Below the pieces are notes generated by a model. That model made no database searches. It saw only the letters and a list, made by a program, of their open reading frames with translations, and was not told where the DNA came from. Below, piece after piece: positions 1 through 41,035 of a stretch of 41,035 nt of DNA (within the stretch, counting starts at the first letter, position 1; each line of letters opens with the position of its first letter). A program made the translations under genes and the position numbers. Source of the DNA: Betaproteobacteria bacterium (lineage in GTDB: Bacteria; Pseudomonadota; Gammaproteobacteria; Burkholderiales; SG8-41); the NCBI GenBank assembly GCA_947486575.1, contig CANKUB010000029.1, positions 1 through 41,035 of the forward strand. The letters run 5' to 3'.

Positions 1-105
1 CGCCGCCTGCGCCTGCGTCACGCCTCGATTCAACGCGGCAATCACCCGATTGCGAAGTTCGTCTTGTGCTACCGCCGGTATGTGCTTCATGCTTTGTGTC
101 GTCAT
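1..105 (-). CDS. IS630-like transposase, N-terminal fragment (cut by window edge)
   Basis: An open frame starts at ATG 105 on the minus strand and runs off the left edge after 35 codons. It begins MTTQSMKHIPAVAQDELRNR and continues with a helix-turn-helix-like VIAALNRGVTQAQAA segment. That layout, a basic stretch and then an alanine-rich HTH near the N-terminus, resembles the DNA-binding head of IS630/Tc1-type transposases. Only the first helices are visible, so the DDE catalytic domain cannot be checked and the family call is tentative. The AT-rich DNA just upstream (106-160) could hold the element's terminal repeat, but only one end is in view, so no inverted repeat can be confirmed. Confidence 0.45.
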   Translation of the reverse strand, partial: MTTQSMKHIPAVAQDELRNRVIAALNRGVTQAQAA

Positions 106-202
106 GCCCTAACAACGTACTAGGACATGTTTGGTTGACTTGTTAATAATTACAATTTTCATCGAGAATCTCCTTTTCATGCATTGTTTGGCCACAGATT
201 TT

Positions 203-349
203 TCAGCAACGATCACACGGCAGCCGTGGTTTACCGAAGCTGCCGGATGTGCGCTGCTCGCGCAGGGCCAGTACGTAAAACACAAAATAGCCCGCGAACA
301 CCATGCTCGCGATTAACCAACCCCAGTTTTTTGCGATCCATGCGAGCAT
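203..349 (-). CDS. small single-pass membrane protein, 48 aa
   Basis: A 48-codon frame lies 21 bp downstream of the NrsF gene on the same strand. The start at 349 is preceded by GAGG about 8 bases upstream. The product starts MLAWIAKNWGWLIASMVFAG, has one hydrophobic helix at residues 9-29, and ends in a short basic tail with two cysteines (PCDRC). It has no recognisable family. Its position as third gene of the sigma/anti-sigma operon suggests a membrane-associated accessory to that stress-response module, but this is inference from context. It could also be a chance frame, although the good ribosome-binding site and clean helix argue against that. Confidence 0.45.
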   Translation of the reverse strand: MLAWIAKNWGWLIASMVFAGYFVFYVLALREQRTSGSFGKPRLPCDRC

Positions 350-370
350 ATTTGGCCTCGTGTTTGACAA

Positions 371-1012
371 CTACCAGCGCAACAACCAACTGCCAATCAT
401 GCCGCCCGCCAAGGCAGGAATCAGCATGCCAAGCAGATACCAGATGCCGATAAAGGGCGCGGCCAGTTCGGGGCAGTAAAATGAATACGCCAGCGCGCCC
501 AGCGCGCCCGCAAACAAGCCCGATGCCGCGCCCGCCAGCGCAGGGCGCACCGGCGCAAGGGACCGCATGACCCACAGTGCTGCAACGAATGAGGGCGCCG
601 ACAAAAGCGCGATATTGATCGGGCACACTTGCCACGAAACACCCAATATCAGATAGCCGCGTGATTCGGGTGCCGCCATCCCCAGCGCTACGGCCGCCAG
701 CAACCACAGTACGAGCACGGGTACGGCCAGCGCCAGCGGCGCATGCCCCACTCGCATACCCGGACGCGACAGGCGCAGCGCCACGGTGTACGCGCCCACG
801 AGCAACGTCGCGGCAAACGCGAGCTTCGCCCAAAACATGGGCAACAGCGCCGCATCCGCAAGATCGCGCCGCACACCCAGCCACATTACCATCAGCAACA
901 CGGTACCCAGCGTGCCACAGCCCAGTATCATGGCGCTATGCCGCCGAGCCTGTTGCCCATCAACAGCAGACACGCCGTTAGCAAGCAGAGTAATCAGTTG
1001 ATCGGTTTTCAT
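371..1012 (-). CDS. NrsF-type anti-sigma factor (DUF1109), 213 aa
   Basis: Integral membrane protein with about six hydrophobic helices, a short cytoplasmic N-terminus ([20 protein letters not shown]) and the helix pattern of DUF1109/NrsF proteins. NrsF proteins hold a partner ECF sigma factor at the inner membrane and release it on stress. The start codon overlaps the sigma-factor stop (ATGA at 1009-1012), so the two are translationally coupled, as expected for a sigma/anti-sigma pair. Conserved-looking cysteines sit in the loops (VCPIN and FYCPEL); NrsF cysteines are proposed to be involved in sensing. Length is typical for the family. The family call is firm; the inducing signal is not visible from sequence. 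Confidence 0.85.
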
Positions 1013-1584
1013 GATGCGTTGCGAATGAGTAACGCCAGCTTTTTAAGCCCGCGATGCACCGCCACTTTGACCGCAGATTCAGACATGCCCGTCAGTTGCG
1101 CGGCTTCGGCCACAGAGCGCCCTTCCAGCTTGGTATAAATAATCGGCAAACGCTGGCCATCGGACAATTGATCAAGCAACCCCGCAATATCTCGGCGTGC
1201 GTCACCAGCGTCTTGATCCGATGCGGTAAACACCGCCAGTTCGTCATCCAGTGGATCGTGCAGCGCATCACGTTTGGCGCGCCGCCGCAACATATCGATC
1301 ATTTTGTAGCGCGCAATGGCGTACACCCACGCAGTCAGCGGCTGCGCTGCGTCATAGGTGTGGCGCTGGTTGTGTACGGCCAACAACGTCTCTTGCACCA
1401 AATCCTCCACTTCATCCGGCAAGCCGGCGAGTCGCCCGCGCAAAAACGCACGCAGGCGCCCACTCAAATCCTGCAAAAACTGCTGATATGCAGCGCTCTC
1501 TCCAGCCAACCCGCGCAGCAATAGTGCACGCAAGCGGATTTCAGTCCCGTTTACATTGACATCGACATTTGCGTTTACGCTCAC
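1009..1584 (-). CDS. ECF RNA polymerase sigma factor, 191 aa
   Basis: Sigma-70 family factor of the extracytoplasmic-function class. Region 2 is seen at about residues 60-105 ([20 protein letters not shown], then the [20 protein letters not shown] stretch that carries the -10 recognition helix). Region 4 is near residues 140-188 ([18 protein letters not shown], then [18 protein letters not shown], the -35-binding HTH). There is no region 1 or 3, as in other ECF factors. The gene overlaps the NrsF anti-sigma gene by four bases and probably controls its own operon. The start is taken at ATG 1584; the first 12 residues ([10 protein letters not shown]) are low complexity, so a start slightly downstream is possible. 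Confidence 0.92.
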
Positions 1585-1912
1585 GCGGCCTGTGCTCCTA
1601 GTTCGTTCGATTTGGGCAATCGGTTACAGTCAGCGCACGAGCGTTCTGTGCGGGGGGGTATTGCCCTGTAACTTTTCGCCATAGCGCCACGAATTACTTT
1701 CAAATTGCACCTGCTACAAATGCGCGCGTTGCACTAACATGGGGCGAATTCAAATTTCCATTTAAAATCAAATGCTTGCATTTAATGCATTTTGTTTGAC
1801 AATCCGGTGAAAGGTACCACGCCTGGCTTCGACAAAGTAAAATGCGCTTTTCTTACAAGCTTAAGTATTCCCAGCCGCAGGCCAACAATAACAATTCACT
1901 GGAGTTTTATCG
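1585..1912. other. 328-bp divergent intergenic region (sigma operon / arsS)
   Basis: The only gap longer than 300 bases between genes. It must carry promoters for both the leftward sigma operon and the rightward arsenosugar run. Its right half is AT-rich (1740-1800). A TTGACA box is present at 1796-1801, but no matching -10 lies 16-18 bases downstream. A GGAG ribosome-binding site precedes the arsS start. TGTAAC-type words occur on both sides of a C-run near 1655-1675 and could belong to an ECF promoter for the sigma gene, but this is weak. No coding potential or convincing terminator was seen. Confidence 0.5.
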
Positions 1913-2878
1913 ATGCGCGCCACCCTGCCGCTGATGGAAATCAGCGACTTCCCAGCGATACGCCGCACACGGCTCGATACGTTACAAGTCAATCTGGGCT
2001 ACAAGTGCAATCAAAGCTGCCTGCACTGCCACGTTAATGCGGGGCCCACGCGCACCGAGGCGATGAGCCGCGAGACGATGTTTGAAGTGATCGCGTTTTT
2101 GAAGTCGGCAAACATCGCCGTGCTGGATTTAACCGGCGGTGCGCCGGAGTTGAATCCGCATTTCCGCTTACTGGTCAAAGCCGCGCGCGACATTGGCGTG
2201 CGGGTGATAGATCGCTGCAATCTCACCATTCTGCACGAGCCGGGGCAGGAAGACCTTGCCGATTTCCTGCACGATAACGCAGTGGAAATTGTGGCGTCGC
2301 TGCCGTGTTATCTCGAAGATAACGTGGATCGTCAACGCGGCAAGGGCGTGTTTGATTCCAGCGTCCGCGCGCTGCAATTGCTCAACGGCAAAGGTTATGG
2401 CAAACCGGGTTCGCCACTGAAATTGAGCCTCGTTTACAACCCGCAGGGGGCGGTACTGCCGCCTGCGCAAGGCCCGCTAGAAGCCGATTACCGCAAGCAT
2501 CTAAGCGAACACTTCGGCATCACGTTCACAGAACTATTTGTATTGACCAACATGCCGATTCAACGCTTCGGCAGCACGCTGATTTCCAAAGGCCAATTCG
2601 AGCACTACATGGATGTGCTGAAAAACGCCTATCAACCCGCCAATCTGGATTCAGTAATGTGCCGATCACTGCTGTCGGTGGATTGGAAAGGCTACGTTTA
2701 CGATTGCGATTTCAATCAAATGCTCGGCCTGCCGCTGGCGTGGAAAAATAAACCGCGCACGCATTTGCGTGAGCTGATGGGCGCAGATATTGCCAATAAT
2801 CCCATCGTGGTGAAAGACCATTGCTACGGCTGCACGGCGGGGCAAGGTTCGAGTTGCGGTGGTGCATTGGTCAATTAA
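1913..2878 (+). CDS. arsS: arsenosugar biosynthesis radical SAM protein ArsS, 321 aa
   Basis: Radical SAM enzyme with the cluster motif C32-x3-C36-x2-C39 (GYKCNQSCLHCHVNAG) and the glycine-rich LTGGAPEL segment near residue 75. The C-terminal DUF3641 part carries further cysteines at 250, 265, 304, 307 and 315 (MCRSLLSVDWKGYVYDCDFN and CYGCTAGQGSSCGG), probably for an auxiliary cluster. ArsS proteins are proposed to attach the 5'-deoxyadenosyl group of SAM to dimethylarsenite. Some family members carry selenocysteine; here all these positions are ordinary cysteines. The start at 1913 has GGAG upstream. ArsM, the usual methyltransferase partner, is not adjacent or elsewhere in the window. Full length for the family; the call is firm. 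Confidence 0.93.
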   Translation: MRATLPLMEISDFPAIRRTRLDTLQVNLGYKCNQSCLHCHVNAGPTRTEAMSRETMFEVIAFLKSANIAVLDLTGGAPELNPHFRLLVKAARDIGVRVIDRCNLTILHEPGQEDLADFLHDNAVEIVASLPCYLEDNVDRQRGKGVFDSSVRALQLLNGKGYGKPGSPLKLSLVYNPQGAVLPPAQGPLEADYRKHLSEHFGITFTELFVLTNMPIQRFGSTLISKGQFEHYMDVLKNAYQPANLDSVMCRSLLSVDWKGYVYDCDFNQMLGLPLAWKNKPRTHLRELMGADIANNPIVVKDHCYGCTAGQGSSCGGALVN

Positions 2879-2881
2879 ATA

Positions 2882-2906
2882 ATTCAATAAAAACAAATAG
2901 TTACGG
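2882..2906 (+). repeat. dispersed AT-rich repeat, copy 1
   Basis: Fills the short gap between the arsS stop and the symporter start. It contains AATAAAAACAAATAGTTACG, and 23 bases (2882-2904) match copy 5 at 16313-16335 exactly. It replaces the sequence where a ribosome-binding site for the symporter would be expected. Confidence 0.75.
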
Positions 2907-2907
2907 T

Positions 2908-4299
2908 ATGCTCGAATCTTCTTTCGCCTTTGCGTTTTGGGGCTTTCTTTTTTTGTATGGCGGCCTCATGTATGCGCTGACGCCGCGCGCGCATTCGGTC
3001 GCAGGGTTTTTTCGCGGCGAAGATGCGAGCGGCCACGCCGCCAGCGGCTGGGCATTGACTTGCAGCATTTTTATCAGCTGGATATTTGCGAAATCAGTCA
3101 CCAACGCAGCCAACCTTGGCGCGACATACGGTGTCGTCGGCGGCCTGGCCTACGCAACGTATTGGTTGTCGATCCCGGTGGCGGGCATCGTGATTTACTG
3201 GCTGCGCACGCGCCATGGCGCCACCGGCCTGGTGCCGTTTTTAATTGCGCGCTACGGACGTTTCGCCGCCATCGCTTTCATGCTGGCAATTTTGATACGC
3301 CTTTACAACGAAGTGTGGAGCAACACTGCGGTTGTCGGCGCGTACTACGGCAAACCGGGCACGGGTATTTTCATCACGGCGGCACTGTTGTTTACCGCGG
3401 CGGCACTGTGTTACAGCCTGAAAGGCGGGCTGCGCAGCTCTATTGTCACCGACGTCATCCAATCAGTATTGTTTGTGCTGGTGATGCTGGTGGTGCTGTT
3501 TCTGGTGTTACCGCAGCATGGCCCGGCGAAGCTGCTGTCCATAGGAGAGTTTCGTCTCAGTGCCGGTGTTGACCTGCTGTTGGTGGCATTGCTGCAAGTG
3601 ATTTCGTATCCGTTTCACGACCCGGTGCTCACCGATCGCGGCTTTATCACCGAAGAAAAGACCATGCTGCGCGCGATGGTGTGGTCAGGCGTGCTGGGCT
3701 TTATCTGCATATTTGCGTTCAGCCTCGTCGGCGTACACGCCACACTCGAAGGCTTGCCTGGTGGCGACAACATGCCGGGCGAAGTCGCACGCGCATTTGG
3801 CGCGATTCCTTATCTCATGATGACGCTGGTGATGATTTTGGCTGCGGGTTCAACGCTAGACTCAACCTTCGCCTCGGTGTCGAAAGCCGTGGGGCAAGAA
3901 ATTCCATTGCTCGCGGGCCGCACACCCGGCGCGCGCGCCGTACAAATCGGCATGTGGACCATGTTGATATTCGCGCTGCTCGGCAATCTGCCGATGATCG
4001 CGGGAACCGATATTCTGAAAGCCACAACCGTTAGCGGGACGATGGTGATGGGCTTGGCACCGATATTTCTGCTCGCGCCGCTGGTGAAATATTCGCCGTG
4101 GAGTTTCCATCTCGCGTTCTGGCCCGGCGTGATCCTCGGCGTGCTGCTCGCGTTAGACGCAATTCCCGCGTCGTGGGCCATCGGCAACGGTAAATATGCG
4201 CTGCTGCTGGGAACCAATTTCTATGGCCTGATGATCTGCTTTGCGGGATTCCTGCTGCCGCTCCTGTGGCAACGTTGGGCCCATGCAGCCCGGGCGTAG
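2908..4299 (+). CDS. sodium:solute symporter family protein, 463 aa
   Basis: Polytopic membrane protein of the SSS/SLC5 type with about 12 hydrophobic helices. The N-terminal half includes VAGFFRGEDASGHAASGWAL followed by a helix rich in small residues, and a later helix has GSTLDSTFASVSKAVGQE, which resembles the sodium-binding helix of SSS carriers (serine and threonine ligands). The frame is open further upstream, but ATG 2908 (MLESSFAFAFWG) directly precedes the first helix and avoids overlap with arsS, so it is chosen. No clear Shine-Dalgarno is present because the dispersed repeat lies immediately upstream; translation may be coupled to arsS. The substrate is unknown. Its place right after arsS suggests transport of an arsenical or a precursor, which is inference. 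Confidence 0.85.
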   Translation: MLESSFAFAFWGFLFLYGGLMYALTPRAHSVAGFFRGEDASGHAASGWALTCSIFISWIFAKSVTNAANLGATYGVVGGLAYATYWLSIPVAGIVIYWLRTRHGATGLVPFLIARYGRFAAIAFMLAILIRLYNEVWSNTAVVGAYYGKPGTGIFITAALLFTAAALCYSLKGGLRSSIVTDVIQSVLFVLVMLVVLFLVLPQHGPAKLLSIGEFRLSAGVDLLLVALLQVISYPFHDPVLTDRGFITEEKTMLRAMVWSGVLGFICIFAFSLVGVHATLEGLPGGDNMPGEVARAFGAIPYLMMTLVMILAAGSTLDSTFASVSKAVGQEIPLLAGRTPGARAVQIGMWTMLIFALLGNLPMIAGTDILKATTVSGTMVMGLAPIFLLAPLVKYSPWSFHLAFWPGVILGVLLALDAIPASWAIGNGKYALLLGTNFYGLMICFAGFLLPLLWQRWAHAARA

Positions 4300-5257
4300 C
4301 TGCCCGCTGCACTACCGCTACGCGCCTGGCGCTATGGTGCGTGAAGCCGATTTCAATGCTGATACGCTGTATGTCATTGGCGGGCTTTACGGCAACGCGC
4401 CTGCGCTGAAAGCCGTACTGGCACTCGCGCAACGCGAGCGCACCGCAGTGACCCTGGCGTTCAATGGCGACTTCAACTGGTTCAATAGCGACGATGCGGG
4501 CTTTTGCGCGATCAACAACGAAGTGCTGCGCCATCGCGTGCTGCGCGGCAATGTCGAAACCGAAATCGCCAGCGATGATAGCGACGCTGGCTGCGGCTGC
4601 GCTTACCCGGTGCACATCAGCGATGCTGAAGTTGAGCGCTCGAACACGATCGCCACAACGCTGCGCGAAACCGCACGCCGCCATCCGGCGCTGCGCGCAC
4701 AACTGGCTGCGCTGCCGATGAATCTTGTAGCCGCTGTGGGCGGTGTACGTGTGGCAATGGTTCATGGAGATATGGAATCACTGGCAGGCTGGTCGCTGGC
4801 GCAAGATGCACTTGCCATTGAAGAAAATATGAATATTATTAAAAAACAAATAGTTACATCAAAATGCCGCATTCTGGCCAGCAGCCATACGTGCTTGCCG
4901 GTGGCGCTCACGCTCAACACGACACTCGGACATAGCGCCATTTTCAACAACGGCGCGGCGGGCATGCCAAATTTTCGCGGCGAACAATTTGGGATGATCA
5001 CGCGTATCTCCGTGGTGCCAGCGCCGTTCCCGGCGCTTTACGGTACACGTGTCGGTGATCTTCACGCAGACGCCATAGGCGTGCGTTATGATCACGCGCG
5101 CTGGCAGCACGAATTTCTCGCCAATTGGCCTGCGGGCAGTGCCGGGCATGTGTCGTACCATCAAAGAATCACCCAAGGCCCGGCTTACAGCATGGCCGAT
5201 GCCAACCGCCTGAATGTAAGCAATCGCCATACAGTGCGACCAACATCTGTCGCCTGA
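4283..5257 (+). CDS. calcineurin-like phosphoesterase-related protein with degenerate metal site, 324 aa
   Basis: The layout matches metallophosphoesterases but several metal ligands differ. The expected GDxHGN motif reads GGLYGN, the GDxxDRG motif reads NGDFNWFN, GNHE reads GNVE, VHGD is kept (VAMVHGDMESL) and the final GHTH reads SHTC. The start is placed at ATG 4283 (MQPGRSCPLHYRYAP), overlapping the symporter end by 17 bases; an upstream frame exists but lies deep inside the symporter. A copy of the dispersed AT-rich repeat is read in frame at about residues 184-193 (NIIKKQIVTS). It sits in the arsenosugar run and may act on a phosphorylated or nucleotide-like intermediate; that role is inference. 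Confidence 0.7.
   Translation: MQPGRSCPLHYRYAPGAMVREADFNADTLYVIGGLYGNAPALKAVLALAQRERTAVTLAFNGDFNWFNSDDAGFCAINNEVLRHRVLRGNVETEIASDDSDAGCGCAYPVHISDAEVERSNTIATTLRETARRHPALRAQLAALPMNLVAAVGGVRVAMVHGDMESLAGWSLAQDALAIEENMNIIKKQIVTSKCRILASSHTCLPVALTLNTTLGHSAIFNNGAAGMPNFRGEQFGMITRISVVPAPFPALYGTRVGDLHADAIGVRYDHARWQHEFLANWPAGSAGHVSYHQRITQGPAYSMADANRLNVSNRHTVRPTSVA
4838..4858 (+). repeat. dispersed AT-rich repeat, copy 2 (inside a CDS)
   Basis: Twenty bases (4838-4857) identical to 7520-7539, read in frame as I-K-K-Q-I-V-T within the phosphoesterase-like gene. Its base composition is far more AT-rich than the surrounding codons. Confidence 0.7.
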
Positions 5258-5288
5258 GACAGGCTCGAAAACGGTACAGGGAATCGTC

Positions 5289-7499
5289 ATGAAAAAAAGC
5301 AAACTACTGGTGTTCGCCATCATCGCTGCCGCCATCGCGGCATTCTTTATATTCGATTTGAAGCAGTATTTCAGCCTTGACTACTTTAAATCGCAGCGCG
5401 AGCTCATCGATGCCTATGTTGCGAGCAAGCCACTGCAAGCGGGGCTGATCTTCTTCGCCATATACGTAGTAGTCACCGGGCTCTCGCTGCCGGGTGCAGC
5501 CATCATGACCTTAATAGGCGGCGCAGTATTCGGCCTGTTGTGGGGGACGGTTCTGGTGTCGTTTGCCTCCAGCGTGGGCGCAACGCTGGCGTTTCTGGCA
5601 TCGCGCTTTTTGCTGCGTGATTGGGTGCAGGCCAAATTCGGCGACAAACTCAAACCTATCAACGACGGTGTTGCAAAAGAAGGCGCGTTTTATCTGTTTG
5701 CGTTACGGCTGGTGCCCGCCTTTCCGTTTTTCGCCGTCAATTTGTTGATGGGCCTGACCGCCATTAAGACCGTGACGTACTACTGGGTCAGTCAACTTGG
5801 TATGCTGGCAGGAACCATTGTGTTTGTTTACGCGGGCACGCAGTTGGGCGCATTCAAAGTGGGCGCGGGCCTAATTTCCGCGTTTGTGCTGCTCGGCATT
5901 TTCCCGCTGATTGCCAAGAAGTTTCTCGATGCGCTCAAGGCGAAAAAGGTTTACGCCAAATGGCAACGCCCGGCTTCGTACGATCGTAACGTGGTGGTAA
6001 TCGGTGCAGGGTCGGCAGGCTTGGTAACATCGTACATCGCTGCGGCAGTCAAAGCCAAGGTCACGCTGATCGAACGTCACAAGATGGGCGGCGACTGCCT
6101 GAATACCGGCTGTGTGCCGTCGAAAGCGCTGATACGCTCGGCGAAACTGTTGTCACACGTCAAGCGCTCAAAAGAATTCGGCATTCGTTCCGCGAGTGCA
6201 GATTTTGATTTTGCTGAAGTGATGGAGCGCGTGCAAACCGTCATCAAAGAAATCGAGCCGCATGATTCCGTAGCGCGTTATTCCGGCCTGGGCGTCGAGT
6301 GCGTGCAGGGCGAAGCCACCATCGTGTCACCGTGGGCAGTGAAAGTCAAAACCGATGCGGGTGAGAAAACCTTCACCACCAAAAACATCGTCATCGCCAC
6401 CGGCGCGCGGCCTTTTGTGCCGCCGATACCGGGGCTGGCCGAAGCGAACCCGCTGACGTCGGATAACGTGTGGAATCTGCGCAAATTACCCAAGCGCCTG
6501 ATCGTGCTCGGCGGCGGCCCCATCGGCAGCGAACTCACGCAATGCTTCGCGCGCTTTGGCTCTGAAGTAACGCAAGTGGAAATGGCGCCGCGCATACTCA
6601 TACGCGAAGACCCGGAAGTCTCCGATCTGGTGATGAAACGTTTTCAGGCTGAGGGCATCAACGTGCTGGTCAATCACAAGGCCAAGCAGGTGGTGGTTGA
6701 GAATGGCGAAAAATTCCTCGTCGTCGAGAACAACGGCACGGATAAACGCATCGCCTTCGATGAAATTCTCTGCGCTGTCGGCCGCGTCGCCAATCTCACG
6801 GGTTTCGGCCTTGAAGCGCTCGGCATCCCCGCACAGCGCGTGGTTGAAGTGAACGAATACCTCGAAACCATTTATCCGAATATTTTCGCCTGCGGCGACG
6901 TGGCTGGCCCCTATCAATTCACGCATATGGCTGCGCACATGGCGTGGTATTGCGCGGTGAATGCGCTGTTTGGCAATTTGAAGAAATTCAAGGTTGATTA
7001 TTCGGTGGTGCCGTGGTGTACGTTTACCGACCCCGAAGTGGCGCGAGTAGGCATTAACGAGACGGAAGCGAAGGAAAAAAACATTCCGCACGAGGTTTAC
7101 ACCTACGGCATCGACGATCTCGATCGCGCTATCGCCGATGGCGAAGCGCACGGTTTCGTTAAAATCATCACGCCACCCGGCAGCGACAAAATACTCGGCG
7201 TCACCATCGCCGGGGAACACGCCGGCGATTTGCTGGTCGAATACGTTGCGGCGATGAAGCACGGCTTTGGTCTGAATAAAATACTCGGCACCATGCATAT
7301 TTACCCGACGCTGGGCGAAGCCAACAAATACGCGGCAGGCGTGTGGAAAAAGGCGCAGACCACCGAGCAGCAGTTACAGTTTGCCGCAGCATTCAACGAA
7401 TGGCGGCGTGGGTCAGGCGGTGTCGGCGCGGTTGTGAGTGCGGCGTTTGGGTTACTGGGGCAAGGCACGAAAGCTGCGCCGCAAGTAGAACGTCATTAA
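5289..7499 (+). CDS. TVP38/TMEM64 membrane domain fused to class I pyridine nucleotide-disulfide oxidoreductase, 736 aa
   Basis: Two-part protein. Residues 1-215 are a TVP38/TMEM64 (DedA-like) membrane domain with several helices and the core GAAIMTLIGGAVFGLLWGTV. Residues 233-700 are a flavoprotein of the mercuric reductase/lipoamide dehydrogenase class. The FAD-binding motif VVVIGAGSAGLVTSYIAA begins near 235, the redox pair is C270 and C275 in GGDCLNTGCVPSKAL, a second Rossmann motif (IVLGGGPIGSELTQ) lies near 405, FACGDVAGP is the second FAD motif, and a dimerisation domain ends with HIYPTLGEA. It probably moves electrons from NAD(P)H to a thiol or metal(loid) substrate at the membrane. 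A GGGA-type ribosome site precedes ATG 5289. Similar fusions occur elsewhere; the substrate here is unknown. Confidence 0.88.
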   Translation: MKKSKLLVFAIIAAAIAAFFIFDLKQYFSLDYFKSQRELIDAYVASKPLQAGLIFFAIYVVVTGLSLPGAAIMTLIGGAVFGLLWGTVLVSFASSVGATLAFLASRFLLRDWVQAKFGDKLKPINDGVAKEGAFYLFALRLVPAFPFFAVNLLMGLTAIKTVTYYWVSQLGMLAGTIVFVYAGTQLGAFKVGAGLISAFVLLGIFPLIAKKFLDALKAKKVYAKWQRPASYDRNVVVIGAGSAGLVTSYIAAAVKAKVTLIERHKMGGDCLNTGCVPSKALIRSAKLLSHVKRSKEFGIRSASADFDFAEVMERVQTVIKEIEPHDSVARYSGLGVECVQGEATIVSPWAVKVKTDAGEKTFTTKNIVIATGARPFVPPIPGLAEANPLTSDNVWNLRKLPKRLIVLGGGPIGSELTQCFARFGSEVTQVEMAPRILIREDPEVSDLVMKRFQAEGINVLVNHKAKQVVVENGEKFLVVENNGTDKRIAFDEILCAVGRVANLTGFGLEALGIPAQRVVEVNEYLETIYPNIFACGDVAGPYQFTHMAAHMAWYCAVNALFGNLKKFKVDYSVVPWCTFTDPEVARVGINETEAKEKNIPHEVYTYGIDDLDRAIADGEAHGFVKIITPPGSDKILGVTIAGEHAGDLLVEYVAAMKHGFGLNKILGTMHIYPTLGEANKYAAGVWKKAQTTEQQLQFAAAFNEWRRGSGGVGAVVSAAFGLLGQGTKAAPQVERH

Positions 7500-7516
7500 A
7501 CAAGGCGAGGTTAATT

Positions 7517-8329
7517 ATGATTAAAAAACAAATAGTTACGATATTTTTACTGTGGTTGTTCGCAACTGCTTCCGCTTTTGCACAATTCGATCACACCCAT
7601 GCGCAATGGAATACGCTGCTGAAAAAACATGTGGTCTTGGTGGATGGCGGCAAAGCCTCGCAGATGCGCTACGCAGGCATGTCGGCTGACCGCGCCGCGC
7701 TGAAAACGTATCTCGATACGCTGGCCAAAGTGAGCGAAGCTGACTTCAAGGCGTTCAACAAAAACCAGCAACTGGCGTTTTTGATCAACGCCTACAACGC
7801 CAACATGGTGGAAAAAATTCTGCTGCGTTATCCCAATATCAAATCGGTTTGGGATTACGGCAAGCTGATCGGCAATCCGTTCAAGGATAACTTCATTAAC
7901 CTGTTCAGCCGCAAGATGACGCTCGATAATATTGAGCACGACACCATCCGTGCCAAGGGCGTACACGACGATCCGCGCATACACTTTGCGGTGAATTGCG
8001 CATCCATCGGCTGCCCCATGCTGCGCGAAGAGGCGTTTGTCGCAGACCGCATCGATGCGCAACTCGACGAACAGGTCACGCGCTTTCTGTCCGACAAATC
8101 GCGCAACCGCTACAGCGCAACCAGCAATGCGCTCGAAGTCTCGGAGATTTTCAAATGGTATGCCGTCGATTTCACCAGCGGACTGAAAGGCATTAAATCG
8201 CGCGAGCAGTTCTTCGGAAAATACGCGAACCTGCTCACGGATAACGCTGAACATCAAAAGATCGTGCGTGATGGCAAAGCCGAAATCAAGCATCTGGATT
8301 ACAACTGGGGACTGAATGAAGCGCGTTGA
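7517..8329 (+). CDS. exported DUF547 protein, 270 aa
   Basis: A signal peptide spans residues 1-22 (MIKKQIVTIFLLWLFATASA, cleaved near AFA-QF). The mature part is a DUF547 domain with the hallmark stretches NKNQQLAFLINAYNA and DDPRIHFAVNCASIGCPMLR. DUF547 has no established reaction; its conserved cysteine and histidine residues suggest a papain-like fold. The start is ATG 7517 because GAGG lies seven bases upstream and the signal peptide begins there; a longer open frame overlapping the previous gene lacks support. The signal peptide is partly encoded by a copy of the dispersed AT-rich repeat. It lies 17 bp after the oxidoreductase, in one operon. Confidence 0.88.
   Translation: MIKKQIVTIFLLWLFATASAFAQFDHTHAQWNTLLKKHVVLVDGGKASQMRYAGMSADRAALKTYLDTLAKVSEADFKAFNKNQQLAFLINAYNANMVEKILLRYPNIKSVWDYGKLIGNPFKDNFINLFSRKMTLDNIEHDTIRAKGVHDDPRIHFAVNCASIGCPMLREEAFVADRIDAQLDEQVTRFLSDKSRNRYSATSNALEVSEIFKWYAVDFTSGLKGIKSREQFFGKYANLLTDNAEHQKIVRDGKAEIKHLDYNWGLNEAR
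7520..7540 (+). repeat. dispersed AT-rich repeat, copy 3 (encodes part of a signal peptide)
   Basis: Matches copy 2 over 20 bases and begins three bases after the A of the DUF547 start codon. It encodes IKKQIVT, the positively charged head of the signal peptide. Confidence 0.7.
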
Positions 8330-8347
8330 TCGCCGTTTTATCGGTAC

Positions 8348-8956
8348 ATGAGCAACGCGTTAAAACTTGCGCGGCTGCTGCAGGTGCTGCGCAGCGGTGA
8401 ACAACTCGCCGCGCAAACCGCGTTACAGCAGTCGCAAATGGCGCCTTTACCGTGGATGTCACGCGCGCTTGCTGCGCAGGCTGCACAAGAGCGCAGCCAC
8501 GCGACAATAGCTGCGACAGCGCTGACGCTTATTGGCGAAAGACACAGTGCAGTCAATGTCATGCAACCGCTGTACCAGCGCCTTGGTCTTGATCTGGATA
8601 CAGGTAACCTCGCAGACACCATGCTTGGCCTGCAAGGCGTGGTTGAGCATCTGGGTGAAGCGCTGCTGGAGGTTTTGGGTGCTCACGCGCATCCGGCTGG
8701 TGCCGTCTTACATGCGCTGCACGAAAAAGTATTGCGGCAGGAACGTGGTCATTTGCTGCTCGGCACGCGCTGTTTGCAAACGTTGAGAACAAGCACACAT
8801 CAGCGTGACGTTATTGAGGAATACCGTATTTTGGGGCAAACCACCGCAATATCCGTGGCCACCCTGCTCGACGATGCGCGGCTGAATGCCCACGCATTCT
8901 GGGCAATCGTGGATGCCCGCCTCAGCGATTGGCAAGCGCACGCTTTGCGGCATTGA
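8348..8956 (+). CDS. ferritin-like four-helix protein, 202 aa
   Basis: Mostly helical protein with a spacing of acidic and histidine residues typical of a ferritin-like di-iron site: E18, E48-x2-H51 (QERSH), E100 or E104 (VVEHLGEAL), and E132-x2-H135 (QERGH). Such E, ExxH, E, ExxH patterns bind two iron atoms in ferritin-like oxidases and hydroxylases. No specific named family was recognised. It starts 18 bp after the DUF547 stop and its stop overlaps the next gene's TTG start (TTGA at 8953-8956), so it is part of the same operon. A role as an oxidase or oxygenase acting on an intermediate is possible but unproven. Confidence 0.7.
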   Translation: MSNALKLARLLQVLRSGEQLAAQTALQQSQMAPLPWMSRALAAQAAQERSHATIAATALTLIGERHSAVNVMQPLYQRLGLDLDTGNLADTMLGLQGVVEHLGEALLEVLGAHAHPAGAVLHALHEKVLRQERGHLLLGTRCLQTLRTSTHQRDVIEEYRILGQTTAISVATLLDDARLNAHAFWAIVDARLSDWQAHALRH

Positions 8957-9618
8957 TTTCCATCGTCATCCCCACGCTCAACGAAGAGCGCGCATTGCCG
9001 AAAACACTGGCGCACGTTGCAGCGCAACGCGTCGCGCATGAAATCGTGGTGAGCGATGGTGGCAGTTCAGACAACACCCGGCGCGTCGCCGAGAGTGCGG
9101 GGGCGCAGTGGGTTCAGGCCACGCGCGGGCGCGGCGCTCAGATGAACGCCGGCGCGCGCGCCACCTGCGGCGAGTGGCTGTTGTTTTTGCATGCCGATAC
9201 GCAACTGCCGCCAACCGCGCTGGATGTCATCAGCGCTTTACCCCCGCAATTTGAAGCAGGTTGTTTTCATCAGTCGTTCAGCGCGCCACATCCGCTGCTG
9301 CGTGCGGTGTCGTGGTTGCACAACTGGCGCTGCAAACGCACCCAAATCATGTATGGTGATCAGGCAATGTTTGTGCGGCGGGGCGTGTTCGAGGCGCTGG
9401 GTGGGTTTCCCGAATCGGATCTGGAAGATGTGAAATTCTCTGAAAAATTGCGTGCGCGTTGTGCGCCGGTGTTACTGCCCGCGACGGTTGTTACCGATGC
9501 GCGCAAGTTTGTTGCGCATGGCATCGTGCGCAGTACGCTGCGAATTGTGCTGATTCTGTTGTGCCATCGATTGCAGTTGCCATTGGCAGGACGCCGGTTT
9601 TTTGAGGCGGTGCGGTAA
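8953..9618 (+). CDS. TIGR04283-type glycosyltransferase A, 221 aa
   Basis: Family 2 (GT-A fold) glycosyltransferase. It shows ISIVIPTLNEERALPKTL at the start, VSDGGSSDNTRRVAE, the RGRGAQMNAGA motif that marks the arsenosugar-associated TIGR04283 family, and LLFLHADTQLP containing the DxD-like metal site. The start is taken at TTG 8953, which overlaps the previous stop as TTGA and gives the typical family N-terminus; TTG 8929 in the same frame is the alternative. It is a close paralogue of the next gene, with the same motifs in the same order. It may transfer a sugar or ribosyl-derived group in arsenosugar maturation; the substrate is inferred from context only. Confidence 0.85.
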   Translation: MISIVIPTLNEERALPKTLAHVAAQRVAHEIVVSDGGSSDNTRRVAESAGAQWVQATRGRGAQMNAGARATCGEWLLFLHADTQLPPTALDVISALPPQFEAGCFHQSFSAPHPLLRAVSWLHNWRCKRTQIMYGDQAMFVRRGVFEALGGFPESDLEDVKFSEKLRARCAPVLLPATVVTDARKFVAHGIVRSTLRIVLILLCHRLQLPLAGRRFFEAVR

Positions 9619-9675
9619 TGCTTTACGGAGAGCCGCGCTATTGCCACGCGGGTTCAATTTGACTATCGTCACCCC

Positions 9676-10368
9676 GTGCTCTCCATCATCATCCCCTGCC
9701 TGAACGAAGCAGACAACATCGCCGATGCGCTCAACGCGCTCGCGCCATTACGCGTGCGTGGTGTAGAGGTTATTGTGGTTGACGGTGGCAGCAGCGATGC
9801 CACCGTGTCACAAGCGCGTCCGCTGGCTGACCAGGTGATCACCGCTACACGCGGGCGCGCGATGCAGATGAACGCGGGGGCGGCACAGGCGCACGGAGAT
9901 GTATTGCTGTTTTTGCATGCGGATTGCCGCTTGCCCGAGCGCGCAGATGGTCTGATTACCGATGGCATGAATCGCGCGCACAAAACGTGGGGCCGCTTTG
10001 ATGTGGCACTGACGGGCACGAGCGCAATGCTCGGCAAAGTGGCCACGCTGATGAATTGGCGCTCGCGCTTAACCGGGGTTTCCACCGGCGATCAGGGACT
10101 GTTTGTCACGCGTACGTTATTCGAGGCGGCGGGCCGGTTCCCGCAGATTCCGCTGATGGAAGATGTGGCGATAACCAAATCACTCAAGCGCTACGGTGCG
10201 CCGCTCAATCTGCGCCATCGCATGACCGTGTCGGGCCGCCGCTGGGAAAAGCACGGTGTCTTGCGTACGATTCTGTTGATGTGGCGGCTGCGTTTGCAAT
10301 ACTGGCTGGGGGCCGACCCCGGCAAACTGGCTCGTATTTATACACCCCATGTCCCCAACAAGTTGTGA
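9676..10368 (+). CDS. TIGR04283-type glycosyltransferase B, 230 aa
   Basis: Second TIGR04283-like family 2 glycosyltransferase: LSIIIPCLNEADNIADAL, VVDGGSSDATVSQA, RGRAMQMNAGAAQAHGD and LLFLHADCRLPE, then GDQGLFVTR and a MEDVAITKSLKRYG segment. The start is GTG 9676, which places the N-terminal strand exactly as in its neighbour; no Shine-Dalgarno is evident. Its last codons (HVPNKL) lie in the left copy of a 33-bp direct repeat, and the ATG of the repeat is the start of the TIGR04282 gene in the right copy. This suggests the two genes once overlapped directly before a toxin-antitoxin module entered. The gene appears intact. Confidence 0.87.
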   Translation: MLSIIIPCLNEADNIADALNALAPLRVRGVEVIVVDGGSSDATVSQARPLADQVITATRGRAMQMNAGAAQAHGDVLLFLHADCRLPERADGLITDGMNRAHKTWGRFDVALTGTSAMLGKVATLMNWRSRLTGVSTGDQGLFVTRTLFEAAGRFPQIPLMEDVAITKSLKRYGAPLNLRHRMTVSGRRWEKHGVLRTILLMWRLRLQYWLGADPGKLARIYTPHVPNKL

Positions 10369-10372
10369 CGCG
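10340..10372 (+). repeat. 33-bp direct repeat, left copy
   Basis: Contains CCCCATGTCCCCAACAAG and matches 11292-11324 at 31 of 33 positions, with the first 23 identical. It encodes the C-terminus of glycosyltransferase B. The two copies bracket the toxin-antitoxin module. Confidence 0.9.
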
Positions 10373-10432
10373 GTCACTGAGTCGGTTCTGCCCGTGACCA
10401 CAAAAATTGCCGATCCCGGTAAAACTGGCTTG

Positions 10433-10472
10433 TGGTATGATGTGTTGATGCTTTGATGTTAAGGCATCATAC
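10433..10472 (+). promoter_or_regulatory. extended -10 promoter and inverted-repeat operator of the TA module
   Basis: TGGTATGAT at 10433-10441 fits an extended -10 element. Overlapping it, GTATGATG (10435-10442) and CATCATAC (10465-10472) form a perfect 8-bp inverted repeat 22 bases apart. Ribbon-helix-helix antitoxins usually bind such repeats to repress their own operon, so this is the likely operator. No clear -35 box was found, as is common with extended -10 promoters. Confidence 0.55.
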
Positions 10473-10502
10473 AGCAGCACGCAGCGTCACACAGGAGCAT
10501 CT

Positions 10503-10739
10503 ATGCGTACAACAGTGAACCTTGACCCGCAACTCATCAGCACGGCCAAGCGGCTGGCAGCAGCACGAGCGGTTGCGCTTGGAGACATTATTTCCGAGTT
10601 GGCAATTAAAGGTTTAGAAGCACAAGGGCGTGAGCAGGAAAAGCGCACGGTTAATCGTAAAAGTGGTTTTCCGGTATTTAAAGTCCCTGGTGACGCCCCA
10701 ATGATCGGCCTTGATGATGTAAAGCGGGATGAAGATTGA
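10503..10739 (+). CDS. VapB-like ribbon-helix-helix antitoxin, 78 aa
   Basis: Short protein with an N-terminal beta strand and two helices (MRTTVNLDPQLISTAKRLAA, ALGDIISELAIKGLEA), the ribbon-helix-helix pattern of type II antitoxins. The C-terminal tail (GFPVFKVPGDAPMIGLDDVK) is of the type that wraps around PIN toxins. AGGAG lies at good spacing before ATG 10503. The stop overlaps the toxin start by one base (TGATG), so the pair is translationally coupled. It should neutralise the downstream toxin and, with it, repress the promoter at 10433. The module has its own promoter and lies between two halves of a duplicated junction, which points to insertion as a unit. Confidence 0.85.
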   Translation: MRTTVNLDPQLISTAKRLAAARAVALGDIISELAIKGLEAQGREQEKRTVNRKSGFPVFKVPGDAPMIGLDDVKRDED

Positions 10740-11236
10740 TGGGGAAGAAAGCGGCACCCGCGTCGCGACCGGCCTCAGGTGCCTACTCAGTTGCCTATTC
10801 AGGCACCCATCTTCTCGACGTCAATGTTTTGATTGCCTTGGCTTGGCCGCTGCACGTGCATCATGTGCAGGCACATGCCTGGTTTGAGGCAGTGGGGCAA
10901 AAATCATGGGCCACCTGCCCGCTAACGCAATTGGCATTTGTGCGTATTTCAGCGAATCCAAAAATTATTTCTGCTGCTGTCAGCCCTCGCGCCGCCGTGC
11001 AAACCTTGAGCAAGATGACTGCCTTGCCCGGTCATGTTTTTTGGGCTGATGATCTGGACGTAAACAATCTGGTCAGCTTTACCAGCAACGCGCTGGTTGG
11101 GCATCGACAAGTGACCGACGCCTATTTGCTCGAATTGGCGAAACACCACAGGGGTAAGGTCGCGACGCTTGATGCAGGACTGGCGGAGTTATTGCCGCTG
11201 GCGGAGCGGGCGGGCCGACTTGCGGCCATTCGCTAA
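10739..11236 (+). CDS. VapC-like PIN-domain toxin ribonuclease, 165 aa
   Basis: PIN-domain protein with the acidic residues of the Mg-dependent nuclease site: D27 in HLLDVNVLIALAW, D127 in QVTDAYLLELA and D145 in VATLDAGL. The segment WATCPLTQLAFVRISANP matches the TIGR00028-type VapC subgroup. VapC toxins cut tRNA or rRNA when freed from VapB. The start is ATG 10739, overlapping the antitoxin stop; a TTG three bases earlier is in frame. The first 20 residues before the PIN fold are unusually rich in A, S and G and may be non-essential. All catalytic positions appear intact, so it is probably active. Confidence 0.87.
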   Translation: MGKKAAPASRPASGAYSVAYSGTHLLDVNVLIALAWPLHVHHVQAHAWFEAVGQKSWATCPLTQLAFVRISANPKIISAAVSPRAAVQTLSKMTALPGHVFWADDLDVNNLVSFTSNALVGHRQVTDAYLLELAKHHRGKVATLDAGLAELLPLAERAGRLAAIR

Positions 11237-11291
11237 CAGAAGCAAGAACTAGCGCAACCAGCGCTATAGGAACTTCAAAAGCCCTTTTGAC

Positions 11292-11324
11292 ATACACCCC
11301 ATGTCCCCAACAAGCTGTGATGCG
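11292..11324 (+). repeat. 33-bp direct repeat, right copy
   Basis: Matches 10340-10372 with two mismatches. Its ATG (11301) is the start codon of the TIGR04282 gene. Together with the left copy it frames the 0.9-kb toxin-antitoxin insert. Confidence 0.9.
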
Positions 11325-11948
11325 TTGACGATCGTTTTTGCCAAAGCGCCAAGCGCGGGCGAGGTAAAAACACGGCTGATTCCGTTGCTAGGTGCGCAAG
11401 GCGCTGCGGCGCTGCATCGGCAACTGGTGCATCGCACGCTGGCTACCGCCACGGAAGCCGACCTGGGGCCGGTAGAGTTACACGCCGCGCCCGATATCAA
11501 CGATGCTTTTCTACAAGACTGCGCGCGGCGCTTTGGTGTAGCGCTCGCGCCCCAGCACGGGTACGATCTGGGCGCGCGCATGAGTAACGCGCTGGAGGAT
11601 GGCCTCGCGCGGCACTCGCATGTGATCATCATCGGCACCGATTGCCCGGTGCTGACCACCCAGCATCTACGTGATGCTAACACTGCCCTAGCCGAAGGCA
11701 ATGACGCGGTGCTGATTCCCGCTGAAGATGGCGGTTATGCGTTGATGGGCCTGACACGTTGTGACGACACGCTGTTTGAAAACATTGCGTGGGGCGGTGA
11801 TTGCGTGCTCGCCGTCACACGGGATCGTTTGAAAGCACTGAAGTGGGATTGGCGCGAACTCGAAACACTGTGGGATATTGATCGGCCCGACGATTATCGT
11901 CGCTGGTCAGAGCTATTAATTATCAATGAAAGCAAATATTTGGCATAG
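11301..11948 (+). CDS. TIGR04282-type transferase (arsenosugar biosynthesis), 215 aa
   Basis: Nucleotidyltransferase/glycosyltransferase-like fold of the TIGR04282 (DUF2064) family. The N-terminus LTIVFAKAPSAGEVKTRLIP is the typical nucleotide-binding start with AKxPxxGxVKTRL, followed by VIIIGTDCPVLT, LIPAEDGGYALMG with the acidic metal site, and a C-terminal LETLWDIDRPDDYRRW. Members sit beside ArsS and TIGR04283 glycosyltransferases in arsenosugar clusters. The first residues (MSPTSCDA) lie inside the duplicated 33 bp. The gene end overlaps the next start (11926), keeping the operon tight after the insertion. Confidence 0.88.
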   Translation: MSPTSCDALTIVFAKAPSAGEVKTRLIPLLGAQGAAALHRQLVHRTLATATEADLGPVELHAAPDINDAFLQDCARRFGVALAPQHGYDLGARMSNALEDGLARHSHVIIIGTDCPVLTTQHLRDANTALAEGNDAVLIPAEDGGYALMGLTRCDDTLFENIAWGGDCVLAVTRDRLKALKWDWRELETLWDIDRPDDYRRWSELLIINESKYLA

Positions 11949-12696
11949 GTGGCGGCGCCTGGCGCTCGCTACTGCTGGCCTCAGCCTGGCTACGTTAGTG
12001 TGGGCGCAGGCCGACACTTTGCTGGTGGGCGTGTTCTCGTCGCTCAAAGCGGGCGCTGCACTGCCGGAACATTGGCAGCCGCTGGGCGTTTCATCGTCAA
12101 CCCCGCGCACGCGTTACACGCTGGTTGATGATGGCGGCACCACCGTTTTACGCGCCGAAGCCACCGCATCTGCGTCGGGACTCAGTCGTAACATCAAGGT
12201 AAACCCTGCCGAATTTCCCGTCATTAAATGGCGCTGGAAAATTTCCAATTTGCTCAAAGGGAGCGACATCCGTACCAAGGACGGCGACGATTACCCTGCG
12301 CGCGTTTACGTGATGTTTGATTACCCGCTCGACAAGCTCTCTTTCGGTGATCGCACCAAGCTGCGCATGGCGCGCGCGCTGTACGATCCGAATCTGCCCG
12401 CAGCAACGATTTGCTATGTGTGGGATGGTAAAGCGCCCGCAGGCACCATCGTGCCCAGCGCCTACACCAATTTAATGCGTATGGTTGTGGTCGAAAGCGG
12501 CGCAGGCAGTGTTAACCAGTGGCTGATCACGGAGCGCGATGTTGCCGCTGACTTCAAGGCGGCATTTGGTAACAATGGTGACGCTGTGCCAACCATCACG
12601 GCCGTGGCCATTGCCACCGATACCGATAACACCGGTGAATCGGCGATTGCATTCTATGGCGATATTTCTTTTAATAAACAAAAGGTTAACAAGTAA
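11926..12696 (+). CDS. exported DUF3047 protein, 256 aa
   Basis: Signal peptide at residues 1-28 (arginine-rich head, LALATAGLSLATLVWA, cut near AQA), then a DUF3047 domain with TRYTLVDDGGTTVLRAEATA, FPVIKWRWKISNLL and YPARVYVMFDYPLDKLSFGD. The domain looks like a beta-sandwich; no reaction is established. The start overlaps the TIGR04282 gene by 23 bases. DUF3047 and DUF547 genes flanking arsenosugar glycosyltransferases suggest a periplasmic arm of the pathway. The C-terminal codons (SFNKQKVNK) run through an AT-rich stretch that faintly resembles the dispersed repeat. Confidence 0.83.
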   Translation: MKANIWHRWRRLALATAGLSLATLVWAQADTLLVGVFSSLKAGAALPEHWQPLGVSSSTPRTRYTLVDDGGTTVLRAEATASASGLSRNIKVNPAEFPVIKWRWKISNLLKGSDIRTKDGDDYPARVYVMFDYPLDKLSFGDRTKLRMARALYDPNLPAATICYVWDGKAPAGTIVPSAYTNLMRMVVVESGAGSVNQWLITERDVAADFKAAFGNNGDAVPTITAVAIATDTDNTGESAIAFYGDISFNKQKVNK

Positions 12697-12880
12697 GCGG
12701 CTTATTTTCGTTGCTTTTTACCGGAACATGGGGAAAAATACCCCCCTCTTTTCGGCATAAAAGTCTTGAAAATCAGTCCCTTAGGCCGCACATGCCATTG
12801 ATAACGTCGCACTTGCCGATAGACTGCTGTCCAACTCCATTCACCTGCCGTTCTATCTATTAGCGCCCCCTTAGCAACGC

Positions 12881-13996
12881 ATGTCTGATCTCTCCCAAAT
12901 CGCTGCGCTACGCGCCTCTGCTGCTTCTCAGTTGCCCGTAGACTGGTATTTTGATCCACGTATTCATGCGCTGGAAAAACGCCTGCTGTTCGACGCCGGC
13001 CCCAATTACGCAGGCCATGAATTGTTGACGCCTGAAGCGGGTGACTATCACTCGCAGCAATGGGCGGGCGACGCAAAAGTCCTGGTGCGCAACAACGATG
13101 GCGTATCGCTGCTGGGCAATATCTGCCGTCACCGGCAAGCCATCATGCTGAACGGGCGCGGAAACACAAAAAACATTGTGTGCCCGCTGCACCGCTGGAC
13201 CTACGCACTCGACGGCAAACTGCTGGGCGCACCGCAGTTCCCGCAGAGCCCTTGTCTTGATCTCGCGCAGACCCCGCTGCAAAACTGGAATGGTTTGCTG
13301 TTCACAGGCCCGCGTGACATCACGCGCGATCTGGGCGCGCTTGGCACTGCCAAAAATCTCGATTTCACCGGCTTCATGTTCGACCGCGTAGAAACTGAAG
13401 AATACGCCTGCAACTGGAAAACATTCATCGAGGTTTATCTTGAGGATTACCACGTCGAGCCGTTTCATCCGGGCCTAGCCGGGTTTGTAAACGTGGCCGA
13501 TCTCAATTGGGAATTCGGCCAGTGGCACAGCGTGCAAACCTGCGGGGTCAAACACGGTCTCGCCAAGCCCGGCAGTGATGTGTACCGGCGCTGGCACGAT
13601 CAAGTCAATCGCCGCAACGAAGGTAAAGTGCCCGCACACGGCGCGATCTGGCTGACGTATTTTCCGTCGCTGATGGTGGAATGGTATCCGCACGTGCTGG
13701 TAGTAAGCCACATTATTCCGCGCGGCCCTGAAGCCTGCACCAATGTCGTCGAATTTTATTATCCCGAAGATATCGTGCTGTTCGAGCGCGAATTCATCGA
13801 AGCCGAACGCGCCGCCTATCGTGAAACCGCGATTGAAGACCGCGAGATTTGCGAACGCATGACGGCAGGCCGCCGCGCACTGTATCTGCAAGGCGCGTCA
13901 GACGCGGGGCCGTATCAATCTCCACTGGAAGACGGCATGCAGCATTTTCATGAGTTTCTGCGACGGGAAATCGGGCCGCACCTGTCTGATCAATAG
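12881..13996 (+). CDS. Rieske non-heme iron oxygenase, large-subunit type, 371 aa
   Basis: The Rieske [2Fe-2S] motif is C82-x-H84 (ICRHR) and C101-x2-H104 (CPLHRW). The catalytic domain has NWKTFIEVYLEDYHVEPFHP with iron ligands H191 and H196. This is the layout of aromatic-ring-hydroxylating and carnitine- or choline-type oxygenases. No reductase or ferredoxin gene is near, so electrons must come from elsewhere. A 184-bp gap separates it from DUF3047, so it may have its own promoter. No strong Shine-Dalgarno is seen before ATG 12881. The substrate is unknown; being last in the arsenosugar run, it could tailor the arsenolipid or sugar, which is speculative. Confidence 0.87.
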   Translation: MSDLSQIAALRASAASQLPVDWYFDPRIHALEKRLLFDAGPNYAGHELLTPEAGDYHSQQWAGDAKVLVRNNDGVSLLGNICRHRQAIMLNGRGNTKNIVCPLHRWTYALDGKLLGAPQFPQSPCLDLAQTPLQNWNGLLFTGPRDITRDLGALGTAKNLDFTGFMFDRVETEEYACNWKTFIEVYLEDYHVEPFHPGLAGFVNVADLNWEFGQWHSVQTCGVKHGLAKPGSDVYRRWHDQVNRRNEGKVPAHGAIWLTYFPSLMVEWYPHVLVVSHIIPRGPEACTNVVEFYYPEDIVLFEREFIEAERAAYRETAIEDREICERMTAGRRALYLQGASDAGPYQSPLEDGMQHFHEFLRREIGPHLSDQ

Positions 13997-14039
13997 CGCT
14001 ATAGTCGGCTGCTGCACGTGGGAAAACTGCGGTGCGCCG

Positions 14040-14798
14040 CTATGATTGCGGTACGGCGTGAGCGCTGTACCATAGCAGCCCAACAGCCTCATGCATGAAC
14101 ACGGTAGTGGCATACAACCCCGCCATGCTGGGCAGGAAACTGCGCACCGATAGATTGCTGCTACGGCGGAATCCAGTGCCCGCTGGCAACACCCGAAATC
14201 CCGCGCGCTCAAAAATACGCTTCGCTCTCGGCATATGCCAGGCGTGCGTCACCAGCACAATCGTGCGCACACTGGTTGGCGCAAGCAGCTTCATACTGTA
14301 GACGGCATTTTGCAGCGTATTGTCAGAATGCTCCTCGCTCCAGCGCACTGGTACGGAAAATTCCTGTTCCAGCGTCTGCTTCATCAGCCGGGCCACGGAA
14401 TATTCGCCACTGCTCTTGCCCAGCCCCCCCGTTACCAACAGCGGCAAGCCTGTGCGGCGATGCAGAACAGCCGCCAACCGCACCCGTTCCAGTGTTGAGC
14501 CACCGACGGTATCTCCGCCATAATCCGGCGCAGCGGAATATATTCCGCCACCCAGTACGACGATGGCCTGCGCTTGCTGCATCTGTTCCACGGGCGTATG
14601 TGCGCCACGTTCAAGCCACCCCAAAAGCGAGCCTCCAACGGCATAGAGGGAGCACATCCAAGTCAGCCCCAACGACACGCCGAGTATCCATTTGCCCAAT
14701 CGGGGGCGGCGCTTCAACAGCATAAACGCCGCTACACCCGCGATCAGAAAGTTAAGCGGCGGAAACAAAACTAGTTCGAAAATTTTGGTAAGCCACAT
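14040..14798 (-). CDS. ElyC-like DUF218 envelope protein, 252 aa
   Basis: Two N-terminal membrane helices (MWLTKIFELVLFPPLNFLIA and LGKWILGVSLGLTWMCSLYA) precede a DUF218 domain: AIVVLGGGIYSAAPDYGG, LPLLVTGGLG, SDNTLQNAVYS and VLVTHAWHMPRAKRIFERAG. The fold and motifs match the ElyC/SanA/YdcF group, which in enterobacteria affects envelope and peptidoglycan precursor integrity. The start is set at ATG 14798, with GGTGGAT upstream and the helix right after it. ATG 14813 is an alternative, and the longer open frame to 14867 lacks support. It converges with the Rieske gene, 43 bp between stops. Confidence 0.83.
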   Translation of the reverse strand: MWLTKIFELVLFPPLNFLIAGVAAFMLLKRRPRLGKWILGVSLGLTWMCSLYAVGGSLLGWLERGAHTPVEQMQQAQAIVVLGGGIYSAAPDYGGDTVGGSTLERVRLAAVLHRRTGLPLLVTGGLGKSSGEYSVARLMKQTLEQEFSVPVRWSEEHSDNTLQNAVYSMKLLAPTSVRTIVLVTHAWHMPRAKRIFERAGFRVLPAGTGFRRSSNLSVRSFLPSMAGLYATTVFMHEAVGLLWYSAHAVPQS

Positions 14799-14893
14799 GA
14801 TCAAATCCACCATTGCGAAATTCGGCTCGACGCGCCGACAACCTCGCCGCCAGCGCCGTTGAAGCACAGCGATTCACGTCGAATTTCTCACAC

Positions 14894-14910
14894 AAAAACA
14901 AATAGTTACG
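14894..14910 (+). repeat. dispersed AT-rich repeat, copy 4
   Basis: Core AAAAACAAATAGTTACG in the divergent gap between the DUF218 and sulfurtransferase genes. Confidence 0.7.
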
Positions 14911-14967
14911 ATTGACCAAGCCACATATCATCGCACCAATCGCATGATTATTTACCAGTATAGGCTT

Positions 14968-14998
14968 TGCAAAGGATTTTTTTTCGATTACCTTTGCA
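14968..14998. promoter_or_regulatory. inverted repeat upstream of sulfurtransferase
   Basis: TGCAAAGG (14968-14975) and CCTTTGCA (14991-14998) are perfect inverted arms 15 bases apart, separated by a T-rich spacer, 30 bases before the sulfurtransferase start. It could be an operator or an mRNA hairpin affecting translation; no regulator is suggested by the sequence. Confidence 0.4.
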
Positions 14999-15028
14999 TC
15001 CCCGCGCAACCTTGCAGCCAGGCAATCC

Positions 15029-15877
15029 ATGAGTTTCAACACCCTGATATCCGCTTCCACACTCGCGACACATTTAACCGACGCGAACTGGATTGTGTGC
15101 GACTGCCGCCATGATTTAGCGAACTACGAATCAGGCCGCCGCGCCTACGCAGAAGCACACCTGCCCGATGCGCGTTTTTTGCATCTCGACGAAGATTTAT
15201 CCGGCCCCAAAACCGGTGTCAATGGTCGTCATCCGTTACCTCATCCGATTACCTTCACACTACGCCTCGCCGCACTGGGCATCGACAACAATACACAAGT
15301 CATCGCCTATGATGCCATGGGCGGTGTGTATGCCTCACGCCTGTGGTGGATGCTGCGCTGGGTCGGGCACAAAAACGCTGCGGTGCTCGACGGTGGCATC
15401 GATGCCTGGGTGAAAGCAAAACAACCCGTCAGCGCCGAGCTGCCCGCAATTAAGCCGGTGCGCTATAACCCCAACCCTATTTCACAACTGGCCGTCAGCG
15501 CAAATGAAGTTGCCGCCAATCTCGATCACCAAACGCTGCGCGTGGTTGACGCGCGCAGCCCTGACCGTTTTCGTGGCGAAAACGAAACACTGGATCCGGT
15601 GGCCGGACATATACCGGGCGCGACGAATCGCTTCTTCAAAAATAATCTCACCGAGGACGGCTGCTTCAAGACGGCGGATAAACTGAAGCAGGAATTTGCA
15701 GCCGTGCTCGATACGCACGCGCCCAATAGCGTGGTGCATCAATGCGGCTCTGGTGTCACCGCCTGCCACAACCTGCTGGCGATGGAAGTGGCGGGGCTGA
15801 GCGGATCGCGTCTTTTTCCGGGTTCGTGGAGCGAATGGGTCAGCGATCGCAAGCGGCCCGTGGCGACGGGCAGTTAG
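15029..15877 (+). CDS. two-domain rhodanese-type sulfurtransferase, 282 aa
   Basis: Tandem rhodanese domains. Domain 1 (about 5-135) is the inactive type, with DCRHDLANYESGRRAY and VLDGGIDAWVKA. Domain 2 (about 155-275) carries the active-site loop VVHQCGSGVTACHN with catalytic C239. CGSGVTA is the loop seen in 3-mercaptopyruvate sulfurtransferases (SseA type) rather than thiosulfate-specific rhodaneses. It moves sulfane sulfur to thiol or cyanide acceptors, usually in the cytoplasm; no signal peptide is seen. It starts a small unit with the DUF2784 gene, which begins 10 bases after its stop. Confidence 0.9.
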   Translation: MSFNTLISASTLATHLTDANWIVCDCRHDLANYESGRRAYAEAHLPDARFLHLDEDLSGPKTGVNGRHPLPHPITFTLRLAALGIDNNTQVIAYDAMGGVYASRLWWMLRWVGHKNAAVLDGGIDAWVKAKQPVSAELPAIKPVRYNPNPISQLAVSANEVAANLDHQTLRVVDARSPDRFRGENETLDPVAGHIPGATNRFFKNNLTEDGCFKTADKLKQEFAAVLDTHAPNSVVHQCGSGVTACHNLLAMEVAGLSGSRLFPGSWSEWVSDRKRPVATGS

Positions 15878-15886
15878 TCATTTCGC

Positions 15887-16279
15887 ATGCGCGTCGTTCT
15901 GGCCGACGCGATTCTGCTTATTCATTTTCTGTTTGTGCTGTTTGTCCTTAGCGGCCTTGTGCTGACGTGGATCGGCGCATGGCGCGGCTGGAGCTGGATA
16001 CGCAACCGTGGATTTCGTCTCGCGCATCTAGCAGCGATTGTCTTCGTAGCCTGCGAATCGTTACTCGGCATCGTGTGCCCGCTCACCGAATGGGAGCACG
16101 CCTTGCGTACGAGCAGCAGTGGCACCGTCGCTGAAAAAAGTTTCATGGCGCAATGGGTGCATCAATTACTGTTCTTCAGCGCACCGGAGTGGGTTTTCAC
16201 CGTGCTGCATGTTGCGTTTGCGCTGGCAGTGGCAGCAACTTGGTGGTTTGCACCACCGCAAAAAAGCAAAAGGCGCTGA
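15887..16279 (+). CDS. DUF2784 integral membrane protein, 130 aa
   Basis: Small membrane protein with about four helices (ADAILLIHFLFVLFVLSGLV and later LAAIVFVACESLLGIVCPLT) and the conserved CPLTEWEHALR segment of DUF2784. The function of the family is unknown. It is probably cotranscribed with the sulfurtransferase. A strong terminator hairpin begins inside its last codons. Confidence 0.85.
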   Translation: MRVVLADAILLIHFLFVLFVLSGLVLTWIGAWRGWSWIRNRGFRLAHLAAIVFVACESLLGIVCPLTEWEHALRTSSSGTVAEKSFMAQWVHQLLFFSAPEWVFTVLHVAFALAVAATWWFAPPQKSKRR

Positions 16280-16312
16280 TCATCACGCAGCGCCTTTAAT
16301 GTTATTATTTTT
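16269..16312 (+). terminator. Rho-independent terminator after DUF2784
   Basis: AAAGGCGCTG (16269-16278) pairs perfectly with CAGCGCCTTT (16288-16297) around a 9-base loop, followed by a T-rich tract. Flanked by A-runs on the left, it could work in both directions for the two convergent operons. Confidence 0.8.
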
Positions 16313-16336
16313 ATTCAATAAAAACAAATAGTTACA
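16313..16336 (+). repeat. dispersed AT-rich repeat, copy 5
   Basis: Lies between the terminator and the stop of a leftward Bug gene. Its first 23 bases are identical to copy 1 at 2882-2904, although the surrounding genes are unrelated. Confidence 0.75.
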
Positions 16337-16339
16337 CAA

Positions 16340-17317
16340 TTAATCCAGGGTAATTTTCGCCACCTTCACCACCCGTGAAAGCCGCTCGCGCTCGGCACGC
16401 ATGAAGCGTGTGAATTCCGCCGGTGAATTGGCCCGCGCTTCGGCGCCCTGTGCTGCCAGGCGCTGTACAATATCCGGCTGCGCAAGTATGGATGCCACCA
16501 GTTCGTTCAGCCGCGCAATAATGGCAGCGGGCGTTTTGGCTGGCGCGAAAAATCCGTACCACAGCACGTATTCATAGCCGGGCAGGCCCGCTTCGGCCAC
16601 CGTGGGCACATCAGGCAACGCAGGCGAGCGCGTGGCACTGCCGACGCCCAGCGCCTTCAACTTGCCGGATTTCACCTGCGATACCAGCGCAGGCATCGGG
16701 TTGAACATGAACTGCACCTGCCCGCCCAGCAAATCAGCAATGCCCGGTGCAGCGCCTTTGTACGGCACCTGCGTGGTGCTGACGCCAGCCATGGTATTCA
16801 GCAATTCGGTGGCCAGATGATTGGGCGAACCCAGCCCCGACGTGGCGTAGTTCAGTTTGCCGGGCGAGGCTTTCGCCAGCACAATCAGTTCCTTCAGCGA
16901 ATTCGCCGGGTAGTTCTGATTCACCACCAGCAGTTGTGGAATCTCCACCAGCAGACTGATCGGCGAAAAATCGCGGAATGCGTCGTAGCTGAGTTTGCTG
17001 TTCAGCAGCGGCAGTGCGCTGAGTGCCCCTGACGTGCCAAACAGCAACGTGTATCCATCCGGTGCAGCGCGCGCAACGATTTCCGTACCGATAGCGCCTG
17101 AGGCACCGCCGCGATTATCGACCACCAGCGGCTGGCCCAGCGCTTCGGATAATTTCGGTGCCAGTGTGCGCGCCACGATATCGGTGCCACCGCCCGCTGG
17201 AAATGTCACCACCCAGCGGATGGGGCGCGACGGATAGCCGGGCGTTGCTGTGGCAGCCTGCACACCGCTCGCCGCCATAGCCCACACACAACAACTGATT
17301 ACGCAACCTGCATTCAT
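16340..17317 (-). CDS. Bug/TctC-type solute-binding protein 1, 325 aa
   Basis: Extracytoplasmic binding protein of the tripartite tricarboxylate transporter type. A signal peptide covers about residues 1-22 (VISCCVWAMAASGVQA). The mature part has YPSRPIRWVVTFPAGGGTDI, VVDNRGGASGAIGTE, APDGYTLL and VPYKGAAPGIADLLGG, the sequence pattern of Bug proteins that bind organic acids with two water-bridged loops. The start overlaps the hydrolase-fold gene stop (ATGA, 17314-17317). No TctA or TctB is present. The ligand is unknown; the pairing with a hydrolase-fold gene suggests a carboxylate, ester or amide substrate. Confidence 0.88.
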   Translation of the reverse strand: MNAGCVISCCVWAMAASGVQAATATPGYPSRPIRWVVTFPAGGGTDIVARTLAPKLSEALGQPLVVDNRGGASGAIGTEIVARAAPDGYTLLFGTSGALSALPLLNSKLSYDAFRDFSPISLLVEIPQLLVVNQNYPANSLKELIVLAKASPGKLNYATSGLGSPNHLATELLNTMAGVSTTQVPYKGAAPGIADLLGGQVQFMFNPMPALVSQVKSGKLKALGVGSATRSPALPDVPTVAEAGLPGYEYVLWYGFFAPAKTPAAIIARLNELVASILAQPDIVQRLAAQGAEARANSPAEFTRFMRAERERLSRVVKVAKITLD

Positions 17318-18129
17318 GCAGGCGCTTGCAGGAATTCACGCGTATGGCGGCCAACATCCACCGCCCGCTCCCAGCCCATGCAAAGGCGCGCGCCCTGAAT
17401 CACCGCTGAACGTAACTTATTGTTTTTATTATGGAATTCATCACGATATTGCAGATAATGAAAATGCTCGCCGATCAGCAGCAATATCGGGCATTGCACC
17501 TTTTGCAGATTGGCGCCGATGTCGTAGCCATGCAGCGCATCAAGCGCCTGCCAGCGGTGCCGTCCGCATTCCATTTGCGCAGTGTTGATGCGATCCATCC
17601 ACGATTGCGTCGGGTTCATCGGCGCATGACCCGCGTCGTTGGTCAACAGAAATTCAATCGTGCGCGTGATGGGAAAGCCCGACGCATCTTCCGGCCGCAG
17701 TCCGTTTTTCAAAGGCGCGTGACGCGCCTCGGCACCGCTGCGATCTTTGTAGTACGGACAATTCACCAGCACCACTTTGTTGATACGCTGCGCGTGACTG
17801 ACGCCCAATTCTATCGAAACAGCAGCGCCCGCCGCTTCGCCCAGCACGCTGAATTTCTGTATGCCCAATGCGTCAGCCACAGCTACCGCGCACTGCGCAT
17901 AATCGCCGATGGACGGCTGCTGATCGACATGATCGGAATCGCCATGGCTCGGGTAATCCATCGCCACGACGCGCAGATGCGGCGCTAGCTCCGCCATCAA
18001 TTCCAGATACACCGCAGACGATTGCTGATTCATGTGCAGCAGAATGATTGCGTCGCTGCCTGGTGCGCCCGCAGCGCGATAGTGTATGTAGCCGAATGCT
18101 GTTTTTACCAATCCGCGTTCGATGTTCAT
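17314..18129 (-). CDS. alpha/beta-hydrolase-fold protein lacking the catalytic serine, 271 aa
   Basis: The overall alpha/beta-hydrolase pattern is kept (AIILLHMNQQSSAVYLELMA, VVAMDYPSHGDSD, then the nucleophile-elbow strand). The elbow, however, reads G97-E-A-A-G101, with alanine at position 99 where the nucleophile serine belongs. The acid position after CPILLLIGE (HFHY) and the expected C-terminal histidine (ARLCMGWE) also look lost. It may be a pseudoenzyme, or use another mechanism. The start is ATG 18129 with GAGG six bases upstream; a TTG start at 18153 is open but weaker. A copy of the dispersed repeat is read in frame as NKNNKLR near residue 235. It lies between two Bug genes in a leftward operon. 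Confidence 0.8.
   Translation of the reverse strand: MNIERGLVKTAFGYIHYRAAGAPGSDAIILLHMNQQSSAVYLELMAELAPHLRVVAMDYPSHGDSDHVDQQPSIGDYAQCAVAVADALGIQKFSVLGEAAGAAVSIELGVSHAQRINKVVLVNCPYYKDRSGAEARHAPLKNGLRPEDASGFPITRTIEFLLTNDAGHAPMNPTQSWMDRINTAQMECGRHRWQALDALHGYDIGANLQKVQCPILLLIGEHFHYLQYRDEFHNKNNKLRSAVIQGARLCMGWERAVDVGRHTREFLQAPA
17411..17430 (-). repeat. dispersed AT-rich repeat, copy 6 (inside a CDS)
   Basis: AATAAAAACAATAAGTTACG on the minus strand, identical over 20 bases to copy 11 (35798-35817), within the hydrolase-fold gene and in a reading frame different from copies 2 and 3. Confidence 0.7.
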
Positions 18130-18162
18130 GTCTGCCTCGCTCGCCTTGATCAACTTACCCGG

Positions 18163-19149
18163 CTAATCCGCACGAATATTGTTTTCTTTCACCACTTTCG
18201 ACCAGCGTCCAATCTCGGTGGTTACAAACTTTGTCATGGCCTCCGGTGAGCTCACCACCAGATCCATGCCGAACTGCTCAGTAAGTTGCTTGCGTAATTC
18301 GGGCTGCGCATAGACTTTCACCATTTCGCTATGCACTTTGGCCAGCAGTGGCGCAGGCAGTCCCGCCGGCGCCACCCAGCCCCACCACGCATTGGCAGAA
18401 AGCCCCGGCAAGCCGCTTTCAATCAGCGTCGGCGTATCGGGCACCACATGCGAACGCTTCTCACCTGTGGACACCACCGCACGCAGACGCCCCGCTTTGA
18501 TATGCGGACCAGGCACAGCCACTGACGTCACCGCAAAATCAATTTGCCCGCCGATGGTGTCAGTTACCGCCGGGCCGCCGCCCTTGTACGGCACGTGGAC
18601 CATTTTGATACTCGCCTGCTGCTGCACCAGCATCATCGCCAGATGGCCAAGACTGCCGCTACCTACCGAACCGAACGTCAGTGTTGCTGGTTTGGCTTTG
18701 GCCAGTTTCACCACATCGTCAAACCCCTTATACGGCTTGGTTGGATTGGTCGTCAGCACCATGGGGGCCGTGCCCACCAGCATCACGTTGGTTAAATCTT
18801 TCAGTGTGTCATAAGGCAAATTCGCAATCAGTGCCGGATTCACCGCATGCGTATCGAACACAATCACGAAGGTGTGCCCATCAGGTGCAGATTTCGCGCC
18901 CAGCGCTGTGCCAATCGAGCCAGAACCACCGGTGCGGTTGTCCACCACAAATTGCTGCCCCAGCGCCGCGCTAAGCCGCGCGCTGGTCAGCCGCGCCAGC
19001 GGATCGACCGATCCCCCCGGCGGAAACGGACAAATAAAACGCACCGGCTTGTTCGGCCAATCCGCGGCTGACTGCGCGCTCACCTGCGCGGCACTGAATA
19101 AGCAGCTCGTCGCCATCACGCTTAAAATCCATTTGCGGAAGACTGTCAT
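18163..19149 (-). CDS. Bug/TctC-type solute-binding protein 2, 328 aa
   Basis: Signal peptide at about 1-25 (KWILSVMATSCLFSAAQVSA) and Bug pattern: WPNKPVRFICPFPPGGSVDP, VVDNRTGGSGSIGTAL, APDGHTF, VHVPYKGGGPAVTDTIGG. The start at 19149 has a strong GGAGG directly after a copy of the dispersed repeat. It is the second gene of a leftward unit: methyltransferase, this gene, hydrolase-fold protein, Bug protein 1. The repeated PGLSANAWWGWVAP segment is typical of the C-terminal lobe. Ligand unknown. Confidence 0.88.
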   Translation of the reverse strand: MTVFRKWILSVMATSCLFSAAQVSAQSAADWPNKPVRFICPFPPGGSVDPLARLTSARLSAALGQQFVVDNRTGGSGSIGTALGAKSAPDGHTFVIVFDTHAVNPALIANLPYDTLKDLTNVMLVGTAPMVLTTNPTKPYKGFDDVVKLAKAKPATLTFGSVGSGSLGHLAMMLVQQQASIKMVHVPYKGGGPAVTDTIGGQIDFAVTSVAVPGPHIKAGRLRAVVSTGEKRSHVVPDTPTLIESGLPGLSANAWWGWVAPAGLPAPLLAKVHSEMVKVYAQPELRKQLTEQFGMDLVVSSPEAMTKFVTTEIGRWSKVVKENNIRAD

Positions 19150-19157
19150 GCTACCTC

Positions 19158-19180
19158 CGTAACTATTTTTTTTATTTATT
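19158..19180 (-). repeat. dispersed AT-rich repeat, copy 7
   Basis: Minus-strand variant ending in AATAGTTACGG, between the methyltransferase stop and the Bug protein 2 start. The C of the core ACAAATAG is replaced by A, lengthening the A-run. Confidence 0.55.
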
Positions 19181-19182
19181 TT

Positions 19183-20028
19183 TTATTGTTTTGTGGCTGA
19201 CCACTTGCCGCTGTCGGCAGCAGACTTATAGGTGCCGTCAATGCTGTTGCCGCTGACGCGCCCACTGTATTGCACGCCGCCCGCAGTAAAGACAATTTGG
19301 TCGGCTGTCATTTTGGCATCAGCAACAATCGCGCTGACATTGCCCTGTGCAAGATTGCCGCTGAGCATCTGAAATTCCTGTTTGAGCGTCAGCATGCCGC
19401 GCGACGTTTTCCAGTTGCCCGCCACTTTCGCCGGAATAATCCACAGGTACGCGGTACACCACGACGTGCAATCACCGCCAGCGGTAATTTTTTCATCTTC
19501 CTTCCACTCGCCCATCGTGAACGAGTTGGACACCACGCGCACGCCCGCTTTCATGTCAAGCAGAATCGGCCGCAGCTTCACGTTCAAGTCAGGCAGCAGG
19601 AACAGCGTGATGACGGATGCCTGCGTGTAATCTTTTTTGCTGGCCTCGGTAAAAATATCACCCTGCTTGAAAATCGCCTTGTCGGCGACGCCTTCTTTTT
19701 GCGCATTGCGGCGCGCGAGTTCAACCATTTCAGGGTTGTATTCAATGCCGAACGCCTTGCCGCCGCGCTTGGCCGCGGTAATCACCGTGCGGCCATCGCC
19801 CGAACCCAGGTCGTAATGCACATCTGCGGTCGTCAGTTTCGCCATATCGAGCATGCGATCCACCAGCGCCTGCGGGGTTGGCACCCACACCACGTCTTTG
19901 CCGGACTGCCCCACGCTCGGCTCGAATTCTTTTTTCGCAGGTGCCGGTTGCGCCATTGCAAAGCTCGAAAAAATCGACAACAAAACCATCAGCGAAAAAC
20001 GTCGGGAAACGCTAGATAGCGCGAACAT
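19183..20028 (-). CDS. exported SAM-dependent methyltransferase-like protein MT1, 281 aa
   Basis: A clear signal peptide (residues 1-26, LMVLLSIFSSFAMA then QPAPAKK) precedes a class I methyltransferase domain. The SAM motif I is DLGSGDGR at 73-80, the acidic ribose-binding residue is in FGIEYNPEMVELA, and a later LFLLPDLNVKLRP stretch follows. The motif style resembles the FAM173/ATPSCKMT lysine-methyltransferase group. C187 and C191 (CTSWC) could form a disulfide outside the cytoplasm. The last 75 residues look beta-rich (QYSGRVSGNSIDGTYKS). The start is ATG 20028 with GGAG upstream; a longer frame would bury the signal peptide. Two close paralogues lie at 22.3-24.1 kb. SAM supply in the periplasm is unexplained. 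Confidence 0.82.
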   Translation of the reverse strand: MFALSSVSRRFSLMVLLSIFSSFAMAQPAPAKKEFEPSVGQSGKDVVWVPTPQALVDRMLDMAKLTTADVHYDLGSGDGRTVITAAKRGGKAFGIEYNPEMVELARRNAQKEGVADKAIFKQGDIFTEASKKDYTQASVITLFLLPDLNVKLRPILLDMKAGVRVVSNSFTMGEWKEDEKITAGGDCTSWCTAYLWIIPAKVAGNWKTSRGMLTLKQEFQMLSGNLAQGNVSAIVADAKMTADQIVFTAGGVQYSGRVSGNSIDGTYKSAADSGKWSATKQ

Positions 20029-20142
20029 AAAGATTCTCCGTTGGGAAGTAAATGCGAACGTGCATGATACCGGATTCGCCAATGATGCGGTGCTATCATG
20101 CGCTCTCGAAAAACGCTCAATTGCCAGGAAAAGGAACGTTAA

Positions 20143-21348
20143 ATGGCCATCACCCCCGCTGCTTCCGTTGCGAAGCCCGACGAACTCTCATTCATGTATT
20201 TCCCTGAAGACTACCGCTGGTCGCACGGTGTGCTGATCGGGCTGAATTCCGCGCCGTGGGGAGGCGCTGAAATCGACGAAGTTAACCGCATCGGACTGCG
20301 TCTCAAAGGCAAATCCGGTGACGATACCGCGTGGTTTAACGAATGGGCGCGTGAAGCACGCAAAATTGAGGACGCAGGCCGTGCACATATCGCCGCAGGC
20401 CGCAAAACCACGGGTGCGCAATACCTTTTTCGCGCAGCCAATTATTACCATGTCGGCGAGCGCTTTCTGCAACCCAAGACCGATGGCCTTGCCGCCTATA
20501 AGCGCGGCGTAGATTGCTTTCGGGATGCCGCGCAACTGATACGCCGACCGAAAATTGAGCATGTGGAAATTCCGTATGAAGGCGCGTCGTTGCCCGCGAT
20601 TCTCATACACGCCGAAGACGTGGGACACCAAGGCCCAGCGCCCGCGATGGTGTTCTTCGATGGCTTCGATGTCACCAAGGAAATTCAGTATTTCAAAGGC
20701 GTGCCTGATCTAACGGCGCGTGGCATTGCGTGCCTGATTGTCGACGGCCCCGGCAATGGCGAAGCGGTGCGCTTTCGCAATCAATGGCTGCATCACGAGA
20801 CCGAACGCTACGGCACTGCCGCTTACGAATATCTCGCAGGCCGCAAGGAAATTGACCCCAAGCGCATCGGCGTCATGGCGATCAGCCTCGGCGGTTACTA
20901 CGCCCCGCGCGCCGCCGCGTTCGAGCAGCGCTTCGCCGCCTGCATCGCCTGGGGCGCGCAGTGGGACTACTGGGAAGTCTGGCGCAGCCGTTTTGAAAAG
21001 ATCGACAGCGGCAAAATGCCTTCACTGTCCGTGGCATGGCAACACCTGCTGTGGATCTTCAACGTCAAGACACGCGACGAAGCCATGAAAAAACTCGAAG
21101 GCTTCCGTCTCGACGGTGTCGTACAAAAAATCACTTGCCCGTTCCTGATGGTACACGGCGAAGGTGACGAGCAAATCCCGCTGCCCATCGCGCAAAAATG
21201 TTTTGATGCGGTCGGTTCAAAGCACAAAACCTTCAAACTGTTCACCCGCGAAGAAGGCGGCTATCACCATTGCCAGATCGACAATGCAAGTATCGGCACT
21301 GCCGCGATGTGGGATTGGCTGGAGTCGGTTTTTTTTAAATCAAAGTAA
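20143..21348 (+). CDS. FrsA-like alpha/beta hydrolase, 401 aa
   Basis: Large alpha/beta hydrolase with an N-terminal helical region (about 1-135; DDTAWFNEWAREARKIEDAG, TGAQYLFRAANYYHVGERFL) before the catalytic domain. This is the layout of FrsA-like esterases and of 2,6-dihydroxypseudooxynicotine hydrolase. The nucleophile elbow is VMAISLGGYYAPR with S248, the acid is likely in VHGEGDEQIPL and the histidine in GGYHHCQID. The start at 20143 lies 114 bp from the divergent MT1 start, a shared promoter region. AAGGAA precedes the start. It could cleave a carbon-carbon or ester bond in an aromatic or heterocyclic compound; the substrate is unknown. Confidence 0.83.
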   Translation: MAITPAASVAKPDELSFMYFPEDYRWSHGVLIGLNSAPWGGAEIDEVNRIGLRLKGKSGDDTAWFNEWAREARKIEDAGRAHIAAGRKTTGAQYLFRAANYYHVGERFLQPKTDGLAAYKRGVDCFRDAAQLIRRPKIEHVEIPYEGASLPAILIHAEDVGHQGPAPAMVFFDGFDVTKEIQYFKGVPDLTARGIACLIVDGPGNGEAVRFRNQWLHHETERYGTAAYEYLAGRKEIDPKRIGVMAISLGGYYAPRAAAFEQRFAACIAWGAQWDYWEVWRSRFEKIDSGKMPSLSVAWQHLLWIFNVKTRDEAMKKLEGFRLDGVVQKITCPFLMVHGEGDEQIPLPIAQKCFDAVGSKHKTFKLFTREEGGYHHCQIDNASIGTAAMWDWLESVFFKSK

Positions 21349-21396
21349 ACCCAACGACCATAGGCCCACTGAGAGGCTAACCCAATCACTATCTCC

Positions 21397-21422
21397 GTCA
21401 TTCCCGCGAAGGCGGGAATGAC
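21397..21422. repeat. REP-like palindrome, copy A
   Basis: GTCATTCCCGC and GCGGGAATGAC form a perfect 11-bp stem around GAAG. A related element lies at 31251-31270. Such palindromes are common intergenic repeats in proteobacteria and may end or stabilise transcripts; this one follows the FrsA-like hydrolase gene. Confidence 0.75.
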
Positions 21423-21492
21423 AGTATTGGTATTCTGACTATTCCGAATCCCGCAAAAATCAAACCCCTATTCAAATTAAACTAGAGCAATC

Positions 21493-22278
21493 ATGGCCAT
21501 TTTCCCCAACTACACCAAACAACAACTCGACGCTGGCAAACTCGCCCTCGGTATGGGCATGCGCGCGATGCGTACTGTCGACACCGGCATGATTGCCAAG
21601 AACTGCGGCTTCGACTGGCTGTTCATCGACATGGAGCACAGCGCGATGGACGTCGATCTTGCCTCCCAGGTAGCCATCGCTGCCCTGCCGATGGGCATCA
21701 CGCCGATTGTGCGTGTGCCGGGCAAGGAACATCATCACGCCTCGCGCCTGCTTGATTCGGGCGCGCAGGGTATCGTCGTACCTCACGTGGATACCGCCGA
21801 AGAAGCCGCGCGCGTGGTGGCGCATTGCAAATACCCGCCCATTGGTCACCGCTCAGTCGTCGGTGCGCTACCGCAATTCGGCTATCAGGCAATGTCCGTC
21901 GGCGAATCCACAAAAATTGCCAACGCCGAGACGCTGGTGATTGTCATGGTCGAAACACCTGTGGCCATAGAAAATGTAGATGCTATTGCCGCTGTGCCGG
22001 GCATTGATGTGGTGCTGGTCGGCACCAATGACCTGTGCGCAGAACTCGGCATCCCCGGACAATTCGCCGATCCGAAAGTCGAAGACGCCTACCGCAAAGT
22101 CATCGCCGCCTGCAAAAAACACAACAAACATCCCGGCATGGGCGGCGTTTACGATCAGAAGTTGATGGAGAAATACATCGGCTATGGCATGCGATTTATT
22201 TTGAGCGGCGGCGACCTGTCGTTCCTGATGACAGGGGCCACGTCGCGCACCGAGTTTTTGCGGGGATGTAAGCTGTAA
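21493..22278 (+). CDS. HpcH/HpaI-type aldolase (class II pyruvate aldolase), 261 aa
   Basis: TIM-barrel aldolase of the HpcH/HpaI family: FDWLFIDMEHSAMDVD with metal- and pyruvate-site residues, VRVPGKEHHHASRLLDSGAQ (catalytic arginine region), GIVVPHVDTAEEA, VMVETPVAIENVDAIAAV and VVLVGTNDLCAELG. These enzymes cleave 2-keto-4-hydroxy acids to pyruvate and an aldehyde in aromatic-compound catabolism. It starts 144 bp after the FrsA-like hydrolase, separated by a palindrome, and may act downstream of it. It ends convergently with MT2. Substrate specificity cannot be assigned. Confidence 0.9.
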   Translation: MAIFPNYTKQQLDAGKLALGMGMRAMRTVDTGMIAKNCGFDWLFIDMEHSAMDVDLASQVAIAALPMGITPIVRVPGKEHHHASRLLDSGAQGIVVPHVDTAEEAARVVAHCKYPPIGHRSVVGALPQFGYQAMSVGESTKIANAETLVIVMVETPVAIENVDAIAAVPGIDVVLVGTNDLCAELGIPGQFADPKVEDAYRKVIAACKKHNKHPGMGGVYDQKLMEKYIGYGMRFILSGGDLSFLMTGATSRTEFLRGCKL

Positions 22279-22295
22279 CACTGTATTGATTTATA

Positions 22296-22320
22296 ATTAT
22301 CCAATAAAACAATAGCTTAC
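22296..22320 (+). repeat. dispersed AT-rich repeat, copy 8
   Basis: Variant with core AATAAAACAATAGCTTAC in the short gap between the convergent aldolase and MT2 genes. Confidence 0.55.
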
Positions 22321-22329
22321 ATGACACTC

Positions 22330-23160
22330 TCAGCGCGACCGGATTGCACTCCAGTCCCGGCTCGCGCCACCTGAAACCGCCGTACCGGTTATCGTGTCGC
22401 CTGCAACCTTGCCGCTGTATTGCGTGCCGCCTGCGCTGAAGCTGATTTGGTCACCACGCAGTTTTCCGCCGCTCACCAGTGTCGAAACACCACCTGCGTT
22501 AATCGATCCGGCGAATTTCTGGAATTCCTGTTTCAACGTGAGATCGCCTTGCGCTGATTTCCAAATGCCACTCACTTTCGCCGGCACAATCCATAACAAC
22601 GCCGTGCGGTAGTAGCTTGAGCCTTCGTCACTCGCCGCCGTGGCGGTTTCATCGGCCTCCCATTCGCCCATGGTGAACGTATTCGAAACGATGCGTGTAC
22701 CGGGTTTCAAATCCAGAATTTTCGGACGCAGCTTCAGGTTGATCTCCGGTAGCAAAAACATGGTGATCACCGTGGCTTGCGAGAAATCGGTCTCGAACAA
22801 ATCCGCTTTAGCGAAGGTGGCTTTGTCACCAACACCTTCTTTGACGGCGCTTTGCTTGGATAACGCCACCATGTCGGAGTTGTATTCAATACCGTAGGCG
22901 CGCGCACCACGCCTGGCAGCGGTGATCACAGTGCGTCCGTCACCGGAACCGAGATCGTAGTGAATATCCGCAGCGGTAAGTTTGGCCATGTCGAGCATTT
23001 TATTGACCAGTGCCTGCGACGTCGGAACCCACACCACATCTTTTCCCTGTTGACCAACTTCGGGCTTGAAGTCTTTTGCGCTTTGCGCAGGCTGCGCATG
23101 AGTAGTTGCCGCCAGCAATGATGCCAGTGCAAAAACGGACAATTGACGTAATACTTTCAT
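22330..23160 (-). CDS. exported SAM-dependent methyltransferase-like protein MT2, 276 aa
   Basis: Paralogue of MT1 with a signal peptide (MKVLRQLSVFALASLLAATT, cut near THA-QP), motif I DLGSGDGR, YGIEYNSDMVAL and MFLLPEINLKLRP, plus the same beta-rich C-terminal tail (TQYSGKVAGDTITGTAV). Unlike MT1 and MT3, the CxxxC pair is absent (DEGSSYYRTALLW). The start is ATG 23160 with GGAGA upstream. It lies 42 bp after MT3 on the same strand, so the two are probably one operon arising from a local duplication. Substrate unknown. Confidence 0.82.
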   Translation of the reverse strand: MKVLRQLSVFALASLLAATTHAQPAQSAKDFKPEVGQQGKDVVWVPTSQALVNKMLDMAKLTAADIHYDLGSGDGRTVITAARRGARAYGIEYNSDMVALSKQSAVKEGVGDKATFAKADLFETDFSQATVITMFLLPEINLKLRPKILDLKPGTRIVSNTFTMGEWEADETATAASDEGSSYYRTALLWIVPAKVSGIWKSAQGDLTLKQEFQKFAGSINAGGVSTLVSGGKLRGDQISFSAGGTQYSGKVAGDTITGTAVSGGASRDWSAIRSR

Positions 23161-23202
23161 AAGCCGTCTCCAGAAATTATTTTCACGGTGGCGCACCGCA
23201 CG

Positions 23203-24060
23203 CTATTTCCCCCGCGTAGCATTCCACGGTGATTTCGTCGCCCCTGTGGTGCTGATGCCTTCAATCACGTCACCGTTTACACGGCCGCTGTACTGCACGC
23301 TGCCCACGCTGAAACTGATGCGCTCGCCGTCAAGCTTGCCATTGGATATGGCCAGCGTTTTGTCACTGCTACCCAACGTGCCGGTGATCACCTGATACTC
23401 CTGTTTCAACGTCAGTTCACCGTTCCCGCTCTTCCAGCTTCCGCCCACTTTCGCTGGAACGATCCACAGATAAGCCGTGCACCAGGACTGGCAATCACCC
23501 TCAACGCGTGCCGTCTGATCCGGCTTCCAGTCGCCCATGTCAAACGAGTTGGCAGCCACGCGCGTACCTGCTTTCATGTTCAAAATGGTCGGCCGCAGCT
23601 TGACGTTCAGCGAAGGCAACAGAAACAAAGTAATCACCGTGGCCCTGGAAAAATCGCTCTGAAAAATATCCGCCTGCTCAAACGTGGCGCGCTCTGACAC
23701 ACCCTCTTTGGCGGCATTACGGCGGGAAAGCGCAACCATGTCGGGGTTATATTCGATACCGTAGGCGCGCGCACCGCGCTTGGCCGCCGTGATCACGGTG
23801 CGGCCATCGCCCGAACCCAGATCGTAATGGATGTCGCTTGCGGTGAGCCTGGCCATATCCAGCAATTTGTTCACCAGCCCTTGCGCCGTAGGCACCCAGA
23901 CGACGTCTTTGCCGGGTTGCCCGCTTTCAGGGACGAACTCGGCTTTCTCCGGCGCAGACGGCGCCTTGGCGGGTTGCGCCGCGACGCTGCCAATGTTTAA
24001 CGCGAACAGCAACGCACCCAGCGCCGCTGCTGTTTTCCAACGCAATGATTTTGAACGCAT
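23203..24060 (-). CDS. exported SAM-dependent methyltransferase-like protein MT3, 285 aa
   Basis: Third paralogue. A signal peptide (AAALGALLFALNIGSVAA then QPAKAPSAPEKAE) is followed by DVVWVPTAQGLVNKLLDMAR, motif I DLGSGDGR, YGIEYNPDMVALSRRNAAKE and LFLLPSLNVKLRP. CQSWC matches the CTSWC pair of MT1. The beta-rich C-terminus ends with VQYSGRVNGDVIEG. GGAGA precedes ATG 24060. It lies 108 bp downstream of the CinA-like gene and directly before MT2. The three copies keep the SAM-binding loop, so loss of activity is not evident, but the exported location is odd. Confidence 0.82.
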   Translation of the reverse strand: MRSKSLRWKTAAALGALLFALNIGSVAAQPAKAPSAPEKAEFVPESGQPGKDVVWVPTAQGLVNKLLDMARLTASDIHYDLGSGDGRTVITAAKRGARAYGIEYNPDMVALSRRNAAKEGVSERATFEQADIFQSDFSRATVITLFLLPSLNVKLRPTILNMKAGTRVAANSFDMGDWKPDQTARVEGDCQSWCTAYLWIVPAKVGGSWKSGNGELTLKQEYQVITGTLGSSDKTLAISNGKLDGERISFSVGSVQYSGRVNGDVIEGISTTGATKSPWNATRGK

Positions 24061-24168
24061 GAAAATTCTCCAGATTAATTTGCAACACTGAAAGACCATG
24101 AAAGTCTGCGCGCGCAGATTTTCAAATAGCTCAATTGCTGAACGCTACGAGCGTGCATCGGTGCGCCG

Positions 24169-24666
24169 CTATTTCACCGGTGGCACATTCTCAAGGCATT
24201 CAATCAGCAGCTTCAGTGCCGCCTCGCTAAACGCATACATATTCGCTACACGATCAGGACTGGCGGTTTCAAGCGTCATCGATTTTTCTATGCCGCCGGC
24301 CACGGCCATCACACAATGTCCTGCGGCGTAGCCATAGCGACTGCCCGTGGGGCCTGCCGCGCCGCTTTCGCTGAGCCCCCAATCCGCATTGAGGCGCTCA
24401 CGTATGGTGCGCGCCCTGAAAACGGCAGATGCCTCAGTGCCGCCGCGCACGCTCTTCGCCATGTCCGGCGTTACGTCGCGCAAACCCAACAACGCGTCCC
24501 GCGTATACATCACCATGCCACCTTTGCAATACGCGCTGGCGCCCGGCAGGGCCAGCAGCGCCGCATTGATCAAGCCGCCTGCGGAAGACTCGGCTACGGC
24601 AATAGTTTGATTGCGCGCTTTCAATAGTGCTGCGGCTTTTTCGGCGAGCGGAAATAATTTTTCCAT
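24169..24666 (-). CDS. CinA/PncC-like amidohydrolase domain protein, 165 aa
   Basis: Single CinA C-terminal domain: TIAVAESSAGGLINAALLAL (the AESxTGG-like motif with alanine for threonine), YCKGGMVMYTRDALLGL and LSESGAAGPTGSRYGYAAG in place of the usual GxAGPGGG loop. Active PncC enzymes deamidate nicotinamide mononucleotide to nicotinic acid mononucleotide. The altered loops suggest a divergent member whose activity is uncertain. Cytoplasmic, no signal peptide. It lies at the head of a leftward run with MT3 and MT2. Confidence 0.8.
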   Translation of the reverse strand: MEKLFPLAEKAAALLKARNQTIAVAESSAGGLINAALLALPGASAYCKGGMVMYTRDALLGLRDVTPDMAKSVRGGTEASAVFRARTIRERLNADWGLSESGAAGPTGSRYGYAAGHCVMAVAGGIEKSMTLETASPDRVANMYAFSEAALKLLIECLENVPPVK

Positions 24667-24786
24667 GAGGGATTATCCTGTGTCAGATGCTGGATTGTTC
24701 GGCTTTGATACGCTTAACGACTAGCCATTTTGCGGTATAAATGGTTTTTCGCAAAACAGTTGCGTCGCACACGCTATAGCACAACA

Positions 24787-25755
24787 ATGAACAAGCATTT
24801 GTTTTTATTGATTTTTTTTAGCGCTACCGCCTACGCCACGTTATGCGCTGCGCAGGACTATCCCTCGCGCCCGATACGTTTTGTCGTGCCCTTTCCATCC
24901 AGTGGCGGCGGCGACATCATCATACGTGCCCTGTCACAAAAACTGAGCGAGCGTCTCGGCCAGGCTGTGGTGGTCGATAATCGTTCCGGCGCGGGCGGCA
25001 ATGTTGGCACCGAACTCGTCGCGCGCTCGCCTGCGGATGGCTACACGCTGGTGATGGCCAACATCTCACCCTTTGCCATCAATGCCAGCATCTACAAAAA
25101 ACTGCCGTTTAACGCGATCACGGATTTCACGCCTATTTCGCTGGTGGCATCGTTTCCCAATGTGCTGGTGGTGCATCCGTCCTTGCCTGCAAACTCGTTA
25201 AAGGAACTGGTGGCGCTTGCAAGCGCGCGGCCCGGACAATTGACTTATGCCTCGTCCGGTGCAGGCAGTATCACGCACCTCTCGGCAGAGTTCTTCAGGT
25301 CGCAAGCCCAGCTCGACATTGTGCATGTGCCTTACAAGGGCGGCGGGCAAGCCCTGATCGATCTGATCGCCGGGCACGTGTCGATTTTCTTTAGCAGCTT
25401 GCCTGGCGCGTTGCCGCACGTGCGCTCCAAGCGGCTGCGCGGATTCGTGGTCACTGGCCTCGCGCGCTCAAGTGCAGCGCCAGAAATCCCGACGCTGGCG
25501 GAATCCGGCTTTCCGGCGTTTGAGGCCGCCACCTGGATCGGTGCGGCCGCACCGGTCGGACTCGCGCGCCCCATTCTCAATCGGCTTAACAGTGAGATCG
25601 TTGACATCATGCGTGCGCCCGATATGCGTGAGCGGCTCGTTAGCCAGGGCGCAGAGCCAAAGACTTCGACGCCGGAACAATTTGCCGCTTATATCAAAAG
25701 CGAAAATACGAAGTGGGCGAAAATCGTGCGTGATGCCGGCATAACGATGCAATGA
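24787..25755 (+). CDS. Bug/TctC-type solute-binding protein 3, 322 aa
   Basis: Signal peptide MNKHLFLLIFFSATAYATLC then AAQDYPSRPIRFVVPFPSSGGGDI; Bug motifs VVDNRSGAGGNVGTEL, PADGYTLV and VHVPYKGGGQALIDLIAG follow. The start is ATG 24787, where the signal peptide begins; no good Shine-Dalgarno is present, and the open frame reaches back to 24730. The signal peptide overlaps a minus-oriented copy of the dispersed repeat. The stop overlaps the start of the next Bug gene (ATGA, 25752-25755), and the UGSC selenoprotein gene follows, so the three form one unit. Confidence 0.87.
   Translation: MNKHLFLLIFFSATAYATLCAAQDYPSRPIRFVVPFPSSGGGDIIIRALSQKLSERLGQAVVVDNRSGAGGNVGTELVARSPADGYTLVMANISPFAINASIYKKLPFNAITDFTPISLVASFPNVLVVHPSLPANSLKELVALASARPGQLTYASSGAGSITHLSAEFFRSQAQLDIVHVPYKGGGQALIDLIAGHVSIFFSSLPGALPHVRSKRLRGFVVTGLARSSAAPEIPTLAESGFPAFEAATWIGAAAPVGLARPILNRLNSEIVDIMRAPDMRERLVSQGAEPKTSTPEQFAAYIKSENTKWAKIVRDAGITMQ
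24794..24812 (-). repeat. dispersed AT-rich repeat, copy 9 (in a signal-peptide region)
   Basis: Minus-strand variant AATCAATAAAAACAAATGCT, antisense to the signal-peptide codons of Bug protein 3. Confidence 0.45.
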
Positions 25756-26642
25756 ACGCCGTGCCGCTACGCATTGTTGTCGGGTTTTCGGCGGGCAGTG
25801 CATCCGACGATATTGCCAATCTCATCGCGAAACCGCTGGGCAAAGCGTTGCAGCGCCCGGTCAACATTGAGCGCATCCCCGGCAAAAACGGTGCCCACGG
25901 CGCAATGGCAGTGGCACGTGCACCCGCCGATGGCAATACGCTGTTTGTCGCCACACTTGGCACACATGCCCTGGCGCCACATGTACGCAAAGACTTGCCC
26001 TACGATCCGCAGCGTGATTTCGAACCCGTGTCGCTGCTCACGCAGGCACCGATGCTGATGGCGTGTCATCCCGCACTGCCCGTGCGGGATTTGCCTGACT
26101 TTGTCGCCTACGCTCGCGCAAATCCTGGAATGCTCGCCTATGGCACATCGGCCATCGGTGGCGCGCCGCACCTCGCGGCCGAGCTATTTCAGGCCGTATC
26201 CGGCGTTCAACTGCGACACACGCGCTACGATGAGACACAGCAACTGTATGCCGACCTTGAAGCTGGCCGCATCGCGCTGAGTTTCAACAACATCATGTCC
26301 ATGCTGCCGCGCTGCAATGCGGGAAAACTACGCACATTGGGCGTTACCGCCAGTGAGCGCAGCGCTGTGGCGCTGCAAGTACCCACGCTGGCAGAATCAG
26401 GCATTGTGGGCGGCGAAGTTTCCAACTGGCTTGGTTTGGTCGCGCCGCGCGGCATGGCAGCAGCGCAGGTGGACGCCATCTCAACGGCCGCGCGTACAGC
26501 GATTGGCAGCACTTCCGTGACGGCTGTACTTAGTGCCGCGGGGATTACACCTTGTGGTTCAACACCAGCCGGGTTTGGTCAATTCATGGATGCCGAGTTA
26601 ATCCGCTGGAAACCTGTCGTAACGCGATTCTCCGCAGCATGA
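25752..26642 (+). CDS. Bug/TctC-type binding protein 4 without signal peptide, 296 aa
   Basis: Bug fold recognisable from LRIVVGFSAGSASDDIANLI, APADGNTLFVATLGTHALAP, YGTSAIGGAPHLAAELF and the C-terminal VPTLAESGIVGGEVSNWLGL. It begins MNAVPLRIVVGF, directly at the first strand, with no signal peptide, and its start is translationally coupled to the stop of Bug protein 3. The upstream frame is occupied by its neighbour, so a hidden leader is unlikely. The usual VPYKG loop reads RHTRYDETQQ, so ligand binding may differ. It might act in the cytoplasm, or have lost its leader when the pair arose by tandem duplication. Confidence 0.8.
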   Translation: MNAVPLRIVVGFSAGSASDDIANLIAKPLGKALQRPVNIERIPGKNGAHGAMAVARAPADGNTLFVATLGTHALAPHVRKDLPYDPQRDFEPVSLLTQAPMLMACHPALPVRDLPDFVAYARANPGMLAYGTSAIGGAPHLAAELFQAVSGVQLRHTRYDETQQLYADLEAGRIALSFNNIMSMLPRCNAGKLRTLGVTASERSAVALQVPTLAESGIVGGEVSNWLGLVAPRGMAAAQVDAISTAARTAIGSTSVTAVLSAAGITPCGSTPAGFGQFMDAELIRWKPVVTRFSAA

Positions 26643-26714
26643 ATATCCTGCGGGCATGATAGTGGTGGAAGTTCGTTTTTTGCAGCACAATTCGGAACAC
26701 ACGCAAGGAGCCTT

Positions 26715-28328
26715 TTGGCAAACATCATGACCAATAACATCATCCTCGATCCCGTAGCCCCTTCCGGTCCGGGCACGCAACGGCCTTGGAAAGCGCTCGA
26801 CAGCCTGCAAGGAAAAATCGTCGCCTTCATCGATAACTCAAAGCCCAACTTCAATCACCTCGCAGCCGATCTGGGCGAGCTTCTGGTCAAACACCACGGC
26901 GTCACACGGGTGATCCATCACCGCAAACGCGCCGCATCCGTTCCCGCGCTGGAATCGGTGTACGCCGACATCGAAGCTAATGTCGATTTGGTCATCACCG
27001 GCTCGGGCGACTGAGGCTCCTGCACGTCGTGGAGTGTCCACGACACCGCAGAATCCAACAAGCGCGGCGTGCCCGCAATCACGATTTGCTCCGACCAGTT
27101 CATCGTGCTGGGACGTAAACAACTCAAAGCGCTGGGCAGCGAAGGCCATCCGATCGCAGTGATACCGCATCCGTTCGGCCTGCGCACGCGCGAGCAGGTG
27201 CGTGCCATCGCCGAAACCTGTGTCGCCGATATTGCGCGTATAGCCGTTGACGCCAAAGCGGGCGTGACCGGTAGCAAGACGACGAGCGCACCGGCGCGTG
27301 CCGCGCGTATTGAAGTGCCTGAAGACTCCGATGAGTTCGACCGATTCTGCATTGAACGCAAATGGAGCGACGGCCTGCCGTTGCGTCCGCCGACGCTGGA
27401 TAAGGTCGAGCGCATGATTGCTGCGAGCGGGCGTAGCGCTGAAGACGTCGTCGCCATCGTGCAGCCGGGCTTTGGCGCTGCCACTGTGGAAGGCATCGCC
27501 ATCAATGCCGTTATGGCGGGCTGCCGTCCGGAATACATGCGCACACTGATCGCCGCCGTAGAGGCGTTCACCGACAGGCGCTTTAATCTGCAAGGGATAC
27601 AAGCCACCACCAATCCGGCCACCGCGATGATTATCGTCAACGGTCCCGTAGGCCGTGAGATTGGCGTCAACGGCCATCTGAATTGCCTGGGTCAAGGCGC
27701 ATGGGCCAATGCCACGCTGGGCCGTGCACTGCGATTGATTATGCAAAACATTGGTGGCACCCTACCGGGCGAAATGGATCGCGCCACACAAGGACAGCCG
27801 GGCAAATACACCTTTTGCTGCGCGGAAAACGAAGCCGACAGTCCATGGGAACCGCTGCACGTCGAGCGCGGCTTTGACAAGACTGACAGCACAGTGACCA
27901 TCGTTGGCGCAGCAGGCACAGTGAATTTCAATACGCACGCGAAAGATGCCACAGATCTACTGAAGGTAATTGCGGACAGTATCTGCTTCCCGACCAACAA
28001 TGACTATTATTTTGGCGGTGAACCGTGGCTGCTGCTCGGCCCGGAACACGCAGAAATTCTCGCGCGCGAAGGCTTGAGCAAACGCGACGTGAAATTGAAA
28101 CTGTGGGAAATGTCCAAACTGCACGTAGACCGGCTCGCCGCCAAAGATCGCATGCGCCTGCAGCACACACGCGGCGCAGAGCTGGGACAGTTCGGCGCGG
28201 ACACGAAAATTCCCATTTCTATCAAGCCCGAGGAAGTCAGCATCGTTGTCGCTGGCGGCCCCGGTACGCACTCCGTGCATGTGCCGACGTTTGGCCACAC
28301 ACGTTCGGTGACGCGAAAAATTGTTTAG
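26715..28328 (+). CDS. UGSC-family selenoprotein with in-frame TGA (Sec100), 537 codons
   Basis: Two open segments in the same frame, 26715-27011 and 27015-28328, are joined by one TGA at 27012-27014. Across the junction the protein reads ITGSGD-U-GSCTSWSVHDTA, the motif that names the UGSC (seleno)protein family. Codon use and family-like sequence continue on both sides, so this is not a stop or frameshift. A SECIS-like hairpin follows at 27021-27050. Residues 1-180 are the UGSC domain, with further cysteines such as AITICSDQF. A long C-terminal part (about 190-537) has GLPLRPPTLDKVERMI, VNGHLNCLGQGAWANATLGR and NDYYFGGEPWLLLGPEHAEI; its function is unknown. AAGGAG precedes TTG 26715; ATG 26727 is the alternative start. 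The U-x2-C spacing suggests a thiol/selenol redox centre. It ends the Bug 3 - Bug 4 unit. Confidence 0.87.
27021..27050 (+). promoter_or_regulatory. SECIS-like hairpin for Sec insertion
   Basis: GTCGTGG (27026-27032) pairs perfectly with CCACGAC (27038-27044) around the 5-base loop AGTGT. Below an internal loop, TGC (27021-27023) pairs with GCA (27048-27050). The apical loop begins 18 bases after the TGA and has G at its second position, which fits the described bacterial SECIS pattern (short loop, G in the first two loop positions, about 16-37 bases from UGA). Confidence 0.75.
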
Positions 28329-28392
28329 TGACAACCACACCGACACGCCGGTGTATGATGTGCACAGCAGAATCCGTGCCTTTAAATTTCTT

Positions 28393-28410
28393 TTAAAAAC
28401 AATTGGTTAG
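28393..28410 (+). repeat. dispersed AT-rich repeat, degenerate copy 10
   Basis: TTAAAAACAATTGGTTAG just upstream of the Bug protein 5 start; resembles the family core with changes in the second half. Confidence 0.4.
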
Positions 28411-28418
28411 GAAGATTA

Positions 28419-29396
28419 ATGTCATTCATGTCACAAGCGGTTTCGGCGGCGCTGTTACTCGCAGCCACTGGCGCTGCGCAGGCCCAAACTGCGGCCAGCA
28501 ATTTTCCGTCGCGCCCGCTGCGGTTGATCATTCCCATGGGCGCCGGTGGCGCCACTGACATTTTCATACGGACCATCGTGCCCAAGCTGTCTGACATTCT
28601 GGGGCAGCAGGTGGTAGTCGACAATCGCCCCGGCGCCAATGGCGTGATCGGCGATGAAATGGCGGTCAAGTCCGCACCGGATGGCTACACACTGATGGCC
28701 AACTCGCTTGCGATCACCATCAACCCCGGCCTCTACAAACTGAACTACGACATAACACGGGATTTGCAGGGGTTGACGCGGCTGGGCTCCATCGACCTGC
28801 TGATGGGCATACACCCATCGGTGCCAGCCAAAACCGTCGCCGAGCTGATTACACATGCCAGAGCCAATCCCGGCAAACTGAACTACGCATCCTTCGGCAT
28901 AGGCAGCATCTCGCATGTCGCCGGCGAAATGTTTAAACAGGCTTCCGGCACGCAGCTGGTGCATGTGGCCTACAAAACATCGCCGCTGGCCGTGCAGGAA
29001 ACCATCGCGGGGCAAACGCATCTGGTGATCGGCGGCATTTCGTACATGCTGCCGCAGGCACGCTCCGGGCGGCTGCGTGGGATTGCCATATCCTCGATGC
29101 AGCGCTCGACTCACGCGCCGGACATTCCCACGGCACATGAATCCGGACTGCCCAATTTCGATGTCAATGCGTGGTTCGGCACGTGGGTGCCCGCAGCCGT
29201 GCCCAAACCGGTGCTGGCAAAGCTGTATGACGCCATGAGCAAAACCATGAATCATCCCGACGTAAAACCAGCCATTGAGAAACACGGGTACAAAATCGGC
29301 GGTGAATCGCCAGACGAATTTCAAAAATTTGTACGCAGCGAAGTCGAGAAATTCGGCAAGGTGATCAAGGCCGCAGGTATCAAGCCGGAAGGCTGA
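28419..29396 (+). CDS. Bug/TctC-type solute-binding protein 5, 325 aa
   Basis: Short signal peptide (SQAVSAALLLAATGAAQA then QTAASNFPSRP), then [44 protein letters not shown] and VHVAYKTSPLAVQETIAGQ. The usual VPYKG loop reads VAYKT, a small change at the ligand site. AGGA lies before ATG 28419. It follows the UGSC gene after a 90-bp gap and precedes an alpha/beta hydrolase, suggesting an uptake-hydrolysis pair. Ligand unknown. Confidence 0.87.
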   Translation: MSFMSQAVSAALLLAATGAAQAQTAASNFPSRPLRLIIPMGAGGATDIFIRTIVPKLSDILGQQVVVDNRPGANGVIGDEMAVKSAPDGYTLMANSLAITINPGLYKLNYDITRDLQGLTRLGSIDLLMGIHPSVPAKTVAELITHARANPGKLNYASFGIGSISHVAGEMFKQASGTQLVHVAYKTSPLAVQETIAGQTHLVIGGISYMLPQARSGRLRGIAISSMQRSTHAPDIPTAHESGLPNFDVNAWFGTWVPAAVPKPVLAKLYDAMSKTMNHPDVKPAIEKHGYKIGGESPDEFQKFVRSEVEKFGKVIKAAGIKPEG

Positions 29397-29461
29397 TCTG
29401 CGTGGCCTTTCTTTCACCTCATCACGACCTTTAGCAAAATCCGTTTTTGAAGGAGTCTTTT

Positions 29462-30310
29462 ATGTCCCAAATTACTATACGCGGCGCCCACATCAACTAC
29501 GAAATTCTCGGCACCAGCGGCCCATGGGTCGCGCTTTCCCCCGGCGGACGCCGTCCGCTCGAAGGCGTTAAACACCTGGCCGAACGTGTCGCTGCGAACG
29601 GTTACAGAGTGCTGATCCACGACCGGCGCAACTGTGGTGCGTCCGACGTGGCATTTGAAGGCACTGCCGATGCGCCTACCGAGTACGAAATCTGGGCCGA
29701 AGATCTCTATGCCATGCTGAAGCATTTCAATGCCACGCCCGCTTGGGTGGGCGGTGGCTCATCGGGTTGCCGCATGTCAACCTTGCTGGCGCTGCGCCAT
29801 CCCGACGCGGTACGCGGCTTGTTGCTGTGGCGCGTGACCGGTGGCGAGTTCGCGGCAAAGCGGCTGGCCAATCAATATTATCTACAGTTCATCGAACTGG
29901 CGAAGAAAGGCGGCATGGCAGCCGTGTGCGCGAGCGAACATTTCGCCGAGCGCATCAGGCAGCGTCCCGTCAATCGCGAAACCATTCTGAAAATGGACGT
30001 AAATCGTTTTATCGCATCATTCGAAAATTGGGCTCAGGGTTTTCTGGATGACGCCGCAAAGCCGGTGATTGGCGCCACAGCGGCTCAATTGCAATCGCTC
30101 AAGTTCCCCGCGCTGGTGGTGCCCGGTAACGACAAAACACACGATCGCAATATTGGTGAGCGCGCACAAAAGCTTATTCCCGGCAGCGAGCTGTACGTAT
30201 TGTTCCCCGAACATCAGGACATTGATATCGTGCCGCCACAGGAATGGGAATTCAAGGATGGCGAACTGGCCGATGTGTTCGCCAGTTTTATCAAGCGTCA
30301 TTCAACTTGA
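29462..30310 (+). CDS. alpha/beta hydrolase with GGSSG elbow, 282 aa
   Basis: Alpha/beta hydrolase with the oxyanion-side segment VALSPGGRRPLEG, VLIHDRRNCGASD and the nucleophile elbow G98-G-S100-S-G102. The end of the protein (VLFPEHQDIDIVPP) offers a catalytic histidine. The start is ATG 29462, preceded by AAGGAG; the upstream TTG at 29447 has no such site. A cap domain of helices lies at about 130-210. It follows Bug protein 5 at 65 bp. Likely an esterase or C-C hydrolase; the substrate is unknown. Confidence 0.85.
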   Translation: MSQITIRGAHINYEILGTSGPWVALSPGGRRPLEGVKHLAERVAANGYRVLIHDRRNCGASDVAFEGTADAPTEYEIWAEDLYAMLKHFNATPAWVGGGSSGCRMSTLLALRHPDAVRGLLLWRVTGGEFAAKRLANQYYLQFIELAKKGGMAAVCASEHFAERIRQRPVNRETILKMDVNRFIASFENWAQGFLDDAAKPVIGATAAQLQSLKFPALVVPGNDKTHDRNIGERAQKLIPGSELYVLFPEHQDIDIVPPQEWEFKDGELADVFASFIKRHST

Positions 30311-30383
30311 ACTCACCTGCAGGAACAACGTGTGACAAAAACTGTCTCGGTAATTCACTCGATCTGCCATAAGGATATCCACC

Positions 30384-30674
30384 ATGAATTGCGCAATCGC
30401 CACCCTTGCAGCAACTGCACTGCTACTCGCCGCCAGCGCCCATGCCACTGGCCTCGCCACCTGCGAATCCGGCCCCAAATCCGGCTGGCAGGTGCAGGAA
30501 AAACTTGAAAAGCAGTTAGTCGATCAGAACGGCTGGAAAATTCGCCGCATCAAGGAAGACGGCGGCTGTTACGAGGTTTACGCCTTTGACAAAAACGGCG
30601 ACCGCGTCAACGCCTATTATCATCCGGTAACCTTTGCACTGATCCCCAACACCCTCAGTACACGCAAGCCCTGA
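30384..30674 (+). CDS. exported PepSY-domain protein, 96 aa
   Basis: Signal peptide of about 21 residues (AIATLAATALLLAASAHA), then a PepSY-type fold: GWQVQEKLEKQLVDQNGWKI, RRIKEDGGCYEVYAFDKNGD, RVNAYYHPVT. Small periplasmic PepSY proteins often accompany cytochrome b561 genes. Its stop overlaps the next start (TGATG), supporting a joint role. AAGGA precedes the start. A heme- or metal-related function is inferred from context. Confidence 0.83.
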   Translation: MNCAIATLAATALLLAASAHATGLATCESGPKSGWQVQEKLEKQLVDQNGWKIRRIKEDGGCYEVYAFDKNGDRVNAYYHPVTFALIPNTLSTRKP

Positions 30675-31222
30675 TGTCAGGCGCGCAGGCAGACAAGCCC
30701 ATCGTCAAAGTCTGGGATCTTCTGGTACGTGCCGGTCACTGGACACTGGTCACCAGCATCGTCGGTGCGTGGCTGGTGCACGGCAAGTGGCACGAATGGC
30801 TGGGCTATTTGGTACTTGCTGTCGTAACGCTTCGTGTGATTTGGGGATTCACAGGATCACGCTATGCGCGCTTTACGCAATTCATGCGATCCCCGGATGC
30901 AACGCTGATTTACGGCAAACAAATTCTCACAGGTAATGAACTGCGGCACATCGGTCACAATCCACTCGGTGGCTGGATGATCGTGACGTTACTGGCCACC
31001 ATCACCGGTATCTGTGGCACCGGCTGGCTCTACACCACCGAGAAATTCTGGGGCGTGGCATGGGTGGAAAATCTGCACGAAGGACTCACCAATTTTTTAA
31101 TCGTGCTGGTGATACTGCACGTTGGCGGCGTGATTTTTTCGTCGTGGCGGCACGGTGAAAATCTGGTGACGGCGATGATTCATGGGCGCAAACGTGCAGC
31201 GAGTATCGAGGACGTAACCTAG
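30674..31222 (+). CDS. cytochrome b561-type di-heme membrane protein, 182 aa
   Basis: Four-helix membrane protein of the bacterial cytochrome b561 family. Candidate heme-ligand histidines are in RAGHWTLVTSIVGAWLVHGK, LRHIGHNPLGGW, VENLHEGLTN and LVILHVGGVIFSSWRHGENL. Such proteins accept electrons from the quinone pool or periplasmic donors. It is coupled to the PepSY gene by a TGATG overlap. A REP-like palindrome follows the stop. Confidence 0.88.
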   Translation: MSGAQADKPIVKVWDLLVRAGHWTLVTSIVGAWLVHGKWHEWLGYLVLAVVTLRVIWGFTGSRYARFTQFMRSPDATLIYGKQILTGNELRHIGHNPLGGWMIVTLLATITGICGTGWLYTTEKFWGVAWVENLHEGLTNFLIVLVILHVGGVIFSSWRHGENLVTAMIHGRKRAASIEDVT

Positions 31223-31250
31223 TGCAAGACCTTGCATCACCGTAACTGTA

Positions 31251-31270
31251 ATTCCCGCGAAAGCGGGAAT
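31251..31270. repeat. REP-like palindrome, copy B
   Basis: ATTCCCGC-GAAA-GCGGGAAT, an 8-bp perfect stem related to the element at 21397-21422, between the cytochrome gene and a convergent hydrolase gene. Confidence 0.7.
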
Positions 31271-31351
31271 CCGTAACACAGCGACACTTGAGACCACGTA
31301 TGAATTCTCACTTTGGCAATGCGCTAGCGGTGGTGCGTGGCACTAATTGGC

Positions 31352-32209
31352 TCAGCCCAATTCCCGATGCACAAACGCGATGATTTTTTCAACCGCATCC
31401 TTGGCCTGCGACGAATTCGGATCAGTCGTGATAAACGCTTCGCCCACGCCCTCGAACAACTGTAAATCCACTTTGCCACCCACCTTGCGATAACTCGCAA
31501 TAAAGCGGTCGCGGTTCGGCACCGGATGCGCCAGATCCGCCGTGCCCTGCAAATAAATTACCGGCGGCGTTTGCGCCTTTTCGCCGCGCTCCAGCAGCCG
31601 GGTTGGATTGGCTTCGGCCATTGCCGCCGTACTGCCCCAAAACAGATCGTGGCTCTCGACCCAGTTCTTCGCTTGCTTGTCGTGCGGCCCGCCCAGCAAA
31701 CCGTGGGCGTATTCATAACGCCCCAGCGGATCAATCACCGGCCAGCACATCACCGCGCATTGAATTGACGCATCCACCCCTGCCGGGCCCGGCAACGCCG
31801 CAAAATCCGCAGGCCGCATGGCCGTCAGCATCGCCTGATGCCCGCCGCTCGACACACCGAGTATGCCCACGCGCTTGGGATCAATATTGAATTCCGCCGC
31901 GCGCGATTTGAACCAACGTATGGCGTAATTGATATCCTGCATCGACGCGGGAAACGCAGCGTCTGCGGGCGGCATGCGAAAGTCGAGTGACGCCACCACC
32001 ACGCCGGTTTTGGCCAGCGGCGCATCCGTGCCTTCATCTGACATGCGATCCTTTTTCGTCCACGCACCGCCGTGGATATCGATCAACAGCGGAAACGGCC
32101 CCTGCCCTTTGGGCTTATAGACACGCGCCAGAAACGGCTTGTTACCATGCTTGATGTATTCGACATCGGTGACATCGATTTCATAACGAATGCGTTCTAT
32201 TGTGTCCAT
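31352..32209 (-). CDS. alpha/beta hydrolase, esterase/lipase type, 285 aa
   Basis: Hydrolase with the hormone-sensitive-lipase-like oxyanion motif HGGAW (46-50) and nucleophile elbow G118-V-S120-S-G122 (LGVSSGGHQAML). The acid is probably in QGTADLAHPVPNRD. Where the C-terminal histidine is expected the sequence reads FEGVGEAFITTDPNS, with no histidine, so the triad may be completed differently. No signal peptide. It is monocistronic, with a 195-bp gap upstream. Substrate unknown. Confidence 0.82.
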   Translation of the reverse strand: MDTIERIRYEIDVTDVEYIKHGNKPFLARVYKPKGQGPFPLLIDIHGGAWTKKDRMSDEGTDAPLAKTGVVVASLDFRMPPADAAFPASMQDINYAIRWFKSRAAEFNIDPKRVGILGVSSGGHQAMLTAMRPADFAALPGPAGVDASIQCAVMCWPVIDPLGRYEYAHGLLGGPHDKQAKNWVESHDLFWGSTAAMAEANPTRLLERGEKAQTPPVIYLQGTADLAHPVPNRDRFIASYRKVGGKVDLQLFEGVGEAFITTDPNSSQAKDAVEKIIAFVHRELG

Positions 32210-32330
32210 GGGAGCTCCTCGGTAAGGGACTAGGGGATGAATGCGCGCGTCTGATCACAGGCTACACATTGTAGTGCCGGGAAAAAATCATGCGCGCCAA
32301 CTTTCGCTCGAAGGCTTTTATGAATTTAAA

Positions 32331-32358
32331 AATAATCATATAAAACAACAGTTTATTA
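32331..32358 (+). repeat. dispersed AT-rich repeat, degenerate copy 11
   Basis: ATATAAAACAACAGTTTATT in the gap between the esterase and cupin genes; resembles copy 8 but has drifted. The rest of the 195-bp gap (32210-32404) holds nothing recognisable. Confidence 0.35.
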
Positions 32359-32404
32359 AACTTTCAGGACGCCGCTTTCTATCGCAAGCCACCGCGCAAT
32401 ACTT

Positions 32405-32980
32405 CTAATGCCCGCCCCCAAACCACCCCTTCATCTGCTCATCAAACTCTCCATCAATCAGCACATACAGCATCTTTGCCACCTTGCCCGAGCGGTTACT
32501 CCACGCGTGGTTGGTGCCCAACTGAATCAAAACATCCCCAGCCTTTAACATCACCTCGCCCTCATCCAGCAGCATGGTGATTTCGCCTTCGATACAGATC
32601 GCGTAGTCAATGGTTTCTGTGCGGTGCATCATTGGGTGACGGCCACCGCGCCCGAATGACGATGCGCCTTCGTTGCCCATCGCCTTGAATACCTCGCGCG
32701 CTTTTTCCGGCGTCATGTTGCGGATTTCTTCCGACTCCGGCGCGATTTCGGCGATGCGGATGATGGTGCCGCCCTTCGGGGGGTGAATCTGGCGCGGGCC
32801 GAGCGTGGGGTCTTCATGCACGGCGTGTAGCGAGTACGGCAGCGGGCCGGTTTTCCAGATGTCGTTCGACACATGGCCGGGCCGCAGTGGATTGGTGCGC
32901 ATCGCGGGCGCGGGGCCGTCTTCTATCAATATCGATTTGCCTTCTTTGTTGTGACCTACCACTACGCGTCTGACTGACAT
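32405..32980 (-). CDS. cupin-domain protein, 191 aa
   Basis: Single cupin with the two motifs MMHRTETIDYAICIEGEITM and GDVLIQLGTNHAWSNRSGKV, providing H, E and H candidates for a metal site. The N-terminal 60 residues (VVVGHNKEGKSILIEDGPAP) form an extra strand region common in cupins tied to aromatic or small-molecule metabolism. GGGAG precedes ATG 32980. It is the last gene of a leftward run with an ABC exporter and Bug protein 6. It could be a dioxygenase, an isomerase or a binding protein. Confidence 0.85.
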   Translation of the reverse strand: MSVRRVVVGHNKEGKSILIEDGPAPAMRTNPLRPGHVSNDIWKTGPLPYSLHAVHEDPTLGPRQIHPPKGGTIIRIAEIAPESEEIRNMTPEKAREVFKAMGNEGASSFGRGGRHPMMHRTETIDYAICIEGEITMLLDEGEVMLKAGDVLIQLGTNHAWSNRSGKVAKMLYVLIDGEFDEQMKGWFGGGH

Positions 32981-33011
32981 GCTGCTCTCCCTAGTTGGTT
33001 ATCTGTTGAAC

Positions 33012-33977
33012 TCACTCCGGCTGCACACCGGCAATCTTAACAATCTCGCCCAGCTTTTTGATGGCATCCACCAGCAGCGCACGAAAATCCGCCGCGCTGC
33101 TGCCGACGGCCTTCAATTCCACTCGGGAAAACTGTTCGCGTACTTGTGGCACGGTCAGTGCCCGCTGCGTTTCTTTTTCGATACGCGCAATAATGCCAGT
33201 GGGCGTCTTCGCAGGCGCGAGCAAGCCGTGCCAGCTCGCCTCCATTTGCGTTCCGTTGAGGCCTGCTTCGGTCATGGTGGGCACGTCTGGCAGAAACGAC
33301 GCGCGTGCGGTATGGTTATACGCCAGCACTTTTAAACGGCCCGAACGGATATGCGGCAACGACATGGGCGGCGTCGCCAGCATGACCTGCACTTCACCCG
33401 CCAGTAGCGCTGTCACTGCCGCGCCAGCGCCTTTGTACGGTACATGCACCATGTTCGTACCTGCACGCTGATTAAACAGCGCCGCCGCGAGATGCAACGA
33501 ATTGCCGATGCCTGGCGAGCCATAGGCCAGCTTCGCGCCCGGCTTCTTCGAATAGTCGATCAACTCGCGCACCGAATTCACCGGCAACGTACCGCTCACC
33601 ACCAGTATGTGCGCATCAGAGCCCGAAATCTGCGACACCGGCACAAAATCACGCAGCGAATCAAACGGCAGTTTTTTATAGATGCTGGGATTGATTGCAA
33701 ACGAACCGGATGTCACCAGCAGCGTATAACCATCTGGGGTGGATTTCGCCACGATATCCGCACCGATGATGCCGTTGGCACCGGGGCGATTATCCACGAC
33801 GAACTGCTGGTTCATCTGCGCGCTGAGCTGCGCCGCGAAGATGCGCGCGGAAGTGTCCGGGCCACCTGCGCCGAAGCCGACGATGACGCGCACGGGGCGG
33901 GTGGGATAGTCTTGTGCTTGCACCATGCCCGTTGCAACTGCAAGCACCGCTGTTATCAGAACAAATGGGCTGCGCAT
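33012..33977 (-). CDS. Bug/TctC-type solute-binding protein 6, 321 aa
   Basis: Signal peptide [20 protein letters not shown] then [48 protein letters not shown] and [18 protein letters not shown]. The start is ATG 33977; a longer frame runs into the ABC transporter gene and would lose the signal peptide. It lies 31 bp after the ABC gene and 31 bp before the cupin, a compact operon. Ligand unknown. Confidence 0.88.
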
Positions 33978-34008
33978 GATTTTCTCTGCGGCAAAGTATA
34001 GCGCCAAC

Positions 34009-35784
34009 TCAAGCGGCTTCCGCAATAAACTGCAATCGCGCCAGATGCGCATATAGCGCACTATCCCGCAGCAGGCTCTGATGCGTACCCACGGCGTGCA
34101 GCTGCCCCCCATCCATCACAATAATGCGATCCGCGTTGCGCACGGTGGCAAGCCGGTGTGCGATCACCAGCGTGGTGCGGCCGCGCTCCAGTCGCTCAAA
34201 CGCATCGGCCACCTGGCGCTCGCTTTCGGCATCCAGCGAACTGGTTGCTTCGTCGAGCAGCAATATCGGACGATCAGCCAGCAGAGCACGCGCAATTGAT
34301 ATGCGCTGGCGCTGCCCGCCAGAGAGTTTGACCCCGCGCTCACCGAGATCGGTGTCAAAACCCTGCGGCAAGCGTTCAACGAATTCCAGCGCGTGTGCCG
34401 CAGCACAGGCATCCTGTATCTCGGTGTCCGTTGCATCGTGGCGGCCAAAGCGCACGTTATCAGTAACGCTACCGGAAAAAATCACTGGATCCTGCGGCAC
34501 GATCGCAATCGCCCTGCGCAGCGCCTGCGGATCGCAATACCGGATATCGATCCCGTCAATCAAAATGCGTCCTGATGTAGGGTCGTAAAAGCGCAACAGC
34601 AAGGCAAAGATGGTCGATTTGCCCGCACCCGATGGCCCCACCAGCGCCACTCTTTCACCGGGATGAATGGTAAACGACAGCGCCGTCAGCACCGGGGTTT
34701 GCACACGGCTGGGGTAGGCAAAACACACCCCATCAAACGCTATAGCGCCTGCAACCCGCGCGGGCAATGAGATTGCTGGCGTGTGTACCGTCAACGCGGA
34801 CTGCGTATCCAGCAATTCAAACAGCCGCTCTGTCGCGCCCGCCGCACGCTGTATCTCGCCCCACACCTCTGACACGGTGCCTGCGCCACCCGCGACAAGC
34901 GCCGCATAAAACACAAACGCGGACAGTTGCCCACCCGTAATGCGCCCTTCAAACACATCGTGGCCCCCGATCCACATAATCACGCCCACGGCGCAAAAGC
35001 CAATCATCATCACCGAAGCGATCAGCCAGGCTTTCAGGCGAATGCGATGCACGCCGCTGGCGTACGCGGCTTCAACTGCCTGATCAAAACGTTCGCGCGT
35101 GCGCACCTCATGCCCGTACGCCTGCACGGTACGTACTTCGTGCAGCGATTCATCAATATGCGCTGAAACGTCGGCGACTCGGTCCTGACCCTCGCGCGAT
35201 AACTTGCGCACATGCCGTCCCACAACCAGAATGGGAATCAAGGTTGCCGGAACACCCAGCACAATCAGTGCAGCGAGTTTGGCACTGGTGGCAAACAGCA
35301 TCACCAGTGCGCCCAGCATCATCAGCAAGTTGCGCAAAAACATCGACAGGCCAAAACCGATGACCTGGCGTATCTGCTCAGTATCATTGGTGAGGCGCGA
35401 AGCAATTTCTCCGGTGCGCGCTGAATCAAAATACGCCGGCGACAAGGTCAACACATGCGCGAACACCGCGCGCCGCAGATCGGCGATGATGCGCTCCCCT
35501 ACACTCATCATCAGATAAAAACGCGCGTAGGTGGCGCACGCCAGCACGGCAGCCACACCCACCACCGCAGCCAGCGCAAGATTGAGCAGGTGCGAATCAC
35601 GCGTGCCGAATCCGGCGTCGATCACGTAACGCAAGCCTTGTCCCAACGCCAGCACACAACTCGCAGCAACCACCAGCGCGACCAACGCACCTGCAATACG
35701 CCAGCGGTAGGGCAGTAAAAACTGACCGAGCCGCCTGAACTGTGCGATGTCACCTTTGGGTAATAGCGGAAGCGGATTATTCAT
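34009..35784 (-). CDS. MsbA-like ABC exporter (fused permease/ATPase), 591 aa
   Basis: Half-transporter with six membrane helices (residues 20-310) followed by an ATPase. Walker A is GPSGAGKST at 383-391, the Q-loop is Q431, the signature is LSGGQ at 487-491, Walker B is ILLLDE at 507-512 and the switch histidine is in VIAHRLATV. It works as a homodimer in the inner membrane, moving lipids or other hydrophobic compounds outward. All catalytic motifs are intact. It heads the leftward operon with Bug protein 6 and the cupin. A diverging Bug gene starts 112 bp away. Confidence 0.92.
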
Positions 35785-35797
35785 GACACAATTATAC

Positions 35798-35822
35798 CGT
35801 AACTTATTGTTTTTATTGATTA
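35798..35822 (-). repeat. dispersed AT-rich repeat, copy 12
   Basis: Contains AATAAAAACAATAAGTTACG on the minus strand, identical over 20 bases to copy 6 inside the hydrolase-fold gene. It sits in the divergent promoter region of the ABC exporter and Bug protein 7. Confidence 0.75.
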
Positions 35823-35895
35823 ATTGTATGGCTATCTATTGCGTTCCCGGTTTCCATCTTGCACCAGGGAACACAAAGCATCACACTGCGCGCCC

Positions 35896-36891
35896 ATGAA
35901 TGCAACGCCACCGATCTTGCCTATCGTAACTCGCGTAACCCTTGCTGCGCTGTTCGTAGCGACTACGCCCACACCATTTGCGCAAGCGCAATCCTGGCCT
36001 GCGCGCCCCGTACGCATCATCGCGCCGTTCGCCGCAGGCGGCACCGCTGATTTGCTGGGGCGCATCACCGCGGGCAAGTTAAGCGAGAGCATGGGGCAAT
36101 CGTTCATCGTCGAGAATCGTCCCGGTGCGGGCGGCGTACTCGGCTCTGAGCTGGTTATGCGCAGCACACCGGACGGCTATACGCTGCTGGTATCCGGTGT
36201 GGCCTCGCACGCGGTAGCGCCTGCACTGTCACCGAAATTTCCATTTGATCCGGTCAAAGATTTTTCCCACATCGCACTCTTTGGCGGGCCGCCTTCCGTG
36301 CTGGCGGTGCATCCGACACTGCCGGTTAAAGACTTGAAAGCGTTCATTGCGTTCGCCAAATCGAAACCGCGTGAACTTATCTATGGCTCACCCGGCAATG
36401 GCACGCAGGGCCATTTGATCGGAGAGCTATTCAAGCGCAGCGCGGGCTTTGACATGCAGCACATTCCCTACAAGGGCGCGAGTGGCGCCGTGGTTGATGT
36501 GATGGCCGGGCACACCCACGCGATTTCCACCACGCTCACCACGGCCAGCACACAAATTCGTGCAGGGCGATTGCGGGCGCTGGCGATCAGTTCTGCCGCG
36601 CGCTTGCCTGATTACGCCGACGTGCCCACGTATGGTGAAACGGGTTATCCCGATTTGGTTGCCAACATCTGGTTTTCGCTTTCCGGCCCGGCGGCGTTGC
36701 CAGCAGACATCGTGGCCAGATTAAATAGTGAAGTGCGCCGTGTGTTGCAATTGCCCGACGTGCAGAAGCGCTTGCGTCCCGAAGGCATAGAACCGGGCAC
36801 GCTTGATGCGAAAGCGTTTACAGAATTTGTTGCTGCCGAGGTAAAACGTTGGGCGCCGGTGGTTCGGGCTTCGGGGGCGAAGGCAGATTAG
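35896..36891 (+). CDS. Bug/TctC-type solute-binding protein 7, 331 aa
   Basis: Signal peptide at about 1-32 (VTRVTLAALFVATTPTPFAQ then AQSWPARPVRI). Bug motifs: [60 protein letters not shown]. The start is ATG 35896, because the frame upstream to 35824 adds a segment incompatible with a leader. The final bases overlap the convergent lipocalin-like gene by four. Ligand unknown. Confidence 0.87.
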   Translation: MNATPPILPIVTRVTLAALFVATTPTPFAQAQSWPARPVRIIAPFAAGGTADLLGRITAGKLSESMGQSFIVENRPGAGGVLGSELVMRSTPDGYTLLVSGVASHAVAPALSPKFPFDPVKDFSHIALFGGPPSVLAVHPTLPVKDLKAFIAFAKSKPRELIYGSPGNGTQGHLIGELFKRSAGFDMQHIPYKGASGAVVDVMAGHTHAISTTLTTASTQIRAGRLRALAISSAARLPDYADVPTYGETGYPDLVANIWFSLSGPAALPADIVARLNSEVRRVLQLPDVQKRLRPEGIEPGTLDAKAFTEFVAAEVKRWAPVVRASGAKAD

Positions 36892-37337
36892 CGCTTGAGC
36901 GTTGCCGGAAACGCTTCCGTCCTCTGCCAAGTCAGCGTATTAATAAACTGCCGCGTATCGGTGCCTGCCGTACGCGGTGTGGTTTCTATTACCAGTTCAT
37001 CGCCAGATACTTTGAATAGACGCATCTGCTGGGTGCCGGTCCATGCTTCGTTCCATGACAGGTTAACGTCGTGGATAACTTTGTCACCCTCGACAATGTA
37101 GGTACCTGAATACGCGCTGATAATTGTTTTGAACAAACGCACGCGCTCTTCATCGGTGAGCACGTCGCCTGCAGGCGGTTCGCGCTTTTCTTCCACTGTG
37201 ATCGACATCATGAATCCGCCCGGCGTATACAAAATGTAAGCCTGCGGCAGCATGTCGCTACGCACCTCGCCGGTATCCAGAAACCGACGCGAATATTTAA
37301 CGAGCTTCCATACACCTTCAATGCTGTTTGCAGTCAC
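36888..37337 (-). CDS. lipocalin-like domain protein, 149 aa
   Basis: Beta-rich protein matching the lipocalin-like PF13924 pattern: IEGVWKLVKYSRRFLDTGEV, QAYILYTPGGFMMSITVEEK, SAYSGTYIVEGDKVIHDV, NEAWTGTQQMRLFKVSGDEL. No signal peptide, so probably cytoplasmic. Such small barrels often bind hydrophobic ligands. It is 10 bp downstream of the DoxX gene on the same strand, a two-gene operon. Confidence 0.83.
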   Translation of the reverse strand: MTANSIEGVWKLVKYSRRFLDTGEVRSDMLPQAYILYTPGGFMMSITVEEKREPPAGDVLTDEERVRLFKTIISAYSGTYIVEGDKVIHDVNLSWNEAWTGTQQMRLFKVSGDELVIETTPRTAGTDTRQFINTLTWQRTEAFPATLKR

Positions 37338-37347
37338 AGACGAGTCC

Positions 37348-37737
37348 CTATTTCACGAAATGCAGCAATAAAAGCAAGCCGCCAATCACCGCAACGTTGT
37401 TCAGCAACGCGATGCGCAGCGATTGACGCCTCATGGGGTCTTCCACCCGCCAGAAGCGGTGAAATATCGATCCGGCGATTGCGGTAAACGCGATCAACAG
37501 CCACACGCCTATATGGGCGTGCCAGCCGCTGAGTACCAGCGCGCAGCCCGCGAACTCCATCGTCATGCCTGTCCAGAACGCTACGGCGGGCAGCGGAACG
37601 CCAAACCCGGCCATGCGTTCAATATGGTCTTTAACCCGCGCGGGCATGAGATTCAGCGTGCCCGCCACCAGAAACAGCGTTACCACCATCAATTTGCCCA
37701 CGGTTACCATCCAGGAAGGATCTTGCTGAAACATCAC
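37348..37737 (-). CDS. DoxX-family membrane protein, 129 aa
   Basis: Four-helix membrane protein: VGKLMVVTLFLVAGTLNLMP, FGVPLPAVAFWTGMTMEFAG, HIGVWLLIAFTAIAGSIFHR and LLNNVAVIGGLLLLLHFVK. The HRFW and NNVAVIGG segments fit DoxX. DoxX proteins are linked to redox and oxidative-stress functions in other bacteria, but no reaction is assigned. Either of two adjacent ATGs (37737 or 37734) could start it; AGGAG lies upstream. Confidence 0.83.
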   Translation of the reverse strand: MMFQQDPSWMVTVGKLMVVTLFLVAGTLNLMPARVKDHIERMAGFGVPLPAVAFWTGMTMEFAGCALVLSGWHAHIGVWLLIAFTAIAGSIFHRFWRVEDPMRRQSLRIALLNNVAVIGGLLLLLHFVK

Positions 37738-37881
37738 TACTCCTCAAATAATCATATGTAAGCAGCCCGCATTATGCACAATTCGGATTTTTGCCAAACA
37801 GGAAATTGAGCCGCGACCAAATAGCACTTGTTTCCATGCCAGCACGTTCCTACAATCACAGCTTCGTAAAAGGATAATCCC

Positions 37882-38922
37882 ATGAAATTCGGCATTTTTG
37901 GTGGTGCCCGCGTAGGACGCGCTGATTCCCTGCATGACAGCTATGGCTATCGTGATTTTATCGACTACGTGCTCGCAGCCGAAAAAATCGGCTTTGAAGG
38001 CATATTTCTGGTGGAACACCATTTCACCGGGCAGGGGCAGCTATCGTCTTCCCTGAATCTGCTGTCGTATCTGGCGGCGCGCACCACACGCATACGCCTG
38101 GGTACGGGTGTGGTGGTATTGCCCTGGCACAACCCGGTGCTGCTGGCCGAGCAGGTAGCCACGCTGGACGTGCTGTCCGGCGGACGCGTTGATCTGGGCA
38201 TCGGTCGCGGTTACCGCAAAGAAGAATTCGATGCCTTCTGCGTACCAATGGGCGAAGCACAGGAGCGCTTTGCCGAGTGCTTTGATGTCCTGCTGAAATC
38301 CTGGGCCAGTGACGCGCGCTTTACGCACAGCGGCAAACGCTGGCAGTATAAAGACATCATGGTGGAACCCGCGCCGATACAGCGTCCGCATCCGCCAATC
38401 TGGATGGCTGGCGGCAGTCCGCAAGGCATTGCCTACATTGCCAGTCAGAATTACAACCTGTTGCTCGACCAGCTCGCCAATATCGATCAGGTGCGTGAAC
38501 GGGTAGGCGCTTATCTCGACGGCCTGGAAAAAATCGGCAAACCACGCGATGCCACACGCGTGGGCATTGCGCGTTCGATCACCATTGTCAAAACCGAAGC
38601 AGAGCGCCAAAAAGCAATAGAGCGCCGCAAAGAAACCTTCAAACGGATAGGCGCTATTGCCTACCGCCCGCCGGGCGCCGCGCCGCAGGGGCACGACGAT
38701 ATCGACCTCGCGGGTGACGATAGCGCGCTGATGGGCACGCCGCAGGAAATCGTCGACCGCATCAACGTGCTGGCCGAGGCTGGTGCAGGCTATATTCTGC
38801 TGACCATGGCTTCGATTACGCCCGAGTCAGTGCAACAGTTCGCCGAGGAAATTCTGCCGCATGTCAAAAATGCCGGCCCGGCATTCGACTCGGTTCCCGC
38901 ACTGCAGGCAGTGGCAGCGTGA
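37882..38922 (+). CDS. LLM-class flavin-dependent monooxygenase, 346 aa
   Basis: Bacterial luciferase-like TIM-barrel protein: MKFGIFGGARVGR, GIFLVEHHFTGQGQ, RIRLGTGVVVLPWHNPVLLA, EQVATLDVLSGGRVDLGIGR and GYRKEEFDAF. The mature length and motifs match LLM alkanal/nitrilotriacetate-type monooxygenases that use reduced FMN. A flavin reductase gene follows at 28 bp, giving the expected two-component system. AAAGGA precedes the start. The substrate is unknown; the neighbourhood of Bug proteins and hydrolases suggests organic-acid or ester catabolism. Confidence 0.9.
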   Translation: MKFGIFGGARVGRADSLHDSYGYRDFIDYVLAAEKIGFEGIFLVEHHFTGQGQLSSSLNLLSYLAARTTRIRLGTGVVVLPWHNPVLLAEQVATLDVLSGGRVDLGIGRGYRKEEFDAFCVPMGEAQERFAECFDVLLKSWASDARFTHSGKRWQYKDIMVEPAPIQRPHPPIWMAGGSPQGIAYIASQNYNLLLDQLANIDQVRERVGAYLDGLEKIGKPRDATRVGIARSITIVKTEAERQKAIERRKETFKRIGAIAYRPPGAAPQGHDDIDLAGDDSALMGTPQEIVDRINVLAEAGAGYILLTMASITPESVQQFAEEILPHVKNAGPAFDSVPALQAVAA

Positions 38923-38950
38923 TTGCGCCATCATGCTACAGGATACGCGC

Positions 38951-39487
38951 ATGACGCCCCCGCCTGCCGTAAAGGCCAAGGACGCCAAGGCCACCCCGCA
39001 TCAGGAATCCCGCATCGCGCTGCGTTCCGCGCTGGGACGTTTTGCCACGGGTGTTACCGTGATCTCGGCGCAATCCGCCGACGGGCATGTGCATTGCATG
39101 ACAGTGAATTCGTTCGCCTCGCTGTCGCTGGATCCGCCGCTGATCCTGTGGACGCTGCGCTCACAGTCGGCGCGCTATCATACCTTCTCCAAAACGCACG
39201 CCTTTTCGGTGAGCGTGCTGGCCGAAACGCAAATCGATGTCGCGCGCAAGCACGCCATGCCGCCACCTGATGGGTTTGCCCATCGCGACTGGAAAGCCTT
39301 TCTCGGTGGCTGCCCGATTATTGAAGGCGCCTCGGCCCATTTCATCTGCAAAGGGCACACCGAAGTCGATAAGGGTGATCACGTCATCCTCATTGGTGAA
39401 GTCACTGAATTTGCTGAGCATCATCATCCGCCGCTGGTTTTCATGGGCGGCAAGTATTATTCAGGATCGAGCCTGAAACCGCTGTAG
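38951..39487 (+). CDS. flavin reductase (HpaC-like), 178 aa
   Basis: Flavin reductase-like split-barrel: LRSALGRFATGVTVISAQSA, CMTVNSFASLSLDPPLILWT, FSVSVLAETQIDVARKHA and DHVILIGEVTEF. It reduces FMN or FAD with NAD(P)H and should feed the preceding LLM monooxygenase. The start is ATG 38951 with AGGA upstream; ATG 38933 is possible. The ending HHHPPLVFMGGKYYSGSSLK is typical. Confidence 0.9.
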   Translation: MTPPPAVKAKDAKATPHQESRIALRSALGRFATGVTVISAQSADGHVHCMTVNSFASLSLDPPLILWTLRSQSARYHTFSKTHAFSVSVLAETQIDVARKHAMPPPDGFAHRDWKAFLGGCPIIEGASAHFICKGHTEVDKGDHVILIGEVTEFAEHHHPPLVFMGGKYYSGSSLKPL

Positions 39488-39540
39488 TTGCAGCAGTCGC
39501 CTTACAGGCTGCTGGCAGGCCGCTTGGCCGCGCTTGGCAG

Positions 39541-39558
39541 TACGTGCCTACGCACGTA
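39541..39558. repeat. short palindrome before hydrolase gene
   Basis: TACGTGC-CTAC-GCACGTA is a perfect 7-bp stem in the 133-bp gap after the flavin reductase. There is no T-run on the plus strand, so it is not a standard terminator; it may be an operator. Confidence 0.35.
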
Positions 39559-39620
39559 AAATTCCGCCGCATTAACACGCATTACCATCTCGTAGCATTT
39601 CACTTCCAGGGAGAACTTGC

Positions 39621-40415
39621 ATGGACTTAAATTCTGCAACGCGCGACGGCTTCGCCAAAACCAAAGGTTACGGCCGCATCCATTACCGTGAGGCCGGCTA
39701 CGGCGGCAATCGCCCGGCGCTGATACTGATGCACACCAACGGCGGATCAGCGCATACCTACGAAATGCTCGCGCCCTTGCTTGCCAAACACTTTCACGTC
39801 ATTGCATGGGATATGCCGGGGCACGGCGACTCTGACCGCATCCAGCGTCACTTCAGCATAGAAGATCATGCCAAGGCCCTGGCCGCGCTGATGACTGCAC
39901 TCAAGATCAAGGCCGCGCACATCAGTGGCGCGTCAGTGGGCGGCAGCGTGACGCTGGCGTTTGCCAGCCTGTTTCCCCTGCGCACGCTCAGTGCCGTGCC
40001 GGTTGAAACACCGTTCCGCAACTTCGAGGAATGGGGTGCGAACTGGCACCACGTCGAAGGTAACTTCGGTCTGCCGGTGCAGACGGTAGCGCAGATCAAG
40101 GAACGCGTCGCGGTTGTCGATGGCGCGCTGGAACAGCGCTGGAACATCGATCGCTGCAAGGCCGGTGCATGGGCGATGGTGGACGTGATGTGGGGCATCC
40201 GCGAATTCAACGCGGTGGCTGCGGCGAAGAAAATCAAAAAGCCGATGATGATCGTCTACGGCAGAAAAGGCCCCACCATTGCCCTCAAAGACCGGCTAAC
40301 GGGTGCAGCGCCCAAGGCCAAACTTATCATCATGGAAAATTCCGGCCACTTCCCGATGCTGGATGAGCCGTCGGCGTTTGCGGCTCTCTACATCAAGTTT
40401 TGCGGCGGAAAGTAG
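39621..40415 (+). CDS. alpha/beta hydrolase with intact GASVG elbow, 264 aa
   Basis: Related in style to the degenerate hydrolase-fold protein at 17314, but here the elbow is intact: G103-A-S105-V-G107 (HISGASVGGSV). HTNGGSAHTYEMLAPLLAKH and FHVIAWDMPGHGDSDRIQRH precede it. The histidine is in NSGHFPMLDEPSAF. The usual acid after MIVYGRKGP is not obvious. GGGAG precedes ATG 39621. It may cleave esters or C-C bonds of compounds oxidised by the nearby LLM enzyme; this is inference. Confidence 0.86.
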   Translation: MDLNSATRDGFAKTKGYGRIHYREAGYGGNRPALILMHTNGGSAHTYEMLAPLLAKHFHVIAWDMPGHGDSDRIQRHFSIEDHAKALAALMTALKIKAAHISGASVGGSVTLAFASLFPLRTLSAVPVETPFRNFEEWGANWHHVEGNFGLPVQTVAQIKERVAVVDGALEQRWNIDRCKAGAWAMVDVMWGIREFNAVAAAKKIKKPMMIVYGRKGPTIALKDRLTGAAPKAKLIIMENSGHFPMLDEPSAFAALYIKFCGGK

Positions 40416-40431
40416 GCGTTCGGTTCCTGTA

Positions 40432-40935
40432 TCAACACTTGCGACGCAACGCGGGCTGCAACTGTAACGCCTTCGTCCAGAAGGCCAGCGCGCTTTCCGT
40501 CGCAAAATGATAGGGCAGCCCAAAGCCGCCAGCAACGAGCGTCACGATAAACACATACATTAGTACCGGCGCTGGATTCCCTGTAGCGAAAAAAATTACC
40601 AGATTCTGCATTAAAAAGAACCCGCACGCGCCCAGCATCAGAAGCGCCAGACTCAGTATGAGCGGATGCGGCTTAACACTCAGCACAAGCTGCGAACCCG
40701 TGGATTGCCGTTCAATGTACGCGGACAAGCTCGGCGCATAACCGTACTTTTTATTTGCACCGCAAGCGCGAATTTCAAAAAATCCGGCTGACCATTCTCC
40801 AAAATACGGCTTGGTTTTGAAAATCATCCCGTCCCACTGCCCGATATGGGCGTGCTCTCGTAGCGCCGCCTGGATTTGCCCTTCAGACAAAACCGTTTGA
40901 TAGATGTAAGGGCGATAAGGTATGACCAGTTTCAT
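40432..40935 (-). CDS. hypothetical membrane protein, 167 aa
   Basis: Not recognised. The N-terminal half (MKLVIPYRPYIYQTVLSEGQ, then WDGMIFKTKPYFGEWSAGFF) is soluble; two hydrophobic helices follow (PLILSLALLMLGACGFFLMQ and MYVFIVTLVAGGFGLPYHFA), then a short tail ending in LQPALRRKC. The start is ATG 40935 with GAGA upstream; a longer frame to 40983 is less likely. It converges with the hydrolase gene at 16 bp. Confidence 0.65.
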   Translation of the reverse strand: MKLVIPYRPYIYQTVLSEGQIQAALREHAHIGQWDGMIFKTKPYFGEWSAGFFEIRACGANKKYGYAPSLSAYIERQSTGSQLVLSVKPHPLILSLALLMLGACGFFLMQNLVIFFATGNPAPVLMYVFIVTLVAGGFGLPYHFATESALAFWTKALQLQPALRRKC

Positions 40936-41013
40936 CTGATGTCTCGTGCATGGAACCAACGTGGCCTGCGTCTGCTGGCGCATTGCATGAAAACCACCAT
41001 TTTAATTCGAACC

Positions 41014-41035
41014 CGTAAGCATTTGTTTTAAAACA
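41014..41035 (-). repeat. dispersed AT-rich repeat, copy 13
   Basis: Minus-strand TTTAAAACAAATGCTTACG at the right window edge; the AAATGCTT variant resembles copy 9. Confidence 0.5.

Follow-up and report, generated by a model that had tools for sequence, protein, structure and literature searches.

A predicted UGSC selenoprotein with an in-frame TGA in a betaproteobacterial contig, and its possible kinship with selenocysteine-dependent reductases

In a betaproteobacterial contig of 41,035 nucleotides (the window, meaning the whole stretch of DNA analysed), two open segments in one frame were separated by a single TGA. The locus raised the question of whether this TGA is read as selenocysteine (Sec) and, if so, what the resulting two-domain protein would do.

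Reading frame, in-frame TGA and hairpin

The features of the gene were, all on the forward (+) strand:
26705-26710, +: AAGGAG, Shine-Dalgarno-like by sequence, 4 nt 5' of TTG 26715 and 16 nt 5' of ATG 26727
26715..28328, +: UGSC selenoprotein gene (predicted) fused to a C-terminal domain (C-domain); candidate starts TTG 26715 or ATG 26727; stop TAG; PF24696 3e-43
26742..27242, +: UGSC domain (PF24696; residues 10-176, Pfam match), modelled as five alternating strand-helix units
27012-27014, +: TGA codon, predicted selenocysteine (residue 100 from TTG, 96 from ATG), within GSGD-U-GSC
27021..27023, +: Cys of U-G-S-C, proposed resolving cysteine
27026-27044, +: hairpin, putative bacterial SECIS; 8-bp stem 27026-27033/27037-27044, loop GTG 27034-27036, 11 nt 3' of the TGA
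27288..28325, +: C-domain, no Pfam family; in almost every unit examined, fused with UGSC or next to it

Translation of 26715-28325 with TGA as Sec gave 537 residues, of which one came from a recoded codon, no. 100 counted from TTG 26715; ATG 26727 was the other possible start and gave 533 aa with Sec at residue 96. The 537-codon protein headed by the UGSC motif that the earlier note had proposed holds if the start is TTG 26715. The same note had expected normal gene calling to yield a 99-aa fragment and a shortened second gene, and a plain open reading frame listing did cut the gene in two in this way (26715-27014, 99 aa; 27069-28328, 419 aa, GTG start). The annotated genes of Acidovorax sp. 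T1 and Paracoccus ferrooxidans terminated exactly at the TGA.

All 10 of the nearest orthologues found (L062-L071), at 78-92% identity, kept the TGA. Against these orthologues, dN/dS was 0.02-0.10 for the C-domain and 0.02-0.30 for the UGSC part 3' of the TGA (9/10 comparisons per part, the saturated comparison being left out). Because the TGA was kept in the closest orthologues and dN/dS was low, the in-frame TGA was considered to be beyond chance. Several MAG records were titled Bordetella parapertussis or Chitinophaga pinensis (L062, L067, L069, L071 and others; L085, L125); their loci resembled those of uncultured Betaproteobacteria, and the titles look wrong.

Across 79 loci, which were protein-similarity matches in genome contigs (mostly titled Betaproteobacteria or Burkholderiales, with a few Chloroflexi/Dehalococcoidia and several doubtful titles), 90/90 BLAST segments over the Sec codon carried TGA. 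These segments came from 75/79 loci, the other 4 lacking a covering segment, and the stop codon at the 90 positions was always TGA, never TAA or TAG. The translation through the TGA, these 90 positions and purifying selection together confirmed the earlier proposal of a single gene with an in-frame TGA inside SGD-U-GSC. At 107/107 family TGAs the motif was UGSC, UGAC, UGGC or UGTC; this survey was confined to TGA positions and so was blind to Cys forms, which the 90-segment survey could detect.

Cysteine in place of U, which had been suggested as a check, was found in more distant homologues. A recognisable UGSC domain was present in 15/18 plasmid loci of named organisms, with a Cys codon (TGC/TGT) in 12/15 (five haloarchaea, two actinobacteria, two Variovorax, Roseovarius and two Neorhizobium of one species) and TGA in 3/15 (Acidovorax sp. 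T1, Paracoccus versutus and P. ferrooxidans, the two Paracoccus stretches being 96% identical). In P. ferrooxidans, selB lay near the UGSC gene on the same plasmid. Of two genomes outside the order that had the C-domain, G182 showed the Cys form SDCGSC and no SelB above cut-off (SelB absence was examined for G182 alone), whereas genome G178 had two UGSC genes with TGA and SelB above cut-off; judged from their genes, the two genomes would constitute a natural control for Sec decoding. The expectation that only Cys or Sec would occupy this site stood for most homologues and failed for two distant relatives, one from Vibrio europaeus and one from Sporomusa termitida. These share 27-30% identity with the query and read D-M-G-T-S, with Met at the Sec site. 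Both were fused UGSC-like proteins (L174:4902-6584 and L177:4833-6554, respectively) with aconitase X genes nearby, and they are possibly a branch in which the nucleophile was lost.

The 40-nt stretch with the window hairpin had a folding energy of -17.6 kcal/mol (z -2.09 vs. shuffles). For the 107 family sequences, the best stem averaged 7.74, compared with 4.74 when the peptides were resampled with synonymous codons, and 104/107 sequences scored above their own resampling mean. Stem codons were frozen at Ser +5 (TCG 94/94), Ser +7 (AGT 91/92), His +9 (CAC 90/92) and Asp +10 (GAC 90/95), counts that are not independent because the sequences are related by descent; four codons were in use (54, 37, 12 and 4) for Gly +1, outside the stem. 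As background, seven reading frames of the window used TCG for 40/151 and AGT for 15/151 Ser codons. The window register had 8 pairs in 86/107 sequences, 7 pairs in 8, and 2-5 pairs in 13. Folded individually, 3/7 stretches reached z <= -2 (the window, L055 and L051) and 4/7 were indistinct from shuffles (L050, -1.04; L059, -0.66; L053, -0.34; L058, 0.35). The stem was retained with other codons and residues in some clades (L051, L055). Rfam at gathering thresholds returned nothing in the window. Structure and codon constraint together pointed to a bacterial SECIS, with putative SelB binding.

The earlier note had also implied Sec machinery outside the window, and it was present. The genome (G000, 98% complete) carried selA (C47:17391-18758), selB (C47:18804-20696) and tRNA-Sec (C47:21857, anticodon tca, ARAGORN) on one contig, and selD, itself with a TGA, on contig C248. 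The cluster on C47 was flanked by two further UGSC genes. A plain stop, which would leave either a broken gene or two proteins made separately, agrees with the splitting of the gene by ORF callers and with the sequence-based nature of the Sec reading, but was rejected as exceedingly improbable in view of TGA at 90/90 positions and never TAA or TAG, relatives with Cys codons at the site, frozen hairpin codons, purifying selection 3' of the TGA and Sec machinery in the genome. Sequence-level support was strong for the window gene making a selenoprotein with TGA 27012-27014 read as Sec, the product being predicted.

Family membership, partner domain and paralogues

The window protein matched PF24696 'UGSC' (E 3e-43) with 148.3 bits vs. 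a gathering score of 25, which places it in the Pfam family. It missed the equivalog cut-off of NCBIfam NF041046 (117.1 vs. 125 bits); this shortfall bars only the narrow 'equivalog', and the Pfam family still fits. Zhang and Gladyshev reported UGSC as a selenoprotein family in 2008 (PMC2398784), together with a fusion to a domain that was called Unknown_1; in their marine/aquatic survey UGSC was among the most abundant selenoprotein families (255 sequences). The portions of that description available here suggested a Trx-like fold and gave no function. The window gene is therefore a further member of an established selenoprotein family, with a fusion of a type already described, as the Pfam match and the 2008 description bear out for the earlier assignment of the motif. 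The second region had been called one of unknown function: Pfam search of the window protein returned no family over the part beyond the UGSC domain, but a fused domain had already been named in 2008, and the window C-domain is probably that Unknown_1.

Among 114 UGSC matches, 71 were fused to the C-domain, 36 had it directly downstream, 1 was at a contig edge and 6 had none downstream; in 5 of these 6 (L053, L054, L059, L078, L120) it was directly upstream. After merging, 111/112 UGSC units included a C-domain, and 8 additional C-domain units stood alone. Genomic context thus showed the C-domain to be a near-constant partner of UGSC, fused to it in one chain in the window gene. The sole UGSC unit of 112 without a nearby C-domain was L060:1708-2166 (G000:C171). 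In two haloarchaea (L178, L179) one UGSC gene was flanked by two C-domain genes, an arrangement suggestive of a complex that contains two distinct C-domain subunits. The C-domain was present in 3/249 genomes of the phylum, own genome included, and its Cys at local position 79 was kept in 111/114 sequences.

Seventeen UGSC genes, each with one in-frame TGA and one of them running off a contig end, matched PF24696 over cut-off in the own genome; an 18th match (C195) was below cut-off, in a frame without the motif, and was discarded. In 41 genomes searched (own included), UGSC matches numbered 4-58 in all 25 genomes of the same bacterial family, the 58 being a count of profile matches in a draft genome and not of proven selenoproteins, and 1-19 in 3/16 others of the order. 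One TGA was present in every UGSC match among those listed across the 41 genomes. The available part of a 2026 review put the largest predicted bacterial selenoprotein gene set at 63, and the previous largest at 57.

Kinship, neighbourhood and proposed mechanism

In an NCBIfam scan of 61 UGSC proteins, 21 matched TIGR01917, the model for GrdB (best E 5e-4), 6 matched GrdF, 4 PrdB, 4 general selenoprotein B and 1 GrdH. Unrelated models matched in the same scan were an exonuclease (one member, 3e-4), NAD kinase (19 members, best 0.015) and S-methyl thiourocanate hydratase (6 members, best 0.003); single matches prove little because these unrelated models reached similar E-values. PF07355 (GRDB) gave no match at E up to 1 with the window protein or any of the 61 UGSC proteins, and since direct profile search fails, UGSC was not filed in that family.

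PF07355 itself matched in 16/25 genomes searched; the 19 proteins fetched and read through were 18 PrdB-like and one GrdB (G014, U-GTCTRC), with TGA at the place in all. Aligned with the profile of these proteins by hhalign, the UGSC profile scored 44.3 (probability 78%) with Sec aligned on Sec, Sec having been entered as Cys on both sides, which favours that column. Controls scored 14.9 +/- 2.1 (40 column-shuffled profiles; max 18.5), 17.5 (reversed profile) and <=24.9 (17 other families). The score was 36.4 (54%) with GrdB alone and 29.5 (13%) with the PrdB-like proteins alone, the latter not much higher than the top-scoring decoy family (24.9); the similarity thus depends mainly on GrdB, a single sequence. 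Profile comparison supported reading the UGSC domain as a remote homologue of the GrdB/PrdB Sec domain.

The own genome and its relatives carried separate PrdB-like selenoproteins besides UGSC. In these (L151, at G000:C244:4087-4299, and L142-L159) the TGA preceded PNCTC (PVCTC in L155) and the C-terminal part was longer; L152 had Tyr instead of the first Cys.

AlphaFold2 modelled the UGSC domain (pLDDT 88) as five alternating strand-helix units, with Sec starting a helix after a strand. Foldseek with the whole model returned nothing convincing (1579 matches at E up to 10, the best 50 with query-normalised TM-scores <=0.21), and PDB sequence searches gave one match each (E 0.79 and 0.53), both judged to be chance. 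The C-domain model was confident (pLDDT 91), and its top fold matches were class I fumarases (E 4e-4 and 1e-3), a kinship not accepted as the TM-scores, 0.20-0.31, were too low for a shared fold.

The window gene lay among genes of substrate-binding proteins on the same strand:
24730..25755, +: TctC (Bug) substrate-binding protein, PF03401 1.9e-71
25752..26642, +: TctC (Bug) substrate-binding protein, 4 bp overlap with the preceding TctC gene, PF03401 1.2e-48
28419..29396, +: TctC (Bug) substrate-binding protein, 90 bp downstream of the UGSC gene, PF03401 1.4e-64
29447..30310, +: alpha/beta hydrolase, possible member of the transcription unit, PF00561 3.6e-12

TctC genes adjoined 57/96 units vs. 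241/683 background genes (odds ratio 2.7), an enrichment kept as modest, with a p-value that is too small, because the loci are related and TctC is extremely common. TctC receptors were hugely expanded in the own genome, where 150 of 693 first-look candidates were scored and all 150 were over cut-off. The 38 same-strand non-TctC neighbours (43 minus 5 C-domain rows) were of mixed Pfam families, of which 25 of 51 were listed, among them aldo/keto reductase (4), alpha/beta hydrolase (3) and MmgE/PrpD (2). In other lineages the neighbours included aconitase X, CoA transferases and CoA ester lyases, besides TRAP/TAXI or dicarboxylate-symporter genes. Phosphosulfolactate synthase annotations lay within 4 kb of UGSC genes in Natrinema zhouii and Arthrobacter (L169, L184) and are a possible clue to the substrate.

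A bacterial genome usually has one to three trxB genes. For that reason, a TrxB-like gene in 9/21 of the plasmid and G178/G182 loci (two of the nine from one species) appeared high against that usual number. The TIGR01292 cut-off was passed in 4/6 of the TrxB-like proteins scanned (Arthrobacter, Roseovarius, Variovorax SRS16 and G182, the G182 gene being ~4 kb away on the opposite strand). The other two of the six, from Haloterrigena and V. boronicumulans, and a G178 protein scanned separately were below that cut-off with TIGR01292 as their best match, and the two Neorhizobium matches came from phmmer alone. Gene order in Arthrobacter was trxB-trxA-C-domain-UGSC. In the own genome a TrxB-like gene, with a UGSC unit 259 bp away, lay between selB and tRNA-Sec; just 2/97 loci of the window's own group had one, at a slightly stricter threshold.

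The mechanism best fitting these observations, with a probability of about 0.58, is a thioredoxin-fed Sec-nucleophile reductase acting on imported small acids. SelB and tRNA-Sec would place selenocysteine at TGA 27012-27014 under the direction of the hairpin (27026-27044), and the C-domain would bind and activate a small carboxylate delivered by receptors of the TctC or TRAP type. The Sec selenolate would then attack the carboxylate, with reductive cleavage of a C-X bond to an Se-C adduct; the Cys of U-G-S-C would free the product, leaving an Se-S bond that the thioredoxin reductase/thioredoxin pair would reduce. Diverged paralogues would take different substrates. In the available part of the published proposal for D-proline reductase, Sec attacks the alpha carbon to form a selenoether, release is by a Cys of PrdB, and the mixed selenide-sulfide is then reduced again; in glycine reduction, thioredoxin reductase and thioredoxin take part (PMC3091704). 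The matches to unrelated models and the thin PrdB-only margin slightly reduced confidence in this mechanism, and Met-Gly-Thr-Ser at the active motif in two distant members is unexplained by the proposed chemistry.

An unlikely reading, though the better of the two that compete with the reductase, is a thioredoxin-like redox protein of the general peroxidase or disulfide reductase kind. The UxxC motif, the TrxB/TrxA genes nearby and the suggestion made in the available portions of the 2008 paper (PMC2398784) agree with it; the modelled strand-helix order is not that of thioredoxin, so that the Trx-like fold was rejected for want of support, and profile kinship points instead to GrdB/PrdB. A general peroxidase would moreover leave the near-constant 345-aa partner, the solute-binding neighbours and 17 diverged copies in one genome unaccounted for.

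Slightly less probable still is a Sec-dependent enzyme other than a reductase, in which Sec or Cys would be the nucleophile or base of a lyase, racemase or hydro-lyase and the C-domain a fumarase-like lyase part. Class I fumarases were the best fold matches of the C-domain, and genes for aconitase X, CoA ester lyase, isocitrate lyase-type and MmgE/PrpD proteins were neighbours, but the TM-scores do not carry a shared-fold claim, no fumarase model was among the Pfam or NCBIfam matches, and the thioredoxin reductase neighbours indicate redox turnover.

Meaning and comparison with known systems

The Sec-nucleophile reductase can be placed more broadly, in a proposal that is tentative and held with less confidence than the mechanism. 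Next to glycine reductase and D-proline reductase, UGSC with its C-domain may form a third group of Sec-nucleophile reductases, thioredoxin-driven, extending beyond classical Stickland fermenters (Cys forms in haloarchaea and actinobacteria) and radiated in uncultured Betaproteobacteria to tens of paralogues per genome, many adjoining an uptake receptor. If this is true, an entire catabolic repertoire would be dominated by a single selenoprotein family. The GrdB/PrdB kinship, the fixed partner and the thioredoxin reductase neighbours would replace 'function unknown' with a concrete reductase hypothesis, which is open to test on Cys versions with no selenium system required. What makes the gene interesting is this hypothesis about function, together with the large number of paralogues.

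Compared with the UGSC family as described in 2008 (PF24696/NF041046; PMC2398784), the window gene shared the sequence family, the Sec motif and, probably, the fusion to Unknown_1. The GrdB kinship, the thioredoxin reductase neighbours and the constant C-domain pairing were absent from the available portions of that description, and the window's bacterial family differed in having 4-58 matches per genome. Relative to those portions, the present analysis added the C-domain pairing (111/112), the GrdB/PrdB kinship, the non-thioredoxin model, the TrxB-like neighbours (9/21) and the number of matches per genome; the GrdB or TrxB link, or the UGSC expansion of the window's lineage, may have been published already.

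Class I fumarases resembled the C-domain in a weak structural match, but with TM-scores of 0.20-0.31 and no sequence match. GrdB and PrdB (PF07355, TIGR01917, TIGR04483) shared with UGSC a U-x-x-C followed by Thr (UGTCT in the G014 GrdB, UGSCT in the window gene), whereas UGSC had no PF07355 match, a smaller Sec protein and a different partner domain. Set against the chemistry proposed for glycine and D-proline reductase, UGSC had its Sec at the matching place, the Cys of U-x-x-C and thioredoxin-system genes nearby.
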